In this document: positions 1-64,000 of the stretch, piece after piece
How positions within the stretch are numbered: the first letter of the stretch is position 1
How the letters are laid out: each line of letters starts with the position of its first letter
Position numbers and translations under genes: made by a program
Source: Halorussus vallis
GTDB taxonomy: Archaea > Halobacteriota > Halobacteria > Halobacteriales > Haladaptataceae
NCBI RefSeq assembly: GCF_024138165.1
Contig: NZ_CP100000.1
Location: forward strand, 62,001-126,000
Length of the DNA stretch: 64,000 nucleotides
Direction: 5' to 3'
The notes under the pieces: generated by a model
Database searches by the model: none
The model's input: the letters and a program-made list of their open reading frames with translations, nothing else
Told to the model about the DNA's origin: nothing

Positions 1-1
1 A

Positions 2-1018
2 CTCGCCTCACTCCGGAGCGAGAAGACCATCGTACTCGCCATCCTGATACAGCTGTTCGTCGCGGCGTTCTCGTCGTTCCTCGCCGTGGGGCTGGTTTCG
101 CTGTACGACCCCGGTTCGGTGTCGAACCAGTTCGTGGTGGAGTTCGGCGTCACCGGCGAGGCGGGCGACGAACTCGCGCCCGTCATCGAACGCGAGGACG
201 GCTGGGACGCCGTCGAGTACGAGGACACCGAGACGGCCATGCGGGACTTCCGGCGCGGTGCGATTCACGCGGTAATCGAGGTCGAGCGCGCCCCAGACGG
301 AAGCGCGCGGGTCACCGCCACCGCACCGGACGGCAACGTCCGGACCACGCTGGTCGTGACCCAGATCAAGGAACTGCTCGACACCTTCGAGCGCCACGAG
401 CGCCAGCGTCTCGACGACCGCCTCGTCCGCACGCCGCTCGACCTCCCGCCGAAGGGCGCATCGAGCCCCTACTTCGGCTTCACCTACACCGTGCTGGTGC
501 CCCTGCTGATGTTCTTGCCGGTGTTCATCAGCGGGAGCGTCGCCGTCGACACCATCACCGAGGAGTACGACCGCGGGACGCTCGAACTCCTCCGGGTGAC
601 GCCGCTGACCGCCACCGACATCGTCGACGGGAAACTGCTGGCGATGGGCGTCCTCGCGCCGACGCAGGCGGCCGCGTGGCTGGCGCTGCTCTCGCTCAAC
701 GGCACCGCGGTTTCGAATCCGGCCGAGATTCTGGTGCTCGTCACCGGCTTCTCGCTCGCGGTCGTGACGCTCGGCGCGGCGCTCGCGCTCCGGTTCCGCG
801 ACCGCAAGCAGGCCCAGTTCCTCTTCTCGATGGGCGTGCTGGTCGTGTTCAGCGCGACCTACCTCCTGCCGGAGTCGCCCGCCAACACCGTGGCGAAACT
901 GGCCATCGGGAGTCCGACGACGCTGACCCACGCGATGGTCGGCGTCTACGCGGTCGCGTCGCTGGTCGGTTATCTCGCGGTCCGGCAGTTGGTGAACGTC
1001 CGCGGTCTGCGAGAGTAG
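2..1018 (+). CDS. ABC-2 type transporter permease, 5' end outside window
   Basis: The reading frame is already open at base 2, so the true start lies upstream and the first internal ATG (86) is not the start. About 338 residues are visible. A hydrophobic N-terminal segment is followed by a polar extracellular region, then a membrane block. At the block entry sits the EEYDRGTLELL-type sequence typical of ABC-2 permeases (NatB or YhaP-like), followed by about five more hydrophobic stretches to the C-terminus. By family it would export a substrate or sodium with an ATPase encoded just upstream. That partner is not visible. The substrate is unknown. Confidence 0.85.
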   Translation, partial: LASLRSEKTIVLAILIQLFVAAFSSFLAVGLVSLYDPGSVSNQFVVEFGVTGEAGDELAPVIEREDGWDAVEYEDTETAMRDFRRGAIHAVIEVERAPDGSARVTATAPDGNVRTTLVVTQIKELLDTFERHERQRLDDRLVRTPLDLPPKGASSPYFGFTYTVLVPLLMFLPVFISGSVAVDTITEEYDRGTLELLRVTPLTATDIVDGKLLAMGVLAPTQAAAWLALLSLNGTAVSNPAEILVLVTGFSLAVVTLGAALALRFRDRKQAQFLFSMGVLVVFSATYLLPESPANTVAKLAIGSPTTLTHAMVGVYAVASLVGYLAVRQLVNVRGLRE

Positions 1019-1134
1019 GCCGTCGGTCCGTCTCCCGTCACTTTCGCCGCGATTCTTCGCGAATCTCCGCCATTCTCCGCGCATCGACGAGCGTCGGAGT
1101 TCGAAAAATCGGCCGCGGTTCCCGCCCCTGACCC

Positions 1135-1184
1135 GGCGCACCGCCTCGATGGCGAGCAATCCCTTCGAGCGAGTGCGGTGCGCC
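1135..1184. terminator. Inverted repeat between convergent genes
   Basis: A perfect 10-bp inverted repeat (1135-1144 with 1175-1184) encloses about 30 bases, which contain a further 4-bp hairpin. It lies between the convergent ABC permease (ends 1018) and glutamate dehydrogenase (ends 1235), where a bidirectional transcript end is expected. The terminator role is inferred; archaeal termination usually depends on U-tracts. Confidence 0.35.
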
Positions 1185-1234
1185 CGCCGTGTGCGGGGTT
1201 CGCTCGGGATGTCGTCGCTCGCGCTCGACCGGCC

Positions 1235-2545
1235 CTACGGCCAGAGCCCGCGGGTCGCCTTCGCTTCGCCGATTCGTTCGAGCGCGACGACGTAGGCGGC
1301 GTCGCGCCACCCGACGTCGCGGTCCTCGACCACCTCGCGCACGGCGGCCCACGCGGAGCGCATCTCAGATTCGAGTTCCTCCTCGACGCGTTCGCGGGAC
1401 CACCTGCGGCGGTTGATGTCCTGGAGCCACTCGAAGTACGACACCGTCACCCCGCCCGCGTTCGCCAGGATATCCGGTATCACCGGAATTTCGCGCTCCT
1501 CGAGGATGTCGTCGGCGGCGAACGTCGTCGGGCCGTTCGCGCCCTCGACCACGACGTCGGCCTGGACGTCGCCGGCGTTGTCGGCGGTGAGGACGTTGCC
1601 GACGGCGGCCGGAATCAGCACGTCCACGTCGAGTTCGAGAATCTCCTCGTTCGTGAGCGTGTTCGGCGCGCCGTAGGACATCACACCCTCGGGTTCTTCC
1701 TCGTGGGAGGGCACCGCGTGCGTGTCCAGACCGGTCGTGTCGTAGGCCGCGCCGTTGACGTCCGAAACCGCCACCACGGTCGCGCCCCAGTCGTCGAGCA
1801 GGCGGGCGGCGTTCGCGCCCACGCTCCCGTAGCCCTGGACCGCCACCGTCGCGTCCTCGACGTCCCTCCCGTAGTAGTCGACGGCTTCACGGGCGACGAT
1901 GGCAACGGAGCGGCCCGGCGCCTCCTCGCGGCCGTAACTCCCGCCGACGACCGGCGGCTTGCCGGTGACGACGCCGGGGGTCGTCTCGCCTTCCTGCATC
2001 GAGTAGGCGTCCATGAACCACGCCATCGTCTGGGCGTCGGTCCCCATGTCGGGCGCGGGGATGTCCTTCTTCGGCCCGATGGTGTCGCGGAGTTCTTCGG
2101 CGAATCGGCGGGTGAGTCGCTCCAACTCGGCCTCGCTCAATTGCTTGGGGTCGACGACGACGCCGCCCTTGCCGCCGCCGAACGGGAGGTCCATCACCGC
2201 GCACTTCCAGGTCATCCACATCGACAGCCCTACGCACTCCTCGGTGGTGACGCCCGGGTGATACCGCAGGCCGCCCTTGTAGGGACCCCGGACGTCGTCG
2301 TGCTGGGCGCGGTAGCCCGTGAACACTTCGACGCTCCCGTCGTCGCGCTCCAGCGGGACGGCGACTTCGACGACGCGGGTCGGGTGTTTGAGTCGCTCGA
2401 CGACGCCGGTGTCGACGTCGACGTGGGTGGCCGCTCGTTCCAGTTGCCGCCGCGCGGTCACCAGCGCCGACTCGGCCCCGGTTCCGCCGCCTTCCGCCTC
2501 GGTACCGCCGCCTTCCGTCTCGCTCTCGGGCAGGTTCGTCGCCAT
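1235..2545 (-). CDS. gdhB: Glutamate dehydrogenase (Glu/Leu/Phe/Val dehydrogenase family)
   Basis: A 436-residue cytoplasmic enzyme for reversible oxidative deamination of glutamate to 2-oxoglutarate and ammonium. The N-terminus has a short Gly/Glu-rich stretch. The dimerisation/catalytic domain contains GGLRYHP (about 91-97) and the signature PFGGGKGG (about 121-128) with the catalytic lysine. [13 protein letters not shown] follows, then a Rossmann domain with [10 protein letters not shown] near residue 240. Length fits the hexameric family. Whether it uses NAD or NADP cannot be read here. It is followed on the same strand by nothing obvious; the zinc-ribbon miniprotein lies 7 bp upstream and could be cotranscribed. 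Confidence 0.93.
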
Positions 2546-2552
2546 TTCGTTG

Positions 2553-2702
2553 TTACTCGCAGGGCATTCCCCGATTCCGCATCGCCGACTCGCAGTCCGG
2601 ACACCCTCCGGGGTAGTTGACGGCGGATACCGTCGTGCCGCAGTTCAGGCACTCGTACTCGTACTCGGCGTCGGAGTCGTAGGTCACGTCTCGGTGAGTC
2701 AT
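2553..2702 (-). CDS. Rubrerythrin-like zinc-ribbon miniprotein
   Basis: A 49-residue protein starting MTHRD at 2702. It carries two cysteine pairs, CLNC and CPDC, about 15 residues apart, plus a last cysteine at the C-terminus (PCE). This matches the small rubrerythrin-like zinc/iron ribbons common in haloarchaea. An in-frame ATG lies upstream at 2792, but it would overlap the end of the Bat-type gene and pass through an inverted repeat, so the internal start is preferred. It lies 7 bp upstream of glutamate dehydrogenase. Metal binding is inferred from the cysteines; the role is unknown. Confidence 0.8.
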
Positions 2703-2747
2703 GCTCGGCAAAAATTGCTTGCGCGGCCTCCCCCAAGGACGGGGGTG

Positions 2748-2792
2748 TTGAATAGTAAACCGCGCGAGTCCGGGACATGGTTTACTATTCAA
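2748..2792. repeat. 13-bp perfect inverted repeat with 19-bp spacer
   Basis: Bases 2748-2760 (TTGAATAGTAAAC) and 2780-2792 (its exact complement) form a hairpin. The right arm covers the stop codon and last codons of the Bat-type regulator. A second small hairpin (CCCCC/GGGGG, about 2730-2745) lies directly next to it. The AT-rich arms contrast with the GC-rich surroundings. It could be a transcript end, or a remnant of a small palindrome-ended mobile element. Confidence 0.6.
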
Positions 2793-5649
2793 CTGTCACC
2801 GCGTTCGGCGACTCCTCGAACAGCGACGCGAACAGTTTCCGCTGAATCCGGCGGACATGGTCGTAGAACGCCGTGTGGGAGATGTCGAGCATCGACGCGA
2901 CGTCGCGACCCGTCACCTCGCGCTGGGCGTCGAAAAACCCGCTGTGGTAGGCGATCTGGGCGACCTCCAGTTGGCGCTCGGTCAGGTCGTCGAGCAGGCC
3001 CGCTCGGCGCTCCCGCGTGGGTAGCCCGCGGGTCTGCTCGCGCTGGGCGATCAGTTTCGCGCCGTCGTAGGTGTTCGACAGCACCTCGTCGATGGACCGG
3101 ACCGTCACCGAGTCGGGCACGTCCACCGTCAGCGAGAGGCCCGCCGGGGTCGCGCGGAGTCGCCGGAGGACGGCCCCGTGGTCGGCGAGGACTCGCGCGA
3201 CGAAGTCCTCCCGGACGCGGAGGCCGAAGAACCCGGTTTCCTCGGCCCCCCGAATCGGCTTCGCCTCCGAGATGCCCACGAACCCCTCGGCGGCGTCGAC
3301 CACGGCGTCAGGCGCCGCCCCTTCGACTTCGGCCAGGACGAACGTCGTGCCGTCGTCGCTGGCCACGTCCCCCGCCAGGCGAATCGACGCGCCGGTTTCG
3401 CCGGCGAGGCGCGACAGGACCGCGCTCCGGTCGGAGACCTCGTACTCCAGTTCGACGACGGTGTCGCTGCGGAGCGCCTCCTTGCGCTGGACCGCATTGA
3501 TGGCCGACGCCACGGTGTCGCCGAGTTCGCAGAGCACCGACCGGACCATCCCGTCGAACGCGTCCGGGCGAGCGGCGTAGACGGTCAGCGTCCCGAACAG
3601 CACGTCGTCGTACGCGAGCGGAATCGCCAGCACCGACTGGAAGTCCCGGGACACCGCCTCGGCCCGCCACGGTCCCGCCCGGAGGTCGTCGGCGACGTTC
3701 GACACCAGCGCCGCCTCGCGGTCGAGCGCCGCCCGGACGGTCGGTTCGACGCTCGCGTCGTCGCCGCCCGGCCCGAGCGAGACGCCGTCCAGGTACCCCC
3801 GGTCGTCGCCGGCCCACGCCCTCGGCCGGAGGCTCCCGTCGGCCGGCGCGGTTTCGCCGATCCACGCGAACGCGAAGCGGTCGTCGGTCGTCAGTCGGTC
3901 GCAGACGGCCCGCTCGACCTTCTCGCGGGTTTCGGCGCCGACCAGCGCCTGGTCTATCTCCCGGATGAAGGCGTTCACCTGGTTCAACTGCGAGAGCCGC
4001 CGGTTCTGGCGCTGGAGTCGCCGGTCGCGCTCCCGGAGTTCGTCCTCGCGTTCGACCCGGTCGAACGCCGCCTCGGCGGTCGCCGCGAGGAGTTCCGCGA
4101 CCTCCTCGCCGACCTCGTCGAACGCTTCGTCGGCCGCGACGACGAAGACGCCGTGGTCTGCCAGCGGGACCGCGACGTAGCCGTCGAGCGACGCCAGCGG
4201 GTCCTCCCGGTCGGCTCCGCCCGCGAGGTCGGCGTCCGAGCGCGTCTTCGTCTCGTCCTCGATGAACGCGCGGCTGACGGTCGTGGCTCGGTCGAGTCGT
4301 CGCTCCGCCGGGTCGCCGACCGTCGACCGGAACGCCTCGGACGCCGCGGCCGGGACCAGCGCGTTCGCCTCGGCGTCGAAGCGGTAGACGGCCGCCCCGG
4401 TCGGCAGGACCGACTCGGCGTCGGCGACGACCCGCTCGGCTATCTCGTCAGCCGACTCGGCGTAGAGGAGGCTCCGGCTGGTCCGGTGGAGCTGGGTGAG
4501 CGCCCGTTCGCGCTGTTTGCGCTTCGTGATGTCGCGACAGCTGTAGAGGGTGGTGCCGCCCTGAATCGAGACGGTCCGGACGTTGACCAGCAGGGTGTGC
4601 TCGCGGCCCGCCTGGTCGGTCGCCGTACACTCGATGTTCGTGAGCGTCCGCTCGGATTCGAGTCGCTCCCGGTCGAAGAGGTCGTCCCCGAGGAGCGCGT
4701 CGATGGTTCCGAACTCGCGGATCTCCTCGGCGGTGTAGCCGAAGATGAAGTGGACGTTGGGACAGACGTAGGTGAACTCCCCGTCGTCGTCGGTGACCAG
4801 CACCGTGTCGGTCATGTTGTTCAGCGTGACCCGGTGGAGTTCCTCGGACTCGCGGAGTTCGGCTTCGAGACGGACCCGCTCGTCGACCTCGTGTCCCTCG
4901 ACCACGATTCGGTCCGGCCCGTCGGCAAAGCCGACGGGCCGGACCGAGAACTCGAACCGGCGCTCGCGACCCGCGTCGGCGAGGCCGGCCTCGAACGACC
5001 CGTACTCGCCGTCGGCGGCGCGCCGAATCGCGCGGTCGAGCGACCGTCCCGACCCCTCGTCCTCGGCCCACGGGAGGCCCCAGAAGCGCTTGCCGACGAC
5101 GTCGCTCCGGTCCAGTTCGAGGTGGCCGAGCGCGGCCTCGTTGGCCCGGACCACGGTTCCGTCGGCGTCGAGGACCGCGACGAACCGGTCGGGGTCGCCG
5201 AAGAACGCCTCGAACTGGCGGGCCTTCTCGCGGCGGTGTCGGTCGTCGCGTCGCTTCCGGACCGCCGCTCGACACCGATTCGCGAGGTCGGCTTCGGCGT
5301 CGCCGCCGGTCGGCGCGTAGGCGTCGACGCCGGCGGCGACGGCCTCGCCCGCGAGCGACTCGTTCCCGTCCTCGGGCGCCAGCACGAACGCGGTTTGGAC
5401 GCCGCGCGAGCGCAATTCGTCGAGCAGTTCGAGTCCCGTCCCCCCGTCGAGTCGGTGCGCGCTGACCGCGCAGTCGAACTCCTCGGTCGGGTCGGTCAGG
5501 GTCCGCACCGCCCGCTCGAACCCGCCGACCGACCGCGTCGCGGTCGTCTCCCGGCCCGCTAACTCCCGTCGCGCCCGCTCCCGCCAGGGTTCCGGTCCCA
5601 CGAGCAGGACGCGAAGGCCCCCGTCGGAAGGTTCCCGGGTCGTATCCAT
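2785..5649 (-). CDS. Bacterio-opsin activator-like sensor/regulator (pseudo-receiver, PAS, PAS, GAF, GAF, Bat, HTH-10)
   Basis: A 954-residue soluble regulator. Reading order: receiver-like domain (about 10-125), PAS (about 146-255), PAS (about 270-385), GAF-like (about 390-535), a coiled-coil linker, a second GAF (about 565-715), the Bat-associated domain (about 735-885) and a C-terminal HTH-10 DNA-binding domain ending in LDISHTAFYDHVRRIQRKL. The usual phospho-acceptor aspartate appears replaced: the strand reads DCAVSAHRL where active receivers have S-D-Y-R-L. It probably senses small ligands or redox state and controls transcription directly. Targets are unknown. A TATA-like CTTTATCC (about 5672-5680, minus) lies just upstream, suggesting a short leader. 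Confidence 0.88.
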   Translation of the reverse strand: MDTTREPSDGGLRVLLVGPEPWRERARRELAGRETTATRSVGGFERAVRTLTDPTEEFDCAVSAHRLDGGTGLELLDELRSRGVQTAFVLAPEDGNESLAGEAVAAGVDAYAPTGGDAEADLANRCRAAVRKRRDDRHRREKARQFEAFFGDPDRFVAVLDADGTVVRANEAALGHLELDRSDVVGKRFWGLPWAEDEGSGRSLDRAIRRAADGEYGSFEAGLADAGRERRFEFSVRPVGFADGPDRIVVEGHEVDERVRLEAELRESEELHRVTLNNMTDTVLVTDDDGEFTYVCPNVHFIFGYTAEEIREFGTIDALLGDDLFDRERLESERTLTNIECTATDQAGREHTLLVNVRTVSIQGGTTLYSCRDITKRKQRERALTQLHRTSRSLLYAESADEIAERVVADAESVLPTGAAVYRFDAEANALVPAAASEAFRSTVGDPAERRLDRATTVSRAFIEDETKTRSDADLAGGADREDPLASLDGYVAVPLADHGVFVVAADEAFDEVGEEVAELLAATAEAAFDRVEREDELRERDRRLQRQNRRLSQLNQVNAFIREIDQALVGAETREKVERAVCDRLTTDDRFAFAWIGETAPADGSLRPRAWAGDDRGYLDGVSLGPGGDDASVEPTVRAALDREAALVSNVADDLRAGPWRAEAVSRDFQSVLAIPLAYDDVLFGTLTVYAARPDAFDGMVRSVLCELGDTVASAINAVQRKEALRSDTVVELEYEVSDRSAVLSRLAGETGASIRLAGDVASDDGTTFVLAEVEGAAPDAVVDAAEGFVGISEAKPIRGAEETGFFGLRVREDFVARVLADHGAVLRRLRATPAGLSLTVDVPDSVTVRSIDEVLSNTYDGAKLIAQREQTRGLPTRERRAGLLDDLTERQLEVAQIAYHSGFFDAQREVTGRDVASMLDISHTAFYDHVRRIQRKLFASLFEESPNAVTVE

Positions 5650-5763
5650 CGATGGGGGTTTGCGAGGCCGGGGGATAAAGTTTGACGACGGCGTCTCCGG
5701 GCCGGCGCGACCGCGCTCCGTGCCTTCGCGGACGTCCGCCGCGGGGAAGCCGCCGACCCCGGT

Positions 5764-5994
5764 TCACTCCCGCGGGCAGGCTTCGTCGGACGTCGTGTCG
5801 ATGCCGAGCAGCGCGTTGCCGCCGCAGAATCCCGTCGCCGCGTTCTGGAGCAGTCCCGCGCCCGCTATCGCCGCGGTGGCGGCGGTCGCGTTCCGGTCGT
5901 CGAGATACGCCGCCACCGCGACGGCGACCAGCCAGGTCCCCAGGACGCCTCTGACGATTCGGTCGAGACCGCCGACGTTCCGCTCGATTCGCAT
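5764..5994 (-). CDS. DUF2892/YgaP-like small membrane protein
   Basis: A 76-residue protein starting MRIERNVGGLDR. The start at 5994 is chosen because it gives the family N-terminus; an ATG further upstream (6021) adds nine unrelated residues. It has two hydrophobic segments (about 13-32 and 42-60) and the C-terminal GFCGGNALLGIDT, which corresponds to the CPLN...LGINT motif of inner-membrane DUF2892 proteins. The function of standalone members is not established. It is transcribed away from the gene at 6172. Confidence 0.8.
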   Translation of the reverse strand: MRIERNVGGLDRIVRGVLGTWLVAVAVAAYLDDRNATAATAAIAGAGLLQNAATGFCGGNALLGIDTTSDEACPRE

Positions 5995-6081
5995 ACGCGA
6001 CGGTACGGACCGGTTCCCCAAATAGTTACGGAGCTAACCAGTACGGGCCGGGAATGCGGGGCGAAACGGTCGGAACGGTCG

Positions 6082-6106
6082 AGACGGCGTCCGGTAGACG
6101 CCGTCT
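6082..6106. repeat. 10-bp perfect hairpin in divergent intergenic region
   Basis: Arms 6082-6091 and 6097-6106 (AGACGGCGTC and complement) with a 5-nt loop. It lies between the divergent DUF2892 gene and the two-TM gene at 6172, upstream of the TATA-like CATAAATAAAC (6124-6134). A regulatory role is possible but unproven. Confidence 0.4.
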
Positions 6107-6171
6107 TCCGCGGCTTACCCGCCACATAAATAAACGGACGTGTCGCCAAGGGACGAACGGGGTGTCACCCC

Positions 6172-6534
6172 ATGTCCGAAACGAACGAACGCGGGGATGC
6201 CCGCCAGCGAACCGACGACAGCGTGCGCGCTGACGGAGGAACCGCTGACGGACGAACGAACCGCGGTCAGAACCGCCGGCAAGACCGGCGAGGAGACGGA
6301 ACGCGGGGTCGCGAGGATCGCGGCCCCGGCGACCAGTTCGCTCGCGCGTCCATCCGGTGGCTGTTGGCGCTGATCGGCGTCGTCGTCGTGCTGTTCGGCC
6401 TCGGTCAGGCCGTCGGCGTCTCCCTGCTCGGGATGGTCGCCGACGCGCTCGCGTCGCAGACCGGCCGGTGGCTGGTCGTCGCGTTCCTGGGCCTGCTCGT
6501 CATCCTGGCCGCGGCGAAGCTCGACTGGCGATAG
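6172..6534 (+). CDS. Small two-TM membrane protein with charged N-terminus
   Basis: A 120-residue protein with no family I recognise. Residues 1-60 are strongly charged and arginine-rich (Arg, Asp, Gly), unusual for a haloarchaeal protein. Two transmembrane helices follow (about 63-87 and 98-115), and it ends KLDWR. The start codon directly follows a 13-nt palindrome, GGGGTGTCACCCC (6159-6171). A TATA-like box lies at 6124-6134. Topology suggests a membrane anchor with a cytoplasmic basic/acidic tail. Function unknown. Confidence 0.7.
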   Translation: MSETNERGDARQRTDDSVRADGGTADGRTNRGQNRRQDRRGDGTRGREDRGPGDQFARASIRWLLALIGVVVVLFGLGQAVGVSLLGMVADALASQTGRWLVVAFLGLLVILAAAKLDWR

Positions 6535-6604
6535 ACTCCGCGAGCCGTTTCGGCCACACTCACCGTTTCTTCGGCGCGCGCGCCATCGGTCGCGCCGGGT
6601 CGAC

Positions 6605-6964
6605 TCACCGCTCGTCGATGGTGCTCAGGACCCGCTGGGAGAGTTCCACCTCCGAAAGTTCGCCTTTGACGTGCGCGTCCAACCACTCGCGGTCGGCGCG
6701 CCAGGTGCCGCGCTCGCCGCTCTCGTCCCCGTCGTCGATGTCGTAGACGGTCGCGCGCACGTCCCGGAGGTCCCACTCGTCCTGATGGGCGTCCAGCAGG
6801 AGGTTGAGGACCCGGCCGATCTCGCGGTGGGGAACACCCCCGCCGGGGGTCGCGGTTTCGTACTCGACCCGCAGGGTCCGGTCGTCGGCCTCGAACGCCG
6901 TGACGTAAACGCCGTGGCTCATCAGCCGGGATTCGAGTCGCTCGTGAAGGTCCGTCTCGTCCAT
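6605..6964 (-). CDS. Conserved haloarchaeal hypothetical protein
   Basis: A 119-residue soluble acidic protein starting MDETDLHERLESRL. This start is preferred over a 262-residue extension that runs antisense through the neighbouring gene and has low-complexity composition. There are no membrane segments or cysteines. Predicted alpha/beta mix, with LRVEYETATPG and IGRVLNLLLDAH as the most regular parts. It lies 25 bp downstream of the zinc-ribbon membrane protein on the same strand and may share its transcript. No function assigned. Confidence 0.7.
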   Translation of the reverse strand: MDETDLHERLESRLMSHGVYVTAFEADDRTLRVEYETATPGGGVPHREIGRVLNLLLDAHQDEWDLRDVRATVYDIDDGDESGERGTWRADREWLDAHVKGELSEVELSQRVLSTIDER

Positions 6965-6989
6965 GCCGCGACGTACGGACCCCGGGGAC

Positions 6990-7208
6990 TTAGAAGCCGC
7001 TCCGGTCGCGCGCGGCGACGCAGGCGCAGGTGACCGTCGGGTCAAGGACCTCCTCGACCACCATCGCCTGTCCGCATTCGGTGCAGACGATCTCCGCTTC
7101 GTCGTTCTTCCGGTAGTACTGCAGTGCGTGCGCGCCGATAACGGCTCCCGCGGCCAGCCCGACGGCCCCGGCGAGCGCCTTGTCCAATAGCCCGGTGTCG
7201 CGTGCCAT
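6990..7208 (-). CDS. Small membrane-anchored zinc-ribbon-like protein
   Basis: A 72-residue protein. An N-terminal hydrophobic segment (about 9-30) is followed by a cysteine-rich tail with CTEC and, about 18 residues later, CAC. Three or four of these could bind zinc. The start at 7208 has a TATA-like element (AACTTAAAGG, about 7231-7240) roughly 25 bp upstream, which fits a leaderless transcript. Function unknown. Confidence 0.7.
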   Translation of the reverse strand: MARDTGLLDKALAGAVGLAAGAVIGAHALQYYRKNDEAEIVCTECGQAMVVEEVLDPTVTCACVAARDRSGF

Positions 7209-7319
7209 GCGAGCGGGAGGTTCGGCCAGAAACTTAAAGGCATTGACGGCGGCATTACGACAGAATCCGGACGGGTCGACGGGTGGAACGTTTTTGTCCG
7301 CGTCGGCGGTACTCCCGCC

Positions 7320-7781
7320 ATGGACGACCCCACGGACGACGGCGACGCCGCCGTCGCCATCACGTCGCTCGTCGTGCTCGGCCTCGGCCTCACCGCGCTC
7401 TTTCTGGGCTACAGTTGGTTCTGGATGGTGTTCGTGATCGGATTCGCCGTGCTGGTTCCGCTGGTGAAGGTGGCGTCCGACGCGGGCGGGCGGGAACGGC
7501 CCGACGACGCCGACCGGTCGCCCGCCGAGCGCGAAACCGCCGCCTCGCCGACCGAGTCGGTCGGCGAGGCGGCCGACGACGAACCCGGTTCGAAGCGCGA
7601 CGCCCTCGAAACCCTCCGGCGACGGTACGCCGAAGGCGAACTGAGCGACGAGGAGTTCGAGCGGAAGTTAGAGAATCTGCTCAAAACCGAGACGCTGGAG
7701 GACGTGCGCGAAACCCTGCGAGAGCGGCGAGGTCCGGAAGGCGACAGCCGACCGGACCTCGAGGACCGCGAACGAGAGTGA
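7320..7781 (+). CDS. SHOCT domain membrane protein
   Basis: A 153-residue protein with two adjacent transmembrane helices (about 12-32 and 35-55) and an acidic linker. A SHOCT motif follows at about 97-125 (ALETLRRRYAEGELSDEEFERKL), ending in a charged tail. SHOCT motifs are short helical modules found at the ends of many otherwise unrelated proteins and are thought to mediate oligomerisation. Its 3' end converges on the next gene with 14 bp between them. Confidence 0.8.
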   Translation: MDDPTDDGDAAVAITSLVVLGLGLTALFLGYSWFWMVFVIGFAVLVPLVKVASDAGGRERPDDADRSPAERETAASPTESVGEAADDEPGSKRDALETLRRRYAEGELSDEEFERKLENLLKTETLEDVRETLRERRGPEGDSRPDLEDRERE

Positions 7782-7795
7782 GAACGAGAACCGAC

Positions 7796-8170
7796 TCAGA
7801 ATCCGGGCACGCCCAGCGCGCCGGCGGCCAGGAACCCGAGCACGTTCAGCACGACGAGCACGGCCCAGACCGCGATCCAGGCGACCAGCGCGATGCCGAT
7901 GGCGCTCCCCCAACCGCCGGGGTAGCGCGCGTTGATGATGTATATCCACGCGAACAACGCGAGTAACGCGCCGATGAACCCGCCCACGAACGGGATGAGG
8001 CCGAACAGGCCGGTGATGACCCACCAGACGAACGACCCGATGAGCGCCGTGATTATCGCGTACTCGTAGTCGCTCCTGTCGGCGATGACCCGCGCGCCGA
8101 CGTAGATGCCGAACGCCCCGATGAGGAGGCTCACGACGAATCCGATGACGTAGTTGAGGATGCCGACCAT
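7796..8170 (-). CDS. Four-TM membrane protein
   Basis: A 124-residue polytopic protein with about four hydrophobic helices. Start MVGILNYVIGF at 8170 is chosen because the TATA-like TTTTATAATT (8195-8204, read on the minus strand) lies 25-30 bp upstream, indicating a leaderless mRNA; the upstream in-frame ATG at 8185 would sit too close to it. The ARYPGGWGSAIGIALVAWI segment is reminiscent of small haloarchaeal DUF-type membrane proteins. No catalytic residues visible. Function unknown. Confidence 0.7.
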   Translation of the reverse strand: MVGILNYVIGFVVSLLIGAFGIYVGARVIADRSDYEYAIITALIGSFVWWVITGLFGLIPFVGGFIGALLALFAWIYIINARYPGGWGSAIGIALVAWIAVWAVLVVLNVLGFLAAGALGVPGF

Positions 8171-8194
8171 ACACGTCCATTGCACTCAGCGAAC

Positions 8195-8204
8195 TTTTAT
8201 AATT
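8195..8204 (-). promoter_or_regulatory. TATA box for the gene starting at 8170
   Basis: AATTATAAAA read on the minus strand, 25-34 bp upstream of the ATG at 8170. The spacing matches an archaeal TATA box driving a leaderless transcript. Confidence 0.6.
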
Positions 8205-8391
8205 GCCGCTTAGAGCCGGGCGAAATCGGGGTCGGACGGCGTAATCGGGCACTAGTTCGGCCGGTCAACGGTTCCAGCGACGTTTCGAAATCCGCCTCGC
8301 CGTCGTTCGCTCCGAATGTCGGTCCTCGCGGCTTCGCCGCTCGCTTTCTTCGAAATTCTCGCTCGCTGACGCTCGCTCCGAATTTCGCTAC

Positions 8392-9609
8392 TCACCGCTC
8401 GTAGCCCAGTTCCTCGCTCACGAGGTCGGCGGCGTTGCGAATCGCCCCGACCGACGAGAGGTAGCCCGCGCCGACGGTCGTCTTCAGCGCCTTCGCCGCC
8501 TTCCCGGTGACGACGGTCGGCCCGACCTGTGCGACCGCGCCGTCGCCGATGGAGACGAGCCATCCCGGCGAGTCGAACGCGAACGGTTCGAGGCGCGGTT
8601 CGAACACGTCGTCGCCGCCCTCGACGAGCGCGGCGATGTTGTCGGCGACCGTGCGCGCCTCGCGGATGGCCGCCTGAGCGCTCGCGGGCACCGCCTCGCC
8701 GTCGGCGTCCACGACCCGCGCAGCGTCGCCGACGACGAAGGTGCCGTCGCCCAGGCGCATCGTGCCGTTGACCGCCGGGCGCTCGCCGTCCAGCGCGTCG
8801 GGGCCGCGGATGCCGCCGGTCCAGACGAACTGGTCGTACGGGACCGTCTCGCCGGATTCGAGTTCGACGGCGTCGGCCGTCGCTTCGGCGACCGCCGCGT
8901 TCGTGCGAACCTCGACGTCACGCGCTTCGAGCGCCTCGTGGACCGCGCGCTGGAACTTCTCCGGGAACGCGGGCGCGACGCTGTCGAGTCGTTCGAGGAC
9001 GGTGACCGTCACGCGGTCTGCGTCTTCCGTTCCAACCCCGTTACTATCCTCTTCCTCCCCCTCGGCACGTGTCTCGCGCTCCTCGCGGGCGAACGCCGCG
9101 AGTTCGCTCGCAACCTGGACGCCCGACAGGCCCGCGCCGCCGACGACGACCCGGCGCTCGCCGGGGGTTTCCAGCACGTCGAGGAAGTCCGACCGGATTC
9201 GGGCGGCGTCGTCCAGCGACTTCAGCGGGGTGGCGTGCTCCTCGACGCCCGGCAAATCGTAGAAGGCGGTTTCGGCGCCGAGGCAGACGGCGGCGTAGTC
9301 GTAGTCGAGTTCCTCGTCGTGCTCGGCGTCGCCACGTCCGCTGGGGGTGAGGGTGGCGACGCCGGCCTCGGGGTCGATGTCGGTCACGCGCGCCGTCCGA
9401 ATCTCGGCGCGGTCGAGCACGTCTTCCAGGTCCACCACGATTTCGTCGGCGATGGACGGGCGGCGGATTGCCCGGTGGACCTCGTGCTGGACGAGGTGGC
9501 GGCCGGTCTGCTCGACGACGACGAGTTCGACGTCGTCGGGGACGGTGCGCTCCAACTTCCGGGCCAGGGTGAGTCCGGCGTAGCCCGCGCCGAGGACAGC
9601 GATTCGCAT
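8392..9609 (-). CDS. NAD(P)/FAD-dependent oxidoreductase, type II NADH dehydrogenase-like
   Basis: A 405-residue flavoprotein. The N-terminal GAGYAGL (about 7-13) is the FAD-binding GxGxxG. A second nucleotide motif, GGAGLSGVQVASE (about 155-167), would bind NADH. A later GDGTFVVGDAARV segment is the typical FAD-contact sequence of this family. By family it oxidises NADH and passes electrons to menaquinone at the inner face of the membrane without pumping protons. The C-terminal region is amphipathic, with no clear transmembrane helix. Sulfide:quinone reductase is a related alternative, but the paired redox cysteines of that family are not seen. Confidence 0.85.
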   Translation of the reverse strand: MRIAVLGAGYAGLTLARKLERTVPDDVELVVVEQTGRHLVQHEVHRAIRRPSIADEIVVDLEDVLDRAEIRTARVTDIDPEAGVATLTPSGRGDAEHDEELDYDYAAVCLGAETAFYDLPGVEEHATPLKSLDDAARIRSDFLDVLETPGERRVVVGGAGLSGVQVASELAAFAREERETRAEGEEEDSNGVGTEDADRVTVTVLERLDSVAPAFPEKFQRAVHEALEARDVEVRTNAAVAEATADAVELESGETVPYDQFVWTGGIRGPDALDGERPAVNGTMRLGDGTFVVGDAARVVDADGEAVPASAQAAIREARTVADNIAALVEGGDDVFEPRLEPFAFDSPGWLVSIGDGAVAQVGPTVVTGKAAKALKTTVGAGYLSSVGAIRNAADLVSEELGYER

Positions 9610-9656
9610 TCCCCTGGGAGTACGGACCGGAGGGGCTTAGAAGTGTGCCGGGACGT

Positions 9657-10637
9657 TCAGAACAGCGCTTCGTTCTCGGGCAGGACCTCGGCGGGGCCGC
9701 CGACGCGCCAGGACATGGTTTCGACGCCGCAGTCGGCGACGACCGCCTCGACTTCGTCGACGTACTCCTCGGTGGTGTTGACGTAGACGCTCGCGCCGGT
9801 GTCGGTCGAGTAGTAAACCGGCACGCCGTCGTCGCGCAGTTCGCGCACGGCGTCGAAGATTTCGAGCGTCTCGGGCTTCCAGTAAACCCACGCGGCGGGG
9901 CCGGTCATGGTCGTCGCGGCCAGCGACAGCGAGTCGTGTTCGGCGGTTTCGAAGACCCGTTCGAAGTCGCCCTCGCGCAGGGCGTCTCGCATCTCCGCGA
10001 GTTGGTCGTGGATGTGGGCCATCCGGGCCTCGAACATGTGGCTGTCGGCGGCCTCGCGGTGGGCCTCCTCGGTTTCCTTGTAGGCTGGGACCAGGCCGGC
10101 GACGATGCGGACCTCGTCTTCGAGCGGGGATTCGAGGCGCTCGGACCGGCAGTCCTCGTCGTTGAGGCCCGTGTGGAGGTCCGAGAACCCGCCGGTGACC
10201 GCCCGGGCGGCCGAGGAGGAACCGCGGCGCGCGATAGTCGAGATTTCGGGCTTCGAGAGGTCGAGGTCGGCGGCCGCGACCGCCGCGGTCGCGGCCGCGG
10301 CGAATCCCGAGGAGGAGGAGCCGAGGCCGACGTTCGAGGGGAAGGAGTTCTCGCTCTCTAATCGGACGGGGTGCTCGGCGTGGTCGGCGTCGGCGAGTTC
10401 ACGTACGTGCGTGATGACCTTCGAGACGCGGTCGGCGGCGTGGCCCGAAAGCTCCTCGCCGTCGACCACGAAGGTGTCCGAATCGAGCGAGGCGTCGAAC
10501 TCGACGGTGGTCTTGGTGTGGCTCGGCGCGGTGCAGAGGCTGATGGAGTCGTGGTAGGGGAGTCTGAGTTCCTCGTCGCGCATACCGTGGTACTTGACGA
10601 GGCCCTGAATCGGGTGGGCCTTCGCGGTCGCCTTCAT
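9657..10637 (-). CDS. mvaD: Phosphomevalonate decarboxylase (MvaD family)
   Basis: A 326-residue GHMP-superfamily enzyme of isoprenoid lipid synthesis. KYHGMRDEELRLP (about 15-27) and the nucleotide loop PSNVGLGSSSSGFAA (about 100-114) identify the diphosphomevalonate decarboxylase fold. In Haloferax the characterised homologue acts on mevalonate 5-phosphate to give isopentenyl phosphate, so that substrate is preferred here by family knowledge. ATG at 10637 has a TATA-like GATTTATCC about 25 bp upstream on the minus strand. It stands alone, without other mevalonate genes beside it. Confidence 0.9.
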   Translation of the reverse strand: MKATAKAHPIQGLVKYHGMRDEELRLPYHDSISLCTAPSHTKTTVEFDASLDSDTFVVDGEELSGHAADRVSKVITHVRELADADHAEHPVRLESENSFPSNVGLGSSSSGFAAAATAAVAAADLDLSKPEISTIARRGSSSAARAVTGGFSDLHTGLNDEDCRSERLESPLEDEVRIVAGLVPAYKETEEAHREAADSHMFEARMAHIHDQLAEMRDALREGDFERVFETAEHDSLSLAATTMTGPAAWVYWKPETLEIFDAVRELRDDGVPVYYSTDTGASVYVNTTEEYVDEVEAVVADCGVETMSWRVGGPAEVLPENEALF

Positions 10638-10789
10638 ACTTCGAGGGGTGACGCTACGGCGGATAAATCTCTCGGTACTCCGATAGGGACGAGTCTACGT
10701 TTCTGTGGATGCGTTTACGTTTCCAAGCGTAGAATCGATAGAAGGCGCGATTGACGGCGTCGTCGAGACGAAGCGCGCAAATCACGACT

Positions 10790-11047
10790 CAAATGAGTAC
10801 CGAACCTCGTCCTCCCCAGCCGATTCTCTCACGCGGAACGTCGAACCCACGAGGGGTGCGACCGCGCGCGCCACGACAGCTGTGGAGATGCGCGATACTG
10901 GGCTTGGGTCACCGGCGCGCGCTGGCGCGGCTCGCGGTTTGAGCCGCGTCAATGCGTGCGAGGGACGACCGAGTGCCCGCAGGGCACGACGGAGTCGGCT
11001 GGGGAGGCGTGTGGCCGTGGCGGTGCGGTACTCATTTGCATCGTGCG
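10790..11047. repeat. Palindromic non-coding repeat element, copy 1 (MITE-like)
   Basis: The 574-bp gap between the divergent mvaD (start 10637) and nth (start 11212) holds no gene but contains this element. Its ends are inverted repeats: CAAATGAGTACCG (10790-10802) is matched exactly in reverse at 11026-11038. Further in, CTCCCCAGCCGATTC (about 10812-10826) is matched at 14 of 15 positions by GAGTCGGCTGGGGAG near the right end. The centre has GAGGGGTGCGAC-GCGCGCGCCAC and GCGCGCTGGCGCGGC blocks, which recur in the copy at 21.1-21.4 kb. No transposase frame is present. Bases 10638-10789 and 11048-11211 show only promoter-like sequence. Confidence 0.7.
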
Positions 11048-11211
11048 AGCAGGACGCTTCGGTTGACCAGAAGCCGTTTCACGGAGTGCAAGTAGGACGG
11101 TTCAACTCGACATGGTATCGTTCGCGTTCCCGAGAACTCCAGAGCAACCACGAATCACCCTCCCGAGGGCAACGAACAAGATTCAAACCGCCACCACCCG
11201 ACGACGCTACT

Positions 11212-11898
11212 ATGGGAGAGCCACTCGAACCGCGCGAAGCCCAAGTCGAAGAGGTGCTGGACAGACTCTACGAGGCCTACCCCGACTCGACCATCTCGCT
11301 CAACTTCTCGAACCGACTCGAACTCCTCATCGCGGTGATGCTGTCGGCCCAGTGCACCGACGAGCGGGTGAACAAGGAGACCGAACACCTCTTCGAGAAG
11401 TACGAAACCGTCGAGGACTACGCGAACGCCGACGTCGAGGAACTCTCCGAGGAACTCGGCTCCATCACCTACCACAACAGCAAGGCCGACTACATCAAGT
11501 CGTCCGCCCAGGCCATCATCGACGAGCACGACGGCGAGGTGCCCGACACGATGGAGGGGTTGACCGACCTGAAGGGCGTCGGGCGCAAGACCGCCAACGT
11601 CGTGCTCCAGCACGGCTACGACACCGTGGAGGGCGTCGTCGTCGACACCCACGTCCAGCGAATCTCGCGGCGACTCGCCATCACGGAGGAGGAGACGCCG
11701 AAGAAGATGGAGCGCGACCTGATGGAGGTCGTCCCGAAGGAGCACTGGCAGCAGTACACCCACCTGTTCATCAGCCACGGCCGGGCGACCTGTACGGCCA
11801 TCAACCCCGACTGCGACGACTGCGTGCTCGAAGACATCTGCCCGTCCTCGAAACTCGACCACGAGATAGACCTCGCCGACGGCGAGCCCTGGGACTGA
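11212..11898 (+). CDS. nth: Endonuclease III (DNA glycosylase/AP lyase)
   Basis: A 228-residue base-excision repair enzyme removing oxidised pyrimidines. It has the helix-hairpin-helix LKGVGRKTANVVL with the catalytic lysine, VDTHVQRISRRL with the catalytic aspartate, and a C-terminal [4Fe-4S] loop with exact C-x6-C-x2-C-x5-C spacing (CTAINPDCDDCVLEDIC). The frame is open for 169 residues further upstream, but that extension runs through the palindromic repeat, so MGEPLEP at 11212 is taken as the start. Length agrees with archaeal Nth. Confidence 0.94.
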   Translation: MGEPLEPREAQVEEVLDRLYEAYPDSTISLNFSNRLELLIAVMLSAQCTDERVNKETEHLFEKYETVEDYANADVEELSEELGSITYHNSKADYIKSSAQAIIDEHDGEVPDTMEGLTDLKGVGRKTANVVLQHGYDTVEGVVVDTHVQRISRRLAITEEETPKKMERDLMEVVPKEHWQQYTHLFISHGRATCTAINPDCDDCVLEDICPSSKLDHEIDLADGEPWD

Positions 11899-11943
11899 GT
11901 TCGCGTTCGAAGATTCACTTCTCACCGGCGACGGACGCTAAGT

Positions 11944-12432
11944 TCACGCCACCAGCACGTACTCGGTGACGAACCGGTAGACGCCGGCCAGCCACGCCAG
12001 CACCCAGAAGAGGACGTAGCCCGCCACGCCGATTCGCAGACGGCTCCGCCACGCGCCCATGTTCTCGTGGAGTTCGCCGATGTCGACGTCGCGGTCGGCG
12101 TCCTCGGCGTAGAGGTCGTGGCCGTGTTTGACCTGGAAGATGCGGACGATGCCCGTGAGCGCGAGGATGAGCATCGCGTACGCCTGCAACCCGAGGAAGG
12201 CGTGGAGCGCGGCGAAGCCGCCGATCTGCTCGAAGAAGCGGGGGAACATCCACGTCACCATCGGCACTGTCGTCAGCAGCAGGCCGACGCCGATGAACTT
12301 CAGGTGGTGGACCAGCACCGGCCAGGTGACGACCTCCTGGTCGATGATGTACCACGCGCCGTAGAGGTAGAACGGAAAGCTCGCCGTCACCGCGAGCGCC
12401 GCCACCGTCGCCACCAGCGCCTCGCTGACCAT
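11944..12432 (-). CDS. Four-TM membrane protein beside bc1 cluster (DUF7321-like)
   Basis: A 162-residue integral membrane protein with four helices (about 8-28, 40-60, 75-97, 130-155). Start MVSEALVATV at 12432 is preferred over a longer frame that continues into Ser-rich antisense sequence. Histidines sit near helix ends (VHHLKFIG, ALHAFLGLQ, KHGHDLY) and could hold a b-type haem, but this is only a suggestion. It is divergent from, and next to, the respiratory bc1-type cluster, a conserved neighbourhood in haloarchaea as I remember it. Function not established. Confidence 0.75.
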   Translation of the reverse strand: MVSEALVATVAALAVTASFPFYLYGAWYIIDQEVVTWPVLVHHLKFIGVGLLLTTVPMVTWMFPRFFEQIGGFAALHAFLGLQAYAMLILALTGIVRIFQVKHGHDLYAEDADRDVDIGELHENMGAWRSRLRIGVAGYVLFWVLAWLAGVYRFVTEYVLVA

Positions 12433-12526
12433 GTCCGGGGGTTGGGAGTGAGCCAGTTTAAGGCGTGCGAAACAGGTCCCGGAGAAGACAGAAGCGTTTA
12501 CCCGTTCGAAGCCCAAGCCTCGCGCG

Positions 12527-13420
12527 ATGGCCGACCCCGACAGCGAGTCGCCCCGCGAGGACGCTCCCGAGGTGGACGCGGACGCCGACGACGAGGCCGC
12601 CTCGGAGGCCGAGCGCCGCGAGCGACTGCGCGAGGAGGTCGAAGATAAGTACGACTTCGAGGACTTCGGCCCGCGGGACATGGCCGAGATGTCCTACGAG
12701 GAGTGGGAGGCGGCCTTCGACCCCGACACCTGGATTACGGGCGAGACGCTGCTCGACCGCGTGGAGGCCGACCTCAAGAACCGCGTCGCCGGCCGGGACG
12801 TGTTCGCGGTGGTCGAGCGAATCGTCCAGGACGGCGAACCCCGCCTGCTGGCGTACTCCGACGAGGGTTACGCCGTCGTCTACCCCGACGGGAGCGTCGA
12901 GGGCCGGGGCACCGTCCTCCGGGACGTGAAGCCGACCGTCGCGCTGGCGTCGATGGAGAGCTACGAGGTGCCCGAGATGCCCGACGGCGACGTGCTCCCG
13001 GACCCCGCGCAGGTGCCCGAGGGGTCGGGTCAACTGGGGAATCAGCTGATGCAGATCGTCGCGGCCGTCCAGTTGCTCGCGGGCGTCGCGTTGCTGTTGT
13101 CGGGGCCGGTATTCGGCCTCGACTCGAACAGCTACGTCATCGCCGCGGTGGTCGGCCTCGGCTTCCTCGTGTTCTCCGTGTTCGTCTTCCTGCTGGTCGC
13201 GAACGCCCGACTCTCCGACCGCTTCCGCGCCGAGGAGTACCGCAACCGCCTCCGAGCGGTCGGACTCGAAGACGACGAGCGACCCGCGTTCCTCCCGGAC
13301 GACGACGAGGCGCTCGCCGAGATGGGCGACCGGGCCGGGGCCGAGGACGTCCCGGACGCGGGCGAGGCCGACTCCGCGGAGTCGGCCTCGCCGCCCCGAA
13401 CCGAGTCGGACCCCAACTGA
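12527..13420 (+). CDS. Acidic membrane-anchored protein of bc1 cluster (DUF7319-like)
   Basis: A 297-residue protein. Residues 1-155 are soluble and very acidic, with the repeated sense of a small beta domain (DGEPRLLAYSDEGYAVVYPDGSVEGRG). Two transmembrane helices follow (about 168-190 and 203-226). The acidic C-terminal tail ends in Glu/Ser-rich sequence. It is first in the forward-strand respiratory cluster, 132 bp before the halocyanin gene. I know of no biochemical role. Its constant position suggests an assembly or accessory factor for the complex, which is inference. Confidence 0.75.
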   Translation: MADPDSESPREDAPEVDADADDEAASEAERRERLREEVEDKYDFEDFGPRDMAEMSYEEWEAAFDPDTWITGETLLDRVEADLKNRVAGRDVFAVVERIVQDGEPRLLAYSDEGYAVVYPDGSVEGRGTVLRDVKPTVALASMESYEVPEMPDGDVLPDPAQVPEGSGQLGNQLMQIVAAVQLLAGVALLLSGPVFGLDSNSYVIAAVVGLGFLVFSVFVFLLVANARLSDRFRAEEYRNRLRAVGLEDDERPAFLPDDDEALAEMGDRAGAEDVPDAGEADSAESASPPRTESDPN

Positions 13421-13552
13421 CCGACCGCGGTTCGAGCGCTCGCCGAGGCCCCTACGAAACCCCGACGAGCGTTCACGGGCTTCTCACTCGCCGAAACCGT
13501 CATCCGGCGGCATCGGTGGCTTTAAGCGACTCCTGCCCTGAGTCCCAAGTGT

Positions 13553-14233
13553 ATGAAGAGGCGGGACTTTCTGATGGCAGCCAGCGGTGTTGCTGGCGGA
13601 ACCGCCGCGGGTGCGGCGACCGCCGGCGCCCAGGAGACGACCACGTCTTCTGGCAACGGCACCTCCACCGGCAACACCACGACTGCCTCTGGAAACGCGA
13701 CGACGACGGCCGCCAACGGGACGGCGGGCGGTACCACGTCCGGCGGTGGCGGCGGTGGCGGTGGACCGACGAAGACCGTGACGGTCGGCCCCGGCGGGAG
13801 CCTGAAGTTCGAGCCCGCGGACGTCACCATCGCGCCCGGGACCACGGTCAAGTGGGTCTGGGAATCTGACAACCACAACGTGGTGCCCTCGAGCGTCCCC
13901 GACGGCGCTAGCTGGGAGGGGACGCCCGGCGCGCCGAGCAAGACGTACAACACCGGTTACACCTACACGCACACGTTCCAGACGACCGGAACCTACGAGT
14001 ACTTCTGCCAGCCCCACAAGACCGCCGGCATGACCGGCACCATCACCGTTCAACAGGGCGGTGCAAGCTCCGGCGGCGGCGGGCACGCGGAGGCCAACCC
14101 CGAACACATGGGCGTGCCGTTCCAGGCCCACTTCGTCGGCATCGCGACCCTCCTGATGATGGTCGTCTCGCTGGTGTACACGTTCTTCCTGTTGAAGTAC
14201 GGCGAATCGCCGCACGCCAAAGGGGGTAGCTAA
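13553..14233 (+). CDS. Membrane-anchored halocyanin (blue copper protein)
   Basis: A 226-residue protein with a twin-arginine signal (KRRDFLMAA, residues 2-10) and an Ala-rich region to about 26. A long Thr/Asn/Gly linker (27-71) leads to a plastocyanin-type domain (about 72-167). The type 1 copper ligands are all visible: His108 (DNHNV), Cys152, His155 and Met160 (YFCQPHKTAGM). A C-terminal helix (about 193-214) anchors it to the outer face of the membrane. Its place directly before the Rieske and cytochrome b genes indicates that it carries electrons from the complex, replacing cytochrome c. The NG-T/S linker is rich in potential N-glycosylation sites. Confidence 0.92.
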   Translation: MKRRDFLMAASGVAGGTAAGAATAGAQETTTSSGNGTSTGNTTTASGNATTTAANGTAGGTTSGGGGGGGGPTKTVTVGPGGSLKFEPADVTIAPGTTVKWVWESDNHNVVPSSVPDGASWEGTPGAPSKTYNTGYTYTHTFQTTGTYEYFCQPHKTAGMTGTITVQQGGASSGGGGHAEANPEHMGVPFQAHFVGIATLLMMVVSLVYTFFLLKYGESPHAKGGS

Positions 14234-14235
14234 CC

Positions 14236-14622
14236 GTGTCCTCGACCGGCTCCACCTACGGCGACATCCACCGCTACGAACCGGCCCGCGAGAGCACGGC
14301 CGCCGCCATCGCCATCGTGTTGTTGACGGTGGTGGAGGTCGTGTTCGTCGGCCTGTTCACCTACGGACTCCTCAGCGGATGGGGGTACACCGAGATCGGG
14401 AACATGTACCTCGGGTTCATTCTCGGGGTCATCTTCGTCGATCTGGCGTTCATCCTCCTGCTGTACCGCAAGGAGTTCCTCCCCGACGTGATGATCGTCA
14501 AGAAGCGTCGGCGCAAGTGGGAGGACCTCTACGTCCGCGAAGAACAGGTCGACGGCAGCGGTTCGGTCGGTAGTGCGTGGGACCAGTTCAAGCGCGCAGT
14601 GTATCCCTACTACAAGCGATAA
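14236..14622 (+). CDS. Two-TM accessory protein of bc1 cluster (DUF7318-like)
   Basis: A 128-residue membrane protein with helices at about 20-45 and 53-77 and a basic/acidic cytoplasmic tail ending YPYYKR. It starts with GTG at 14236, only 2 bp after the halocyanin stop, and the Rieske ATG follows its stop by 2 bp, so translation is probably coupled. No redox motifs. Likely an accessory subunit of the bc complex by position. Confidence 0.8.
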   Translation: MSSTGSTYGDIHRYEPARESTAAAIAIVLLTVVEVVFVGLFTYGLLSGWGYTEIGNMYLGFILGVIFVDLAFILLLYRKEFLPDVMIVKKRRRKWEDLYVREEQVDGSGSVGSAWDQFKRAVYPYYKR

Positions 14623-14624
14623 CC

Positions 14625-15479
14625 ATGCCAGAAGAAAACGACAAGTATCCGGAGAGCTCAGGTCGTCGCCGCTTCGTGAAAGGCGTCGTCGGCAGCGCGT
14701 CCCTCGCGGGCATCGGGACCGGTGCCGCGACGGCAATCAACTCCGCCACCTCGCCCTCGGGTGCGGGCGGCGGTATCACGCAGTTCATGGCGATGGAGAA
14801 CACGGCCGGCCCCGCCCCGCGCGGGATGCCACAGGTCCCCATCGAGGTCGACTCGGAGGGGTATCTGAAGGGCGTCTGGCCCGAGGTCAAGACCGTCACC
14901 CAGCAGGGCCGCGAGGTGAAGGTCGCGGAGATGAACCTCGGCGGCGTCACCTACACGAGCGAGTGGTTCCAGTACTGCGGCGTCCAGACGTACCCCGGCG
15001 TCGCGCCCGACGCCGACCAGGACAACTACCTCCGCTACACGGGCAACTCGAAGTTCGAGTGGCAGAACGAGGAGGTCGAGAAGGGCGCCAAGGTCCACGT
15101 CGACGACTTCGCCGACTACGAGACGTGGGGCAACGGCATCGGTTCGAGCGGCATCGGCAAGCCCGCGATGACGACCTGGCGCTCCCAGGACGTGCCCCCC
15201 AGCGGGACGATGGTCGTTCAGGTCATTCGCTCGACCAAGGTCGAGAAGATGGCCGACAAGGGCGACAAGTGGCTGCAGGCGAGCACGGACCAGGGGTTCA
15301 TCGCCAACCTGAACAAGTGTACGCACTTCTGTTGCGTACCGTCGTTCAAGGGCCTGGCGGGGTCGGCGGTCGCCGGCGCGACCGACATGATCTACTGCCA
15401 GTGCCACCAGTCGGTGTACGACCCGTTCAACATCGTCAAGAAATCGTTCGTGGCGCTCCCGCGCCCGGAGGACGACTGA
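14625..15479 (+). CDS. petA: Rieske iron-sulfur protein of quinol oxidase complex
   Basis: A 284-residue protein, longer than bacterial Rieske subunits. The N-terminus has a Tat-type RRRF (about 14-17) followed by a hydrophobic Gly/Ala helix that serves as membrane anchor. The cluster-binding boxes are complete: Cys232-x-His234 and Cys258-x-x-His261 hold the [2Fe-2S] centre, and Cys237/Cys260 are placed for the structural disulfide. Residues 100-200 form a large insertion of acidic beta structure. It takes electrons from menaquinol and passes them to halocyanin. It starts 2 bp after the upstream gene and ends 1 bp before the cytochrome b ATG. Confidence 0.93.
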   Translation: MPEENDKYPESSGRRRFVKGVVGSASLAGIGTGAATAINSATSPSGAGGGITQFMAMENTAGPAPRGMPQVPIEVDSEGYLKGVWPEVKTVTQQGREVKVAEMNLGGVTYTSEWFQYCGVQTYPGVAPDADQDNYLRYTGNSKFEWQNEEVEKGAKVHVDDFADYETWGNGIGSSGIGKPAMTTWRSQDVPPSGTMVVQVIRSTKVEKMADKGDKWLQASTDQGFIANLNKCTHFCCVPSFKGLAGSAVAGATDMIYCQCHQSVYDPFNIVKKSFVALPRPEDD

Positions 15480-15480
15480 G

Positions 15481-16275
15481 ATGAGCATCGAACGCAAAGA
15501 CGAGTACGACCACGGCGAGTGGATGCGCGAGAAGAACCTGACGCCGGTCGAGACGACGTTCCTCACGACGCTCATCTGGCTCGACAAGCGCTTCCGGGTC
15601 GTCGACTACCTCGAGATTCTGGAGACACTCTACTACCGGGTCAATCTCCAGATGCCCAAGAGCCACACCGAGCAGTACAACCTCGACAACAAGTTCTGGT
15701 ACTGGTACCCGTTGTACGCGCTCGGGAGTTTCTCGACCATCGCGTACGTCGTGGCCGCCATCAGCGGCGCGCTGCTCGGCTTCTACTACGCGCCGGGTAC
15801 CGAGGGTGACCCGTCGCTGGCGTACAACCAGCTGACGTTCATCATGACCGACCTGAACTTCGGGTTCATGCTCCGGTCCATCCACCGGTGGTCGGCCCAG
15901 GTGATGGTCGCGGCGGTGTTCCTGCACATGCTGAGGGTCTACTTCACCGGCGCGTACAAGGAGCCCCGCGAACTCAACTGGATCATCGGCATCATCCTCA
16001 TCAGCCTCACGATGGTGTTCGGGTACACGGGCTACCTGCTTCCGTGGGACCAGCTGGCGTTCTGGGCAGGACAGATCGGCGTGGAGATGAGCCTCTCGAT
16101 TCCGCTGGCGGGCGAGTGGGTCGCCCAGCTGATATTCGGCGGTTTCAGCCTGAGCGCGGCGACGCTCCAGCGGATGTACATCCTCCACGTGTTCTTCCTC
16201 CCGTTCGTCGTGACCACCATCATCGCCGTCCACATCGCCATCGTGTGGATTCAGGGCATCGCGGAACCCCACTGA
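15481..16275 (+). CDS. petB: Cytochrome b, N-terminal subunit (four haem-ligand histidines)
   Basis: A 264-residue integral protein equivalent to cytochrome b6. Four histidines are placed as bis-haem ligands: His135 (SIHRW), His149 (FLHML), His236 (LHVFF) and His251 (AVHIA), spaced 14 and 15 apart. The quinol-site glycine-rich region GYTGYLLPWDQ is intact. Residues 1-70 form a soluble extension. It forms the quinone-cycling core with the downstream subunit. The split of cytochrome b into two genes is b6f-like. Confidence 0.93.
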   Translation: MSIERKDEYDHGEWMREKNLTPVETTFLTTLIWLDKRFRVVDYLEILETLYYRVNLQMPKSHTEQYNLDNKFWYWYPLYALGSFSTIAYVVAAISGALLGFYYAPGTEGDPSLAYNQLTFIMTDLNFGFMLRSIHRWSAQVMVAAVFLHMLRVYFTGAYKEPRELNWIIGIILISLTMVFGYTGYLLPWDQLAFWAGQIGVEMSLSIPLAGEWVAQLIFGGFSLSAATLQRMYILHVFFLPFVVTTIIAVHIAIVWIQGIAEPH

Positions 16276-16281
16276 TCAACC

Positions 16282-17043
16282 ATGGCAGACGAAGAACAAG
16301 AACCCAAGACAGACGGAAGCGGCACCGGAATCGTCCCGCCGGACGACGAGACCCCGACGTGGAGCGAGCGCAAAGAACGCACCCAGGGGCTCTCCCGGCT
16401 GACCTACGAGTACTTCGAGCGGGCCCGACGTGAGGACCAGGACCTCCGCCAGGAGTCCAGCTACGTCGAGCGCGACGTACTGGCGTTCCCGGTGTGGCCC
16501 CACGAGATGATCCGGAACCTCTCGCTGACGAGCTTCTTCGTCGGCATGATCATCTTCCTGTCGGCGACGCTGCCGCCGCACCTCGGTCCGCCGGCCGACC
16601 CGAGTTCCACCCCGGCGGTCATCCTGCCCGACTGGTACCTCTACTGGTCGTTCGGCCTGCTGAAGCTCGGCCCGCTCAACCCCGAACTGGCGATCCTGGG
16701 CGGCGAGAAGCTGATGTCCGACCGCTCGTACGGTGTCGTCGCCAACGTCGTCGTCGTCGGCTTCATCGCCGTCGTGCCGTTCCTCAACAAGGGGAGCGCG
16801 CGGCGGCCCGTCGAGCAGCCGTTCTGGGCCGCGGTCGGCATGACCGGCGTCGTCTTCGCCGTCACCATCAGCGCGCTGTCGATCAAGAACCTCATCCCCA
16901 TCGACTCGCACCTGCTGTTCGACCTGACGTTCCTGCTGCCCATCGTCGGCGGCACCATCACCTACGCGGTGTTGAAGTCGATGCGCGAAGGGTACATGTT
17001 CGACCTCAACCGGCGGTACTACCGGCTCCGACCGCCGAAGTAA
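16282..17043 (+). CDS. petD: Cytochrome b C-terminal subunit (subunit IV-like)
   Basis: A 253-residue membrane protein starting 6 bp after the cytochrome b N-terminal gene. A soluble N-terminal part of about 75 residues precedes four hydrophobic helices. The Qo-site motif is PDWY (about 116-119), a conservative change from the usual PEWY. Length and position match subunit IV fused with an extra helix. It completes the menaquinol-oxidising site with the Rieske protein. Confidence 0.9.
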   Translation: MADEEQEPKTDGSGTGIVPPDDETPTWSERKERTQGLSRLTYEYFERARREDQDLRQESSYVERDVLAFPVWPHEMIRNLSLTSFFVGMIIFLSATLPPHLGPPADPSSTPAVILPDWYLYWSFGLLKLGPLNPELAILGGEKLMSDRSYGVVANVVVVGFIAVVPFLNKGSARRPVEQPFWAAVGMTGVVFAVTISALSIKNLIPIDSHLLFDLTFLLPIVGGTITYAVLKSMREGYMFDLNRRYYRLRPPK

Positions 17044-17064
17044 CGCCCGCCGTTTTACTCCGCC

Positions 17065-17379
17065 ATGGATTCCAGTACCGACCGTTCCGACGACGAGTCT
17101 CGCGCCCGCGAGGTCGTCGTCCCGCTCCACCTCTACAAGGTGGTCACCGTCTTCTCGACGCTGTTCGCCGTCGCGTTCGTCGTCGGCGGGTTCATCGTCC
17201 TCGACACCGCAACCGGCCAGGCGAGACTCTCGTTCTCGGAGGTCGACGTGCCGGTGGCGATACTCGGCGTGGCGATGGTGGCCGCGGGAGCGGTCGTCTA
17301 CGCGTTCTCCACGCGGTTCCGCGCCGAAGGAATGGGAAAACCTAAAGACGGCAGCGACGAACCTTCTGATAATGGCTGA
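17065..17379 (+). CDS. Two-TM small protein of bc1 cluster (DUF7315-like)
   Basis: A 104-residue protein with an acidic N-terminus, two transmembrane helices (about 25-47 and 64-85) and a charged Lys/Asp/Ser tail. It lies 21 bp after the subunit IV gene, and its 3' end overlaps the next gene by 8 bp. Probably a small structural subunit of the complex. No motif indicates chemistry. Confidence 0.8.
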   Translation: MDSSTDRSDDESRAREVVVPLHLYKVVTVFSTLFAVAFVVGGFIVLDTATGQARLSFSEVDVPVAILGVAMVAAGAVVYAFSTRFRAEGMGKPKDGSDEPSDNG

Positions 17380-17623
17380 CGAATTCGCGAAGGGACTCGG
17401 CATCGCCACGGCGGGCGGACTCGTCTGGATGGTGCTGTCGGGCTGGTACACCACGCCCGGCTTCGAGGAGGCACAGCTCTGGGGGAAGATTCCCGGCAAC
17501 CTCGACACCTACGGGCAGGCAGCGATTATGCTTCGCTCGACGATGGCCTGGTTCATCATCTTCGGCGCCCTGACGTTCTGGGTCCTCATCCCGGCGTTCA
17601 GGCAGATTCGAGAAGCCCGATAA
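17372..17623 (+). CDS. Small membrane protein closing bc1 cluster (DUF7314-like)
   Basis: An 83-residue protein with hydrophobic segments at about 7-24 and 48-75. Its ATG lies inside the 3' end of the preceding gene (8-bp overlap), indicating translational coupling. It is the last gene of the respiratory cluster; a strong nested inverted repeat starts 38 bp after its stop. Function inferred only from position. Confidence 0.78.
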   Translation: MADEFAKGLGIATAGGLVWMVLSGWYTTPGFEEAQLWGKIPGNLDTYGQAAIMLRSTMAWFIIFGALTFWVLIPAFRQIREAR

Positions 17624-17660
17624 CGCCCCGTTTCTCCTTCGTTTCGTCGTCCCGAAGACG

Positions 17661-17764
17661 CGGTAGCGTTCGTACGTCTCTGTGAAAACGCCGCGCCGCT
17701 GGTGTTCTGCCGCGTGTAGCGACGCCGGCTACTCACGGCGCGTAGAAACGTACGAACGCTACCG
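17661..17764. repeat. Nested inverted-repeat element, 104 bp
   Basis: The outer arms are a perfect 17-bp inverted repeat (CGGTAGCGTTCGTACGT at 17661-17677; complement at 17748-17764). Inside are a 7-bp stem (17692-17698 with 17736-17742) and a 5-bp hairpin (17716-17720 with 17728-17732). It lies between the last bc1-cluster gene and the potassium-channel gene. No direct target duplication is obvious. It may be a structured terminator, a small RNA or a MITE-like insertion. Confidence 0.65.
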
Positions 17765-17881
17765 CCCCGTTCCGTGAAACGAGCGGAACGGTGGTCGAAA
17801 CCGCTTAAACTCCGGCCGGAAGCTTCTAAACGCCTCGATTCGGGAAGCAGGCTTACAAGTCCGCGTCCCCTGAAGACTGTA

Positions 17882-19030
17882 ATGAGTACGAGTCGATGCG
17901 GCTACATCTTTCGTATCGCATCCCCGCTCTCCGACCAGCGCGAGGCGTGTTGCACGCGCGAGGTCCTCGACGGCGCCGACCGTTGTGCGTTCCACCTCGA
18001 CGGCGACAAGAGCGACGTGATACGGAAACCGCTGACGGTGGGGAAAGACGAGCGGTTGAGCGAGTCGGTGTTTCGCGGAGCGAACCTCGCCGGGGAGGAA
18101 GCGTTCGCGGGTCGGACCCTGAACGACTGTGACTTCTCTTCGGCCGACCTCCGACACGTCGACTTCTCCGAGGCCGACCTCACCGACGCGACCTTCTGCG
18201 ACGCCGACCTCCGGTACGCCGACCTCACGAACGCCCGACTCCAGAACGCCGACTTCACCGGCGCCCAGTTACAGCAGGCCGACCTCGTCGACGCCGACGG
18301 TCGCGGCGCGACGTTCGAGGGCGCCAACCTGGAGAACACCTCGTTCACCCGCACCAACCTCCGGAACGCGACCATCGTCGACGCCGAACTGTACGAGGCC
18401 GCCTTCTCGGACACCTGGATCAACCAGGGGACCGAACTGGGCGAGACGTGCGTCTACGAGACGAAAGACGAGTCGGAGTCGGCCGACGCCGAGTGGTCGA
18501 ACCGGTACTCGGCGGCCGCCTGGACCTACCGAGCGCTCGAACAACTCTGCCGGGAGAACGCGCTCCCCCGCAAGACCCGCAAGTACTACATCCGCGAGAA
18601 GAACGCCCGCCGGAAGTTCGCCTGGCACACCGGCGACTACCGGCGAGCGTTGAAGGCCGAAGGGTCGCGGTGGGTGATGGAGTACGGCTCGAACCCGTGG
18701 CGGGTCGTCGGCGTCTCCGCGGTCGTCATCCTGCTCTCGGCCATGATTTACCCGCTAACGGGCGGCATCCAGGAGTCCGTCGGCGGATCGACCATCACCT
18801 ACTCGGTCGAGGACCCGACCGAGATCAACAGCTTGAACCTGAGCTACCTCTACACGGTCGTCTTCTTGAAGAGCCTCTACTTCAGCATCGTCACCTTCGC
18901 GACGCTGGGGTACGGCGACATCAGCCCCATCGGAGCGGCGGCCCGGGCCGTCGCGACGTTCGAAACCATCATGGGGTCGCTGTTGATCGCGCTGCTGGTG
19001 TTCGTCCTCTCGCGGAGCGTCACCTGGTAA
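17882..19030 (+). CDS. Pentapeptide-repeat protein fused to a two-TM potassium channel
   Basis: A 382-residue protein. The N-terminus has Cys6, Cys23-Cys24, Cys35 and His38, a possible zinc site. Residues about 60-180 are pentapeptide repeats of the A(D/N)LxxAxF type (SADLRHVDFSEADL, NADFTGAQLQQADL), which fold as a right-handed beta-helix. A basic linker leads to the channel: TM1 about 272-295, pore helix about 325-340 with the potassium filter TLGYGD (341-346), TM2 about 356-378. A frame extension upstream to 17774 is ignored in favour of the ATG at 17882. Probably a gated cation channel with the repeat domain as cytoplasmic regulator; the ligand is unknown. Confidence 0.87.
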   Translation: MSTSRCGYIFRIASPLSDQREACCTREVLDGADRCAFHLDGDKSDVIRKPLTVGKDERLSESVFRGANLAGEEAFAGRTLNDCDFSSADLRHVDFSEADLTDATFCDADLRYADLTNARLQNADFTGAQLQQADLVDADGRGATFEGANLENTSFTRTNLRNATIVDAELYEAAFSDTWINQGTELGETCVYETKDESESADAEWSNRYSAAAWTYRALEQLCRENALPRKTRKYYIREKNARRKFAWHTGDYRRALKAEGSRWVMEYGSNPWRVVGVSAVVILLSAMIYPLTGGIQESVGGSTITYSVEDPTEINSLNLSYLYTVVFLKSLYFSIVTFATLGYGDISPIGAAARAVATFETIMGSLLIALLVFVLSRSVTW

Positions 19031-19065
19031 CCGGTTTCGAGGCGACCCCGCCGCCCGGCCCGTAG

Positions 19066-19551
19066 CTACTCGCCGATGGTCTCCCACTCGTAGGCCTGCG
19101 GGTGGTCAGGAACCGCTCCGAGCTGCTGGAACAGTCCGAGGGTGTCGAAACAGACCCACGCCTCGGCGATGTGCTCGCGCTCGATTCGGTAGACGACGGT
19201 CCCCGTGACCTCGACGGACTCGCCCTGGGGTTCGATGTCGATGAGTCGGTCGCCGTCGTGGGTGCCGGTGAGAGTGGTGCGCGCGACGACGCGGTCGTCC
19301 TCGGCGATGAGGTCGTCGACGGACTGTTCGATGTCCGGGAACGCACACCGCATCTGGTCGATGTGGTCCTTGAACGCCTCGAGGTCGGCCGAGCGGTCCG
19401 AGGTCGGCAGTCCGTACACGACGATGTTCGGACTGCAGGTTTCGTCGAGCGCGTCGAGGTCGCCGTCGCCCCACGCCCGTTCGTACTCGACCCGGACGAG
19501 TTGCTTGTACGCCTCGCCGTCGTCGATGGATGGGTTCGGGGTCATGGTCAT
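19066..19551 (-). CDS. SnoaL-like (NTF2-fold) ester cyclase family protein
   Basis: A 161-residue soluble protein of the NTF2-like superfamily. YERAWGDGDLDALDETCSPNIVVYG near the N-terminus, then a conserved core (DRVVARTTLTGTHDG and IAEAWVCFDTLGLFQQLG), match SnoaL-type polyketide cyclase-like proteins that often have unknown substrates. Start MTMTPNPS (19551) or MTPNPS (19545) are both possible; a longer frame to 19593 has an unlikely basic leader. Its gene converges on the channel gene with 35 bp between stops. Enzymatic activity is uncertain. Confidence 0.8.
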   Translation of the reverse strand: MTMTPNPSIDDGEAYKQLVRVEYERAWGDGDLDALDETCSPNIVVYGLPTSDRSADLEAFKDHIDQMRCAFPDIEQSVDDLIAEDDRVVARTTLTGTHDGDRLIDIEPQGESVEVTGTVVYRIEREHIAEAWVCFDTLGLFQQLGAVPDHPQAYEWETIGE

Positions 19552-19683
19552 CCCCGTCAGGGGTCTTTCTGAGGGTTCGCGCTCCAGCAACAAAGTAACC
19601 CCTCACGTTCCGTCGAGCAGTCACGTTCCGGAGTCTCCGCCGGGCGCGCGTGAACGCCGGACCGAAAGCAGAAGAGAGGCGCG

Positions 19684-20121
19684 TCAGACGACCGCGTTCC
19701 ACCACTGGTCGATGAGGAAGAACAGGCTGAGGTAGCCCGCGTAGAGGAACACCACGACCGAGGCGGCGAGCGCGCCGTTGGGCTTGCTCAGTTCCTCGCC
19801 GCTCCGGAGTTCGACCTCCCGGGCCTCGAACTCGAAGAAGTCGGTGACGAACAGTCCGAGCACGAGCGACGAGAGGACGATGCCCGCGTGGTGGTGGAGG
19901 GTCAGCAGGTAGAACGACCCGAGGACCAGCAGGACGTTCGACGCTTCGTGGACGACGTTGCGGCTGAGGTGTTCTTCGTGGTCGTCGCTGCGGGCCTGTT
20001 TGCGGTAGTCGCGGTACGCCCAGAACCGGGTCCCCATGTTGACCAGCACCAGCGCCAACACCACGTACTCGACGTACGGTTCGAGCACGTCGATGGGTCC
20101 GAGCAGTGACAGCGGTTGCAT
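19684..20121 (-). CDS. Four-TM membrane protein (DUF7313-like)
   Basis: A 145-residue integral membrane protein with helices at about 13-32, 60-78, 82-97 and 117-138 and a histidine cluster, LTLHHHAGIV, in the second/third hairpin. ATG at 20121 is placed about 25 bp downstream of a clear TATA box, so the mRNA is probably leaderless. The family is restricted to haloarchaea as far as I know. The histidines could bind metal or haem, but no partner is visible. Confidence 0.75.
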   Translation of the reverse strand: MQPLSLLGPIDVLEPYVEYVVLALVLVNMGTRFWAYRDYRKQARSDDHEEHLSRNVVHEASNVLLVLGSFYLLTLHHHAGIVLSSLVLGLFVTDFFEFEAREVELRSGEELSKPNGALAASVVVFLYAGYLSLFFLIDQWWNAVV

Positions 20122-20143
20122 AGTAGATAATCGGGAAGGCGAC

Positions 20144-20159
20144 GTATTATATCCTTTCC
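20144..20159 (-). promoter_or_regulatory. BRE/TATA promoter for the gene starting at 20121
   Basis: Reads GGAAAGGATATAATAC on the minus strand. A purine-rich BRE-like part is followed by ATATAAT. The distance to the ATG at 20121 is about 25 bp, typical of leaderless haloarchaeal transcripts. Confidence 0.65.
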
Positions 20160-20180
20160 ATTCACCTGGTTCGCGCGCGG

Positions 20181-20948
20181 TCAGCGCTCGAAGAAGGGGC
20201 GACTCTCGGGTACCCGCGCCACCGCGAGCGCGCCGTCCCGGGCGACTTCGACCGGCACGTGGGGTGCGACCGACCGGACCGTCCGGTCGTCGAGCAGCAG
20301 CGACACCTCGCTCTCGTCGCGTTCGACCGACAGCGTCACGGGGCGGTCCGTCGAGACGACCCAGTGGTCCGCGTTCACCGCGAACGGGGCGACGGGGAGG
20401 ACGCCGACGACGCCCGACCCGGGTTCGAGTATCGGCCCGCCGGCGGTCCGGCCGTAGCCGTGACTGCCGGTCGGCGTCGAGACGACCAGACCGTCGGCGC
20501 GGACGCGAGCGACCTGCTCGCCGCGCGACCGGACGGCGTACTCCGAGATACGGGCGGGTTCGGCGGTGACGAGCATCACGTCGGCGAGCGCGCGACCCGC
20601 GCGCTCGCCGTCGACCGACGCGGCGAGCACGTCCCGAGTGTCGCGTTCAAAGTCGCCACCGAGCAGTGACTCGACGCCCGCCGCCGCGTCGCCGGCCGCG
20701 ACCCCGCCGTAGCCCGGCCCGGCGTCCACCGGGAGGACCGGCGCTCCGACGTCGGCGCGGACGAGGTCGAGCAGGGCCGCCTCGCCGACCGCGACGACCG
20801 ACCCGGGGTCGGCCGCGGTCGCCTCGGCCGCCGAACCGCGAACCAGTTCGGCACCGCCGGCTTCGACCGCCTCGCAGACCCGACCGGCGAGCGGTCCGTC
20901 GCCGACGACGCCGACCGCCCTCGGACTCTCCTCGTGGGAACTACCCAT
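20181..20948 (-). CDS. NAD kinase-like protein with degenerate catalytic motifs
   Basis: A 255-residue homologue of NAD kinase. The C-terminal beta-sandwich is clear: RADGLVVSTPTGSHGYGRTA corresponds to the RADGLIVSTPTGSTAYSLSA block. The defining GGDG motif is absent: where GGDGTLLRAAR is expected, the sequence reads VGEAALLDLVR. The NE motif of the NAD pocket also reads AD (GRALADVML). The fold is therefore retained without the catalytic aspartate. It may be a regulatory, ligand-binding or altered-substrate paralogue. Start MGSSHEE (20948) or MGRNER (20969). Confidence 0.78.
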   Translation of the reverse strand: MGSSHEESPRAVGVVGDGPLAGRVCEAVEAGGAELVRGSAAEATAADPGSVVAVGEAALLDLVRADVGAPVLPVDAGPGYGGVAAGDAAAGVESLLGGDFERDTRDVLAASVDGERAGRALADVMLVTAEPARISEYAVRSRGEQVARVRADGLVVSTPTGSHGYGRTAGGPILEPGSGVVGVLPVAPFAVNADHWVVSTDRPVTLSVERDESEVSLLLDDRTVRSVAPHVPVEVARDGALAVARVPESRPFFER

Positions 20949-21106
20949 CAATCTCTCATTCCTCCCCATCCCTGAAAAGGGTACGGAGTCGACGCTGGGA
21001 GTCGGGCTCGATTGCTGATGTGAGTGTGGCCGTATCTTTCGCAGGGGAAGTGGCCGACCGGGCTGCACTGCGACTCGAACGACGACAACGCCGCAAACCG
21101 CCCCAC

Positions 21107-21400
21107 TTGCACGATGCAACTGAGAAATCGCACCGCGACAGCCACAGACCCCCCCAGCCGACTCCTTCGCACCCCTGCGGGGCGCTCAGTCGTCCCTTGT
21201 GCGAGATTGTCGCACCCACGAGGGGTGCGACTGCGCGCGCCACGTCGGTGTGGAGATAGGCGAGACTGACCAGTGGTGATGGCGCGCGCTGGCGCGGCCC
21301 TGTGCCGCGCCATCTTCGTGCGAAGGATGAGCGAACGCAGTGAGCGAATCGGCTGGGGAGGCGTCTGGCTGCGGGTGCGGTGCGGTACTCATTTGTACCG
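21107..21400. repeat. Palindromic non-coding repeat element, copy 2
   Basis: This occupies most of the 599-bp gap between the NAD-kinase-like gene (start 20948) and the M28 peptidase (stop 21548). The left end (TTGCACGATGCAACTGAG) is the complement of the right flank of copy 1. The right end has GAATCGGCTGGGGAGGCGT and CGGTGCGGTACTCATTTG, as in copy 1. The centre shares the CGCACCC-ACGA-GGGTGCG hairpin and the GCGCGCTGGCGCGGC block. The inverted ends are less perfect than in copy 1. After it, 21405-21460 has GAGTAGCGGTC twice, and a U-tract terminator for the peptidase lies at about 21529-21535. Bases 20949-21106 show nothing clear. Confidence 0.7.
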
Positions 21401-21528
21401 TGTGAGTAGCGGTCACTGTCGCGGCAGCAGTTTACGAGTAGCGGTCGCTGTTGTCGCAGCGGTCCGGCTACCGTCACGGAACAGCAACAACGTATTTACA
21501 GTATCGCCTCGCCACCGAAATCTGCACT

Positions 21529-21535
21529 GAAAAAG
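21529..21535 (-). terminator. U-tract terminator after M28 peptidase gene
   Basis: Reads GGCTTTTTCAG on the minus strand, about 15 bases after the peptidase stop codon. Short U-tracts like this are the usual archaeal termination signal. Confidence 0.4.
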
Positions 21536-21547
21536 CCGACCTCCAAG

Positions 21548-22912
21548 CTACTCGTCGTAGGGCCAGTCGCCGGTTATCTTCATCCCCTCGGCCTTGTCCT
21601 CGGCTTCCAGCGCGTCGGCGATTTCCTCGGGGTCCTTGCGCGCGACGTCGACGTCCTCGCTCGCCAGGCGAACCGTCAACTCGGTCAGCAGAATCGCCTG
21701 CTCGCGGAGGTCCCGAACCTCGAGTTTGTCGATGGTGTCGGCGTAGGTGTGGCCCCACCCGCGACCCTCGTCGTCGCTCTCGCTGGAGACGTGGTAGCCC
21801 GGGACGCCCCACTGGACGTACGGCCAGTGGTCGCTGTGGGGACCCTGCTCGGGGAGCGTCTTCACCGGGTGGCCGAAGTCGTCGGCGACCGACCGGGCCG
21901 CCTCTTCCAGCGCGTCGAAGCCGTGCGTGTAGAACGAGAGGGTGCGGCCCCTGACCACGCCGTCGTTGTTGACGATGGCCTTGATGGCGTCGAGGTCAGT
22001 GCGCTCCTCGGTGTCGTAGTTCGACCCGACGAGGCCGACCTCTTCGGCCCCGTAAGCGATGAACCGGACCTTCGTGTCGAGTTCGTCCTCGCGTTCGGCG
22101 AGCGCCCGGGCCATCTCGACGACCATGGCGGTGCCGGCGCCGTTGTCCATCGCTCCCTCGGCGATGTCGTGGGCGTCGACGTGACTCGTCACGAAGACCT
22201 CCTCGTCGGTGTCCGGACCTAACTCGGCGTGGACGTTCTGGCTCGTCGCGTCGTGGACGTCGGCGTCGACCGCCACCTCGACCGTCTCGCCGTCTCGCGA
22301 ACGCCGCCCGCTCGACCCGGTCGAGGCGCTGCGCGCCTCGCGCCCGAACCGCCGCGAGAGTCGAGCGCCGACCTCCTTGCTGACGCCGACCGCCGGGACG
22401 TCGCCGATGGGTTCGTCGGGGGTGCCGACGCTCCCCGTGGGCGGGAGACAGCCCTCGACGTGGTTCCTGAAGACGAAGGCGGCCGCGCCGCCCTCGACGG
22501 CGTAGTAGTACTTCTCGCGCCGGTGGACGAACCGGTCGTAGTGGCCGGGGACGTTCGTCGCGACCATCACGACCTTCCCGTCGACGTCGGCCTCCTCGAA
22601 GTCCTCGGGCAGGCCGTAGCCGAGGTCCAGCAGTTCGGCCTCGGCGCTCCCGGACGGACTCCGGGGGAGCGCGATGCAGTCCTGGACGGTGTCGTCCGCG
22701 CGAATCTCGCTCGACCCCCGGGTCCAGCCCTGTATCTCGAACTCGTCGAGTCGGGCGTCGCGCGCGCCGACCGATTCGAGCGCGTCGCGCGTCAGTTCCG
22801 CGGCCTCGCGCTCGCCCTCGCTTCCGGCCATCCGGTCGCCGACGTCGACGAGCGCTTCGAGGTGGTCCCATCCCGTCTCGCTGGTGAACGTCTCGCCGAT
22901 CCACCGTGTCAT
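21548..22912 (-). CDS. M28 family zinc aminopeptidase
   Basis: A 454-residue metallopeptidase. The di-zinc ligands are in place: TSHVDAHD (His and first Asp region), GAMDNGAGTA (bridging Asp), AYGAEEVGLVGS (catalytic Glu pair), NNDGV, and SDHWPYVQWGVP (last His). A PA-type insert lies at about 115-160 (ADVDGKVVMVATN). There is no signal peptide, so it probably acts in the cytoplasm on peptides. Length fits the family. Its promoter region contains a perfect palindrome at 22943-22959. Confidence 0.9.
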   Translation of the reverse strand: MTRWIGETFTSETGWDHLEALVDVGDRMAGSEGEREAAELTRDALESVGARDARLDEFEIQGWTRGSSEIRADDTVQDCIALPRSPSGSAEAELLDLGYGLPEDFEEADVDGKVVMVATNVPGHYDRFVHRREKYYYAVEGGAAAFVFRNHVEGCLPPTGSVGTPDEPIGDVPAVGVSKEVGARLSRRFGREARSASTGSSGRRSRDGETVEVAVDADVHDATSQNVHAELGPDTDEEVFVTSHVDAHDIAEGAMDNGAGTAMVVEMARALAEREDELDTKVRFIAYGAEEVGLVGSNYDTEERTDLDAIKAIVNNDGVVRGRTLSFYTHGFDALEEAARSVADDFGHPVKTLPEQGPHSDHWPYVQWGVPGYHVSSESDDEGRGWGHTYADTIDKLEVRDLREQAILLTELTVRLASEDVDVARKDPEEIADALEAEDKAEGMKITGDWPYDE

Positions 22913-22942
22913 ACCTCCGCGTGCACCCGGACGCCGCCTAAG

Positions 22943-22959
22943 CCTTTCGAATCGAAAGG
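22943..22959. promoter_or_regulatory. Palindrome upstream of M28 peptidase
   Basis: CCTTTCGA-A-TCGAAAGG is a perfect 8-bp inverted repeat around one base, 31-47 bp upstream of the peptidase ATG. An 11-base part of it recurs in inverse orientation at about 22970-22980. The position immediately upstream of the core promoter suggests an operator. The binding protein is unknown. Confidence 0.45.
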
Positions 22960-23069
22960 TCCGACGATCTTTCGATTCGGGCCCGTCGTTCGGGCGTTGC
23001 GTTCCGAGTTCGTCGCTCGCTTTTTAAGGAAGGTGACCATGTTTCGCCAATCGCCCGGGTCAACGATAC

Positions 23070-23114
23070 TTTATAATGATGGATGTCCATTAACTGGACA
23101 GACAGTCGGTGATC
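23070..23114 (+). promoter_or_regulatory. Promoter, operator-like palindrome and RBS of E1-alpha gene
   Basis: A TATA box (TTATAAT, about 23070-23076) is followed by TGTCCA-TTAAC-TGGACA (23084-23100), a perfect 6-bp inverted repeat around the expected transcription start. GGTGATC (23108-23114) matches the archaeal 16S anti-Shine-Dalgarno and sits 6 bases before the ATG at 23121. This decides the start against an upstream in-frame GTG at 23109 that overlaps it. Confidence 0.6.
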
Positions 23115-23120
23115 GACGAT

Positions 23121-24191
23121 ATGGCAATACAGGCACCCGATATGGCGCGAGTCGTCGCGCCCGATGGCACCGTCGAGGAGGGCGCGGCCCCCGACCTCTC
23201 CTCGGAGGCGGTCGAGGAGATGTACCGCTTGCAGGTCCTCTCCCGAACGTTCGACGAGAAGGCGGTGAAACTCCACCGGCAGGGACGCATCGGTACGTAC
23301 GCGCCCCTGCAGGGCCAGGAGGCCGCGCAGGTCGGCGCGGCGTTCGCCCTCGCGGAGTCGGACTACTGCTTCCCGACCTACCGCGACCACGCGATGTACC
23401 TGGCCCGCGGCCTTCCCCTCGAAGAGATACTGGTCTACCTACTCGGCGAGGGTAACTACGTCGACCGACGGGACCCCGAGACGCTCCGGACGTTCCCGCC
23501 GACCATCCCCATCGCCACCCAACTCCCCCACGCGGTCGGCCTGAGCATGGCGGCCGACTACAAGGACGACGACGTGGCGGCGCTGGTCAGCTTCGGCGAC
23601 GGCGCGACTAGCGAGGGCGACTTCCACGAGGGCATGAACTTCGCGGGCGTCTTCGAGACGCCCACCGTCTTCTTCTGCCAGAACAACCAGTGGGCCATCT
23701 CGGTGCCGCGCGAGCGCCAGACCGCGAGCGCGACCATCGCCCAGAAGGCTCAGGCCTACGGCTTCGACGGCATCCGCGTCGACGGCAACGACGTGCTCGG
23801 CGTCTACCGGGCGGTTTCCGAAGCGTTGGAGAGCGCGAAGGCCGGCGAGGGACCGCGGCTCATCGAGGCGGTCACCTACCGCCAGGGCGCTCACACCACC
23901 ACCGACGACCCGTCGGTCTACCGCGACGACGACGAGGTCGAAGAGTGGATGAAGAAGGACCCGCTCGAACGAACCCGCGAGTACCTCGAAGCGGTCCACG
24001 ACTGGGGCGACGACGACGAGCGCGAACTCCGCGAGTGGGCCGAGGAACGGGTGGCCGAGGCCGTTGCCATCGCCGAGGAGCGGACGGGCCTCGACGTCGA
24101 CGACATCTTCGAGCACGTCTTCGCCGAGACGCCCCGCCACCTTCAGCGCCAGCGCGAGCAGGTCGTCGACGAACCCGAGGTCGAGCGGTAG
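23121..24191 (+). CDS. Thiamine pyrophosphate-dependent dehydrogenase E1 component, alpha subunit
   Basis: A 356-residue cytoplasmic protein. The TPP motif GDGATSEGDFHEGMNFAGVF ... NNQWAIS is complete. The substrate-channel region (RQGRIGTYAPLQGQEAAQVG) and the phosphorylation-loop region (YRQGAHTTTDDPSVYR) match E1-alpha of pyruvate or branched-chain 2-oxoacid dehydrogenases. E1-alpha needs an E1-beta partner plus E2 and E3, yet none is adjacent: a 44-residue protein and cytochrome oxidase genes follow. It is therefore an orphan subunit, and the substrate cannot be assigned. It has its own regulated-looking promoter. Confidence 0.9.
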   Translation: MAIQAPDMARVVAPDGTVEEGAAPDLSSEAVEEMYRLQVLSRTFDEKAVKLHRQGRIGTYAPLQGQEAAQVGAAFALAESDYCFPTYRDHAMYLARGLPLEEILVYLLGEGNYVDRRDPETLRTFPPTIPIATQLPHAVGLSMAADYKDDDVAALVSFGDGATSEGDFHEGMNFAGVFETPTVFFCQNNQWAISVPRERQTASATIAQKAQAYGFDGIRVDGNDVLGVYRAVSEALESAKAGEGPRLIEAVTYRQGAHTTTDDPSVYRDDDEVEEWMKKDPLERTREYLEAVHDWGDDDERELREWAEERVAEAVAIAEERTGLDVDDIFEHVFAETPRHLQRQREQVVDEPEVER

Positions 24192-24268
24192 CCGGATAGT
24201 GTCGAATCGCCGTGTTGTTCTTCGCGTACTCCTGATACGCTTATCCGTCGTGGCCGGGAACCACCGCC

Positions 24269-24403
24269 ATGGAGAAACCGCGTGACGCTCCGCCAACCAG
24301 AAAGGGTGCGGTCCAACACCTCGAAAACGCCCTCGCCGAAACCAGCGACGACGAAGTGAAGTACCACATCCGCGAGGCCCTCCAGTTACTGGGCATCGAG
24401 TAG
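24269..24403 (+). CDS. 44-residue conserved-looking acidic helical protein
   Basis: A short protein starting MEKPRDAPPTRKG and ending LQLLGIE. Residues 14-43 form a single amphipathic helix (AVQHLENALAET ... YHIREALQLLG). It lies 77 bp after the E1-alpha stop on the same strand and has its own upstream region. Codon use is normal for the genome and the coding third-position pattern is clear. I do not know its function; helical miniproteins of this kind are frequent in haloarchaea. Confidence 0.65.
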   Translation: MEKPRDAPPTRKGAVQHLENALAETSDDEVKYHIREALQLLGIE

Positions 24404-24531
24404 TACCGTCGGTCACGCCGGCCGTCGTCGCGTCGACCGAGTCACTTCTCACCGTCCGGTCGTCGTCGCGTCGTCCGACCGATTCGACGTCGCCGCCGGA
24501 CCGCCATCTGCGCGTTCGTCGCCCATGAGTC

Positions 24532-24568
24532 CCGCCGGCGAGCGTCGCGGCGCGACGCTCGCCGGCGG
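24532..24568. terminator. Perfect 17-bp hairpin between convergent genes
   Basis: Arms 24532-24548 and 24552-24568 are exact complements (CCGCCGGCGAGCGTCGC) with a 3-base loop. It lies in the 246-bp gap between the forward miniprotein gene (stop 24403) and the reverse oxidase subunit III gene (stop 24650). Both transcripts would meet here. No U-tract follows on either strand. The terminator or RNA-stabiliser role is inferred. Confidence 0.5.
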
Positions 24569-24649
24569 AAAGCACCGAGGCCTCCCCACGGCAGGTGGCG
24601 ACGCTCGGGGTTCGAAGCGGTCGGAAAAAGTCGGTTCGGACGAGCCGAT

Positions 24650-25504
24650 TCAGAAGACCTGAATCTCGGCGCCCGCGTACAGCGCGACGACCAGGAAGAT
24701 CCACACGGCGTCGACGAAGTGCCAGTACATCGAGACGGTTTCGACCGACACGTCGCGCTCGGCGGAGTACTGGCCGTAGAGCGCGCGGACGAACACGATG
24801 CCGATGAGCACCGCGCCCATCGAGACGTGCAGTCCGTGGAGGCCGGTCAGGCCGTAGAACGCCGAGGAGTAGATGCCCGAGGTGAGCGTGAAGCCCTCGT
24901 GTTGGATGAACTCGTAGTACTCCAGAACCTGCCCGCCGATGAAGACGATGCCGAGCAGGAGCGTCGCGCCCAGGCCGACGATGAAGTTCTTGCGGTTACC
25001 CTTCTTGAGTTCGACGTGGCCCCAGTGGAGCGTGATGGAAGACAGCACCAGCAGCGCGGTGTTGATGAGCACCAGCGACCCGAGCAGGTGCGGCAGGTCC
25101 GAGGGCGACCACGTCCCCACGCGGATGAAGGCGTAGTAGACGAACCCGGCGCTGAACGTCGCTATCTCGGAGCCGAGGAACAGTATCATCCCCCACCGAA
25201 GCGCCAGCGCGCCGTGACCCTCGGCGGTCCAGTAGGACTTGACGAAGGCGTGGTAGACCCAGCCGTACAGGCCGACGAGGAAGATGCCGACGGAGGCCAC
25301 GAACACCGCGGGACCGGCCACCGGGCCGACGACGGGCTGTTGGCCCCGCGCCAGCAGGAACAGCGCGGCGCCGATGTAGACGCCCGCGCCCCCGAGCGCG
25401 GTGATGAAGGGCCACCAGCTCGCCTCGCCGAACCCCCGGGGCCAGTCCTCGACGGCCGGGAGGTGGTGGCCGTGCTCTTCTCCTGAGTCGTCCGTCACTG
25501 TCAT
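24650..25504 (-). CDS. coxC: Haem-copper terminal oxidase subunit III
   Basis: A 284-residue integral protein with seven transmembrane helices, the full-length form of subunit III. FLGSEIATFSAGFVYYAF matches the conserved helix III region with its glutamate. GLTGLHGLHVSMGAVLIG and YWHFVDAVWIFLVVALY match the conserved C-terminal helices. It supports stable proton pumping by subunit I. It lies on the same strand as subunit II, 181 bp downstream of it, with only a weak TATA between them. No subunit I gene is in the window. Confidence 0.93.
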   Translation of the reverse strand: MTVTDDSGEEHGHHLPAVEDWPRGFGEASWWPFITALGGAGVYIGAALFLLARGQQPVVGPVAGPAVFVASVGIFLVGLYGWVYHAFVKSYWTAEGHGALALRWGMILFLGSEIATFSAGFVYYAFIRVGTWSPSDLPHLLGSLVLINTALLVLSSITLHWGHVELKKGNRKNFIVGLGATLLLGIVFIGGQVLEYYEFIQHEGFTLTSGIYSSAFYGLTGLHGLHVSMGAVLIGIVFVRALYGQYSAERDVSVETVSMYWHFVDAVWIFLVVALYAGAEIQVF

Positions 25505-25685
25505 ACGTCGTGATTTGCGACCCAGTCACTAAAAATGCACCTGAACGCCTTCGGGAGCGGAACCGACCGACCGGCCGGAGATTCCCGCGGTCGACCGGCC
25601 GAAAACTCCCGTCGCAGACCGCCGACGGTGCGCACCCGCGGCTATCCGAAATCGGCGAGAGGAAGAAGAGAGAGCGTCGCGGTCG

Positions 25686-26405
25686 TCAGCTCGAACTGTT
25701 GGAGCCGCCCTTCTGCTCCTGGAGCCACTGCTGGTACTCCTGCTGGGAGACGACCCGGACCTCTCCGAGCATCTTCGAGTGGCCCACGCCGCAGTACTCC
25801 GCGCAGTAGAGCTGGTAGGTGCCGGTGTTCGTGATCTTCGTCTTGATGGTTTCGTGCTGGCCGGGGAGCGCGTCCTGTTTCAGCCCGAGTTCCGGAACGT
25901 GGAACGCGTGGAGCCAGTCGGTCGAGGTGACGCTCAGATAGACGTTCTTGCCCTTCGGCAGGACGAGCGTGCCGGTCGTCGAGACGTTCTCGCCCCGGTA
26001 GTTGAAGGTCCAGAGGTACTTCTGACCGACGACCTCGACCTCCACGGCCTCCTCGCTGGGCTGGTACTCGCCCGTGGCGTTCGAGACGTACGTGCTGGCC
26101 ATCACGCCGTAGGAAGCGTAGCCGACGACGAGCAGCACCAGCGCCGTGGCGATGGTCCAGGAGATCTCCAGCCGGCGGTTCTCCTTGGTGGGCTGGGGGT
26201 CGTCGTTCTTGCGGTACTTCCAGACGGTGTAGATGAGGATACCCTCGACCAACACCGTGATGGGGACCGCCATGTAGAGGAGCTGGGTGTTCAGCGAACG
26301 GATGAGGGCCTCCGTCGTCGAGTCGTAGGCCGCCACCGGGTCGGCGATGAGCGCGAGAAACGCCACGCCCAGCAGCGAGACTACGGCTGTCCGCTTGTGC
26401 TTCAT
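25686..26405 (-). CDS. coxB: Haem-copper terminal oxidase subunit II (CuA)
   Basis: A 239-residue protein starting MKHKRTAVVS at 26405. A longer in-frame extension to 26711 is rejected because a TATA box (26431-26440) lies within it. An N-terminal signal (to about 26) is followed by two transmembrane helices (about 42-62 and 82-104) and a cupredoxin domain. The CuA ligands are His166 (LHAFHVPE), Cys201, Glu203, Cys205, His209 and Met212 (CAEYCGVGHSKM). It accepts electrons, probably from halocyanin, and passes them to subunit I. Confidence 0.94.
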   Translation of the reverse strand: MKHKRTAVVSLLGVAFLALIADPVAAYDSTTEALIRSLNTQLLYMAVPITVLVEGILIYTVWKYRKNDDPQPTKENRRLEISWTIATALVLLVVGYASYGVMASTYVSNATGEYQPSEEAVEVEVVGQKYLWTFNYRGENVSTTGTLVLPKGKNVYLSVTSTDWLHAFHVPELGLKQDALPGQHETIKTKITNTGTYQLYCAEYCGVGHSKMLGEVRVVSQQEYQQWLQEQKGGSNSSS

Positions 26406-26430
26406 AGCTGTTTGTGGCTTAGGGTGATTT

Positions 26431-26440
26431 CCATAAATAC
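26431..26440 (-). promoter_or_regulatory. TATA box for oxidase subunit II gene
   Basis: GTATTTATGG on the minus strand, 26-35 bp upstream of the ATG at 26405. The position confirms the short start of the gene. The rest of the 296-bp gap to the divergent haem O synthase gene holds imperfect CGGTCG/CGACCG repeats and a TATA-like ACTAAATACG (26661-26670) for that gene. Confidence 0.55.
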
Positions 26441-26701
26441 CTACTGACTTCCCGTGCCCGGGCGGCTCTCGACGGTCCGGGGAAGTCGGACCGGTCGGTC
26501 GTTTCGACGCTCGGTTCGCCGGCGCGAGCGGTCGGACATCGGGCGTCGTGAGCGATCGGACGCCGGCCGTCGCGAACGGCCGAGTTTCCGGCGCGACGCT
26601 GGCTGGACGCTCCGGCGCCGCGAGCCGGAGAACTGCCCCGGCCGAGCGCGAGTCGGTTGGACTAAATACGGCGAGGCGAAAGTATCGACAAGGCGATTCG
26701 C

Positions 26702-28147
26702 GTGACTGCACACGTCTCCTCCCGGCGGTTCGCGTCCATGCTGGCGGCGACCGCCATCGGCGTCTACCTGCTCGTCGTCGTCGGCGCCACGACGGCCCTC
26801 ACCGAGGCCGCCGCGGCGTGTCCGACCTGGCCCGCGTGTAACGGCCGGTGGGTCGTGCCCCTCGACGAGCCGAAACTCGCCATCGCGTGGGGCCATCGCG
26901 TCGTGGCGCTCGGTGTCGGCCTCCTGTTGGCCGCGACGTTCGCGGTCGGCTGGCGCGACGCAGACCGCCGGGTCAAGGCCGCGCTCGCCGTCGCGCTCGC
27001 GCTCTACCCCGGTCAAATCCTGCTCGGCGCGTTCGCGGCGACCACCGTCGGCGCGGCGCTGGTTTCGGGCGTCCACCTCGTCGTCGGCATGGCTATCTTC
27101 TCGGGCGTCGTCCTCGCGCTCGCGTGGACGCTCGAACCGGAGACGTTCGACGAACCCGACGGCGTCGCCGACCCCGAGGCGGTTCCGGACGTCGGCGACG
27201 CCGCGGCGTCGCCGACGTCCGACGCGCCCGGCGACGCTACGTCGGCCGCCACCTCGAACCCGACCGACGGTCCGCTCGCCGCCGCGAAGCAGACGGCGAG
27301 CGGCTACTTCCGACTGATGAAACCCCGGCTAATGTGGCTCCTGTGTCTGGTCGCCTCGGCGGGGATGGCGCTGGCGGCGGGACCGGACCACCTGCGCGTC
27401 GAGACGGTGGTCGCCACCCTCACGGGCGGCGTCCTCTCCATCGGCGCGTCCGGGACGTTTAACCACGTCCTCGAACGCGACGTCGACCGCAAGATGGCCC
27501 GGACATCCGACCGGCCGACCGCGACCGACCGGATTCCGGTCCGCAACGCCATCGCGTTCGGCGTCGCGCTCGCGGCGCTCTCGCTCGCGGCGTTCCTCAC
27601 CGTGAACCTGCTGGCGGCCGCGCTCGGCATGTTCGCCATCTTGTTCTACAGTGTGGTCTACACCCTCCTGCTCAAGCCCAACACCGTCCAGAACACCGTC
27701 ATCGGCGGCTTCGCGGGGGCGCTGCCCGCGCTCATCGGCTGGGCCGCGGTGACCGGCGAGGTCGGCCTGCCGGCGGTCGTGCTGGCGGGGGTCATCTTCC
27801 TGTGGACGCCCGCGCACTTCTACAACCTCGCGCTGGCGTACAAGGACGACTACGCCCGCGGGGGCTTCCCGATGATGCCGGTCGTCCGCGGGGAGGCCGT
27901 CACGCGCAAGCACATCCTGCTGTGGCTGGCGGCGACCCTGCTGGCGGCGGGCCTGCTCTCGACGGTGACGACCCTCGGGTGGCTCTACGCCGTCACCAGC
28001 GTGACCTTCGGCGGGGTGTTCCTCTGGGCGGTCGTCAGACTCCACCAGGAGCGGACCGACCGGGCGGCCTTCCGGTCGTTCCACGCCTCGAACGCCTACC
28101 TGGGGACGCTGTTGCTCGCTGTCGTCGTCGACGCGCTCGTTCTCTGA
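26702..28147 (+). CDS. cyoE: Haem O synthase (protohaem IX farnesyltransferase) with N-terminal CtaA-like domain
   Basis: A 481-residue membrane enzyme starting with GTG. The first about 150 residues carry four helices resembling a half of CtaA/COX15 (haem A synthase family). A Pro/Ala/Asp-rich linker (about 155-190) leads to the UbiA-type prenyltransferase. There the two Mg-prenyl-diphosphate motifs are NHVLERDVDRKM and YKDDYARGGFPMM. It attaches a farnesyl group to haem B for the oxidase. The fusion is known in haloarchaea. It is divergent from the oxidase subunit II gene, so cofactor and enzyme genes are side by side. Confidence 0.93.
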   Translation: MTAHVSSRRFASMLAATAIGVYLLVVVGATTALTEAAAACPTWPACNGRWVVPLDEPKLAIAWGHRVVALGVGLLLAATFAVGWRDADRRVKAALAVALALYPGQILLGAFAATTVGAALVSGVHLVVGMAIFSGVVLALAWTLEPETFDEPDGVADPEAVPDVGDAAASPTSDAPGDATSAATSNPTDGPLAAAKQTASGYFRLMKPRLMWLLCLVASAGMALAAGPDHLRVETVVATLTGGVLSIGASGTFNHVLERDVDRKMARTSDRPTATDRIPVRNAIAFGVALAALSLAAFLTVNLLAAALGMFAILFYSVVYTLLLKPNTVQNTVIGGFAGALPALIGWAAVTGEVGLPAVVLAGVIFLWTPAHFYNLALAYKDDYARGGFPMMPVVRGEAVTRKHILLWLAATLLAAGLLSTVTTLGWLYAVTSVTFGGVFLWAVVRLHQERTDRAAFRSFHASNAYLGTLLLAVVVDALVL

Positions 28148-28184
28148 CCGCGCGGACCGACACGCCGCACGCGACCACCCAACC

Positions 28185-28853
28185 ATGACCCGGACACTCG
28201 ACTTCGAACGGTTCCGGCCGGACCGCGACACGCTCCTGTGGGCCGGACTGCTGGTCAACACCGAACTGATACTCACCTTCGCGTACCTGCTGTTGAGCGA
28301 CGCGCAGGTGACCGAACCGCGCTACCTCGTCTACCCGTTCGTCTGGCTGAACGCCAGCGTCTGGGCGTTCGTCCACGCCGACCCCGTCGCGCGTTCGACC
28401 CGGGACCGGTACGTCGGCGCGGCGGTCGCCGTCGGCTACTTCCTGCTACTCGCCCGCGTCGGCGGCGTCGTCGCGCCGGGCGTCGGCGAACACGCGCTCG
28501 GGTGGCGAATCGCCTGGCTCCCGCCGGGATGGGGTCCCGCCGTCCTCTACAGCGGCGCGACGGTCAACCTCGCGCTGATGCCCTACAAGGTGGTCGGCTA
28601 CCTCGCGCTCGCCTACCTCGTCTACGCCACGGTGCTCGACGCCGCCGGGTCGGCCGTCTCGGGCCTGCTCGGCCTGCTGTCGTGCGTCAGTTGCACCTGG
28701 CCCGTCGTGGCGACGGTGGCGACCGGACTCACCGGGAGCGGGGCCGCGGTCGCCACCGCGGCGACGAACTTCTCCTACGCCATCGGGACCGTCGTGTTCG
28801 TGGTGACCGTCGGCCTGCTCTCGTGGCGGCCCACTCTCGGCGGTCGAACGTAG
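28185..28853 (+). CDS. Polytopic membrane protein of oxidase cluster (DUF7546-like)
   Basis: A 222-residue protein with about six hydrophobic helices. A CVSCTWP segment (about 166-172) offers a Cys pair in the membrane region. It starts 37 bp after the haem O synthase stop and is probably cotranscribed with it. A role in oxidase assembly or copper/haem supply is possible because of the position and the cysteine pair, but there is no direct evidence. Confidence 0.75.
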   Translation: MTRTLDFERFRPDRDTLLWAGLLVNTELILTFAYLLLSDAQVTEPRYLVYPFVWLNASVWAFVHADPVARSTRDRYVGAAVAVGYFLLLARVGGVVAPGVGEHALGWRIAWLPPGWGPAVLYSGATVNLALMPYKVVGYLALAYLVYATVLDAAGSAVSGLLGLLSCVSCTWPVVATVATGLTGSGAAVATAATNFSYAIGTVVFVVTVGLLSWRPTLGGRT

Positions 28854-29000
28854 TCTTCCTTCGGCCGCGCGGGACCGAGCCCTCGCTGACGTGACGGTCG
28901 CGCGGTGTTCTCGAATCGATTTCGAGCAGGCAGTGCCTTCTAATCGATTCGCCTGGATACCGCCCGTCACTCTATTATTTAATGTGATAATTTGAGATAG

Positions 29001-29010
29001 GTATAAATCT
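29001..29010 (+). promoter_or_regulatory. TATA box for the SHOCT-domain gene at 29040
   Basis: GTATAAATCT about 30 bp upstream of the ATG at 29040, inside a short AT-rich stretch (about 28970-29010) in otherwise GC-rich DNA. Confidence 0.5.
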
Positions 29011-29039
29011 GTCCGCGTCAGACATTCGTCCGACGCCGC

Positions 29040-29669
29040 ATGCCACCAACCGGCGAAGACGTTCGAGCGGCGGCCGCGATGCTCGCCGAGCGCGCCGACC
29101 ACCGGTCGGTGACGACAGAGCGACTGGCGGGGTCGGCCGACGCGGTCACCGGCCTCCGGTCGCCGGTCGTCTCGCACCTCCGCGACGGCGAGCAACCGAA
29201 GTTCTGCTTCGAGAGCGCCCCCGAGGGCGTCGGCATCGGCGACGAGGAGTCCACCGTCGTCCCCGACCGCGGCGGCGTGTTCGTGTTCACCGACCTCCGC
29301 GTCTACCTCCTACTGGGCGTCGGCGACGCCGACAAGGCGCTGAGCCTCCCCTACGAGTCGCTCACCGCCCCCGCCGAGGCTCATCCGGGGATGGATCGCC
29401 ACCGCATCCACCTCCGGACCGAGGAGACGAGCTACCACCTCTGGGTGCCCGCGTCCTTCGACGGCGACGACGCGGCGCAGGCCGCCGAGTACGCCACCTA
29501 CCAGCACAAGCGCGCGACCCCCGACACCGGCGGCGGGCAGACCCCTTCTGAGGAACCCCAGACCGTCGAGGAGCGACTCCGCCGACTCGGCGACGCCCAC
29601 TCGCGGGGACTCATCTCGACCGAGGAGTTCGAGCGCCGGAAACAGGAGTTGAAGGAGTACGGCGAGTAG
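29040..29669 (+). CDS. PH-like and SHOCT domain protein
   Basis: A 209-residue soluble protein. The middle (about 70-150) has the beta-rich pattern of bacterial PH/YokE-like domains (VFVFTDLRVYLLLG ... YESLTAPAEAHPG ... HLWVPASF). A low-complexity Thr/Pro/Glu linker leads to a C-terminal SHOCT motif (RLRRLGDAHSRGLISTEEFERRK, about 180-202). It lies just upstream of an ABC exporter pair and may share its transcript (42-bp gap). The function of this architecture is unknown; it may be a scaffold. Confidence 0.75.
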   Translation: MPPTGEDVRAAAAMLAERADHRSVTTERLAGSADAVTGLRSPVVSHLRDGEQPKFCFESAPEGVGIGDEESTVVPDRGGVFVFTDLRVYLLLGVGDADKALSLPYESLTAPAEAHPGMDRHRIHLRTEETSYHLWVPASFDGDDAAQAAEYATYQHKRATPDTGGGQTPSEEPQTVEERLRRLGDAHSRGLISTEEFERRKQELKEYGE

Positions 29670-29711
29670 CGAACCGAACCCCTTACCACCGAACCGCCAC
29701 AACGCTCGGAC

Positions 29712-30785
29712 ATGACCGACGTACTCGTCGCCGAGGGACTCCGCAAGACGTACGGCGACGCGACGGCGCTGGACGGCGTATCGCTGTCGGTCGCCGAGGG
29801 CGAGGTGTTCGCGCTCATCGGCCCTAACGGCGCGGGCAAGACGACGCTCGTCCGGGCGCTGACCGGGACGACGACGCCCGACTCGGGGTCAGTGTCGGTG
29901 TTCGGCGAGGCCCCCGGGGCCGTCGAGCGCTCTCGGCTGGGACTGCTCCCCCAGTCGTTCGACCCACCCGAACGCCTGACCGCCCGCGAGCTAATCGGCT
30001 ACTACGCGGGCCTGTACGACGAGGCCCGCGACCCCGAGGCGGTGCTCTCGGAGGTCGGACTGGCCGACGCCGGGACGACGTGGTACGAGAACCTCTCGGG
30101 CGGCCAGCGGCGCCGGACCTGCGTCGGCACCGCGCTGGTCAACGACCCCGACCTCCTCTTCCTGGACGAACCGACGACCGGCATCGACCCCGCGGGTCGG
30201 CGGGCGCTCTGGGACCTCGTCGAGGACCTGGCCGACCGCGGCACGACGGTGTTCCTGACGACCCACTACATGGAGGAGGCCGAACGCCTCGCCGACCGGG
30301 TCGGACTCCTCGCCGACGGGCAGGTCGTCGAGGTCGGGTCCCCCGGCGCCCTCGTCGCCGAGTACGGTGGACGCCCCCGACTGGTCGTGGACGTCGAGGC
30401 GGTCGAGGACGACGAAGCGAGGGCCGCCGGTCAGCAGGACCGCGCCTCGGCGCCCGCCGCGGCGGGCGCCGACGCGCTCGCGGACGCCGGGTTCTCCGCC
30501 GAGGAAACCGACGAGGGACTGGTCGTCGCGGACGTCTCGCCCGAGGACATCGGCGGGGTGGTCGCGGCGCTGAACGAGGCCGGCGTGGCCTACGAGGCGC
30601 TGACGTGGAAACAACCTGACCTGGAGGACGTGTTCCTCCGACTCGCCGGCCGTGCGGTCGCCGACGCGTCGGCGACCGCGCCGGCCGGCGCAGGAGGTCT
30701 CGCCAGCGCGGACGCCGGCGCCGGAAAGGGCGGAGACGGCGACGGAGACGACGGCGAAACCGCCCTCGCGGGAGGCGACCAATGA
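29712..30785 (+). CDS. ABC transporter ATP-binding protein (DrrA/CcmA-type)
   Basis: A 357-residue ATPase. Walker A is GPNGAGKTTL (about 38-47), the signature is LSGGQRRR (about 130-137), and Walker B is LLFLDEPTTGIDPAG, followed by the switch His in TTHYMEEAERLADRVG. The C-terminal 110 residues extend beyond the core, with a DUF4162-like part and a Gly/Ala/Asp-rich tail. It overlaps the next gene by 4 bp (ATGA). It energises export by the following permease. Substrate unknown. Confidence 0.92.
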   Translation: MTDVLVAEGLRKTYGDATALDGVSLSVAEGEVFALIGPNGAGKTTLVRALTGTTTPDSGSVSVFGEAPGAVERSRLGLLPQSFDPPERLTARELIGYYAGLYDEARDPEAVLSEVGLADAGTTWYENLSGGQRRRTCVGTALVNDPDLLFLDEPTTGIDPAGRRALWDLVEDLADRGTTVFLTTHYMEEAERLADRVGLLADGQVVEVGSPGALVAEYGGRPRLVVDVEAVEDDEARAAGQQDRASAPAAAGADALADAGFSAEETDEGLVVADVSPEDIGGVVAALNEAGVAYEALTWKQPDLEDVFLRLAGRAVADASATAPAGAGGLASADAGAGKGGDGDGDDGETALAGGDQ

Positions 30786-31564
30786 CGGCGGTCGGCCGGG
30801 TGCGCTCGGAGGCGTTCGCGGCGTGGCACTCGTTCGTCCGGCGCCGGACTGCGGTGTTCTTCACGTTCTTCTTCCCGGTCATCCTTATCCTCATCTTCGC
30901 GGTACTGGTTCAGACGAATCCTGGCGGCGGCGGCCTGTTCGCCCAGCCGCCGGGCTACTACCTGCCGGGCTACCTCGCGGTCGTGGTGCTGTTCACGCCG
31001 CTGTCGCGGGTCGGTTCGACGGTGGCGCGCCACCGCGAGGGCAACCGCTTCGAGAAGTTGGCGACCACGCCGCTGTCCCGCGCCGAGTGGCTGCTGGCCC
31101 ACACGCTGGTCAACGTCGCCATCATCGGCATCGCGGGACTCATCATCCTCGGCCTGATGGCGCTGGTGACGGGGACGGCCAACCTCGCGCTCGGCCCCGT
31201 GACCCTGGCGCTCGTGGCCGTCTTCGTGGCACTGGCGGTCGCGCTGTTCTGCGGGCTGGGCGCGGTGCTGGGCGGACTGGCCGACTCCCAGGACGGCGTC
31301 ATCGCCGCGAGCAACGCCATCGCGCTCCCGTTGCTCTTCCTCTCGAACACCTTCGTCACGCCCGACATGCTCCCGGCGTGGTTCCGACCCGCCGTGAACC
31401 TCTCGCCGCTGACCTACTTCGCGCGCGGCGTTCGGGAACTGACGTACGTCGACCCGTCGATGGTGGTCGAACCGTTCACCGTCGAAGGAAACCTCGCCGT
31501 TCTCGCGGTCCTCACCGTCGTCTTCTTCGCGGCCGGAGCCTACGCGATTCCGCGGACCGACTGA
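30782..31564 (+). CDS. ABC-2 type transporter permease
   Basis: A 260-residue membrane protein with six helices, including the ABC-2 core (RVGSTVARHREGNRFEKLATTPLSRAEWLLA) and the conserved C-terminal AWFRPAVNLSPLTYFARGVRELTY. It is translationally coupled to the ATPase gene by a 4-bp overlap. The pair resembles DrrAB or NodIJ exporters. The genomic setting next to haem O synthase and CtaM-like genes is conserved as I recall, which hints at a role in oxidase biogenesis, but the substrate is not known. Confidence 0.9.
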   Translation: MTAVGRVRSEAFAAWHSFVRRRTAVFFTFFFPVILILIFAVLVQTNPGGGGLFAQPPGYYLPGYLAVVVLFTPLSRVGSTVARHREGNRFEKLATTPLSRAEWLLAHTLVNVAIIGIAGLIILGLMALVTGTANLALGPVTLALVAVFVALAVALFCGLGAVLGGLADSQDGVIAASNAIALPLLFLSNTFVTPDMLPAWFRPAVNLSPLTYFARGVRELTYVDPSMVVEPFTVEGNLAVLAVLTVVFFAAGAYAIPRTD

Positions 31565-31578
31565 GCGCAGTCGGCCCC

Positions 31579-31613
31579 CGGTTCGGCCGCACTGCGCCGG
31601 CGCGGCCGAACCG
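31579..31613 (+). terminator. 12-bp perfect hairpin after ABC exporter
   Basis: Arms 31579-31590 (CGGTTCGGCCGC) and 31602-31613 are exact complements with an 11-base loop. It starts 15 bp after the permease stop and lies before the next gene's start. Likely a transcript end or processing structure. Confidence 0.45.
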
Positions 31614-31631
31614 ACTATCGACTCGCCGCCC

Positions 31632-31916
31632 GTGGTCCGTCCCGTGCGCTTCGACCCGTTCGACGAGGACGACGACGAGGCGGCCGACCGCGACCTCCGG
31701 CGGTCGATAGGAAAGATATCGCCCGTCACGCTCCGGGAGTTCGTCCTCCTCGCAGTGCTCATCCAGGTCGGCCTGTTCGCCGCCAGCCTCGGCCTCATGC
31801 TCGCGGCGTTCCGCGGCCAGGACGTGTTCGGCGGCGCGCTGGTCGGCATCGGCGCGCTCGCGCTGGCGCTCGCCGCCGCGGTGTACCTGCGCCGGCGCGC
31901 TCGCCGACGGGAGTGA
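31632..31916 (+). CDS. Two-TM small membrane protein (DUF7536-like)
   Basis: A 94-residue protein with an acidic N-terminus (FDEDDDEAADRD), helices at about 37-60 and 66-86, and an Arg-rich end (RRRARRRE). It starts with GTG, either at 31632 or at 31644 (four codons later). Its stop converges on the next gene with 34 bp between them. No function can be read. Confidence 0.7.
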   Translation: MVRPVRFDPFDEDDDEAADRDLRRSIGKISPVTLREFVLLAVLIQVGLFAASLGLMLAAFRGQDVFGGALVGIGALALALAAAVYLRRRARRRE

Positions 31917-31950
31917 GCGTCCCCTCGACTCGTCGCGACGGGACGCCCCG

Positions 31951-32526
31951 TCAGTCGTTCTTCTCGGCGATTCGCGTCCGGACCGAGGCGTACCGGCCTC
32001 CGTCGTCGCTCCCGTCCCGTTCGCTCCCGCCGTCGCCCTCCGGGTGGTTCTCGACTCGGACGCCCTTCAGGCGGAGCATCTCGACGGCCGCGTCGGCGTC
32101 GGCGTCGGTCCGGGCGTCGAGTTCGAGGCGCTCCGAACCGTCCTCGCCGTGCGCGACCCGGAGGGTCCTGTCGGTCCGAGTCGCGGACTCGACGGCGGCG
32201 AGGGCGACGTCTTCGGACCCCGTCGCCTTCCTGGCGACGGCGATAGCGACCACGACGAGAGCCGCAAGGGGAAACAACTGTACGACGGTCACGGACCCGA
32301 CCCCGGACTCGACAAGGGTCGGAATCGCGGGCGCCAGACGCGAGAACGTCGCTATCGTCGTGAGAATCGAGAGGAAGAAGAAGGCCTTGTGCATCCGGTC
32401 GGCCCGGACCCACTTCTCGCGGTACGTCCCGCGGGCGAACCCGACGGGCGACCGCACGACGCGCAGGCGGCCGTCGGCGACCTCGGCGCGACCGCGCGTA
32501 GTTCGGAACGACCACGAATCGCTCAT
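31951..32526 (-). CDS. Two-TM membrane protein with acidic tail
   Basis: A 191-residue protein. Residues 1-45 are basic and polar, two helices follow (about 48-68 and 78-98), then a soluble acidic domain with a small beta-alpha pattern (LRVAHGEDGSERLELDARTDADADAAVEMLRLKGVRV) and a Ser/Asp/Gly tail. It lies between the ABC exporter block and the CtaM-like gene on the minus strand. Not recognised; a role in oxidase assembly is only suggested by its neighbours. Confidence 0.65.
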   Translation of the reverse strand: MSDSWSFRTTRGRAEVADGRLRVVRSPVGFARGTYREKWVRADRMHKAFFFLSILTTIATFSRLAPAIPTLVESGVGSVTVVQLFPLAALVVVAIAVARKATGSEDVALAAVESATRTDRTLRVAHGEDGSERLELDARTDADADAAVEMLRLKGVRVENHPEGDGGSERDGSDDGGRYASVRTRIAEKND

Positions 32527-32594
32527 CGTCCGTTCGTCGCGGTCGGCCGTCTTAGTTCGCTCGGCTTACACGAACGGACCGGATACGGGGAGTG

Positions 32595-33200
32595 CTATAC
32601 GAACGGGACGAACACGGGAACGTACTTCTCGGCGCCGTAGACGTGGTTGAGTAGCACGTAGGTGACGATGCCCAGCGCGAGGCTCAGGCTCCAGGCGCCC
32701 GCGGCCCACCGGCCGACCCGCGCGTGGGCGGTGTTCCGGAGTTCCGTCGGGGTGTGGGTCAGTCCGAGGACGACGGCGTAGACGACCACGGGGACCGCGA
32801 TTACCGAGAGCGCGATGTGGACCGCCAGCATCGCGAGGTAGGCGTAGTAGACGAGTCCGGACGCCGCGATGTGCTTCTCGCCGCCGCCGCCGACCTTGGT
32901 GAGGTAGAGCGCCAGGAAGACGACGATGAGCGAGAACGCCGTCAGCATCGCGGCGCGGTGCTTTCGCACCTCGCCGCGGCGTATCCAGTACCACCCGGCG
33001 AGAAGCGCCGAGAGCGCGACGGTGTTGACGACCGCGATGGCGTGGCTCAGCAGGTCGACGGTCGAACGTTCGAGTTCGGGATAGATGGGCAACAGCCCCG
33101 CGAACGTCCCGAGGACCAGGACGTACCCGAACACCGACAGCACCGCGGCCGCGGCCCGCGGGTTGTCCTTGACGCGCCGCTTCGCAGTCGAAGTGGCCAT
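32595..33200 (-). CDS. DUF420 (CtaM-like) cytochrome oxidase assembly membrane protein
   Basis: A 201-residue protein with five transmembrane helices. The conserved histidines of DUF420 are present: LLSHAIAVVNT, RKHRAAML, EKHIAASG and AVHIALS. In Bacillus the homologue CtaM is needed for haem-copper oxidase maturation, so a similar role is likely here given oxidase and haem O genes 4-8 kb away. The 325-bp gap upstream separates it from the divergent mutase genes. Confidence 0.85.
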   Translation of the reverse strand: MATSTAKRRVKDNPRAAAAVLSVFGYVLVLGTFAGLLPIYPELERSTVDLLSHAIAVVNTVALSALLAGWYWIRRGEVRKHRAAMLTAFSLIVVFLALYLTKVGGGGEKHIAASGLVYYAYLAMLAVHIALSVIAVPVVVYAVVLGLTHTPTELRNTAHARVGRWAAGAWSLSLALGIVTYVLLNHVYGAEKYVPVFVPFV

Positions 33201-33525
33201 ACGTTGGCGTTTGGACTATCGACTCAAGTGTGTTGCTGTCCGGGGTAGCGAGCGCTCCGTCTCGGAATCCGGTGGATACGGTGGAGTGCGAACTGCGTGA
33301 AGGTGAGGGAGGACGAGTCGAGCGAACGACTTCCGACGCCCGTGAGTCGCGTCACCGAGTACACTCTGACGGTTCGTCACACCGAGCGTGAGTCTCGCGT
33401 CGACCCGGACGAAACCGGTTCGACCGCATCGACCCCCGGTTCCCCAACCAGGCTTGCGAAAAACCAGACGAACTTTCAGTAACGTTTCCGTTAAAGTGAA
33501 ATCCGAACGCGGGGAAGTTGGTGGT
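33201..33525. other. 325-bp divergent intergenic region
   Basis: It lies between the CtaM-like gene (minus, start 33200) and the mutase small-subunit gene (plus, start 33526). A 61-codon frame at 33297-33482 has Ser/Thr/Arg-rich composition unlike real genes here and is not called. TTCCGTTAAAGTG (about 33487-33499) is a plausible BRE/TATA for the mutase gene. Nothing else recognisable. Confidence 0.5.
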
Positions 33526-33942
33526 ATGAGCGCAGACCAGGAGCAGCAGTCGATTCGCTGTCTCGTCGCCAAGGTCGGACTCGACGGCCACGACCGGGGC
33601 GCACACGTCATCGCGCGGGCGTTCCGCGACGCCGGCTTCGAGGTCATCTACTCGGGCCTGCACAACGCCCCCGACGAGATCGTGCAGGCGGCGGTCCAGG
33701 AGGACGTGAACGTGCTGGGCATCTCCATCCTCTCGGGCGCCCACAACACGCTCGTCCCGAAGGTCATCGAGGGCCTCAAGGAGTACGGCGCGTTCGAGGA
33801 CACCCTCGTCCTCGTCGGCGGGGTCATCCCCGACGACGACAAGGCCGAACTCAAGGAACTCGGCGTCGCCGAGGTGTTCGGTCCCGGCACGCCGATGGAA
33901 GAGACCATCGAGTTCGTCCGCGAGAACGCGCCCCAGCGATGA
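33526..33942 (+). CDS. Methylmalonyl-CoA mutase small subunit (cobalamin-binding domain)
   Basis: A 138-residue B12-binding protein. The Asp20-x-His22-x-x-Gly25 motif (LDGHDRGAHV) supplies the lower axial histidine, and the SxL (ISILSG) and GG (LVGGVIP) motifs of the fold follow. Family knowledge: in archaea the mutase is split into a catalytic large subunit and this small subunit, converting methylmalonyl-CoA to succinyl-CoA. The large-subunit gene is not in the window. The longer frame upstream (33388) is rejected because a likely promoter lies inside it. It overlaps the MeaB gene by 4 bp. Confidence 0.92.
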   Translation: MSADQEQQSIRCLVAKVGLDGHDRGAHVIARAFRDAGFEVIYSGLHNAPDEIVQAAVQEDVNVLGISILSGAHNTLVPKVIEGLKEYGAFEDTLVLVGGVIPDDDKAELKELGVAEVFGPGTPMEETIEFVRENAPQR

Positions 33943-35057
33943 GCGACGACGCGAACGGGGCCGGCGCGGGGAGTGGCGACGCGGGCCGCGACGCAGACGC
34001 CGAAACGCGCGCCGAGAACGACCGGCTGGTCGACGAACTGCTCGACGGGAAGCACCGCGCGCTCGCCCGGGTCATCACCAAGATCGAGAACCGCGCGCCG
34101 GGCTACCGCGACCTCGTCTCTCGGCTCCACGACCACACCGGCCACGCAGAAGTGGTGGGCATCACCGGCAGTCCCGGCGCGGGCAAGTCGACGCTCGTGG
34201 ACAAGATGGCCGAGGCCTACCGCGACCGCGGCGAAACCGTTGGCGTCATCGCGGTCGACCCCTCCTCGCCGTTCACTGGCGGCGCGGTGCTGGGCGACCG
34301 CATCCGGATGGCGAGCAACGTCGGCGACATGGACGTGTTCTTCCGGTCGATGAGCGCCCGGGGTCGGCTCGGCGGCCTCTCGACCGCGACCACCGACGCG
34401 GCGAAGGCCCTCGACGCGTTCGGCAAGGACCGCATCGTCATCGAGACGGTCGGCGCGGGCCAGAACGAGATAGACGTGGTGAAGACCGCCGACACCGTCG
34501 CGGTGCTGGTGCCGCCGGGCAGCGGCGACAACGTCCAGATGCTCAAGGCCGGCATCCTCGAAATCGGTGACGTGTTCGTGGTGAACAAGGCCGACCTCGA
34601 CGGCGCCGACCGCACCGTCCAGGAGCTAGAGGAGATGATCCACATGCAGAACGACCGCACCGCCGGCCTCTCGACGGGCCACCACGGGGCGGGGTCGACG
34701 GACTCGCACGGCGGGGACGCGGGCGGTGACGCCGACGAAGAAACCGAAAGCTGGCAACCGCAGGTCGTCGAAACGGTCGCCAAGACCGGCGAGGGTGTCG
34801 AGGACTTCCTCGACGCGCTGGCCGACCACCGGCGCTACCTGGAGGAGTCGGGCCTGTTCGAGGTCAAGGCCCGGACGCGGTACGCCGAGGAGATTCGCAA
34901 CCTGCTCCGGGACGACGTGAGCGGACTACTGGAGGAGGAGATAGAACGCCAGGGCGGCATCGAGGAACTGGCCGAGCGCGTCTACGAGAAGGAAACCGAC
35001 CCCTACTCGGTCGCGGACGATATCATCGGGCCGTTGGAAGACTGTCTGGACGAGTAG
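33939..35057 (+). CDS. meaB: MeaB/ArgK GTPase, methylmalonyl-CoA mutase chaperone
   Basis: A 372-residue G3E-family GTPase. P-loop GSPGAGKSTL (about 73-82), VDPSSPFTGGAVLGDRIRM, ETVGAGQNE with the Mg-binding glutamate, and NKAD (G4) are all intact. An acidic Ser/His/Gly insert (about 246-270) follows the G4 region. It protects and reloads B12 in the mutase and is translated from an ATGA overlap with the small-subunit gene. The N-terminal 30 residues are low-complexity and may be a late extension. Confidence 0.93.
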   Translation: MSDDANGAGAGSGDAGRDADAETRAENDRLVDELLDGKHRALARVITKIENRAPGYRDLVSRLHDHTGHAEVVGITGSPGAGKSTLVDKMAEAYRDRGETVGVIAVDPSSPFTGGAVLGDRIRMASNVGDMDVFFRSMSARGRLGGLSTATTDAAKALDAFGKDRIVIETVGAGQNEIDVVKTADTVAVLVPPGSGDNVQMLKAGILEIGDVFVVNKADLDGADRTVQELEEMIHMQNDRTAGLSTGHHGAGSTDSHGGDAGGDADEETESWQPQVVETVAKTGEGVEDFLDALADHRRYLEESGLFEVKARTRYAEEIRNLLRDDVSGLLEEEIERQGGIEELAERVYEKETDPYSVADDIIGPLEDCLDE

Positions 35058-35104
35058 CTACCCGGCGGACTCGGTATCCTTTCGGTCGAGACTCCGCGGT
35101 GGAG

Positions 35105-35122
35105 ACGAGGAGCGCTCCTCGT
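35105..35122. terminator. 18-bp perfect palindrome between convergent genes
   Basis: ACGAGGAGC|GCTCCTCGT at 35105-35122, about 50 bp after the MeaB stop and about 110 bp before the end of the reverse ABC permease gene. The position fits a shared transcript end, but a protein-binding site is equally possible. Confidence 0.35.
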
Positions 35123-35233
35123 GAACCGTGGCGTCTCGAAGTGGTGGACCAATACGATTCGACCGAGACCCCACCGCAACTGCGACCGCTACGTACACTC
35201 CACGGCTGTTCACTACTCCTGGGACGCTGGCGG

Positions 35234-36082
35234 TCAGGTGAGGTCTGTCCGTTCGAACTGCCAATAGCCCACGGCGAGCGGCACCACGACCCAGACGACC
35301 AACACCGCGATACCGAACAACTGCACCCGTACGTCGCCGAGGTATCCGATGGACGGGTCGGCGAGGCTGGCGACGAACGTGCGACTCTCGACGAAGTTCT
35401 CCATCGGGTTCAGCCGCTGAGCATAGAGGTACCACGTCGGCCACGTACTCGGTTCCAGTTGGTCGATACCCGCGGTCGAGGCGCTCCCCGTCGCCACCAG
35501 AGCCACCAGCGGTAACCCGATGTTCTTCCAGAGGGGGAAGGGACCGAAGAACATGAACAGTCCGAGTACAGTTGCGATAGCCTGCAGTCGGGAGGAAACG
35601 GCCGCAGAGACGCCGACCGTCACGGCAGTCCACACCGCACCGTAAGCTACGATGTAGGCCGCCATGACGACGAACAGCCCTATCGGGAGGGTTCCGTAAG
35701 CCGCGACCACGACGACGCCGAGTGCCAAAGTTCCGATCAGGAGTACGACCGCGACGAGGGCTATCCGTCCGAGCAGTTTGCCGACGACGACGTCACGGCG
35801 GGTGACAGGGTGGCCGAACAGCACCCGAAGGCTCCCGGATTCGCGTTCGCCGACGACCGCCCTGTAGGCTGCGATCATCACCAGCGGCGCGACGAAGTTC
35901 TGGAAGGTCAACGGGAAGAACGTGACGGCGTTAGCTGCGTCGTCGAGGATGGGGCCGTCCGTCATACCGAAGAAGTTCGGAACGGTCACGACGAGCAGTA
36001 CCAGCGTGAGGCCCCACAACAGTTTCGAGCGAGCCGCGTCCGCGAACTCCTTCTTCGCGATGATCAGCGGCGTCGACGTCAT
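35234..36082 (-). CDS. ABC-2 type transporter permease
   Basis: A 282-residue protein with six helices starting MTSTPLIIAKKEF. The GERESGSLRVLFGHPVTRRDVVVGKLLGR stretch is the typical ABC-2 loop (NosY-type). Its ATG overlaps the stop of the upstream ATPase gene by 4 bp. The base composition of this gene and its ATPase looks slightly less GC-biased at third positions than neighbours. Substrate unknown. Confidence 0.88.
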   Translation of the reverse strand: MTSTPLIIAKKEFADAARSKLLWGLTLVLLVVTVPNFFGMTDGPILDDAANAVTFFPLTFQNFVAPLVMIAAYRAVVGERESGSLRVLFGHPVTRRDVVVGKLLGRIALVAVVLLIGTLALGVVVVAAYGTLPIGLFVVMAAYIVAYGAVWTAVTVGVSAAVSSRLQAIATVLGLFMFFGPFPLWKNIGLPLVALVATGSASTAGIDQLEPSTWPTWYLYAQRLNPMENFVESRTFVASLADPSIGYLGDVRVQLFGIAVLVVWVVVPLAVGYWQFERTDLT

Positions 36083-37005
36083 CGGTTGGCCTCCGAGGCG
36101 GGTGCTTCGTTCGTGTACTCGACGAACAGGTCCGTCAGGTCCGTCTCCTCGATGTCGATGTCGGTTACGGACGCGCCCGCCCGCTCGATGCGCGAGATGA
36201 CGTCGGCCTTCACCGCAGGGTCTGAACAATCGATGCGCAACGTCGTTCCGTCGACCGTCACGTCGCCGACGCCGTCTACCGCTCGGAGTCCGGACGTATC
36301 CGGAACGTCGTCGACGACGACGACGAGCGTGGACACTGACCCAGCGGCGTCGCGGAGTCCGGCGACGGTGTCGACGGCCACGAGTTCGCCTCCGTTCATG
36401 ATGGCCACCCGGTCGCAGACTGCCTCGACCTGGTCCATGAGGTGGCTGGAGAAGAACACGGTCGCGCCGCGGTCGGCCTCCTCACGGACGATTCGCTGCA
36501 TTTCCTGGATACCCGCGGGATCGAGACCGCTCGATGGCTCGTCGAGGATGAGCAACTCGGGCTGGTCTACGAGTGCCATTCCCAGCGCGAGTCGCTGGCG
36601 CATACCCTTCGAGAAGCCACCGACGGTTCGGTCGGCGGCTTCGTCGAGTCCGACCCGGTCCAGAATCCCGTCCGGGTCGTCTGGGCTGTCTTCCAAATCG
36701 ATCGCAAACCCGACGTGCTCGCGGGCGGTGAGGCGGTCGTAGAGACCGTACCCCTCTGGGAGGATGCCGATACGCTGGCGAACAGCGCGCAGTTCGCGCC
36801 GGGGGTCGCGTCCGAGGACGGTGATCTCGCCCGACGTCGGTCGGACGAAATCGAGTAGCATGTTTATCGTAGTCGACTTGCCTGCGCCGTTCGGCCCGAG
36901 GAAGCCGAACACTTCGCCTTCCTCGACCGTGAGATCGAGATCATCGACGGCGGTGACGTCGTCGCCGAAGCGTTTCGTCAGGTCGTGCGTCTCGATGGAG
37001 GGCAT
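36079..37005 (-). CDS. ABC transporter ATP-binding protein
   Basis: A 308-residue ATPase starting MPSIETHDLTKRF. Walker A GPNGAGKSTT, signature variant FSKGMRQRLALG, Walker B LLILDEPSSGLDPAG and switch SSHLMDQ are complete. A C-terminal domain of about 90 residues follows the ATPase core. A longer start at 37053 is possible but adds a hydrophobic leader of no family value. It forms an exporter with the downstream permease. Confidence 0.9.
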   Translation of the reverse strand: MPSIETHDLTKRFGDDVTAVDDLDLTVEEGEVFGFLGPNGAGKSTTINMLLDFVRPTSGEITVLGRDPRRELRAVRQRIGILPEGYGLYDRLTAREHVGFAIDLEDSPDDPDGILDRVGLDEAADRTVGGFSKGMRQRLALGMALVDQPELLILDEPSSGLDPAGIQEMQRIVREEADRGATVFFSSHLMDQVEAVCDRVAIMNGGELVAVDTVAGLRDAAGSVSTLVVVVDDVPDTSGLRAVDGVGDVTVDGTTLRIDCSDPAVKADVISRIERAGASVTDIDIEETDLTDLFVEYTNEAPASEANR

Positions 37006-37093
37006 CGTATCTCTGACCTGTCTCCATATGGTCAAGAAATTATCTATACACACCCGAACGCCGAAAACCGGTCGTCCGGTCGTCCACTCGTCG

Positions 37094-38650
37094 CTAGTCG
37101 TCGCTCGGAACGCCGCCCGGCGCCGCGGGTTCGACCACGCCCTCGTGCCACGTCCCGCGGAGGAACCAGACGGCGGCCGCGAGCGCGGTCAACACGTTCG
37201 AGAGGGCGATGCCGAGCCACGCGCCCTGCGCGCCCAGGCCGCCCCACGAGAGCAGCGCGTAGGCGGGCGGCGCGCGGAAGACGAACAGCGAGAGGATGGC
37301 GAACACCATCGCGGTTCGCGTGCTCCCGCTGCCGCGGAAGCCGCCGTTGAGAACCTGGTAGACCCCGAGGAAGACGAACGTCGGCCCGATGACGGCGAGG
37401 TAGTCGGCGCCGAGGTCGACGACGGCCGCCGCGTTCTTGCCCGTGATGAACACGCCGACGATGGGGTCGGCGAACGCGTACGCGAGCGCGCTCACGACCA
37501 CGAGGACCGCCCCGAGCATCCCGGCGGCCATGAACACCCCGCGGCGCGCGCGGTCGGGTTTGCCCGCGCCGAGGTTCTGGCCCACCACGGTCTCGATGCT
37601 CTGGGAGAGGCCCAGCGCGGGCATCAACACCAGCGTCAGCAGGCGGTTGCCGATACCGTAGGCGGCGACCGCGTCGGCCCCCGCGAGCGCGACGATGGCG
37701 GTCATCACCGAGACGCCCAGCGCGCGGGTGCTCTGTTCGACGCTGGTCGGCGCGCCGATGCGCACGATGCGCCGGACCGTCTCCGCGCGGAGCCACAGGT
37801 CGTCGAGCGAGAGGTGGATGCCCACCCGGCCGGAGAACAACAGCGCCACGCCGACGAGCGCGCCGACGCCCCGCGAGAGGACGGTGGCGATGGCCGCGCC
37901 CTGGACGCCGAACCCGGCGAACCCGGTCATCCCGTACAGCGTCCGCTGGAGGCCTTCGAGGCCGAGGTAGCCGAACAGGACGTTGTCCCGGAACCCGAGG
38001 ATGAGTACGGGGTCGAGCACCACGTTGAGCACGACGCCGAACAGCATCAGGTACATCGGGGTCTTGGTGTCGCCCCACCCGCGCAGCAGCGCCTGGAAGA
38101 TGAAGAACCCGAACATGAAGAAGACGCCCAGGAAGATTGTCCTGGTGTACGTCACCGAGAGCGCGTAGACGTGGGTGCCCGGAGTCGCCCCGATGACGTC
38201 GAGCATCGTCGGCGTGAGGACGTAGCCCAGCGCCGAGAAGGCCACCGAAACCAGCGTGACGAACGCGATGGTCTGGCCGGCGATGTGGTCGACCTCCTCG
38301 TCGCGGCCCGCACCCTTGCTCTGGGCGACCAGGACGGTGCCGGCGATCGTGAACCCGCCGCCGATGCTGATCATCAGGAAGACCAGCGGCCAGGAGAACG
38401 ACAGCGCGCTGACCGCGTCCTGGCCGAGTCGTCCGACCCAGAAGGTATCGGCGAGGTTGTAGGCGGTCTGCATCATCTGGGAGAGCACCAGCGGCAGCGA
38501 CAGCACGACCAGGGGTTTCAGCAGGTCGCCATCGGTCAGGTCGACCGCCCGGCCCGGTCCGCTCCCCGCGTCGGAATCGGTTTCGGCGTCGGCGCCGAGG
38601 CCCGTCTCGCTGTCGGCGTTCGGGTCGTCGGCCTCACTCACCGTCATCAC
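37094..38650 (-). CDS. MATE family multidrug/Na+ efflux pump
   Basis: A 518-residue membrane protein with twelve helices in two similar halves. The opening segment PLVLSQMMQTAYNLADTFWVGRLGQDAVSAL is the MATE hallmark (DinF/NorM type), and LGQSIETVVGQNLGAG marks the second half. The family couples drug efflux to Na+ or H+ entry. Start at 38650 or 38647. It overlaps the end of the TetR-type regulator gene by about 15 bp, so regulator and pump are one unit. Confidence 0.93.
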   Translation of the reverse strand: MMTVSEADDPNADSETGLGADAETDSDAGSGPGRAVDLTDGDLLKPLVVLSLPLVLSQMMQTAYNLADTFWVGRLGQDAVSALSFSWPLVFLMISIGGGFTIAGTVLVAQSKGAGRDEEVDHIAGQTIAFVTLVSVAFSALGYVLTPTMLDVIGATPGTHVYALSVTYTRTIFLGVFFMFGFFIFQALLRGWGDTKTPMYLMLFGVVLNVVLDPVLILGFRDNVLFGYLGLEGLQRTLYGMTGFAGFGVQGAAIATVLSRGVGALVGVALLFSGRVGIHLSLDDLWLRAETVRRIVRIGAPTSVEQSTRALGVSVMTAIVALAGADAVAAYGIGNRLLTLVLMPALGLSQSIETVVGQNLGAGKPDRARRGVFMAAGMLGAVLVVVSALAYAFADPIVGVFITGKNAAAVVDLGADYLAVIGPTFVFLGVYQVLNGGFRGSGSTRTAMVFAILSLFVFRAPPAYALLSWGGLGAQGAWLGIALSNVLTALAAAVWFLRGTWHEGVVEPAAPGGVPSDD

Positions 38651-39251
38651 CGGCCAAGAGCGTCGCTTCGACGTACCTGTCGAGTTCCTCGCGGACTTGC
38701 TCGGAGGGGTCCGTCTCGGCGGTGACGCTCTGGGTCATCGCGCCGCTGACGACCGTCATCAGGTAGGCGGCCACGCGGGACGGGTCGACCGGGCGGAAGA
38801 CGCCCTCCTCGATGCCGGTTTCGACGACGTCCTCCAGTCGCCCCCGGAAGAACTCGTCGTGGCGGGCGAACTGCTCGCGGTAGCGCTCGTCGTTGGCGGC
38901 CTGGGCGCGGAGTTCGACCATCGCCTGCCTGAACTCCCGGCGCTCTTCGGGGAGGTCCGCGTCGACGATGCCGTCGAGGATGGCCTCCAGGTGGTCGCGC
39001 GGTCGACTCTCGCCGATTTCGGGCACCGACGCCGCGAACTCCTCGAGCATGAACTCCAGGAAGTCCAGCAGGAGTTCGTCCTTGCTGTCGTAGTGGTGGT
39101 AGAGCAGCGACTTGCTCTTCTCGAAATCGTCGCCGATGCGCTGGATGGTCAGGCCCGCGTACCCGTGCTCGCAGAGCGCGAGGTAGGTGGCCTTCATTAT
39201 GGCCTCGCGGGTGTCGGCGGGGTCGTTCAGAAACGAATCGTCGTCGTTCAT
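38634..39251 (-). CDS. TetR/AcrR family transcriptional regulator
   Basis: A 205-residue repressor. The N-terminal HTH (EAIMKATYLALCEHGYAGLTIQRIGDDFEKSKSLLYHHYDSKDEL) is a clean AcrR-type domain. The C-terminal ligand-binding part is all helical. Start MNDDDSF (39251) is preferred because an operator-like palindrome covers the alternative ATG at 39269. It probably represses its own operon including the MATE pump, with a drug or lipid as inducer. Confidence 0.9.
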   Translation of the reverse strand: MNDDDSFLNDPADTREAIMKATYLALCEHGYAGLTIQRIGDDFEKSKSLLYHHYDSKDELLLDFLEFMLEEFAASVPEIGESRPRDHLEAILDGIVDADLPEERREFRQAMVELRAQAANDERYREQFARHDEFFRGRLEDVVETGIEEGVFRPVDPSRVAAYLMTVVSGAMTQSVTAETDPSEQVREELDRYVEATLLAGDDGE

Positions 39252-39257
39252 TGTTGA

Positions 39258-39273
39258 CTGAATATTCATTCAG
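39258..39273. promoter_or_regulatory. Operator-like palindrome at TetR gene start
   Basis: CTGAAT-ATTC-ATTCAG, perfect 6-bp arms with a 4-bp spacer, 7-22 bp upstream of the preferred start at 39251. TetR-family repressors usually bind such palindromes beside their own gene, so autoregulation is likely. Confidence 0.55.
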
Positions 39274-39402
39274 CCGGGATAAGGGTTCCGTCCTCGGCGG
39301 GTCGGGAACCTTCGAGCGCCGACGGGAAACGCCGGACGCGCACGGACGGGTTCGCCGGAATCGTTAATTACGAGTCGCGCCGTAGAACCGGCGAATCCGA
39401 AC

Positions 39403-39681
39403 ATGGTCGCCGTCTCGGCTCTGCTCACGTTGGGCCTCCTCGCGATGCTTCCCTTCGGCCTCTACAACTTCTGGGTTCGCCACTCCGACAGGCCGCGAGT
39501 CTGGAAGTTGTACAAGACCTTCGCCGTGCTGGCGAGCGCGTCCTGTCTGGTCACGTTCGGTGATACGGTGAGAGTTCGACTCCCATATTTGCTAGAACTT
39601 GGCGTCCTGGGTGTCGGTCTGGCGTCGCTCGCACTGTGGATGTGGTTCGGCGCGGAAGCGAACCGAAATCGGGTGAACTAG
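39403..39681 (+). CDS. Small three-TM membrane protein
   Basis: A 92-residue protein with three hydrophobic segments (about 5-23, 38-54, 64-83) and a polar C-terminus (AEANRNRVN). A TATA-like GTTAATTACG (39362-39371) lies about 32 bp before the ATG. No family recognised. Codon use fits the genome but the protein is less acidic than neighbours. Confidence 0.55.
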   Translation: MVAVSALLTLGLLAMLPFGLYNFWVRHSDRPRVWKLYKTFAVLASASCLVTFGDTVRVRLPYLLELGVLGVGLASLALWMWFGAEANRNRVN

Positions 39682-39887
39682 ATCGATCTGCCAGCGTTTC
39701 GTGTTTCGGACGTAGACCCCTTCGGCGAGCGGTGCCGACGACGAGCGGCTAGCTACTCCCGGTACAAGCGACCCGACACCGAGAGTCTCGGCTGGTCGTA
39801 GTTCCATGAGTTGAGCAGCGTCTCGGTCGTGACGTGCATCGAACCGCGGCGGATACCCACGGCTCTCCGAAACGAGCGAATCACGAG

Positions 39888-39926
39888 AAAACCGCCGCTA
39901 AAACGACTCGAAACGCGAAAATCCGC
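39888..39926 (-). terminator. U-tract terminator of the S9/enolase/S2 operon
   Basis: Read on the minus strand directly after the S2 stop codon, three TTTT runs occur within about 40 bases. Such repeated U-tracts are the standard archaeal termination signal. The rest of the 245-bp gap to 39681 shows nothing recognisable. Confidence 0.55.
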
Positions 39927-40757
39927 TTAAATCTCGCTCTCGAAGTCGTCGAGCGAGTAGGTCGGCTCGGCGCCGCGGCGGTCGAGCGTTTCGTTAGCCA
40001 GCAGCCAGTAGACAACCGACAGCGCCTTGCGACCCTTGTTGTTCGTCGGGACGACGAGGTCGACGTTGCTGGTGTTGTTGTTGGAGTCGCACATCGCGAT
40101 GACCGGGATGCCGACCGTGATGGCCTCCTTGACGGCCTGGGCGTCGCCGATGGGGTCGGTGACGACCACGACGTCCGGTTCGATGTAGCCGTCGTACTTG
40201 GGGTTAGTCAGCGTGCCCGGGATGAACCGACCCGTGCGGGCGCGAGCGCCCACGGCGTCGGCGAACTTCTCGGCCGGGAACCGACCGTACTGGCGCGAGG
40301 AGGTGACCAGAATCTGCTCGGGGCTGTAGTTCGACAGGAAGTCCGCGGCCGTGCGGATGCGCTGGTCGGTCTTGGACACGTCGAGGACGTACAGACCGTC
40401 GGTGCGCACGCGGTGGATGAACCGCTCCATGTCCTGGGTCTTCTGCTGGGTACCGATGTGGACCCCGGCGCCGAGGTAGTCCTCGACGGGGATGAGGAGG
40501 TCGGCCTCCTCCTGGTTCTCCATCACGTCCTCGTCGAGGTTCGGACCCGCGTCCTCCTCGGGTTCGGCCTCGGCCTCGGACTCGGCGTCCTCGGCGTCGG
40601 TTTCGGTCGTCTCCGCGTCGTCGGCCTCAGCCGCAACGTCCTCGTCGGGGTCGACCGACGGTTCCGCACCGGACTCGCCCGTGGGTTCGGGGTCGATGTC
40701 CGATTCTGCGGCATCGAGGCCTTCGTCTTCTACTTGTTCTTGGTCGTTTTCGCTCAT
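39927..40757 (-). CDS. rpsB: 30S ribosomal protein S2 (uS2)
   Basis: A 276-residue protein. The conserved S2 core begins near residue 80 ([17 protein letters not shown]) and includes [12 protein letters not shown] and [17 protein letters not shown]. The first about 78 residues are a highly acidic Glu/Asp/Ala extension, typical of halophile adaptation but long. Its ATG overlaps the enolase stop by 4 bp. Last gene of the operon. Confidence 0.96.
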
Positions 40758-41965
40758 AATCGTGAAACGTTCTGCTCGATTCGAACGAGCTCGTTCAGCT
40801 TGGCGGTTCGCTCGCCGCCGACCGCGCCCGTCTTGATGTACGGCGCGTCGGTCGCCACGGCGAGGTGTGCGATGGTGGTGTCCTCGGTCTCCCCGCTCCG
40901 GTGGGAGATGACTGGTTCGTAGCCGTTCTCGACGGCGAGTTCGACCGCGTCGAAGGCGTCGCTGAGCGTGCCGATCTGGTTGGGCTTGACCAGGATGGAG
41001 TTACCGGCATCCTGCTCGATGCCCGTCTCCAGACGTTCGACGTTGGTGACGAACAGGTCGTCGCCGCAGATCAGCGTCCGGTCGCCGACCTTCTCGGTGA
41101 GGTCGGCGAAGCCCTCGTAGTCGTCCTCGTCGAGCGGATCCTCGACGTAGACGAGGTCGTACTCGTCGACGAGGTCGGCGATGTACTCGACTTGCTCGTC
41201 GGTGTCGCGAGTCGTCTCGCGGTAGACGTACTCCTCGTCGTCGGCGTCGTACAGTTCGGCGCCGGCCACGTCGAGGCCGAACCGAATCTCGAAGCCGAAC
41301 TCGTCGGAGACGGCGTCGGTGGCCTCCTCCATCAGTTCGAACGCTTCTGCGTCGTCGATGGAGGGCGCCCACGCGCCCTCGTCGCCCTTGCCTGCGGCGA
41401 TGTCGCGGTCGTCCAGCAGGTCGTGGACCTTCTGGTGGACCGCCGCGTTGGCGAAGACGGCTTCCTGGACGCTCGGCGCGCCGATGGGCGCGGCGAGGAA
41501 CTCCTGAATCGCCGTCGCGTCGGCGGCGTGCTCGCCGCCGCCGATGACGTTACCTAGCGGCGTCGGGAACGTGTCGCCCCGGAACGCGCCGCCGAGGTGC
41601 TGGTACAGCGGGGCACCGAGCACGTCCGCGGCGGCCTTCGCAGCGGCCATGCTGATGGCGACCGCGCTGTTGGCGCCGATCTCCGAGAAGTCGTCGGTGC
41701 CGTCGGCCGCGCGAAGCGTCCGGTCGACGTCGCGCTGGTCGCCGACGAAGACCTGGCCTTCGAGTCGCGGCACGGCGTGTTCCCGGGCCGAGGCGATGGC
41801 CTCGTTCGGGTCGAGTTCGATGGCCTCGTACTCGCCGGTCGAGGCGCCGCTCGGCGCGGCCGCCCGGCCGAAACCGCCGCTCTCCGTTATCACGTCGGCC
41901 TCGACCGTCCGGTTGCCCCGGGAGTCGAGTATCTGGCGGAGTCGGACGTCCTCGATGAGCGTCAT
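40754..41965 (-). CDS. eno: Enolase (phosphopyruvate hydratase)
   Basis: A 403-residue glycolytic enzyme. [13 protein letters not shown], the metal ligands in [17 protein letters not shown] and GDDLFVTN, the catalytic lysine in [10 protein letters not shown], and SHRSGETED are all present. Its position inside a ribosomal protein operon between RpoK and S2 is conserved in haloarchaea. It overlaps RpoK and S2 by 4 bp each. Confidence 0.97.
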
Positions 41966-42141
41966 CGGTCCCCTCGTCGCACGGTGAACGGCAGCACGTC
42001 GGCGTCGTACTCCTCGGCCGCGATGAGGATTGGCTGTGTCTGGTCGGTTTCGACCAGCACGGGCGCGCCGTACGACACTTGCAGGGCCCGCGCCCCGATG
42101 ATGCGTGCCTTCTCGTACCGGGAGTAGCGTTGTCGAGCCAT
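41962..42141 (-). CDS. rpoK: DNA-directed RNA polymerase subunit K
   Basis: A 59-residue protein starting [21 protein letters not shown], the RPB6/omega-type core that stabilises the polymerase clamp. The longer frame (to 42204) is rejected since the RpoN gene ends at the same base where this ATG begins (1-bp overlap). [19 protein letters not shown] is the usual C-terminus. Confidence 0.96.
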
Positions 42142-42338
42142 CACTGGTAGGGGGAGACGATGTCCACGAGGTCCTTGTGCGAGACGAGCATCCGGCGACA
42201 GCACTGCCGTTTTACGCCCAGTTCGTCGAGGACCGCTTCGGGGTCCTCGTCGCCGTTCTGGGTCGCGGCGCGCGCCTTGTACTCTTCCCAGTACTCCCCG
42301 ACGACTTTACCGCACGTGAAACAGCGGACTGGTACCAT
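42141..42338 (-). CDS. rpoN: DNA-directed RNA polymerase subunit N
   Basis: A 65-residue RPB10-type protein with its zinc site CFTC near the N-terminus and CC in RQCCRRML. An extra ATG one codon upstream (42341) is possible. It overlaps RpoK by 1 bp and follows S9 in the operon by about 50 bp. Confidence 0.96.
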
Positions 42339-42389
42339 CATGGGGTCAGTTCACCTCCGTGCCGAACTGCGGGTTTCCTGTCATAGTTG

Positions 42390-42788
42390 TTAACGGTAGG
42401 ACTTCTGGTATCGCGCGCGAGCGCCGGGGCCGCCCCACTTCTTGGGTTCCGAGCGCCGGGAGTCGTTGACCAGCAGCGAGCGGTCGAACTCGATGAACGC
42501 GTCGCGGAGTTCGGCGTCGTTGGTGTGCTGGACGAGTCCCCGCGCGATGGCGGTCCGGACCGCGTCGGCCTGACCGCTGATGCCGCCGCCCTCGACGGAG
42601 ATTTCGACGTCAACGCCGTCTCGCTGCTCGTCGCCCGCGATGCGGAACGGTTCGAGCATCTTCAGACGGGCCATCTCCGGTTCGACCAGCTCGACTGGCT
42701 GGGAGTTGATTCGCACGCGGCCCTCGCCCTCCTTGACGGTGGCGCGGGCGATGGCCGTCTTCTTCTTGCCGCTCGTGTTGGTTACCAT
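42390..42788 (-). CDS. rpsI: 30S ribosomal protein S9 (uS9)
   Basis: A 132-residue protein with the S9 core: [22 protein letters not shown] at the start, [15 protein letters not shown] in the middle, and the Arg/Lys-rich C-terminus [17 protein letters not shown] that reaches the P-site tRNA. It overlaps the L13 stop by 7 bp. Confidence 0.97.
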
Positions 42789-43219
42789 GTGACGTTAGCA
42801 CCCAGTTCCGCGCTGACTTCGCCCAGTTGGACGAAGCGGATGTTCGAAAGCCGGTCCAGCGACGTGCCCTCGAGGACTTCGCCGTCCTCGTCGAAGGGGT
42901 TGCCGACGTAGACGCGGACGTTCTCGAACGCCTCGCGGCCCTGCGTCTCCTTGTAGGGGAGCATGCCGCGGATGGACCGCTTGAAGATGCGGTCGGGGCG
43001 CTTGGGGTAGTAGGGGCCGCGGTCCGAGCCGATCTCGGCGCGCTTGCCGAACTTGCTCATGATGTCGTCCTCGCCGCCGGTGATGATGGCCTCCTCGGCG
43101 TTGATCACCGCGACGCGCTCGCCGTCGAGCGCGAGCTGGGCGACGTTGCTCGCCACGCGACCGAGGATACAGTCGCGGGCGTCGACTACGACGTCTGCGT
43201 CGAATTCTGCCAAACTCAT
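42782..43219 (-). CDS. rplM: 50S ribosomal protein L13 (uL13)
   Basis: A 145-residue protein. [21 protein letters not shown] and [24 protein letters not shown] are conserved L13 blocks. Its ATG overlaps the L18e stop by 4 bp. Length normal for archaea. Confidence 0.97.
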
Positions 43220-43569
43220 CGAATCACCCGCACGTTCGAGCCGTCTGGGTTCTGTTCGAGTGCCTGTTCCAGTCGGAGCACCTCGCCGTCGGCCTGCTGA
43301 ATCTTCGTCTCCGCGGTCGACGAGAAGTCGACGGCGGCGACGGTGACGTTCTTCTGCAGGACGCCGCTCCCGAGAACCTTGCCGGGCACGATGACGGTTT
43401 CGTCCTCCTCGGCGTAGCGCTCGATGCGGCCGAGGTTGACCTCCGCGTGCGTGCTGCGAGGTTTCTCGAGGCGGTCAGCGACTGTGCTCCACACGTCGGC
43501 GTCCGAACCGCGGGACTCCGACTTCAGGTCAGCGATGAGACTGCTGAGCCTCGGATTCGTCTTACTCAT
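43216..43569 (-). CDS. rpl18e: 50S ribosomal protein L18e (eL18)
   Basis: A 117-residue protein found only in archaea and eukaryotes: [16 protein letters not shown] at the start and [25 protein letters not shown] in the core. First protein gene after tRNA-Leu, with a 32-bp spacer, consistent with cotranscription known from the Haloarcula S9 operon. Confidence 0.96.
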
Positions 43570-43601
43570 AGTACTTGCTCCTGGTAAGAATGGAATTGCA
43601 G

Positions 43602-43686
43602 TGCAGGGAGCAGGATTTGAACCTGCGGACTCCTACGAGACAGCGCCCTGAACGCTGCGCCGTTGGCCAGACTTGGCTATCCCTGC
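43602..43686 (-). tRNA. tRNA-Leu (CAG)
   Basis: 85 nt. The acceptor stem GCAGGGA pairs with TCCCTGC, discriminator A. The anticodon stem CAGCG/CGCTG holds loop TTCAGGG with anticodon CAG. A long variable arm makes it class II, as required for leucine, and the T arm GCAGG-TTCAAAT-CCTGC is complete. CCA is not encoded. It lies 32 bp upstream of L18e on the same strand and is probably processed from the operon transcript. Confidence 0.95.
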
Positions 43687-43855
43687 ACGTAGAACACACG
43701 TGCGCCCTTCTGCGGGCATCAGTGTGTAGCCGGTGGCCCTTCAAACCACTTTCGGTCTGACTCGCGTCTCGCGCTTTCGCCGAGAAGCGACCGCTTCGCT
43801 CTCGGCGGGGGGCGAGCGTCGCCGAAACGTGGTCGGAAGAGCCCTGCATGGTTAT

Positions 43856-44602
43856 CTACAGCTGTACCGCTTCTTCGAGTTCGTTCGCGCGGTCGGCGAT
43901 GGTGTCGACGGCCGCGGTGACGAGTTCGTCGACCGACAGCGACCCGTCGGACTCGACGTGGAACACGAACGCGTTCGGCACGTCGTGGACCTCGAGTTCC
44001 TTGTCGGGGTACCGGTTGGTGAGGTCGTGGTCGAACTCGGACGTCGGAATCAGTTCGCCGTCCTCCTCGATGACCCCGCGGAGGATGTTCGTCTCCTCCT
44101 CGTCGTACTCGTCGCGGTCGCCGACGACCTCCACGCGCTGGAGGTGCCGGTAGCCGACGGCCACGCCGCCCTGGTGTTTGGCGTGGTCCTTCCCCGACGA
44201 GAGGACGGCGTCGGCCTCGAGTTCGAGGCGCTGGTCGTCCTTCAGGTCGATGATGGGGACGTTGTCGTCGGCGGGCCGGACCATCTCGTCGGAACTGACG
44301 AGGTCGCCCGAATAGGCGGTCCCCGGCCCCTTCACGTCGAGGCTCAGGGTCACCGTGTCGCCCTCCTCGAACTCGCCCAGCGGCGTCGTCAGCGGCACGA
44401 GGCCGAGACGAAGGCCGATTTGCTCGTCGAACATCACCGACGAGTTTTCGACGAACCGGACGGTGTCGATCGACAGCGTCGGCACGTCGGCGACCATCGC
44501 CCGGCGGATGCCGTTGGCGAACGCCGGGGTGGCACCCCGGACGAGGAACCGGGACTCCCGGTCCCCGCGTTCGATGAACTCAACTTCGAACTGTTCGGTC
44601 AT
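43856..44602 (-). CDS. rpoD: DNA-directed RNA polymerase subunit D
   Basis: A 248-residue alpha/RPB3-type subunit. [23 protein letters not shown] is the conserved dimerisation helix. It contains no cysteines at all, so the ferredoxin-like iron-sulfur domain seen in some archaeal RpoD is not functional here. It follows S11 by 6 bp. The next feature downstream is tRNA-Leu, with a 169-bp gap that probably holds the tRNA promoter. Confidence 0.96.
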
Positions 44603-44608
44603 TGTGTG

Positions 44609-45001
44609 TTAGAATCCGCCCTTACCCTTCGGAGCGCGGGTGCCGTCGTGCGGGATGGGGGTCACGTCTTCGATGCGACCGATCTCCAGACCGGCGCGGG
44701 CGAGCGCGCGAATCGTCGCCTGCGCACCCGGGCCCGGGTTCTGCTGGAGGTTCCCGCCGGGGCCTCGCACGCGAACGTGGACGCCCTCGATTCCGGCGGC
44801 CTTGACCTCCTCGGCGACCGTCTCGGCCATCTGCATGGCCGCGTACGGCGAGGACTCGTCGCGGTTCTGCTTGACGACGGTCCCGCCGGAGGACTTCGCG
44901 ATGGTCTCGGCGCCGGTCAGGTCGGTGACCGTGATGATGGTGTTGTTGAACGATGCGTGTACGTGGGCGACGCCCCACTTGTCGTCTTGCGTTTCGCTCA
45001 T
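44609..45001 (-). CDS. rpsK: 30S ribosomal protein S11 (uS11)
   Basis: A 130-residue protein: [25 protein letters not shown] and [24 protein letters not shown] are the S11 signature, and the end [18 protein letters not shown] is archaeal. The ATG overlaps the S4 stop by 4 bp. Confidence 0.97.
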
Positions 45002-45522
45002 TCGTTACCCTCCGCTCGTTCCGGGTGCAGTTCGTCCGCCAGCGGGCTGTTCTCGTCGAAGGCGACGCTGTCCTGCTCGGCGACCTCGACCTTGTACGAG
45101 GGCGCCTGGACGCGCTGACCGTCGACTGTGACGTGGCCGTGGACGACGAACTGGCGGGCCTGATTCGGCGTGTGGCCCAGGCCTTTGCGGTAGGCGACCG
45201 TCTGGAGACGGCGCTCCAGCACGTCGGTGACGTCCAGCAGCAGGACGTCGTCGAGTTCGTCGCCGTCGTCGAGCACGCCGATGCGCTTGAGTCGCGCGAC
45301 GAACTCCCGGTCCTCGCCCTCGGCTTCCTCGCCCTGCGCTCGCTCGGCGAGTAGATTCCGGGCTTCGCGGCGGTAGCCGCGAAGTTCGGACTGGGCGCGC
45401 CAGAGCTCTTCTTTGTTCTGGAGGCCGTAGCGGTCCAGCAGACTGGACTCCTCGGCGATGCGCTCGCCCTGGAAGGGGTGGTTCGGCGTCTCGTAGAACT
45501 TGGTGTTGCTACCGAGCGCCAT
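44998..45522 (-). CDS. rpsD: 30S ribosomal protein S4 (uS4)
   Basis: A 174-residue archaeal S4/S9e-type protein. The S4 RNA-binding domain reads [32 protein letters not shown]. It ends in acidic HPERAEGNE. Its ATG shares one base with the S13 stop codon. Confidence 0.97.
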
Positions 45523-46037
45523 TATTCCTCACCACCTTCTTCGGCCTCTTCGGCGGCCTGTTCTTCTTTGATCTCCTCGACGTTGACGCCGATGGTGCCC
45601 TCCGTGCGGCCGGTCGAACGGGTTCGCTGCCCGCGGACCTTCTGGCCGCGCTTGTGGCGGACGCCCTTGTAGGAGTTGATCATCTTCATCCGGTTGATGT
45701 CCTGCCGACGGGTCATCTGCAGGTCGTTGCCCGTCTCATGGGTGGTTTCACCGGTGAAGTAGTCGTTGCGGTGGTTCGCGAGCCAATCGGGGACCTCCTC
45801 GGCGAAGTTCTCGACGGCCTCGACGACGTCGTCGATGACGTCGTCGTCGAGCCGACCGAACGTCGCCGTGCGGTCGACGCCCGCCTTTTCGGCGATGAGG
45901 CGCGCCGCTCGGCGGCCGATCCCGTTCATCTCGGAGAGGGACCGTTCGACGGACTTCGTCCCATCGAGGTCGGTTTGCCCGATGCGGACGAAGTATCGAA
46001 GGTCCTCGTCGTCCTCCTGTGGTTCTTCCGTGCTCAT
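45522..46037 (-). CDS. rpsM: 30S ribosomal protein S13 (uS13)
   Basis: A 171-residue protein starting [39 protein letters not shown] is the helix-two-turn-helix core and [21 protein letters not shown] the conserved basic tail. The C-terminus adds about 25 acidic residues. The frame extends upstream through the tRNA-Ser gene and that part is not counted. First protein gene of its operon. Confidence 0.96.
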
Positions 46038-46055
46038 GTTTTGTGTGTTGGAAAG

Positions 46056-46140
46056 CGTCGAGGGAGGGATTCGAACCCTCGAGGCTTGACGCCACAGAGT
46101 TAGCAACCCTGCGCCGTGGGCCAGACTAGGCTACCTCGAC
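46056..46140 (-). tRNA. tRNA-Ser (GCT)
   Basis: 85 nt. The acceptor stem GTCGAGG pairs with CCTCGAC and the discriminator is G as in serine tRNAs. The anticodon stem CAGGG/CTCTG (one G-U) holds loop TTGCTAA, anticodon GCT. The long variable arm is class II and the T arm GAGGG-TTCGAAT-CCCTC is complete. It precedes S13 by 18 bp on the same strand, so the two are probably cotranscribed. Confidence 0.95.
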
Positions 46141-46220
46141 ACTGCTTTCATTTACTGTCGCCCTTCCGGACTCGGGACCCGACGCCCCTACAGGTGTTCG
46201 CAACTCAACGTACCGGGGGC

Positions 46221-46233
46221 GGATATATAAACG
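46221..46233 (-). promoter_or_regulatory. Promoter of tRNA-Ser/S13/S4/S11/RpoD operon
   Basis: CGTTTATATATCC on the minus strand is a strong TATA box. The predicted start near 46196 is about 55 bp upstream of the tRNA-Ser 5' end. No other promoter is seen before S13. Confidence 0.6.
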
Positions 46234-46309
46234 TCACGAAACCCGGACACGGCCACTGGACCGCGCGAGCAAGGACGAGGCGGGAGAAAGCGGCGAATCG
46301 AGACGACGC

Positions 46310-46609
46310 CTACGCCGGTTCGTCGGTGACCGTCGCATCCTCGACGGTACCGAGTTCCTCCCAGTCGGCGTTCGGTTCGTCGACGGCGACCCGCCGAACC
46401 GCCAGTTCGTCCCACCCGCCGTCGTACTCGCTCCGTATCTCGTAGCGCTCAGTCGGTTTGTCCGGGGGTCGGATTTCTAGTCGCAGCGACTCCTCGGGGT
46501 CGTAGTCGATGGGGTCGGCCTGCCCCTCGAACGTCGTCCCGTCGGTCAGCGTCACTCGAACGTAGTCGTTGACGTCCATCCCTCCGAGCATCTCGGCGAG
46601 GTCGGTCAT
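46310..46609 (-). CDS. Small acidic beta-rich protein, paralogue A (LSm-like barrel possible)
   Basis: A 99-residue protein. The core VRVTLTDGTTFEGQADPID and SLRLEIRPP ... RYEIRSEYD looks like a small beta-barrel; the DGTxFxGxxxxxD pattern resembles Sm/LSm strands. No RNA-binding loop can be confirmed. It is clearly homologous (roughly half identical by eye) to the protein encoded next upstream at 46750-47112. The two promoters share a 15-base block at the same distance from the ATG. Function unknown. Confidence 0.75.
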   Translation of the reverse strand: MTDLAEMLGGMDVNDYVRVTLTDGTTFEGQADPIDYDPEESLRLEIRPPDKPTERYEIRSEYDGGWDELAVRRVAVDEPNADWEELGTVEDATVTDEPA

Positions 46610-46637
46610 AGCGTCGATGCTTCGGCACAGATTCGAA

Positions 46638-46652
46638 TAAGCGTGCGGGCCG
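46638..46652 (-). promoter_or_regulatory. Duplicated promoter block of paralogue A
   Basis: The 15-base sequence TAAGCGTGCGGGCCG (plus-strand reading) starts 29 bp upstream of the ATG of paralogue A. The identical block at 47140-47154 starts 28 bp upstream of paralogue B. The position matches an archaeal core promoter. Confidence 0.5.
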
Positions 46653-46749
46653 ACCGACGGCGAACCGGGGGAGCGAGTCGGTCAACTGTGGAAGACGCAC
46701 GCCGGCCGACTCGCGGGAAGTCGACGGTTCGCGGAAGCCTTCTCAAACT

Positions 46750-47112
46750 TCACCCGCCGTGGTCGTCGTCCATCTCCTGGCTCGTTTCCTCGGCGCCCGC
46801 GGTTTCCCCCTGTATCTCGCCGCCGGACCCTCGAATTTCGACGCTCCGGACGGTCCCGACGTCCTCCCACTGCGCGTCCGGGGCGTCCGCCACGACGTGG
46901 CGCACCGTCACGTCGCTCCACCCCTCGTCGTACGTCGCCCTGAGTTCGTATCGGTCGTTCTCCCCCTGCGGTCGGACCTCGATGCGCAGGGAGTCCTCAG
47001 GGTCGTAATCGACCGGACTTGCCCGACCCTCGAACTCCGTTCCGTCTTCGAGCGCGACCCGGAGCCTGTCGTCGACTTCCACCGCTTCGAGATTCTCGAC
47101 CACTTGGTTCAC
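46750..47112 (-). CDS. Small acidic beta-rich protein, paralogue B
   Basis: A 120-residue protein paralogous to the product of 46310-46609: both have DGTxFEGxAxPxDYDPExSLRxE, RYExRxxYDxGW and WExxGTV in the same order. This copy has an extra acidic Gly/Glu-rich tail of about 28 residues. The pair arose by local duplication including the promoter. Not recognised as a named family. Confidence 0.75.
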   Translation of the reverse strand: MNQVVENLEAVEVDDRLRVALEDGTEFEGRASPVDYDPEDSLRIEVRPQGENDRYELRATYDEGWSDVTVRHVVADAPDAQWEDVGTVRSVEIRGSGGEIQGETAGAEETSQEMDDDHGG

Positions 47113-47139
47113 GCCGGTACAGTTCGGCTAGCGACCGGT

Positions 47140-47154
47140 TAAGCGTGCGGGCCG
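47140..47154 (-). promoter_or_regulatory. Duplicated promoter block of paralogue B
   Basis: Identical 15-base block to 46638-46652, at the same spacing from its gene. A 7-bp hairpin (47149-47155 with 47162-47168) overlaps its upstream end and could also end the MoaA transcript. Confidence 0.5.
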
Positions 47155-47233
47155 TCCGCTCACGGCCCGGTCGAAGCGAAGCTGAGTCCGCCGATTCGAG
47201 AAAACGTGGGTCAGGCGACCCGCGAAAGATGCG

Positions 47234-48226
47234 TCATACCTCCGCGTAGTCTTCGTCCGGATTCACGTAATCGTCGTTGATCTCCCACTCGCCGTCCTCG
47301 CCCTTCACCATGTACTCGCCGTAGTACGGGACCCGGTTTTCGACCGTCTCGCGGAACGCCTCGCGAATCTCGTCCTTCGTCATCTCGCCCATCGACCGGA
47401 GGTCGTCGTTGCGATTCAGACATCCCTTGAGATATCCCTCGTGCGTGACGCGCACGCGATGGCAGTTCGCGCAGAAGTTCGCGTTCTCCACCGGGTCGAC
47501 GATTTCGACCATCCCCTCCGAGCCCTCGTCGCCGACCCAGTAGCGCCGCCGGCCATGCATCTCCCGAATCTCCACGCGGTTTGCCTGCTCCTCCAGCCAA
47601 TCGTGGACGCGCTGGATGTCGATGTTCCACTCGGGCTTGCCGGTCAGTTCGGGCATGTACTCGATGAGTTGGAGTTGGAGTCCGTCGTTGTCGGCGACGT
47701 GGTCGACCATCTGGGGGACGTACCCGGCGGTCTTCTCGAAGACGACCATGTTGAGCTTCACCGGGTCGAGTCCCGCGTCGAGAGCGGCCTCGACGCCCTC
47801 CATCACCCTATCGTACGCGCCGCTCTTGGTGACCTCCGCGAACGCTTCCGGGTCCAAGGCGTCCTGGGAAACGTTGACTCGCTCGAGTCCGGCGTCCACG
47901 AGGTCCTCGGCGCGACCGGGCAGGAAAGTCCCGTTCGTGGTCAGCGACACCTCCATCTCGTCGGGGGTGCGCCGGATGATCTCCTCCAAGTCGCCCCGGA
48001 GCATCGGTTCGCCGCCGGTGAACTTCACCTTCTCGACGTCGAACTCGCGGGCGACCTCCAGGAACCGGACGACCTCGTCGGCGGTCATCTCGTCGTCCTG
48101 AGGGTCCATCGGACCGCGCGTGTCCCCCAGTCCCTCGTTGTGGCAGTACACGCAGTCGAAGTTACACCGGTCGGTGAGCGAAATCCGAACCCCCGAGACT
48201 TCGCGCCCGAACTCATCCTCCAGCAT
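47234..48226 (-). CDS. moaA: GTP 3',8-cyclase MoaA (radical SAM, molybdopterin synthesis)
   Basis: A 330-residue enzyme for the first step of molybdenum cofactor synthesis. The radical-SAM cluster is C-x3-C-x2-C in [11 protein letters not shown] (residues about 18-28). The second [4Fe-4S] site lies in [21 protein letters not shown] near the C-terminus. The final GG of classical MoaA is not present; the end is acidic (DEDYAEV). A T-rich run on the minus strand follows the stop. No other moa gene is adjacent. Confidence 0.94.
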
Positions 48227-48450
48227 AATTCGTGGGTTTCGCGCGGGTGCCCTTAAAATCGCGGTCGCGAACGACTCGCGCGAAACCGAATTCGGTTACG
48301 CCACGACCCCGCGCCCCCGATGTGGGGGCCGCGTTCGACCCCGACGCCTCGGGCCGCCGGCCGCTTCGAAGGACTCGGGTAACCGCCGCCAGTTACCGAC
48401 TCGTTTCCCGTTCACAAGGCTTATCGCCGCCTCGGGCCGTATCCGAAGAC

Positions 48451-49485
48451 ATGGACGAATCCGCGGTACGAGACCTGTTACGGGAAGTCGAGGACCCCGA
48501 CCTCGGCGAGGACATCGTCTCGCTGAACCTCGTCAACGACATCTCGGTCGAGGGCGATACCGCCGACGTTTCGCTCGCACTCGGCGCGCCGTACTCGCCA
48601 CACGAAACCCAAATCGCCGACCGCGTCCGCGAGGTGCTCGGCGACAACGGCATCGAGGCGAACCTCTCGGCGCGAATCCCCTCCGACCGGTCGACGGAGG
48701 ACGAAGTACTGCCGAACGTCAAGAACATCATCGCCGTCGCCTCCGGGAAGGGCGGCGTCGGCAAGTCGACCGTCGCGGTCAACATCGCGGCGGGACTCTC
48801 GCAACTCGGTGCCCGCGTCGGACTCTTCGACGCCGACGTGTACGGCCCGAACGTCCCCCGGATGGTCGACGCCGACGAGGTTCCCAAGGCGACGAAGGAC
48901 GAGACGATGATTCCGCCCGAGAAGTTCGGCGTGAAGCTCATGAGCATGGCGTTCCTCGTCGGCGAGGACGACCCCGTCATCTGGCGGGGTCCGATGGTCC
49001 ACAAGGTGCTCACCCAACTTTGGGAGGACGTCGAGTGGGGCCACCTCGACTATATGGTCGTCGACCTGCCGCCGGGCACCGGTGACGCTCAACTCACGCT
49101 CCTCCAGAGCGTTCCGGTCACCGGCGCCGTCGTCGTTACGACGCCCCAGGAAGTTGCCATCGACGACGCCCGCAAGGGGCTACGGATGTTCGGCCGCCAC
49201 GATACCAACGTCCTCGGCATCGCCGAGAACATGGCCACCTTCAAATGCCCGGACTGCGGTTCGGAACACGACATCTTCGGCCACGGCGGCGGTGCGCGCT
49301 TCGCCGAGCAGAACGACATGCCGTTCCTCGGGTCGGTCCCCATCGACCCCTCGGTCCGAACCGGCGGCGACGAGGGCAAGCCCATCGTACTGGACGAGGA
49401 CAGCGACACCGGCGACGCGTTCCGCGTGCTGACCGAGAACGTCGCCAACAACGTCGGCATTGTCAAGCGCCGAATGCAACAGTAA
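48451..49485 (+). CDS. Mrp/ApbC-type iron-sulfur cluster carrier ATPase
   Basis: A 344-residue protein. An N-terminal DUF59/MIP18 domain (about 5-75) is followed by the P-loop NTPase with deviant Walker A SGKGGVGKSTVAVN. VDLPPGTGDAQLTL is Walker B, and CPDC near residue 270 carries the bridging cluster. The family delivers Fe-S clusters to target enzymes. It starts MDESAVRDLLREVEDPDLG; an upstream in-frame extension is rejected as it covers antisense sequence of MoaA. MoaA, an Fe-S enzyme, is divergent next to it. Confidence 0.93.
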   Translation: MDESAVRDLLREVEDPDLGEDIVSLNLVNDISVEGDTADVSLALGAPYSPHETQIADRVREVLGDNGIEANLSARIPSDRSTEDEVLPNVKNIIAVASGKGGVGKSTVAVNIAAGLSQLGARVGLFDADVYGPNVPRMVDADEVPKATKDETMIPPEKFGVKLMSMAFLVGEDDPVIWRGPMVHKVLTQLWEDVEWGHLDYMVVDLPPGTGDAQLTLLQSVPVTGAVVVTTPQEVAIDDARKGLRMFGRHDTNVLGIAENMATFKCPDCGSEHDIFGHGGGARFAEQNDMPFLGSVPIDPSVRTGGDEGKPIVLDEDSDTGDAFRVLTENVANNVGIVKRRMQQ

Positions 49486-49487
49486 CC

Positions 49488-49706
49488 ATGTCGCACGACG
49501 AAGGCACCTACGGACCGGACATGGAACGCGCGAAGACGCTGCGAGAGATCGCCGAGGACGTGCGAGGCCGCGGTGAGGGTTCAGAGAGCGAGCAGGTCGC
49601 CGCGATGCTCTACCGCGTGAGCGACCTCTACGACCCTGACGAGGAGACGACGCCTCGGGACATCTACGTCAACATGCGCGAAATCCTCCGGACGAGGGAG
49701 TCGTAA
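49488..49706 (+). CDS. Conserved acidic helical hypothetical protein
   Basis: A 72-residue protein beginning 2 bp after the Mrp-type stop, so translated from the same mRNA. It is mostly alpha-helical (MERAKTLREIAEDVRG, SEQVAAMLYRVSDLYD, PRDIYVNMREILRTR). No metal-binding cysteines. The tight coupling suggests a partner of the Fe-S carrier, which is only inference. Confidence 0.75.
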   Translation: MSHDEGTYGPDMERAKTLREIAEDVRGRGEGSESEQVAAMLYRVSDLYDPDEETTPRDIYVNMREILRTRES

Positions 49707-49770
49707 TCATCTCTACCGTCTCGTCATCTATTCTTGAGGATTTAGTTCAATTTTAAGAAACCATAAGTAG

Positions 49771-49786
49771 ATGGACTGTAGTCCAT
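49771..49786. promoter_or_regulatory. Palindrome in promoter of AT-rich gene
   Basis: ATGGACT-GT-AGTCCAT, perfect 7-bp arms around 2 bases, about 15 bp downstream of a TATA-like TTTTAAGA (49751-49758). It overlaps the expected transcription start, so repressor binding is plausible. A tiny 18-codon frame (49794-49850) lies between it and the gene. Confidence 0.45.
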
Positions 49787-49859
49787 TCCTCATATGTCCG
49801 GAAAGGAAGAGGAAGGGATTGGAAAATTCATAGATGATTACTATTCTTAATTTGCAGTG

Positions 49860-50759
49860 ATGGGGATATTTGGGACCGTATCTGTGTTCCTTATTGACAA
49901 CTTCCCGGGATCAAGCCAATTGCTAAAAAGAATCGGTATCACAGCAAGTCTCGCAATATTTGGGTTAGTTGCGCTTTGGATAGCAATTCGTGCTTTTGGT
50001 GAATTAGTCGAAAATCACGGTGAAAAGCAATTCCTAACGGAAATTGGATTTGCTGGAATTATTCTCTGTACAGTATCTTTAGCTGTTACAATCCTTGTCC
50101 CTGTCTCAAAATATACGGAAGCTACAGAACTTCTTGGGAAGTCCTTCTTGGTTATGATTTTCATCATCGGATATGCCCGGGTCTACGAAAAGAAACGGTA
50201 TTCGGAAGGACTTCTCTCACCGGACACTGCTCCGCTAGCGTCGGCCTACGCTACGATGGTTCTTTATACATATCTTAGTACAGGCATTGAGCACGCTATC
50301 GTGAATCTTCTGAACTTCCCGATGAATAAGCTAGTGGGGATGTTACTGGCACTGGCACTTTTCCATTTAGGCTTTAGTGAGATTTCTCGCTCTTTCGGGG
50401 CGTTTTTCAGCATCAATCCAACCAAAGATTGGGAGATTAAAGGTATCTGGAGAAAAGAACCCTCTATTCTCATAGGGTCCTTTTCATTGGCTATACTAAC
50501 TGTAGCTGTTCACCTCTTAGCCCGAAGTCCTCCCCAAGGATACTACGCTATTTTTGGTTGGTACTGGAAATCATTCCTCTTCTTCAATTGGGTGATAGCC
50601 TTCTTTGTTATTCTTCTAACACCACTTGTTGAAGCAAAACTAGAAGAAAAGGAGATTGTGCAGGGCACCCTTATGGGAATAGTAGCTTTTTGCTTGATAT
50701 ATACGGTGTCTATTTTGATTTTCTTACATAGAGTTGACAGTCACGTTATTCCGATGTGA
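49860..50759 (+). CDS. AT-rich polytopic membrane protein of unknown function
   Basis: A 299-residue protein with about eight transmembrane helices and short loops (ARVYEKKRYSEG, SINPTKDWEIKG). ATG at 49860; an adjacent GTG at 49857 is equivalent. Its base composition is strikingly low in GC compared with every neighbour, with A/T third positions, and Lys/Ile replace the usual Asp/Glu/Arg bias. This indicates recent acquisition from a low-GC source or a virus/plasmid. No family recognised. The flanks 49707-49859 and 50760-50947 are also AT-rich, so the foreign segment is probably about 1.2 kb. Confidence 0.72.
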   Translation: MGIFGTVSVFLIDNFPGSSQLLKRIGITASLAIFGLVALWIAIRAFGELVENHGEKQFLTEIGFAGIILCTVSLAVTILVPVSKYTEATELLGKSFLVMIFIIGYARVYEKKRYSEGLLSPDTAPLASAYATMVLYTYLSTGIEHAIVNLLNFPMNKLVGMLLALALFHLGFSEISRSFGAFFSINPTKDWEIKGIWRKEPSILIGSFSLAILTVAVHLLARSPPQGYYAIFGWYWKSFLFFNWVIAFFVILLTPLVEAKLEEKEIVQGTLMGIVAFCLIYTVSILIFLHRVDSHVIPM

Positions 50760-50947
50760 CGACCAACCCCTTTCTTACAATCTATCGTTGGGTGGCAGAT
50801 TATCTGCTCATTGCCACAGTTAATCTTCAAGAATTCCGCCGTTTCCCGGTGTCTGTCATGAACATTCCTTGTTAATCTATAGCAAAGGCTTTACTGACTC
50901 CCCCACCAATTTCGAACCACTGGGCCTAACGGCCGTGAGCTACGAAT

Positions 50948-52846
50948 ATGACTGACGACGAACTCATCTGGCGAATCGCGGGCGGTTCCGGCGACGGAAT
51001 CGACTCGACGAGCCAGAACTTCGCGAAGGCCCTGATGCGGTCGGGGCTGAACGTCTTCACGCATCGTCACTACCCGTCGCGCATCCGAGGCGGCCACACG
51101 TACGTGGAAATTCGGGCCAGCGATAAGCCCGTAAAGTCGCGCGGGGACAACTACAACTTCCTGCTGGCGCTGGGCGACAGTTTCGCCCGGAACCCCCAGG
51201 AGGAAGCTTACTACGGCAACGAGGAGATCAAGCCGCTGTCGGAGAACCTCGACGAACTCCGCGAAGGCGGGGTCATCGTCTACGACGCCGGCCTGCTCGA
51301 CACCGACGAGATCGAGAACTTCGACGAGCGCGTCGAGGAGAACGACTGGCACGTCTACGACCTCGACCTTCGTGGGCTGGCGAAGGAACACGGTCGGGAG
51401 GTCATGCGGAACACCGCGGGCGTCGGCGCGACCGCCGCCCTGCTGGACATGGACCTCCAGTACATCGAGGAGTTGATGGAGGACGCGATGAGCGGCGACG
51501 TGCTCGAAGCGAACCTCCAGATCCTCGAGGAGGCCTACGAGTCAGTGAAGAACGACTACGACCACACCCACGACCTGCGCGCCCCGACCGGCGACCACGA
51601 CGAGGAGCAGGTCCTCGTCTCCGGTTCGCACGGCATCTCGTACGGCGCGCTCGACGAGGGCTGTCGGTTCATCGCGGGCTACCCGATGACCCCGTGGACC
51701 GACGTGTTCACCATCATGACCCAGCACCTGCCGGACATGGGCGGCATCTCCGAGCAGGTCGAGGACGAGATCGCCGCCGCGTCGCTCGCCATCGGCGCGA
51801 GCCACGCGGGCGCGAAGGCGATGTCTGGGTCCTCGGGCGGCGGGTTCGCGCTGATGTCCGAACCGCTCGGCCTCGCCGAGATGACCGAGACGCCCATCGT
51901 GCTCGTCGAGTCGATGCGCGCCGGCGGTTCGACCGGGATGCCGACCAAGCCCGAGCAGGGCGACCTCGAACACGTCCTGTACACGAGCCAGGGCGACTCC
52001 AACCGCGTGGTGTTCGCGCCGGGCGACCCCGCGGAGTGTTACGAACAGACCCGCAAGGCGTTCGAGATCGCCTACAACTACCAGATTCCGTCCATCGTCC
52101 TGTACGACCAGAAGCTCTCGGGCGGCCACCAGACAATTCCGGAGGCCGTCTTCGACGAGGAGCCGAACCCGGACCTCGGCAGCATCGTCACCGAGCAGGA
52201 CCTCGAGGAGGCCGCCCACGAGGCCGGCCGATTCAAGCGGTACATGTACGACGCCGAGGGCGACCGGGAGGGCGTCAGCCCGCGGTCGCTGCCCGGCCAG
52301 AAGGGCGGTAACTACCTCGCGTCCGGCAACGAGCACAACGAGGTCGGCCACATCAGCGAGGACCCGACGAACCGCGTCCTCCAGATGGAGCGTCGGATGG
52401 CCAAGCTCGACTCCATCCGCGAGGAGCTCGACGAGACCACCGACCACCAGCCGGTCTACGGTCCGGAGGACGCCGACTACGGCATCCTCAGCTTCGGTTC
52501 GACGAAGGGCGTCGTCGAGGAGGCCGTCGACATCCTCAACGAGGAGGGCCACTCGGTGAAGGCGATGAACGTCAGCGACATCATGCCGTTCGCCAAGGCC
52601 GACGTGACCGAGTTCCTCGAAGGCGTCGACGAGGCGCTGGTCGTCGAGATGAACGCGACCGCGCAGTTCCGCCGGCACATCCAGGGCCAGCTCGGCCGCT
52701 TCGGCGAGAAGCTGTACAGCCTGCTCAAGTACGACGGCAACCCGTTCGAGCCGTCCGAAGTCGTCTCCGGCTTCCAGACTCACCTCGAAGGGAACGCCGA
52801 CGTGAGCGACTACAACGTCCGCATCGAATCCGCGACGGGTGACTAA
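50948..52846 (+). CDS. porA: 2-oxoacid:ferredoxin oxidoreductase, fused gamma-alpha subunit (pyruvate type likely)
   Basis: A 632-residue cytoplasmic subunit. The N-terminal gamma domain (about 5-185; IAGGSGDGIDSTSQNFAKALM) is fused to the alpha pyrimidine-binding domain (from about 200; YPMTPWTDVFTIMTQHLPDMGG) and the transketolase C-terminal-like domain. The length matches haloarchaeal pyruvate:ferredoxin oxidoreductase rather than the shorter 2-oxoglutarate enzyme; this choice rests on remembered sizes. It oxidises pyruvate to acetyl-CoA with ferredoxin. The beta subunit gene follows after 2 bp. Confidence 0.88.
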   Translation: MTDDELIWRIAGGSGDGIDSTSQNFAKALMRSGLNVFTHRHYPSRIRGGHTYVEIRASDKPVKSRGDNYNFLLALGDSFARNPQEEAYYGNEEIKPLSENLDELREGGVIVYDAGLLDTDEIENFDERVEENDWHVYDLDLRGLAKEHGREVMRNTAGVGATAALLDMDLQYIEELMEDAMSGDVLEANLQILEEAYESVKNDYDHTHDLRAPTGDHDEEQVLVSGSHGISYGALDEGCRFIAGYPMTPWTDVFTIMTQHLPDMGGISEQVEDEIAAASLAIGASHAGAKAMSGSSGGGFALMSEPLGLAEMTETPIVLVESMRAGGSTGMPTKPEQGDLEHVLYTSQGDSNRVVFAPGDPAECYEQTRKAFEIAYNYQIPSIVLYDQKLSGGHQTIPEAVFDEEPNPDLGSIVTEQDLEEAAHEAGRFKRYMYDAEGDREGVSPRSLPGQKGGNYLASGNEHNEVGHISEDPTNRVLQMERRMAKLDSIREELDETTDHQPVYGPEDADYGILSFGSTKGVVEEAVDILNEEGHSVKAMNVSDIMPFAKADVTEFLEGVDEALVVEMNATAQFRRHIQGQLGRFGEKLYSLLKYDGNPFEPSEVVSGFQTHLEGNADVSDYNVRIESATGD

Positions 52847-52848
52847 CC

Positions 52849-53784
52849 ATGAGTGCATTCAACGCAATCGGCGAGGAGCGAGACATCGACAGAGACGAGT
52901 TCACTCCGGCCATCGAACCCCAGGCGACCTGGTGTCCCGGCTGCGGTGACTTCGGCGTCCTGAAGGCGCTGAAGCAGGCGATGCCCGAGGTCGGGCGCAC
53001 GCCCGAAGAGACCCTGCTGGTCACGGGCATCGGCTGTTCGGGGAAGCTCTCGAGCTACTTCAAGAGCTACGGTTTCCACTCCATCCACGGGCGCGCGCTG
53101 CCCGTGGCTCGCGCCGCCAAGCTCGCCAACCCCGGCCTCGAGGTCATCGCGGCCGGCGGCGACGGCGACGGCTACGGCATCGGCGGGAACCACTTCATGC
53201 ACACCGCCCGCGAGAACCACGACATGACCTACATCGTCTTCGACAACGAGATCTTCGGGCTGACGAAGGGACAGACCTCCCCGACCAGCCCCAAGGGTCA
53301 CAAGTCGAAGACCCAGCCCCATGGGAGCGCCAAGAGCCCGATTCGACCGCTCTCGCTCGGCCTGACCTCCGGCGCGACTTACGTCGCTCGCACGGCCGCG
53401 GTCAACCCGAACCAGGCCAAGGAGATCCTCGCGGAGGCGATGGAGCACGACGGCTTCGCGCACGTCGACTTCCTGACCCAGTGTCCGACGTGGAACAAGG
53501 ACGCCAAGCAGTACGTGCCCTACATCGACGTCCAGGACAGCGACGACTACGACTTCGACATCCACGACCGCCGCGAGGCGGCCGAGATGATGTACGAGGC
53601 CGAGGACGCCCTCTACGAGGGCACCGTCCTCACGGGTCGGTTCTACGTCGACGACGAGCGCCCGTCCTACCAGCAGGAGAAGCAGCAGTCCGGCGACATG
53701 CCCGAGGAACCGCTGGCCGAGCGGTACTTCGACGAGGACTACGAGTGGGAGCGTAGCTACGACCTGCTCGAACGCCACAAGTAA
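52849..53784 (+). CDS. porB: 2-oxoacid:ferredoxin oxidoreductase, beta subunit
   Basis: A 311-residue subunit binding thiamine pyrophosphate (GGDGDGYGIGGNHF, about 104-117). It also binds one [4Fe-4S] cluster through Cys29, Cys32 (CPGC), Cys63 (GIGCSGK) and a fourth Cys in LTQCPTW. It passes electrons to ferredoxin. It begins 2 bp after the alpha subunit stop. The C-terminal acidic tail is typical. A hairpin with T-runs follows it. Confidence 0.9.
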   Translation: MSAFNAIGEERDIDRDEFTPAIEPQATWCPGCGDFGVLKALKQAMPEVGRTPEETLLVTGIGCSGKLSSYFKSYGFHSIHGRALPVARAAKLANPGLEVIAAGGDGDGYGIGGNHFMHTARENHDMTYIVFDNEIFGLTKGQTSPTSPKGHKSKTQPHGSAKSPIRPLSLGLTSGATYVARTAAVNPNQAKEILAEAMEHDGFAHVDFLTQCPTWNKDAKQYVPYIDVQDSDDYDFDIHDRREAAEMMYEAEDALYEGTVLTGRFYVDDERPSYQQEKQQSGDMPEEPLAERYFDEDYEWERSYDLLERHK

Positions 53785-53824
53785 TCGGTCCGCGGTCCGT
53801 CGGTTTCGGCCACGCTCGTTTTCC

Positions 53825-53857
53825 GGCCGCATCGCCGTCGTCGACGGCGGTGCGGCC
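53825..53857 (+). terminator. 15-bp hairpin after porAB
   Basis: Arms 53825-53839 and 53843-53857 pair fully with one G-U wobble and a 3-base loop. It begins 40 bp after the porB stop and is followed by CCATTTTG. With GC-rich stem and U-run it resembles a bacterial-type intrinsic terminator. Confidence 0.55.
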
Positions 53858-53923
53858 GTCCCATTTTGCGCGGAGATTCATCCGTCGCAGTTGTGCGTAG
53901 CGACGCGCACGAAGAAACCGGAT

Positions 53924-53958
53924 GGCCGGAGGGCGGCGCAAAGCGCCGCCCTTCGGCC
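53924..53958 (-). terminator. 16-bp hairpin after lipoprotein gene
   Basis: Arms 53924-53939 and 53943-53958 pair with one wobble and an AAA loop. It starts 9 bp beyond the stop codon (53967) of the reverse lipoprotein gene. Together with the hairpin at 53825-53857, it gives each convergent transcript its own structure. Confidence 0.55.
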
Positions 53959-53966
53959 GACTGTCC

Positions 53967-54242
53967 TCAATTTCCGTCGGGACCGAGCGGCGCGGCGCTC
54001 CTGTCGTCGCCACCTTCTCCGCCTTCGCCTCCTCCACCTTCTCCACCCTCGCCTCCTCCTCCGCCTTCGCCACCTTCTCCGCCCTCCCCACCTTCGCCTC
54101 CTCCACCCTCACCGCCTTCTCCGCCTTCTCCGCCTTCGCCGCCCTCGCCGCCACCGCCCGGCATCCCGCACCCCGCGAGGGCCGTGGCTCCGACCGTGAG
54201 TGCGCCGCACAGGAACCGTCGCCGCGACTTGTTACGACTCAT
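53967..54242 (-). CDS. Tat lipoprotein with Gly-Gly-Glu repeats
   Basis: A 91-residue protein. N-terminal SRRRFLCGALTVGATALAGC holds a twin-arginine motif and a lipobox ending at Cys25. The mature part is almost only Gly and Glu in GGE or GGGGE repeats (about 29-78), ending DDRSAAPLGPDGN. It would sit outside the membrane on a lipid anchor as a flexible acidic polymer. The DNA is a near-tandem repeat with period 3-9 and may vary between strains. Function unknown; no neighbour explains it. Confidence 0.65.
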   Translation of the reverse strand: MSRNKSRRRFLCGALTVGATALAGCGMPGGGGEGGEGGEGGEGGEGGGGEGGEGGEGGEGGGGGEGGEGGGGEGGEGGDDRSAAPLGPDGN

Positions 54243-54483
54243 GGCGGAGACGAGGACGCGCGGCTCCGAAAAGGCGACGGCCGGGTCGGTCGCGGACGGC
54301 CGGACCGGTTACGGAAGGGCGAACCGGGTGAACGCCGGGCGGTGTCCGCCCGCCGGGACGCGCTCGTCGACCGGCGCCGTGAGAGCGCCGGAGAGGTCCC
54401 GAGAGCCGCGAACGCGGGGCTCTCCGACTTCGTTGCATCAGCGAACAAAGCGTTTACCGATTCGGAAGGTATTTTTTCGTGTA

Positions 54484-54499
54484 ACCGAAATAGTTCGGT
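54484..54499. promoter_or_regulatory. Palindrome before Lrp-type regulator gene
   Basis: ACCGAA-ATAG-TTCGGT, perfect 6-bp arms, ending 1 bp before the ATG at 54501 and lying downstream of a TATA-like GGTATTTTTT (54469-54478). The position suits autorepression by the encoded protein. Confidence 0.5.
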
Positions 54500-54500
54500 A

Positions 54501-54929
54501 ATGAGCGCCCAGTCGACCGAGGATAGGATACTTTCGGTCCTCGAGGAGGACGCCCAAGCATCGTACGCCGAGATCGCCGACCGGGCGAACGTCTCGAAGC
54601 CCACGGTCCGAAAGTACATCGAGAAGCTCGAAGACGAGGGGGTCATCGTGGGCTACTCCGCCGAAATCGACCCGAAGAAGCTCTCGAGCCAGAGCATCGC
54701 GCTCGTCGGCATCGACGTGACCAGCGAGGAGTACGTCGAGGCGACCCGCGGCCTCAAGGCCCTCGACGAGATAGAGACGCTCTACACCTCCAGCGGCGAC
54801 CACATGCTGATGGCGGAGGTCCGGGCGGCCGACGGCGACGCGGTCGGCGAGGTCATCAGCGAGAAGATTCTCGAAATCGACGGCGTGACCGCCGCCCACC
54901 CCTCGTTCCTCCAGGAACGACTGAAGTAG
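54501..54929 (+). CDS. Lrp/AsnC family transcriptional regulator
   Basis: A 142-residue protein. HTH at about 6-50 (EDRILSVLEEDAQASYAEIADRANVSKPTVRKYIEKLEDEGVI) and a RAM ligand-binding domain (about 65-138; SIALVGIDVTS ... EIETLYTSSGDHMLMAEVR). Typically it binds an amino acid and regulates nitrogen or central metabolism. Its location after the oxidoreductase genes and before the aminotransferase suggests local targets. The frame is open upstream, but ATG at 54501 directly follows an operator-like palindrome. Confidence 0.92.
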   Translation: MSAQSTEDRILSVLEEDAQASYAEIADRANVSKPTVRKYIEKLEDEGVIVGYSAEIDPKKLSSQSIALVGIDVTSEEYVEATRGLKALDEIETLYTSSGDHMLMAEVRAADGDAVGEVISEKILEIDGVTAAHPSFLQERLK

Positions 54930-54997
54930 TCGACACCGTCGCCCTTCTCACTCCGTCGCCGCGAGAACCTCGTTGGCGTCCGCCTCGAAGCGTCTCT

Positions 54998-55162
54998 ATG
55001 TAGAACGGTTCGCTCGACGCGGTCGACCGGAGCATCCTATTTCTGCTCCAGCGCGACGTGAGACACAGCATCATCGACATCGCCGAGGAAAACGAACCGT
55101 CGGGGCTGTCGGTAACCTGCAACTATCTGACTTGCGAGAACGACCGGAAGGTCACCTTCTGA
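54998..55162 (+). pseudogene. Remnant of a second regulator HTH domain (Lrp/AsnC-like)
   Basis: After an ATG at 54998 the second codon is TAG, yet the frame then reads NGSLDAVDRSILFLLQRD and DIAEENEPSGLSVT before ending at 55160-55162. The LDxxDRxILxLLQxDxR...IAEE pattern is the start of an AsnC-type HTH. The RAM domain and the second HTH helix are missing. It sits 68 bp after the intact Lrp gene, so it may be a decayed duplicate. Not expected to make a functional protein. Confidence 0.5.
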
Positions 55163-55226
55163 CCGCCTCGGCCTCTCGTTCGCCGGACGGGCGTCGAGTG
55201 TCGCGGCCGAAACGACGGCCCTCGAC

Positions 55227-56384
55227 TCAGTCGGCGGCCGACAGTTCGACCGATTCGAGCGCCTGCTGAATCCGCTCGGAGGCCTTCTCCAGTTGTTCGG
55301 CGCTGTTCGCGTACGACACCCGCAGGCAGTCGCGGGCGTTCGACCCGAAGTCCGGACCGGGGGTCATCGCCACGCCCGCCTCCTCCAGGAAGAAGTCGGC
55401 GGCGTCGAAGGCGTCTCCGGGCAGTTCGCTCACGTCGATGAGCAGGTAGTACGCGCCGCCGGGCGTGTAGCCCATGCTCATCCCCCAGTCCTCGACCGCG
55501 TCGACCAGGTAGTCCCGGCGCTCGCGGTACGTGTCGCGCACGTCGTCCAGCGTGTCCGTGGCTTCCTCCAGGGCGGCCACGCCGCCGGACTGGACGAAGT
55601 TCGGCGCGCAGATGAGCGTGTTCTGGGCGATGCGGTTGACGTACTCGGCGTACTCCGGCGGCGTGACCATCCAGCCGAGTCGCCATCCGGTCATGGCGAA
55701 CCGCTTGGAGAAGCCGTCGAGCACGAACGCGTCGTCGGTGTACTCCAGCACGGAGTGGTCCTCGCCCTCGTAGGTCAGGCCGTGGTAGACCTCGTCGGAG
55801 ACGACCGTCGCGTCGGCGGCGTCGGCCAGGTCGACGAGTCGTTCGAGCGTCTTGCCGTCGTACACCGCGCCGGTCGGGTTCGACGGCGAGTTGAGCAGCA
55901 GTGCCTCGGTGTCGGCGTCGACGGTCCGGGCGAAGGCGTCGACGCTCGGCCGGAACCCCTCGTCGGCCGACAGCGACACGGTGGAAACGGTGCCGTCGGC
56001 CTGCCGGACGAAGTTCGGGTAACAGGCGTAGTAGGGGTCGGTCAGCACCACCTCGTCGCCGGGGTCGACCAGCACGCTGAACGCGAGCCAGAGCGCGGGC
56101 GACGAACCGGAGGTCACGATGATGCGCTCGGGCGGCACGTCGACGCCGTACTGGCGGTCGTAGTACGCCGAGATGGCGTCCCGGAGTTCGGGCTTGCCCT
56201 TCGAGGAGGTGTAGCTCGTCTCGCCTGCTCGGAGCGCCGCGATTGCCGCCTCAGTGACCGCTGTCGGCGTCTCGAAGTCGGGTTCGCCCACTTCGAGGTG
56301 TACCACGTCGTCCATGCGGTTGGCCCGTTCGAGCACGTCCATCGCGGTGAACGGGGTCGTCCTGGTCGCGCGCTCCGAAACCAT
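55227..56384 (-). CDS. PLP-dependent aminotransferase, class I/II
   Basis: A 385-residue fold-type I enzyme starting MVSERATRTTPFTAM. VVHLEVGEPDFETP and the lysine block VLDGFSKRFAMTGWRLGWM identify the aspartate/aromatic aminotransferase group. SPSNPTGAVYDG and a C-terminal arginine in GSNARDCLRVSYANS are in place. An upstream in-frame extension is excluded by a promoter at 56407-56417. Amino donor not determinable; aspartate is most usual in this subfamily. Confidence 0.92.
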   Translation of the reverse strand: MVSERATRTTPFTAMDVLERANRMDDVVHLEVGEPDFETPTAVTEAAIAALRAGETSYTSSKGKPELRDAISAYYDRQYGVDVPPERIIVTSGSSPALWLAFSVLVDPGDEVVLTDPYYACYPNFVRQADGTVSTVSLSADEGFRPSVDAFARTVDADTEALLLNSPSNPTGAVYDGKTLERLVDLADAADATVVSDEVYHGLTYEGEDHSVLEYTDDAFVLDGFSKRFAMTGWRLGWMVTPPEYAEYVNRIAQNTLICAPNFVQSGGVAALEEATDTLDDVRDTYRERRDYLVDAVEDWGMSMGYTPGGAYYLLIDVSELPGDAFDAADFFLEEAGVAMTPGPDFGSNARDCLRVSYANSAEQLEKASERIQQALESVELSAAD

Positions 56385-56406
56385 GTACGAATGCACGTGG
56401 GGACGG

Positions 56407-56417
56407 GGATATAAACG
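56407..56417 (-). promoter_or_regulatory. TATA box of aminotransferase gene
   Basis: CGTTTATATCC on the minus strand, 23-33 bp upstream of the ATG at 56384. The spacing implies a leaderless transcript. Confidence 0.6.
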
Positions 56418-56490
56418 TTCGATGTGACAGTCAGTATTTGCCGTCGAAACGTGGCACCCGGTCGGGGTGTTCTGGTGGCTGGACGACAGA

Positions 56491-56524
56491 TTAGTTAGCA
56501 CGAAACCATAACTAACGTACGTTA
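56491..56524. promoter_or_regulatory. Two adjacent palindromes upstream of sugar ABC operon
   Basis: TTAGTTA (56491-56497) is matched in reverse by TAACTAA (56509-56515) across 11 bp. It is joined to TAACGTACGTTA (56513-56524), a perfect 12-bp palindrome. They lie 110-143 bp before the substrate-binding protein ATG and also upstream of the divergent aminotransferase. They could bind a sugar-responsive regulator. They do not match the TrmB consensus I know. Confidence 0.5.
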
Positions 56525-56633
56525 TCTTCCTCTCACCTCGCGGCGTCGATGCTAATCTTACGTGCCAGATGTTGACACTGGCCGTGGGCATTAACAACGA
56601 TGACCTCGTATCCGGTTGCGGGTTGGGGAATCC

Positions 56634-57887
56634 ATGCAAGAGACACGCAGAAGCTTTTTGAAAGCGACAGGAGCAGCGGGTGTGGCCGGCGTCGCGGGTA
56701 GCGCGTCCGCGCTGGCACAGAACAAGTCCATCACGTTCTACAACGCCGGGAGCCTACAGTACGACCCCGGGACAGAGAAGAACATCCAGCGGTTCGAAGA
56801 TCAGACCGGTATCACGGTCAACGTCAACGAGGTGCCGTGGTCGAACCTCAAGACGACGCTCATCACCCAGTGGCGCAACCAGGGGAGCAAGGTCGACGCG
56901 TTCAACGGCCCGACCTGGTGGCTCGCCGACTTCGTTGCGGCCGACTGGATCGTGCCGCTCGACCTGCCGAAGAACCACGTTTCGAAGTATCCGCAGAACC
57001 TGCAGGAACTCATCCAGTTCGACGGGAAGGCGTACATGGCCCCGCAACTGGGCAAGTGGGGAACCTTCCTGTACGACAGGCAGGCGCTCCAGCAGAACAA
57101 CATCCAGCAACCGCCGCAGAACTGGGACGAGATCATCCAGAAGGGCAAGAAGCTGAGCACAGGCAACCAGTCTGGGTTCGCGTTCACGTGGGCGAACAAG
57201 GACGTGTTCACGTTCAAGCAGTTCCTCTATCAGGCCGGCGGCCAGCTGTTCAACGAGCAGAACGAACCGACGTTCGTCAACAAGGGCGTCGACGTGTTCA
57301 ACAACCTGCTGTTGCCGCTCCGCAAGCAGAACGTCGTCCCCGACGGCATCTCGACGATGGGCGAGGGGCCGGTCGGCGACGCCTTCATCGGCGGGAGCGT
57401 GGCGACCGTCGAATCGTGGACGCCGCTGGCGAGCCGCGCGTGGGAGTCGAAGGACTGGAGTCAGCAGCGCCTCGGCGTCGCCAAGCCGCCGAAGGGACCC
57501 CAGAGCCGCGCGACGTTCCAGGACACCAACGGCATCGGGGTTTCGAAGTTCTCGAAGAACCAGCAGGCCGCCAAGCGGTTCGCCCAGTTCATGTCGACCA
57601 CTCAGTCGCTGAAGACCGACATGCTCACCGAGGGCAACCCCGCGCCGGTGCCGGACGTCTACGAGATGTCCGAGGTCAAAAACCAGTTCCCGCAGAAGTG
57701 GCTTGACGTCCAGAAGTACAACCTGCAACACGCCAAGAGCGAAACCTACCGGGCCCAGCCGCAGGTCGACAACTACCTCTCGAACCAGATTACGCCGGCG
57801 CTCCTGGGCAAGAAGCCGCCGAAGCAGGCGCTCCAGACCGCCGCGCAGAACATCCGCCAGCTCTACAAGAACCTCGGCATCCTCTAA
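56634..57887 (+). CDS. Sugar-type ABC transporter substrate-binding protein
   Basis: A 417-residue extracellular protein with a Tat signal TRRSFLKATG (residues 4-13) and cleavage near ASALAQ. There is no lipobox cysteine, so it may be free or anchored otherwise. The fold is type I extracellular solute-binding (MalE/UgpB-like): ITFYNAGSLQYDPGTEKNIQRFEDQ at the start and many Gln/Asn residues in the lobes. It delivers a sugar or glycerol-phosphate-like solute to the permeases encoded next. First gene of a four-gene operon. Confidence 0.9.
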   Translation: MQETRRSFLKATGAAGVAGVAGSASALAQNKSITFYNAGSLQYDPGTEKNIQRFEDQTGITVNVNEVPWSNLKTTLITQWRNQGSKVDAFNGPTWWLADFVAADWIVPLDLPKNHVSKYPQNLQELIQFDGKAYMAPQLGKWGTFLYDRQALQQNNIQQPPQNWDEIIQKGKKLSTGNQSGFAFTWANKDVFTFKQFLYQAGGQLFNEQNEPTFVNKGVDVFNNLLLPLRKQNVVPDGISTMGEGPVGDAFIGGSVATVESWTPLASRAWESKDWSQQRLGVAKPPKGPQSRATFQDTNGIGVSKFSKNQQAAKRFAQFMSTTQSLKTDMLTEGNPAPVPDVYEMSEVKNQFPQKWLDVQKYNLQHAKSETYRAQPQVDNYLSNQITPALLGKKPPKQALQTAAQNIRQLYKNLGIL

Positions 57888-57898
57888 ACTGAGCGTCC

Positions 57899-58831
57899 AT
57901 GTCCACCTCGACGGATTCGTTGCGCCGAACGCTCGACCGGCTGTTCGTCCCGCTGACGGTCGGGCCGACGCTGCTGTGGATAGCCGGCATCATCGTCTAC
58001 CCGACGGCTCAGCTGTTCTGGTCCAGCCTGTTCTGGACCAACCCCATCACGGGCGCCAGGGAGTTCGTCGGCCTCCGGAACTTCAAGGACCTGCTGGTGG
58101 GCGACGCCGGGGGCTGGCTCGGCGTGGTGAATCCGACGTTCGTGAACTTCACGTGGAACACCATCGTCTACGTCGGGTTCAGCGTCACCATCTCGTTCCT
58201 GCTCGGCCTCGGCGTCGCGCTCCTGCTGAACAAGGACCTCGCGGGTCGGGGGTGGCTCAGAACCGCGGTGATCGTGCCGTGGATTCTGCCGTACGTGATG
58301 AGCGGGCTGATGTGGCGCTGGATGTTCCAGGCCCAGTACGGTGCGATAAACGGCGTGCTCGCCCAGTCGGGGCTGATAGAGAGCAAGATCGCGTTCCTCT
58401 CGGACGGGACGCTCGCGATGATGGCGCTCATCATCGCCGACGTGTGGGTGTTCACGCCGTTCATCATCATCATCCTGCTGGCGGGCCTGCAGAACGTGCC
58501 CGAGCAGTTGTACGACGCCGCCGAGGTCGACGGTGCGAGCCGATGGTCGCGGTTCCGGAACGTCACGTACCCGTTCCTGAAACCGTCGATTCTGGTCGCG
58601 CTGACCATCCGCATCATCTTCGATATCCGCGCGCTCGACCTCGTCTGGGTCATGACCCAGGGCGGACCGGGTAAAGCGACCGAGGTGTGGGCCTCCTGGC
58701 TGTATCGAACCGCGATGGTGTTCGGCCGACCCGGCGAGGGCGCCGCGCTCGGCGTGGTGCTGCTGGCGGTGACGTTCGCCATCGTCGCGGTGCTGTACAA
58801 GGTATTCGGCGAAACCCCCTACGCAACATGA
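57899..58831 (+). CDS. ABC sugar transporter permease, MalF/UgpA-type
   Basis: A 310-residue protein with six helices. The cytoplasmic EAA loop reads EQLYDAAEVDGASRWSRFRNVTYP, the site for the ATPase. It begins 11 bp after the binding-protein stop and overlaps the second permease by 4 bp (ATGA). Confidence 0.92.
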   Translation: MSTSTDSLRRTLDRLFVPLTVGPTLLWIAGIIVYPTAQLFWSSLFWTNPITGAREFVGLRNFKDLLVGDAGGWLGVVNPTFVNFTWNTIVYVGFSVTISFLLGLGVALLLNKDLAGRGWLRTAVIVPWILPYVMSGLMWRWMFQAQYGAINGVLAQSGLIESKIAFLSDGTLAMMALIIADVWVFTPFIIIILLAGLQNVPEQLYDAAEVDGASRWSRFRNVTYPFLKPSILVALTIRIIFDIRALDLVWVMTQGGPGKATEVWASWLYRTAMVFGRPGEGAALGVVLLAVTFAIVAVLYKVFGETPYAT

Positions 58832-59748
58832 GCACCGAAACGTCCTACTTCGACCGAATCGTCGACGGGTTCGGCCTCGACACCGACAACGAGTGGCCGA
58901 GCGTGGTCCGCGAGCGCCTGGTGGCCTACGGCTTGCTGGGGGTGTACGTGTTCGTGGTGTGGTTCCCGATCTACTACATCCTCATCACGAGCATCCAGCC
59001 GGCGTCGGAGGTGCTCTCGCTCCCGATCAACTTCATCCCGCAGCAGATCACGGCGAGCAACTACGTCGACATCTTCGCCAACCGGCCGTTCGAACTGTAC
59101 ACGTTCAACAGCCTGGTGGTCGCGAGCGTCACGACGCTCATCTGCGTCACCCTCGGGACCGTGACCGGCTACACGTTCTCCCGCCACGACTTCCTGGGGA
59201 ACAAGGCGCTGTTGCTCTCGATCGTCGGCGCGCGGATGATTCCGCCCATCGCGCTCATCGTGCCGTTCTTCTCGATCATGAGCAACCCGCCGCTCATCGG
59301 CTGGCTGACCGGGAGTCTGTACGACACGAAGATCGCACTGATCCTGACGTACACGTTCTTCAACCTCCCGTTCGCGGTGTGGATAATGAAGAACTACTTC
59401 GACGGCGTGCCCGAGAGCCTCGACGAGCAGGCCCAGGTCGACGGCTGTTCGCAGTGGGAGGGGTTCGTGAAGGTCATCCTCCCGGTCGCCAAGCCCGGCA
59501 TTGCCGCCACCGCCATCCTGGCGTTCATCTTCTCGTGGAACGAGTTCGTGTTCGCGCTCGTGCTCACGTCCTCCGAGCAGGCCCAGACGTTACCGATCGC
59601 GGTGTCGCTGTTCGTGGCCGACGACTTCGTCGACTGGGCCCACCTGGCGGCCGGCGGGATGATCGCGGCGCTGCCGGGCATCCTGTTCGGCCTGTTCTTC
59701 CAGCGCTACATCGTCAGCGGACTCACTCAAGGAGCTGTCAAGGAATGA
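58828..59748 (+). CDS. ABC sugar transporter permease, MalG/UgpE-type
   Basis: A 306-residue protein starting MSTETSYFDRI, with six helices and EAA loop ESLDEQAQVDGCSQWEGFVKVILP. The longer frame (58687) is an overlap with the first permease and is rejected. The ATPase gene follows; a 17-codon frame bridges the two genes. Confidence 0.92.
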   Translation: MSTETSYFDRIVDGFGLDTDNEWPSVVRERLVAYGLLGVYVFVVWFPIYYILITSIQPASEVLSLPINFIPQQITASNYVDIFANRPFELYTFNSLVVASVTTLICVTLGTVTGYTFSRHDFLGNKALLLSIVGARMIPPIALIVPFFSIMSNPPLIGWLTGSLYDTKIALILTYTFFNLPFAVWIMKNYFDGVPESLDEQAQVDGCSQWEGFVKVILPVAKPGIAATAILAFIFSWNEFVFALVLTSSEQAQTLPIAVSLFVADDFVDWAHLAAGGMIAALPGILFGLFFQRYIVSGLTQGAVKE

Positions 59749-59798
59749 CGAACGAAACGATTCACCGCCGACGGAGGTACGGGCGATGGCGCAAGTAA
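59745..59798 (+). CDS. Possible 17-residue basic peptide bridging permease and ATPase genes
   Basis: ATG at 59745 overlaps the permease stop by 4 bp (ATGA). The frame encodes MTNETIHRRRRYGRWRK and ends at 59798, inside the ATPase gene that starts at 59786. This double overlap would let ribosomes pass from the permease to the ATPase. Whether the peptide itself is made or useful is unknown. Confidence 0.3.
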   Translation: MTNETIHRRRRYGRWRK

Positions 59799-60922
59799 GG
59801 CTCGACGATCTGGTCAAGGAGTTCGAGGACGTGGTCGCGGTCGACCACGTCTCGCTCGACATCCCCGACGAGAGCTTCACGGTGCTGGTCGGACCGTCGG
59901 GCTGTGGCAAGACCACCACCCTGCGACTGGTGGCGGGGCTCGAACGCGCGACCGACGGCACCATCTCGATCGGCGACGAGGTGGTCAACGACCGGCGGGC
60001 GTACGAGCGCAACATCGCGATGGTGTTCCAGAACTATGCACTGTACCCCCACAAGACGGTCGAGGAGAACATGCGCTTCGGCCTCGAACAGCAAGGCACC
60101 GACGAGGACGTCATCGAGGAGCGGGTGGCCGACGCGGCCGAACTCCTCCAGATAGAGGAGTTGCTCGACCGGCGACCCTCGGAACTCTCGGGCGGTCAAC
60201 AACAGCGGGTCGCGCTCGGCCGCGCCATCGTCCGGGACCCCGACGTGTTCCTGATGGACGAACCGCTGAGCAATCTGGACGCCAAACTTCGTGTCCAGAT
60301 GCGCGCCGAACTCAACAAACTCCACGACGAACTCGACACTACGACGGTGTACGTCACGCACGACCAGATCGAGGCGATGACGCTGGCCGACCAGATCGCG
60401 GTGATGGACGCCGGGGAGATACAGCAGGTCGGCCCGCCCACGTTCGTCTACGCGAATCCCCGGAACATGTTCGTCGCCGACTTCCTCGGCAGTCCCTCGA
60501 TGAACTTCCTCGAAGGCAAGTTGCGGCGAGGCGAATCCGGCCTCGTCATCGACTACGGCACCTTCGAACACGACGTCCCGGAGGCCCACCGCTCGGCGGT
60601 CGAGGGTCACATCGGCGAGTCGCTCACCCTCGGCGTCCGGCCCGAGAACGTCTCGGTCGCACGGACGGGGTATCCCGCGACCGTCGAGGTGGTCGAACCC
60701 CAGGGCGAGAAGACCGTCCTCGAACTCACGCTGGGCGAGGACCGCTCGCTGAACGCCTCGGTCGAACCTGACGTGGACGTGAGCGTCGGCGAGGAGATCG
60801 GCGTGGAGTTCGACCGGTCGAAGCTCCACTACTTCGACCCGGACACCGGCGAGTCGCTGACGTTCTCCGAACGGGCGGTCGACACGACCGACGCGACCGA
60901 CCCGATGGCGACCGAGCGATGA
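59786..60922 (+). CDS. ugpC: ABC sugar transporter ATP-binding protein (UgpC/MalK-type)
   Basis: A 378-residue ATPase. Walker A GPSGCGKTTT, signature LSGGQQQRVALG, Walker B DVFLMDEPLSNLDAKLR and switch VTHDQIEAMTLADQ are complete. The C-terminal TOBE/regulatory domain (from about 240) contains GVRPENVSVA. It energises both permeases. A 4-bp overlap joins it to the small membrane gene downstream. Confidence 0.94.
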   Translation: MAQVRLDDLVKEFEDVVAVDHVSLDIPDESFTVLVGPSGCGKTTTLRLVAGLERATDGTISIGDEVVNDRRAYERNIAMVFQNYALYPHKTVEENMRFGLEQQGTDEDVIEERVADAAELLQIEELLDRRPSELSGGQQQRVALGRAIVRDPDVFLMDEPLSNLDAKLRVQMRAELNKLHDELDTTTVYVTHDQIEAMTLADQIAVMDAGEIQQVGPPTFVYANPRNMFVADFLGSPSMNFLEGKLRRGESGLVIDYGTFEHDVPEAHRSAVEGHIGESLTLGVRPENVSVARTGYPATVEVVEPQGEKTVLELTLGEDRSLNASVEPDVDVSVGEEIGVEFDRSKLHYFDPDTGESLTFSERAVDTTDATDPMATER

Positions 60923-61098
60923 GGACGAGCGCGTTCGTCCGGCGACTCCGAACCGGCGCGTCGCCGCTGCTGGTCCTGGCGGTCGCGCTCGCTGCGGTCG
61001 CCGCGTACGGCTACCTCCGGGGCGCGTACGCCATCGCCATCCCGGTCGGCGTCGGCGCGATACTGGCGAGCCTATTCGTCCTGCTGACCCGCGAGTGA
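60919..61098 (+). CDS. 59-residue two-TM protein coupled to sugar ABC operon
   Basis: Starts MRTSAFVRRLRTG; ATG overlaps the ATPase stop (ATGA). Two hydrophobic helices (about 15-32 and 37-56) are separated by GYLRGAY, ending LLTRE. It is too short for most gene finders but the reading frame and coupling are clear. Probably a small accessory subunit of the transporter or its membrane neighbour. No homologue known to me. Confidence 0.65.
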   Translation: MRTSAFVRRLRTGASPLLVLAVALAAVAAYGYLRGAYAIAIPVGVGAILASLFVLLTRE

Positions 61099-61189
61099 CG
61101 CGGTTTCGACTCCGGCCCGACCCCGGCGGCGCGCCGCCGGGGTCGGGCCACCGCAAGGATTGACCCGCTGGAAGCCGAACCTTCGGTCG

Positions 61190-61720
61190 ATGCCGACGTA
61201 CCAGCGCGAGACGCGAGTCCGCGCGCCGCTCGACGACGTGGTGGCGTTCCACGCCCGAATCGAGGGCCTAGAGGCGGTCACGCCCGCGTGGCTGAACCTG
61301 CGCGTCGAGGCGGTGCGCGGTCCCGCGGGGGAAGCCGACCCCGAAACGTTGGAGGTCGGAGCCGAAGTTCGACTCTCCCTCCGACCGTTCGGCGTCGGTC
61401 CCCGCCAACGGTGGGTGTCGCGAATCACCCGCCGCGAGGAGGGCGACGGGTCGGCCGTCCTGGAGGACGCGATGGTCGACGGTCCGTTTCCGACGTGGCG
61501 ACATTCCCACCAGTTCTACGCCGTCTCCACCGACGAAACCGTCGTCAGAGACCGCGTGGAGTACGAACTCCCGGTGGTCGGCGGGTCACTCGGACCGCTC
61601 GGGTGGCTCGGCTTCGAACCGATGTTCCGCGAGCGCCACCGCCGGACGAGGCGAATCCTGGAGGGCGACGAGCGGGACGCCGCCGGTGGCTCACGCGCCG
61701 ACTATCAGCGGTCCGAGTAA
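61190..61720 (+). CDS. SRPBCC-fold protein (START/cyclase superfamily)
   Basis: A 176-residue soluble protein starting MPTYQRETRVRAPLDDVVAFHA, the typical first strand and helix of the SRPBCC fold. GPFPTWRHSHQFYAV and RDRVEYELPVVGGSLG follow in order. Such proteins bind hydrophobic ligands in a deep cavity. Its last 30 bp overlap the 3' end of the convergent permease gene, so the two transcripts are antisense there. Ligand unknown. Confidence 0.85.
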   Translation: MPTYQRETRVRAPLDDVVAFHARIEGLEAVTPAWLNLRVEAVRGPAGEADPETLEVGAEVRLSLRPFGVGPRQRWVSRITRREEGDGSAVLEDAMVDGPFPTWRHSHQFYAVSTDETVVRDRVEYELPVVGGSLGPLGWLGFEPMFRERHRRTRRILEGDERDAAGGSRADYQRSE

Positions 61721-62932
61721 CACCCCCATCAGGTGGACGCGGCGCGCGCCGAACTGCGCGGGGACGAGGCCGACCAGCGCCGCGACGCCGAAGACGGCGA
61801 CGCCGACGACCCCGGCGAACAGCCAGCTTACTCCGACCAACAGACAGAGGACGCCGACCGACAGCCGTCGGTTGTCCAGCGCCCCGACGGTCCGGAGGTA
61901 GCGGTCGCCGACGCCGACCACGAGCAGGAACCCCGCCACGCCGGCGAGCGCGGTGCTGGCGAGCAACAGCGGGAGGGCCACGGGTGCGCCCGCTTCCTGC
62001 AATGCGACCATCACGCCGGTCCGGGGCGTTCCCAGCGTCGCGAGCGCGAACAGCGCGAAGACGGTGTTGGCGGTGTTGACGCCGCTCGTCGCGACGACGA
62101 AGCCCCGCGTGTCGGTGTCGCTCGGCACGAGGACGAGCGCGAGTACCGCCGCGATGGCGCCCGAGACGCCCGGCAGGTAGCCCACGACCGCTCCGGCGAG
62201 CGCGCCGGCGAAGGCGGTAACCGCGACGGTGCGGGGGTGCGACGCTATCGTCGGGTCGTCCTGGCGCGGAACGCCCGCACCGCCGAGCGCTTCGATGAGA
62301 ACGGGCGCGCCGAACAGGCCGGCGAACAGCGGGGTGAGCATCCCGCCCGCGTCGAGCGGCGCGACCGGGGTCAGGTCCAGCGTCGCGTGGCCGAGCGCTG
62401 CGCTTCCCAGGAATCCGGCCGCGCCACCGAGGGCGCTCCGGCACGTCCCCTCCGTGAGCAGGAGGAAAGCCACCACGCCGCCGAGGACGAGCGGGAGGTG
62501 GGCGCGCAGGACGGGGTAGGCGGTCGTCATCGCGCGGGTAACCGGCACCGCCAGCGGGACGGCGAAACAGACCGCGAGTCCGCTTCCGAGCGCCGAGAGT
62601 CGAACCGCCTCCCGGCCGCGCCCGGCGAGGACGAGTCGGTGGCCGGGGAGCGCGGCCGCGGCCATCGCCGGGTCGGGGACGCCGAGCGCGAGCGACGGCA
62701 CCACGTCCAGAAACGAGTGGACGACGCCAGCGGCGAGCATCGCCGCGCCGACGAACCGGGGCGGGCCGGGCACCGCGGGTGCGGCGGCCGCCAGCAGCAA
62801 CGCCAGGTTGTTGACGTGGAGGCCGGGGGTGAGTCCGCTGAGCGCGCCGAGGGCCACGCCGCCGAGGACGAACGCGAGCGCCGTCGCTGACGCCGCGGGT
62901 TCGAACGCGACTCGCACACCGAGCGCCTCCAT
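61691..62932 (-). CDS. TctA-like membrane transporter (DUF112), orphan
   Basis: A 413-residue protein with about eleven helices. GVALGALSGLTPGLHVNNLALLL is the start of TctA family proteins (tripartite tricarboxylate transporter large subunit), and GALAGAVVGYLPGVSGAIAAVLAL is its internal repeat. TctB and TctC partners are absent, as is usual for archaeal TctA homologues. Substrate unknown. Starts MEALGVRVAF at 62932, divergent from the histidine kinase. Confidence 0.85.
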   Translation of the reverse strand: MEALGVRVAFEPAASATALAFVLGGVALGALSGLTPGLHVNNLALLLAAAAPAVPGPPRFVGAAMLAAGVVHSFLDVVPSLALGVPDPAMAAAALPGHRLVLAGRGREAVRLSALGSGLAVCFAVPLAVPVTRAMTTAYPVLRAHLPLVLGGVVAFLLLTEGTCRSALGGAAGFLGSAALGHATLDLTPVAPLDAGGMLTPLFAGLFGAPVLIEALGGAGVPRQDDPTIASHPRTVAVTAFAGALAGAVVGYLPGVSGAIAAVLALVLVPSDTDTRGFVVATSGVNTANTVFALFALATLGTPRTGVMVALQEAGAPVALPLLLASTALAGVAGFLLVVGVGDRYLRTVGALDNRRLSVGVLCLLVGVSWLFAGVVGVAVFGVAALVGLVPAQFGARRVHLMGVLLGPLIVGA

Positions 62933-63063
62933 CGACCCGGTTTGGTCCCGGTTTCGGACTTAAACGTTCGGCACGAGTCGTCGGTCTGCGGACCGCGATG
63001 CTGTCGCAGCCGGCGACCGGCGACCGCCCGCGCCGACCGTGCGGCGTGGTGGCAATCCGAATC

Positions 63064-63070
63064 GTATACT
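63064..63070 (+). promoter_or_regulatory. TATA-like box of histidine kinase gene
   Basis: GTATACT, 26-32 bp before the ATG at 63096, consistent with a leaderless start. Confidence 0.45.
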
Positions 63071-63095
63071 ACTTTCGAGCACGTCGGCTCTCGAT

Positions 63096-64000
63096 ATGGT
63101 TCGGTGGTCGCGTCCGCTCCCCACGAACGGAGGGGCACGCGCGATACTCGCGCTCGGCGGGGCGCTCTTGGCGTCCGCGGTCGGACGGGCGGCGTTCGCC
63201 GTCGCCGCCGGCCGGTCCCCCATCGGCGTGCTGATCAACTTCGTCCTCGTCGCCGTGCCGGGTGCGGCGATACTGTACGGCGGTTACAGACTCCCCCGGT
63301 CCGGACTCGACCCCGACGTCTACCCCCGAATCGTCGGCTGGTGTTTCGGCGGGTTCGCGTCGCTGCTGGCGGTCGTCGGACTGCTCGTCGCCCATCCCGA
63401 CGTGGACGTCAGCCAACTGTTCTGGTCGGCCACGCTCGCGTCGGCCATCGGCGCGCTCGGCGGCCTCGCCATCGGGACGAACGAGGCGAGGGCCGTCAGC
63501 CGCGCACGGGAGGCCGAACGCCACGAGCGGAAACTCCAGCGCCAGAACGAACGCCTCGAATCGTTCGCCGGCATGCTCGCCCACGAACTCCGGAATCCGC
63601 TCTCCATCGCCCAGATATACCTCCAGTTCGCCGCCGACGGCGACGAGGAGGCGGCCGAGGAGGTCGAGACCGCGCTCTCGCGCATCGAGGAGATGATCGA
63701 CGTCCTGCTCATCACCGCCCGGAACGCAGACGCCCACGTCGAACGGGAGGCGAGCGCCCTCGCCGACATCGCCGCCGAGGCGTGGGACGAGGTCGCCCCC
63801 GAGTCGGCGACCCTCGTCGTCGAGTCGAAGCCGGTGGTCCACACCGACCCGGTCCACCTCCGGCACCTGCTGGAGAACGTCTTCCGGAACGCCGTGGAGC
63901 ACGGCGGTTCCGGCGTGACAGTCAGAATCGGTCGCCTGCCGACCGGGTTCTACGTGGCCGACGACGGGCAGGGGATTCCGGCCGACCAGCGCGGTCGGGT
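63096..64000 (+). CDS. Membrane histidine kinase, 3' end outside window
   Basis: At least 301 residues, open to the window end. Four hydrophobic segments (about 14-35, 40-60, 80-100, 110-128) form a sensor-like membrane part. A short coiled coil (SRAREAERHERKLQRQNERLE) leads to the H-box LAHELRNPLS with the phospho-accepting histidine. The N-box LLENVFRNAVEHGG and G1 box VADDGQGIP follow. The C-terminus of the ATPase domain is missing. The stimulus and partner regulator are unknown. Confidence 0.9.
   Translation, partial: MVRWSRPLPTNGGARAILALGGALLASAVGRAAFAVAAGRSPIGVLINFVLVAVPGAAILYGGYRLPRSGLDPDVYPRIVGWCFGGFASLLAVVGLLVAHPDVDVSQLFWSATLASAIGALGGLAIGTNEARAVSRAREAERHERKLQRQNERLESFAGMLAHELRNPLSIAQIYLQFAADGDEEAAEEVETALSRIEEMIDVLLITARNADAHVEREASALADIAAEAWDEVAPESATLVVESKPVVHTDPVHLRHLLENVFRNAVEHGGSGVTVRIGRLPTGFYVADDGQGIPADQRGR

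Follow-up and report, generated by a model that had tools for sequence, protein, structure and literature searches.

A covarying two-hairpin intergenic repeat of haloarchaea, arranged in inverted doublets and resembling bacterial REPINs

Two copies of one repeat family in the analysed window

We analysed a 64,000-nt stretch of Halorussus vallis DNA (hereafter the window), taken from the main contig (3.96 Mb) of a genome of 5.05 Mb. The window contains one non-coding family twice, at 10790-11047 (copy 1) and 21104-21408 (copy 2). Copy 1 is flanked by the genes named in a preliminary description of the sequence, encoding diphosphomevalonate decarboxylase (mvaD) and an HhH-GPD endonuclease III-like protein (nth). 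That description held that copy 1 encodes no protein, and our analysis agrees: the 397-aa open frame across it is an upstream extension of nth, whose start was placed at 11212 by codon scoring. The nth frame stays open far upstream through copy 1 (window 10705-11211), so that automatic start calls may put the nth start inside the element.

The inverted sequences and the shared interior described for copy 1 were all recovered. Exact 13-bp terminal inverted repeats (CAAATGAGTACCG) match 10790-10802 with 11026-11038, and a nested inverted pair (CCTCCCCAGCCGATT) matches 10811-10825 with 10993-11007 at 14 of 15 positions, 13 of them contiguous. Copies 1 and 2 aligned at 75% over 210 bp (E=2e-35). 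Copy 2 also matched copy 1 in reverse orientation, at 82% over 89 bp; matches in both orientations are expected of an element made of two inverted half-units. The terminal motif GTACTCATTTGNATCG occurred five times in the window (≤3 mismatches), compared with 0.43 expected in shuffled sequences, and four of the five matches were ends of copies 1 and 2. The copy 1 stretch also folded far better than its shuffles (z −7.0). A covariance model of the half-unit, R1, was built from 32 units, with E-values from a short calibration. The two copies have the following parts.

10785-10802, no strand assigned: copy 1 left outer end, carrying CAAATGAGTACCG as inverted end; 13 bp are repeated exactly, in inverted orientation, at 11026-11038; terminal motif
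10800-10872, minus strand: copy 1 left half-unit, which is degenerate and has lost hairpin A; R1, 37.5 bits, E=1.5e-6
10873-10913, no strand assigned: copy 1 asymmetric spacer between half-unit tails, 41 nt; aligned with doublet spacers, which measure 38-42 nt in 21 of 26 cases
10914-11019, plus strand: copy 1 right half-unit, with hairpin B (GCGGTTT loop), hairpin A and TCGGCTGGGGAGG; R1, 89.3 bits, E=5.9e-18
11020-11047, plus strand: copy 1 right head extension and outer end (GCGGTACTCATTTGCATCGTGCG); terminal motif exact; runs on into GTGCGAGCAGGACGCTTCG
21104-21136, minus strand: copy 2 left head extension and outer end; terminal motif at 21112-21127, 3 mismatches
21137-21241, minus strand: copy 2 left half-unit, complete; R1, 91.2 bits
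21242-21280, no strand assigned: copy 2 spacer, 39 nt
21281-21373, plus strand: copy 2 right half-unit, complete; R1, 92.9 bits, E=9.5e-19
21374-21408, plus strand: copy 2 right head extension and outer end; terminal motif with one mismatch at 21385-21400

The half-unit, its fold and its doublets

Alignment of the copies revealed that the repeating object is smaller than the full element. It is a half-unit of ~105 nt, in the order GGCGCGCGC, hairpin B, GCGCGAGGG, hairpin A and TCGGCTGGGGAGG, and the full element consists of two half-units placed tail-to-tail around a ~40-nt spacer. The inverted ends of the element thus result from two inverted copies of a self-contained two-hairpin unit. BLASTN with copy 1 gave 56 matches in the host genome, and the covariance model detected 130 half-units at E≤1e-5. 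These form 99 sites: 70 with a single unit, 26 (-,+) pairs and three other clusters. All 26 (-,+) pairs were tail-to-tail, with a tail-to-tail distance of 38-42 nt in 21 of them, and no (+,-) pair was found among the host sites. The doublet spacer is asymmetric and conserved. Left and right halves of doublets are of different types and singles resemble right halves, indicating that doublets are inherited, directional composites. Mean identity was 0.764 between singles, 0.749 between right halves and 0.728 between left halves.

The arms of one doublet were 0.704 identical, versus 0.717 for arms of different doublets. Sharing a doublet thus does not make two arms match better, so what is conserved is the fold within each half-unit, and one giant cruciform was rejected on this basis. 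The earlier suggestion of a fold-back repeat is therefore retained in part: the family is dispersed, non-coding and intergenic and has fold-back potential, but it is not a single large fold-back.

Double-sided changes were found in 14 of the 23 pairs of the half-unit. Double-change cells numbered 105, compared with 32.3 in shuffles, with 96% of the cells paired, and this covariation signal collapsed in slid controls. Hairpin A is composed of 2-bp covarying steps alternating with tandem G·A steps, the latter being kept in 83, 76 and 52 of 104 units, whereas hairpin B has a variable stem and a loop of the type YTYRT or GCGGTTT. On the half-unit strand, paired columns contained 101 G·T and 17 A·C in the model-fitted alignment, which favours G·U pairs and overstates the asymmetry; in an unguided alignment the ratio was about 29:10. 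Left, right and single units had this tendency alike. The difference in folding energy between strands was no more than base composition predicts, and strand-specific folding energy was discarded as a signal. The argument about strands is consequently carried by G·T versus A·C, which could also reflect RNA, and this ratio is suggestive of a strand-specific fold.

Half-units of several species carry a nested twin-hairpin module of ~50 nt (GGCTCGGARGACGCGGTTTGTCYTCCG and an adjoining hairpin), situated at either of two fixed places, in the loop of hairpin B or between hairpins B and A. Examples (loci are given by our L numbers and genomes by our G numbers, the host being G000) are L006 about 1750-1805, L026 about 1540-1640, and L106, L092 and L098 (mvaD-nth element). 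Separately, on the head side, a segment of ~24 nt between two inverted GCTAGCT ends of adjoining elements was flipped between two close genomes (L252 vs L255).

Genomic setting, distribution and evolution

Genes were called with our own simple codon-usage script. All 45 sites with flanks in hand (45/45) were intergenic, with diverse flanking genes that were divergent at 13 sites, convergent at 10 and tandem at 22. Single units had no preferred direction relative to genes at these 45 sites; a transcription terminator or UTR element as the main role was dismissed because gene orientation was unbiased. The position of copy 1 between divergent genes had suggested an effect on the promoters of mvaD and nth. 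This idea found no support, since the sites had no bias to divergent flanks, and promoter-proximal motifs were alike in Halorussus genomes with and without the element. The main chromosome carries 96 of the 99 sites (P about 1e-7 for an even spread), at uneven density along its length. No replichore pattern was detected, with 34 runs observed against 34.2 expected, and a replichore-coded signal was accordingly rejected. The 74 neighbouring proteins matched 112 Pfam families, none of which occurred in more than two, and there was no transposase among the 25 families listed beside the 45 sites.

Other repeats were seen around the elements. The head side of some elements is extended outward by directional repeats; GTGCGAGCAGGACGCTTCG, a motif of ~19 bp, has 29 occurrences in the host genome (≤3 mismatches), most of them next to heads and often with a spacing of 44-45 bp (L012 about 1380-1534; L007 1670-1800; G000:C1:2609987-2610094). 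Other species have different head-side arrays, such as one of 33 bp x 6.4 copies that abuts the element in G006 (L099 2637-2847). Single units often lie beside or between another inverted repeat (CCCCTTTCAGTCC, GGACTGAAAGGGGCCG; L016, L017, L027, L063, L079, L080), and other dispersed hairpin-rich sequence (TTTTTTGGTCCAG, TTTTTTCGAGGAGCGG, GACGAAGAAAAAAGGTGG) occurs near single units (L011, L014, L022, L026; L092, in the mvaD-nth region of G017).

A search of haloarchaeal genomes, which the preliminary description had proposed as a check, found many relatives of copy 1, in 29 of 40 sampled related genomes; half-unit matches occurred in 9 of the 19 genera of this sample. Copy number within one genus was patchy, from none to >90: one complete congener had no match and another had five. 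In an even draw from the phylum, searched with stricter filters, 10 of 197 genomes were positive, all ten of them in the same GTDB order. Scanning named genomes with a pattern gave only Halobacteria among the matches listed, which included Natrinema, Natronococcus, Halosimplex, Haladaptatus, Halococcus, Halogranum and Halolamina, and also Haloarcula japonica. We take the matched genera to represent three orders of the NCBI taxonomy, Halobacteriales, Natrialbales and Haloferacales; the family is present in all three haloarchaeal orders. Viral contigs and phages gave no family match, and the four plasmid records with a match were all haloarchaeal, on which basis a virus or plasmid origin was rejected. 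No Rfam 15 family matched above its gathering score. We found no description of the repeat family in open-access literature text, although one may exist elsewhere.

The region between mvaD and nth was readable in 16 Halorussus genomes, with absence judged by reading. A doublet was present in G000, G001, G006, G007, G011 and G017 and a single in G008, while G003 had seemingly kept only the outer ends; the element was missing in eight of the 16. Arms at this locus were 0.66 identical between species, compared with 0.70 for arms at different loci. The maximum identity among 63 host units was 0.94, with none at 0.95. Two genomes that are 93% identical, G004 and G014, had five sites in common in an aligned 400 kb and differed at at least two. 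Their orthologous half-units evolved more slowly than the adjoining DNA, differing at 11.3% versus 16.6-18.5% in intergenic flanks, with much scatter between sites. Whole hairpin tips had been exchanged between these genomes with stem pairing kept.

At nine sites where G010 carries the element and G013 lacks it, the two genomes differed by large intergenic replacement, and an unoccupied allele was as short as about 20 nt. Target duplication, the mark of insertion that had been proposed for such comparisons, was not apparent by eye in these nine pairs, in which flanking intergenic DNA had diverged. In both the G004/G014 and the G010/G013 comparisons this DNA was too diverged to give exact junctions, and none of the compared genomes revealed a clean insertion whose ends could be defined. 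Decayed remnants suspected at two unoccupied G013 sites were unsupported by the covariance model.

Relation to known repeats and candidate explanations

Among known systems, the bacterial REPINs, REP doublets and BIMEs come nearest to the repeat. REPINs and REP doublets are extragenic, occur in ~100 dispersed copies, form inverted doublets with a fixed spacer, also exist as singlets and undergo compensatory hairpin changes (Bertels and Rainey 2011, PMC3116915). Similarly, the haloarchaeal repeat is extragenic and dispersed in roughly 100 copies, forms inverted doublets with a fixed spacer as well as singlets, and has hairpins with compensatory changes. By contrast, its unit is ~105 nt long with two hairpins, whereas REPs are 20-40 bp with one hairpin; its singlets are no less conserved than doublet arms, i.e. 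not decayed; its host is archaeal; and a Y1/RAYT transposase is not needed in the genus. In REPs, GTAG is located 5' of the hairpin; here it is found 3' of the unit, close to the far outer end (CAGTAGCTAGC), and many copies lack it. Three features of REPINs were thus found (inverted doublets with a fixed spacer, extragenic location and compensatory changes) and two were not (decayed singlets and an associated Y1/RAYT transposase), so we refer to the repeat as REPIN-like and do not file it as a REPIN.

PF01797 (Y1_Tnp) was not found in the element-rich genomes G001, G002, G003 and G011, and Y1_Tnp presence does not track the element across genomes. A REP mobilised by a Y1 transposase was rejected for the genus, given the absence of Y1_Tnp from element-rich genomes. 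The host itself has an IS605-type element, consisting of a Y1 transposase and a downstream TnpB-like frame (G000:C1:1724435-1724797, L031); no half-unit was seen at its ends.

Among haloarchaeal elements, the PATEs of Haloquadratum walsbyi resemble IS605 ends and have near-terminal palindromes and no inverted ends; the SMRs of the same species are about 80-110 bp, mostly >95% identical and with a target preference, and their mobilisation is unexplained (PMC3119063). Like PATEs and SMRs, the repeat is haloarchaeal, transposase-free and palindromic, with heterogeneous copies and no apparent target duplication. Unlike PATEs, it has inverted ends, and the host IS605 ends are unrelated to it by eye; unlike SMRs, its copies are about 74% identical and all checked sites are intergenic. 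These contrasts are with the published descriptions of the Haloquadratum elements. Like the present repeat, GTAG- and CGTC-tagged repeats of bacterial phyla are palindromic and intergenic, and their stems contain G·T pairs and alternative residues that remain complementary (PMC3733652). The repeat shares the lack of a dedicated transposase with the CGTC-tagged repeats (PMC3733652), but both tagged kinds are much shorter single hairpins, described in bacterial phyla.

With a probability of about 0.5, we regard the family as a REP/REPIN-like structured intergenic repeat of haloarchaea that is ancient, was once dispersed by some factor, not a Y1 transposase, and is now mostly inherited vertically. 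The functional module would be the ~105-nt half-unit, a single strand of which is predicted to fold into a closing stem, hairpin B and hairpin A, followed by TCGGCTGGGGAGG and the outer end. A nuclease or recombinase acting in trans, distinct from Y1 transposases, might recognise such a folded single strand, possibly as ssDNA, and could formerly have carried the repeat from one intergenic region to another. Present copies would then reflect mostly vertical inheritance, occasional loss and structural constraint. Against past dispersal stand the lack of any copy pair at 95% identity and of a clean insertion with defined ends. Moreover, no mobilising gene was found among the neighbours of the sites, which are diverse, and ssDNA transposition on the lagging strand would predict a replichore strand bias, given simple replichores; none was found, which counts against it. 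A further proposal, which we make tentatively, is that the repeat represents an undescribed haloarchaeal structured-repeat class, found in all three orders, whose folded strand (DNA or RNA) is recognised by a non-Y1 protein and which has been domesticated into a constrained chromosomal element.

The main rival is an RNA function, in which the half-unit would be transcribed and would function either as a small RNA or, within UTRs, in stabilisation or processing, with a protein bound to its hairpins. An RNA-like character is suggested by the strong covariation, the tandem G·A steps, the conservation of apical loops, the extra helices that some units carry at fixed junctions, and the excess of G·U over A·C on one strand. 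Nevertheless we consider it unlikely, because units have no orientation preference relative to genes, and one doublet arm is always antisense, yet the G·T bias is found in both arms. In addition, no conserved promoter-like A/T box was seen, by reading, upstream of the tails of singles, an Rfam match is absent, and the strand energy difference is not above composition.

Bacterial BIMEs bind gyrase and IHF. By analogy, the repeat might be a chromosome-organising DNA site, where protein binding to hairpins, extruded or single-stranded, would serve compaction, supercoiling or segregation. The concentration of sites on the main chromosome (96 of 99; P about 1e-7), the intergenic, orientation-independent and constrained copies, and the iteron-like arrays beside some heads point in this direction. 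Such a role is nonetheless rather improbable in view of one complete congener without a detected copy and another with five, the uneven density along the chromosome and the pairing between doublet arms, which is not conserved.

MITEs are short, non-coding and intergenic and have inverted ends, as does the repeat. The preliminary description likened copy 1 to a MITE. A classical MITE, whose outer inverted ends would be the substrate of a DDE transposase, would explain those ends and the dispersed, intergenic copies, but this reading is highly improbable: 70 sites have a single unit and hence lack one end, structure is conserved inside each half and not across the ends, outer ends vary between species while the core is conserved, target duplication is not apparent at the nine occupied/unoccupied sites, no copies exceed 95% identity, and neither a transposase nor a transposon was seen next to copies.

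REP/REPIN repeats have been described as bacterial and tied to RAYT transposases; here, a class-wide archaeal repeat follows the same doublet logic. Its larger, strongly covarying unit without RAYT dependence raises a question open to experiment: which factor recognises the fold, and is its target DNA or RNA? The family accounts for many long palindromic intergenic regions in haloarchaeal genomes, and can mislead gene calling, as at nth.

Follow-up and report, generated by a model that had tools for sequence, protein, structure and literature searches.

Rare and fast-evolving genes for membrane proteins, which are enriched in the vicinity of mobile elements, form a general class known as archaeal "dark matter islands", as outlined in the pertinent part of PMC4158269. 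A closer counterpart of the gene considered here is located in Haloarcula argentinensis DSM 12282 (locus L062), where the sequences flanking an AT-rich cargo gene are 92.5% and 88% identical to those of the pleolipovirus HHPV3, and the cargo gene occupies the place of the HHPV3 putative proteins 8 to 10. The window, which is the whole 64,000-nucleotide stretch of Halorussus vallis DNA that was analyzed, contains one AT-rich island with a related gene.

The AT-rich segment upstream of porA

The features of the island and its flanks are as follows.

49488 to 49706, plus strand: left flank, a conserved gene for 72 aa that follows mrp (alignment of nucleotide sequences from 15 Halorussus genomes)
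49707 to 50850, no strand assigned: acquired AT-rich segment, which replaced about 4.6 kb with the p310 and PKD genes (flank alignments, synteny, composition)
49751 to 49759, plus strand: TATA-like box TTTTAAGAA (direct sequence reading; consensus resemblance only)
49771 to 49786, no strand assigned: palindrome ATGGACTGTAGTCCAT over the presumed transcription start, with perfect 7-bp arms and a GT center
49794 to 49850, plus strand: true 5' end of the membrane-protein gene, 18 codons MSGKEEEGIGKFIDDYYS plus TAA, aligning with the N-termini of 23 homologues
49848 to 49850, plus strand: in-frame TAA, codon 19, inside the conserved N-terminal motif of the family (translation, profile match, homologues)
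49857 to 50759, plus strand: remainder of the same frame, 300 codons, polytopic membrane protein, from GTG 49857 (or ATG 49860) to TGA 50757-50759
50852 to 50947, plus strand: genus-conserved porA upstream region (catgaacattcctt...gcaaaggctttact), right flank, outside the island (flank alignment)
50948 to 52846, plus strand: porA, right flank, 78 to 92% identity in 27 relatives

The GC content of positions 49708 to 50947 was 42.3%, compared to a mean of 66.6% (sd 4.1) across all 1,240-bp stretches of the 64-kb window, and the lowest value for a stretch of this length outside the island was 60.4%. The first-pass annotation was thus right in calling this the only clearly low-GC segment. At the third codon position, GC was 41% in the island gene versus 93% in the neighboring porA. 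The comparison with relatives that had been advised for locating the insertion borders yielded both of them. The left border is sharp, with homology ending at the stop codon of the 72-aa gene, for which no Pfam match was found, and homology restarts in the porA promoter region at about 50830 to 50852, an approximate right border that leaves about 1.14 kb of foreign DNA in the slot.

The window locus itself is not a provirus. No integrase, NTPase, DUF7845 protein or other provirus hallmark was found within the window at a cutoff of E < 1e-4, nor was there a tRNA near the island, a tRNA att site, an att repeat or a provirus remnant at the locus, in agreement with the earlier remark that no integrase or tRNA scar is visible. 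A 13-bp imperfect inverted pair at 49730-49742/50822-50834 was considered as the ends of an element and discarded, being at about the chance level in an AT-rich stretch by a rough estimate. Beyond porA, the minus strand of the window contains an ORF (53967 to 54242) with a lipobox-like start (MSRNKSRRRFLCGALTVGATALAGCGMPGGGGEGGEGG...) followed by long Gly/Glu repeats of low complexity.

In the relatives, the 72-aa gene and porA are separated by about 4.6 to 4.9 kb with a surface-protein pair encoded by two minus-strand genes, one for a protein of about 310 aa with a hydrophobic C-terminus (p310), the other for its partner of about 1,120 to 1,170 aa with a PKD domain. In 24 of 28 Haladaptataceae genomes, other genera included, porA has the PKD gene as its immediate upstream neighbor, which indicates that the p310/PKD arrangement is ancestral. 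An orthologue of p310 was found nowhere in the window genome, and neither was one of the PKD gene, with only a weak PKD-domain match. Those 24 genomes have another gene pair at this place, which strongly supports the proposal that the island was acquired between an Fe-S carrier gene and porA. The replacement had escaped notice, and the event, judged from synteny, is to be seen as a swap of a gene pair instead of a plain insertion.

The slot also differs in other genomes. G007 contains a membrane gene of 39% GC for 264 aa next to the last 43 codons of p310, and G026, from another genus, a region of 41% GC with a frameshifted membrane gene and about 41 retained p310 codons; in G012, which is 62% complete, a gene for a PQQ-type propeller and a lipoprotein gene occupy the slot. 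The AT-rich slot genes of the window genome, G007 and G026 are mutually unrelated by sequence, which rules them out as homologues and indicates that the slot was refilled independently.

A PKD gene upstream of porA is missing from the loci L051 (6396 to 7187), L150 (3388 to 4600) and L140 (3388 to 4887) of these three exceptional Haladaptataceae genomes. Two of these loci hold unrelated AT-rich membrane genes, one of them frameshifted, and about 41 to 43 C-terminal codons of p310 are left with similar break points. A broad reading would make the mrp-porA slot a site of recurrent exchange, at which p310/PKD as a possible virus receptor would have been swapped repeatedly for unrelated, AT-rich, virus-borne immunity membrane proteins, with resistance by receptor loss plus exclusion and a subsequent decay of the incoming gene; we regard this as very doubtful.

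One membrane-protein gene interrupted by a TAA

A single frame of 321 codons with one TAA inside leads from ATG 49794 to TGA 50757-50759 and reads MSGKEEEGIGKFIDDYYS, stop, FAVMGIFGTVSVFL and onward. The 18-codon and the 300-codon frames are in phase, only the TAA separates them, and no further stop or frameshift occurs in the 300 codons that follow. The N-termini of homologues read, for instance, FLSDHYQQFAIMGIFATVSAF, FLDEFYPQFAIMGIFGTVTLV and FLEENQSKFAIMGIFGTVSLF, and all 23 aligned homologues read straight through the stop position, where they possess Q, K, L or I. The genome, when searched with a profile, gave a match at 111800 to 112726 of contig C1 with "1 TAA" inside and an E value of 2.4e-105, the window sequence itself being among the members of this profile. 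For searches and fold prediction, codon 19 was read as X or Q and the sequence was otherwise unaltered.

The homologous N-termini and the profile match across the stop indicate that a nonsense codon divides what is a single gene into the 18-codon frame and the frame of the eight-helix protein. The "tiny 18-codon frame", listed before as a separate part of the unit, is in frame with the membrane gene and matches the N-termini of the homologues. Of the "one polytopic protein" in the first-pass annotation, the long membrane-protein frame remains, but the frame given for it lacks the true N-terminus, with a start at 49857 inside predicted helix 1.

About seven to nine membrane helices are predicted from the AlphaFold2 model and hydropathy. 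The model, which is confident only up to about residue 130, places helices at residues 17-36, 42-73, 80-106, 108-138, 146-173, 177-205, 224-242, 258-284 and 288-313. Structure prediction had been recommended for this protein; it gave this multi-helix model, and fold searches gave no significant match, since Foldseek against PDB and BFVD reached best E values of 0.36 and 0.03 with TM-scores of 0.18 to 0.39 among the top matches, for a model that is weak past residue 130. Codon 19, with the stop, is among the first positions of predicted helix 1 (17-36) and belongs to the region that is best conserved in the family. Normal translation would yield only an 18-residue peptide. The window gene is most likely a recently inactivated pseudogene, and its product in the window genome is probably not made, or made truncated. 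Nothing calls for invoking recoding of the TAA.

The palindrome lies 24 nt downstream of the TATA-like box over the expected transcription start and may, on weak evidence, be a putative repressor site. The 64 kb contain 104 cases of perfect 7-bp inverted arms with a gap of 0 to 4 nt, and when leaders of the same length were shuffled, about 2.4% of them had such arms. An inverted repeat with arms of at least 7 bp was found upstream of none of the 18 other family members examined. The gene was therefore not credited with an "own operator", as had been suggested, and a conserved operator was rejected for the same reasons.

The protein family and its association with proviruses

Homologues of the window protein, for which a search had been advised, were found by profile, while the databases of named families gave no match. 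The window protein itself matched nothing in Pfam, NCBIfam, PHROGs and PADLOC beyond sub-threshold noise, its homologues had no convincing match in Pfam, NCBIfam or PHROGs, and the PADLOC-DB defence models matched neither the window protein nor 23 homologues. A pattern scan of GTDB contigs with the single window protein revealed no homologue, and none was confirmed in viral contigs. There was no tblastn match in phage records, so the isolated viruses searched carry no detectable copy.

Common to the family (alignment A2) is the N-terminal motif F-x6-[LQKI]-F-x3-G-[VI]-F before and in helix 1, with F12, F20, G24 and F26 invariant or nearly so. The window gene fits the motif if codon 19 is read through; it shares the multiple membrane helices with the family and lacks the uninterrupted frame (TAA 49848-49850). 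Past the N-terminal motif, length and sequence vary among the members. The family is AT-rich, with 34 to 46% GC for most members outside Halorussus, and scattered through the haloarchaea; a profile built from the first matches detected it in 37 of the 392 genomes of the order. The closest homologues, at 24 to 29% identity, come from proviruses of H. argentinensis and Natronoglomus mannanivorans and from one solitary AT-rich island. The tree places the window protein, with a support of 94, together with the provirus copies L080 and L011 and with L003, which is a solitary AT-rich island. Other solitary copies include L063, L108 and L120. L108 was rejected as the same locus because its Mrp is only 48% identical to that of the window and the stretch yielded no porA. 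In the window genome, contig C2 contains two identical GC-rich paralogues at 31453-32073 and 546577-547197, near both ends and with matching neighboring genes, which is possibly an assembly overlap of a circular replicon.

Integrase or betapleolipovirus genes were present near 13 of 22 homologous loci, 0 of 19 control Halorussus loci and not at the window locus, counts that describe the context and are no independent statistical test, since the hallmark set was partly drawn from the same loci. Genes for an HHPV3/HHPV4-type NTPase and a DUF7845 protein flank the copies in L062, L064, L112 and L119, an NTPase gene is near those in L110, L111 and L114, and integrases are near those in L065, L101, L102, L107, L109, L110, L111, L112 and L114. 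This association supports the earlier suggestion of a virus-derived membrane protein. Positions 8743 to 9910 of L062, compared to 5488 to 6972 of HHPV3 (L125), suggest that betapleolipoviruses possess an AT-rich slot for cargo, with the DUF7845 gene on one side, the HHPV3 ORF7-type gene on the other and contents that differ by virus; L064, L112 and L119 carry a family member there.

The copy in L111, with provirus genes, and the solitary copy in L117, beside a tRNA-Leu, are 84% identical in DNA over 695 bp in hosts from two different haloarchaeal families, and the solitary L104 copy is adjoined by a 39-residue remnant of a betapleolipovirus gene. This indicates that solitary copies can be leftovers of such elements. 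Partial tRNA-Leu-like repeats are located near 12.1 to 12.3 kb of L111.

Origin, fate and known relatives of the window gene

We consider it likely that an acquired cargo gene of the provirus type replaced p310/PKD and is now broken by the TAA. In an ancestor of the present Halorussus, an AT-rich gene of the kind carried by haloarchaeal proviruses or integrative elements, encoding a polytopic membrane protein, was gained horizontally and displaced the pair that normally separates the 72-aa gene from porA, the likely route being recombination in or near the conserved flanks, where an integrase and an att site were not seen. The gene would also have acquired the one TAA at codon 19. Intact members may act in the host membrane on behalf of the mobile element, and we tentatively suggest superinfection exclusion or immunity as the most plausible role, as might be expected for a small, fast-evolving, multi-helix protein that proviruses carry as a lone gene with no conserved partner. 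"Defence or immunity", as the first-pass annotation worded it, received no direct support, PADLOC being negative, and stays a conjecture.

The gene may nevertheless work if ribosomes finish the 18-codon leader at the TAA and restart 6 nt downstream at GTG 49857/ATG 49860, so that the leader becomes a short upstream frame to which a membrane protein with a slightly trimmed N-terminus is coupled. Haloarchaea can restart after termination, as PMC6728339 documents for Haloferax volcanii, where one of the gene pairs concerned has 10 nt between its genes. The 300 codons remain open, and since about 4.2% of random base changes create a stop, more than one would be expected after prolonged neutral decay. 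The restarted product would, however, be deprived of the conserved F12 and F20 and of the first part of predicted helix 1 or, by hydropathy, of this helix; a Shine-Dalgarno-like site is not apparent, and 23 of 23 homologues read through, which makes a functional restart unlikely. Alternatively, the TAA may be a sequencing or assembly error in an intact, functional gene, as it is a single base change away from CAA, AAA or TTA for the Q, K and L of the homologues and the rest of the frame is open. An assembly in 5 contigs with 99.7% completeness speaks against this, and the broken membrane gene in the G026 slot makes decay plausible, so that an error is very improbable.

Two further alternatives concern the origin of the gene. 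A stand-alone host gene for defence or membrane stress, for instance an abortive-infection membrane effector, would agree with the sporadic, AT-rich and sometimes solitary copies, and shorter GC-rich relatives, which most of the examined Halorussus genomes retain on large secondary replicons, suggest a use for the host. Mobile elements, however, harbor or adjoin most of the copies, a conserved partner gene was not seen, and PADLOC was negative for 24 members; we judge such an origin quite unlikely. An ancestral low-GC gene lost in the relatives has nothing in its favor and next to no probability: orthologues at the locus were looked for and none of the relatives has the gene there, so that synteny already contradicts it, and the p310/PKD arrangement is common to other genera of the family.

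These results assign an anonymous AT-rich ORF to an undescribed family of haloarchaeal membrane proteins, which pleolipovirus-type proviruses carry. The window copy is probably dead, and the interest lies in the family, of which intact members exist for trial in laboratory hosts, and in the recurrently refilled slot. Independent swaps of a surface-protein pair for unrelated AT-rich membrane genes in one chromosomal slot offer a natural experiment in virus-host gene exchange.

Compared to known systems, the family resembles the "dark matter islands" in its rare, fast-evolving membrane-protein genes near mobile elements; these islands are a general class, and the pertinent part of PMC4158269 does not name this family. 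The paralogues on secondary replicons of Halorussus, such as WP_248652346.1 of H. limi, share the N-terminal motif and the first half of the protein but differ in having about 65% GC, about 235 aa and a presence in most Halorussus genomes examined, with two identical copies on C2 of the window genome. WP_012660144.1, a hypothetical protein from pHLAC01 of Halorubrum lacusprofundi, exhibits the family motif (NYQLFAVMGVFGAISIYL), 41% GC and a location on a secondary replicon, but is intact with 270 aa and about 30% identical over the N-terminal 86 residues. The accessory, moron-type gene of the HHPV3-like betapleolipovirus provirus in H. argentinensis DSM 12282 (L062/L123) is likewise AT-rich and encodes a polytopic homologue that shares the N-terminal motif and is 28% identical. 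In contrast to the window gene, it resides inside a provirus with NTPase and DUF7845 genes and has an intact frame of 333 aa; like the window gene, it stands as one gene in a slot flanked by conserved blocks, into which it was swapped.
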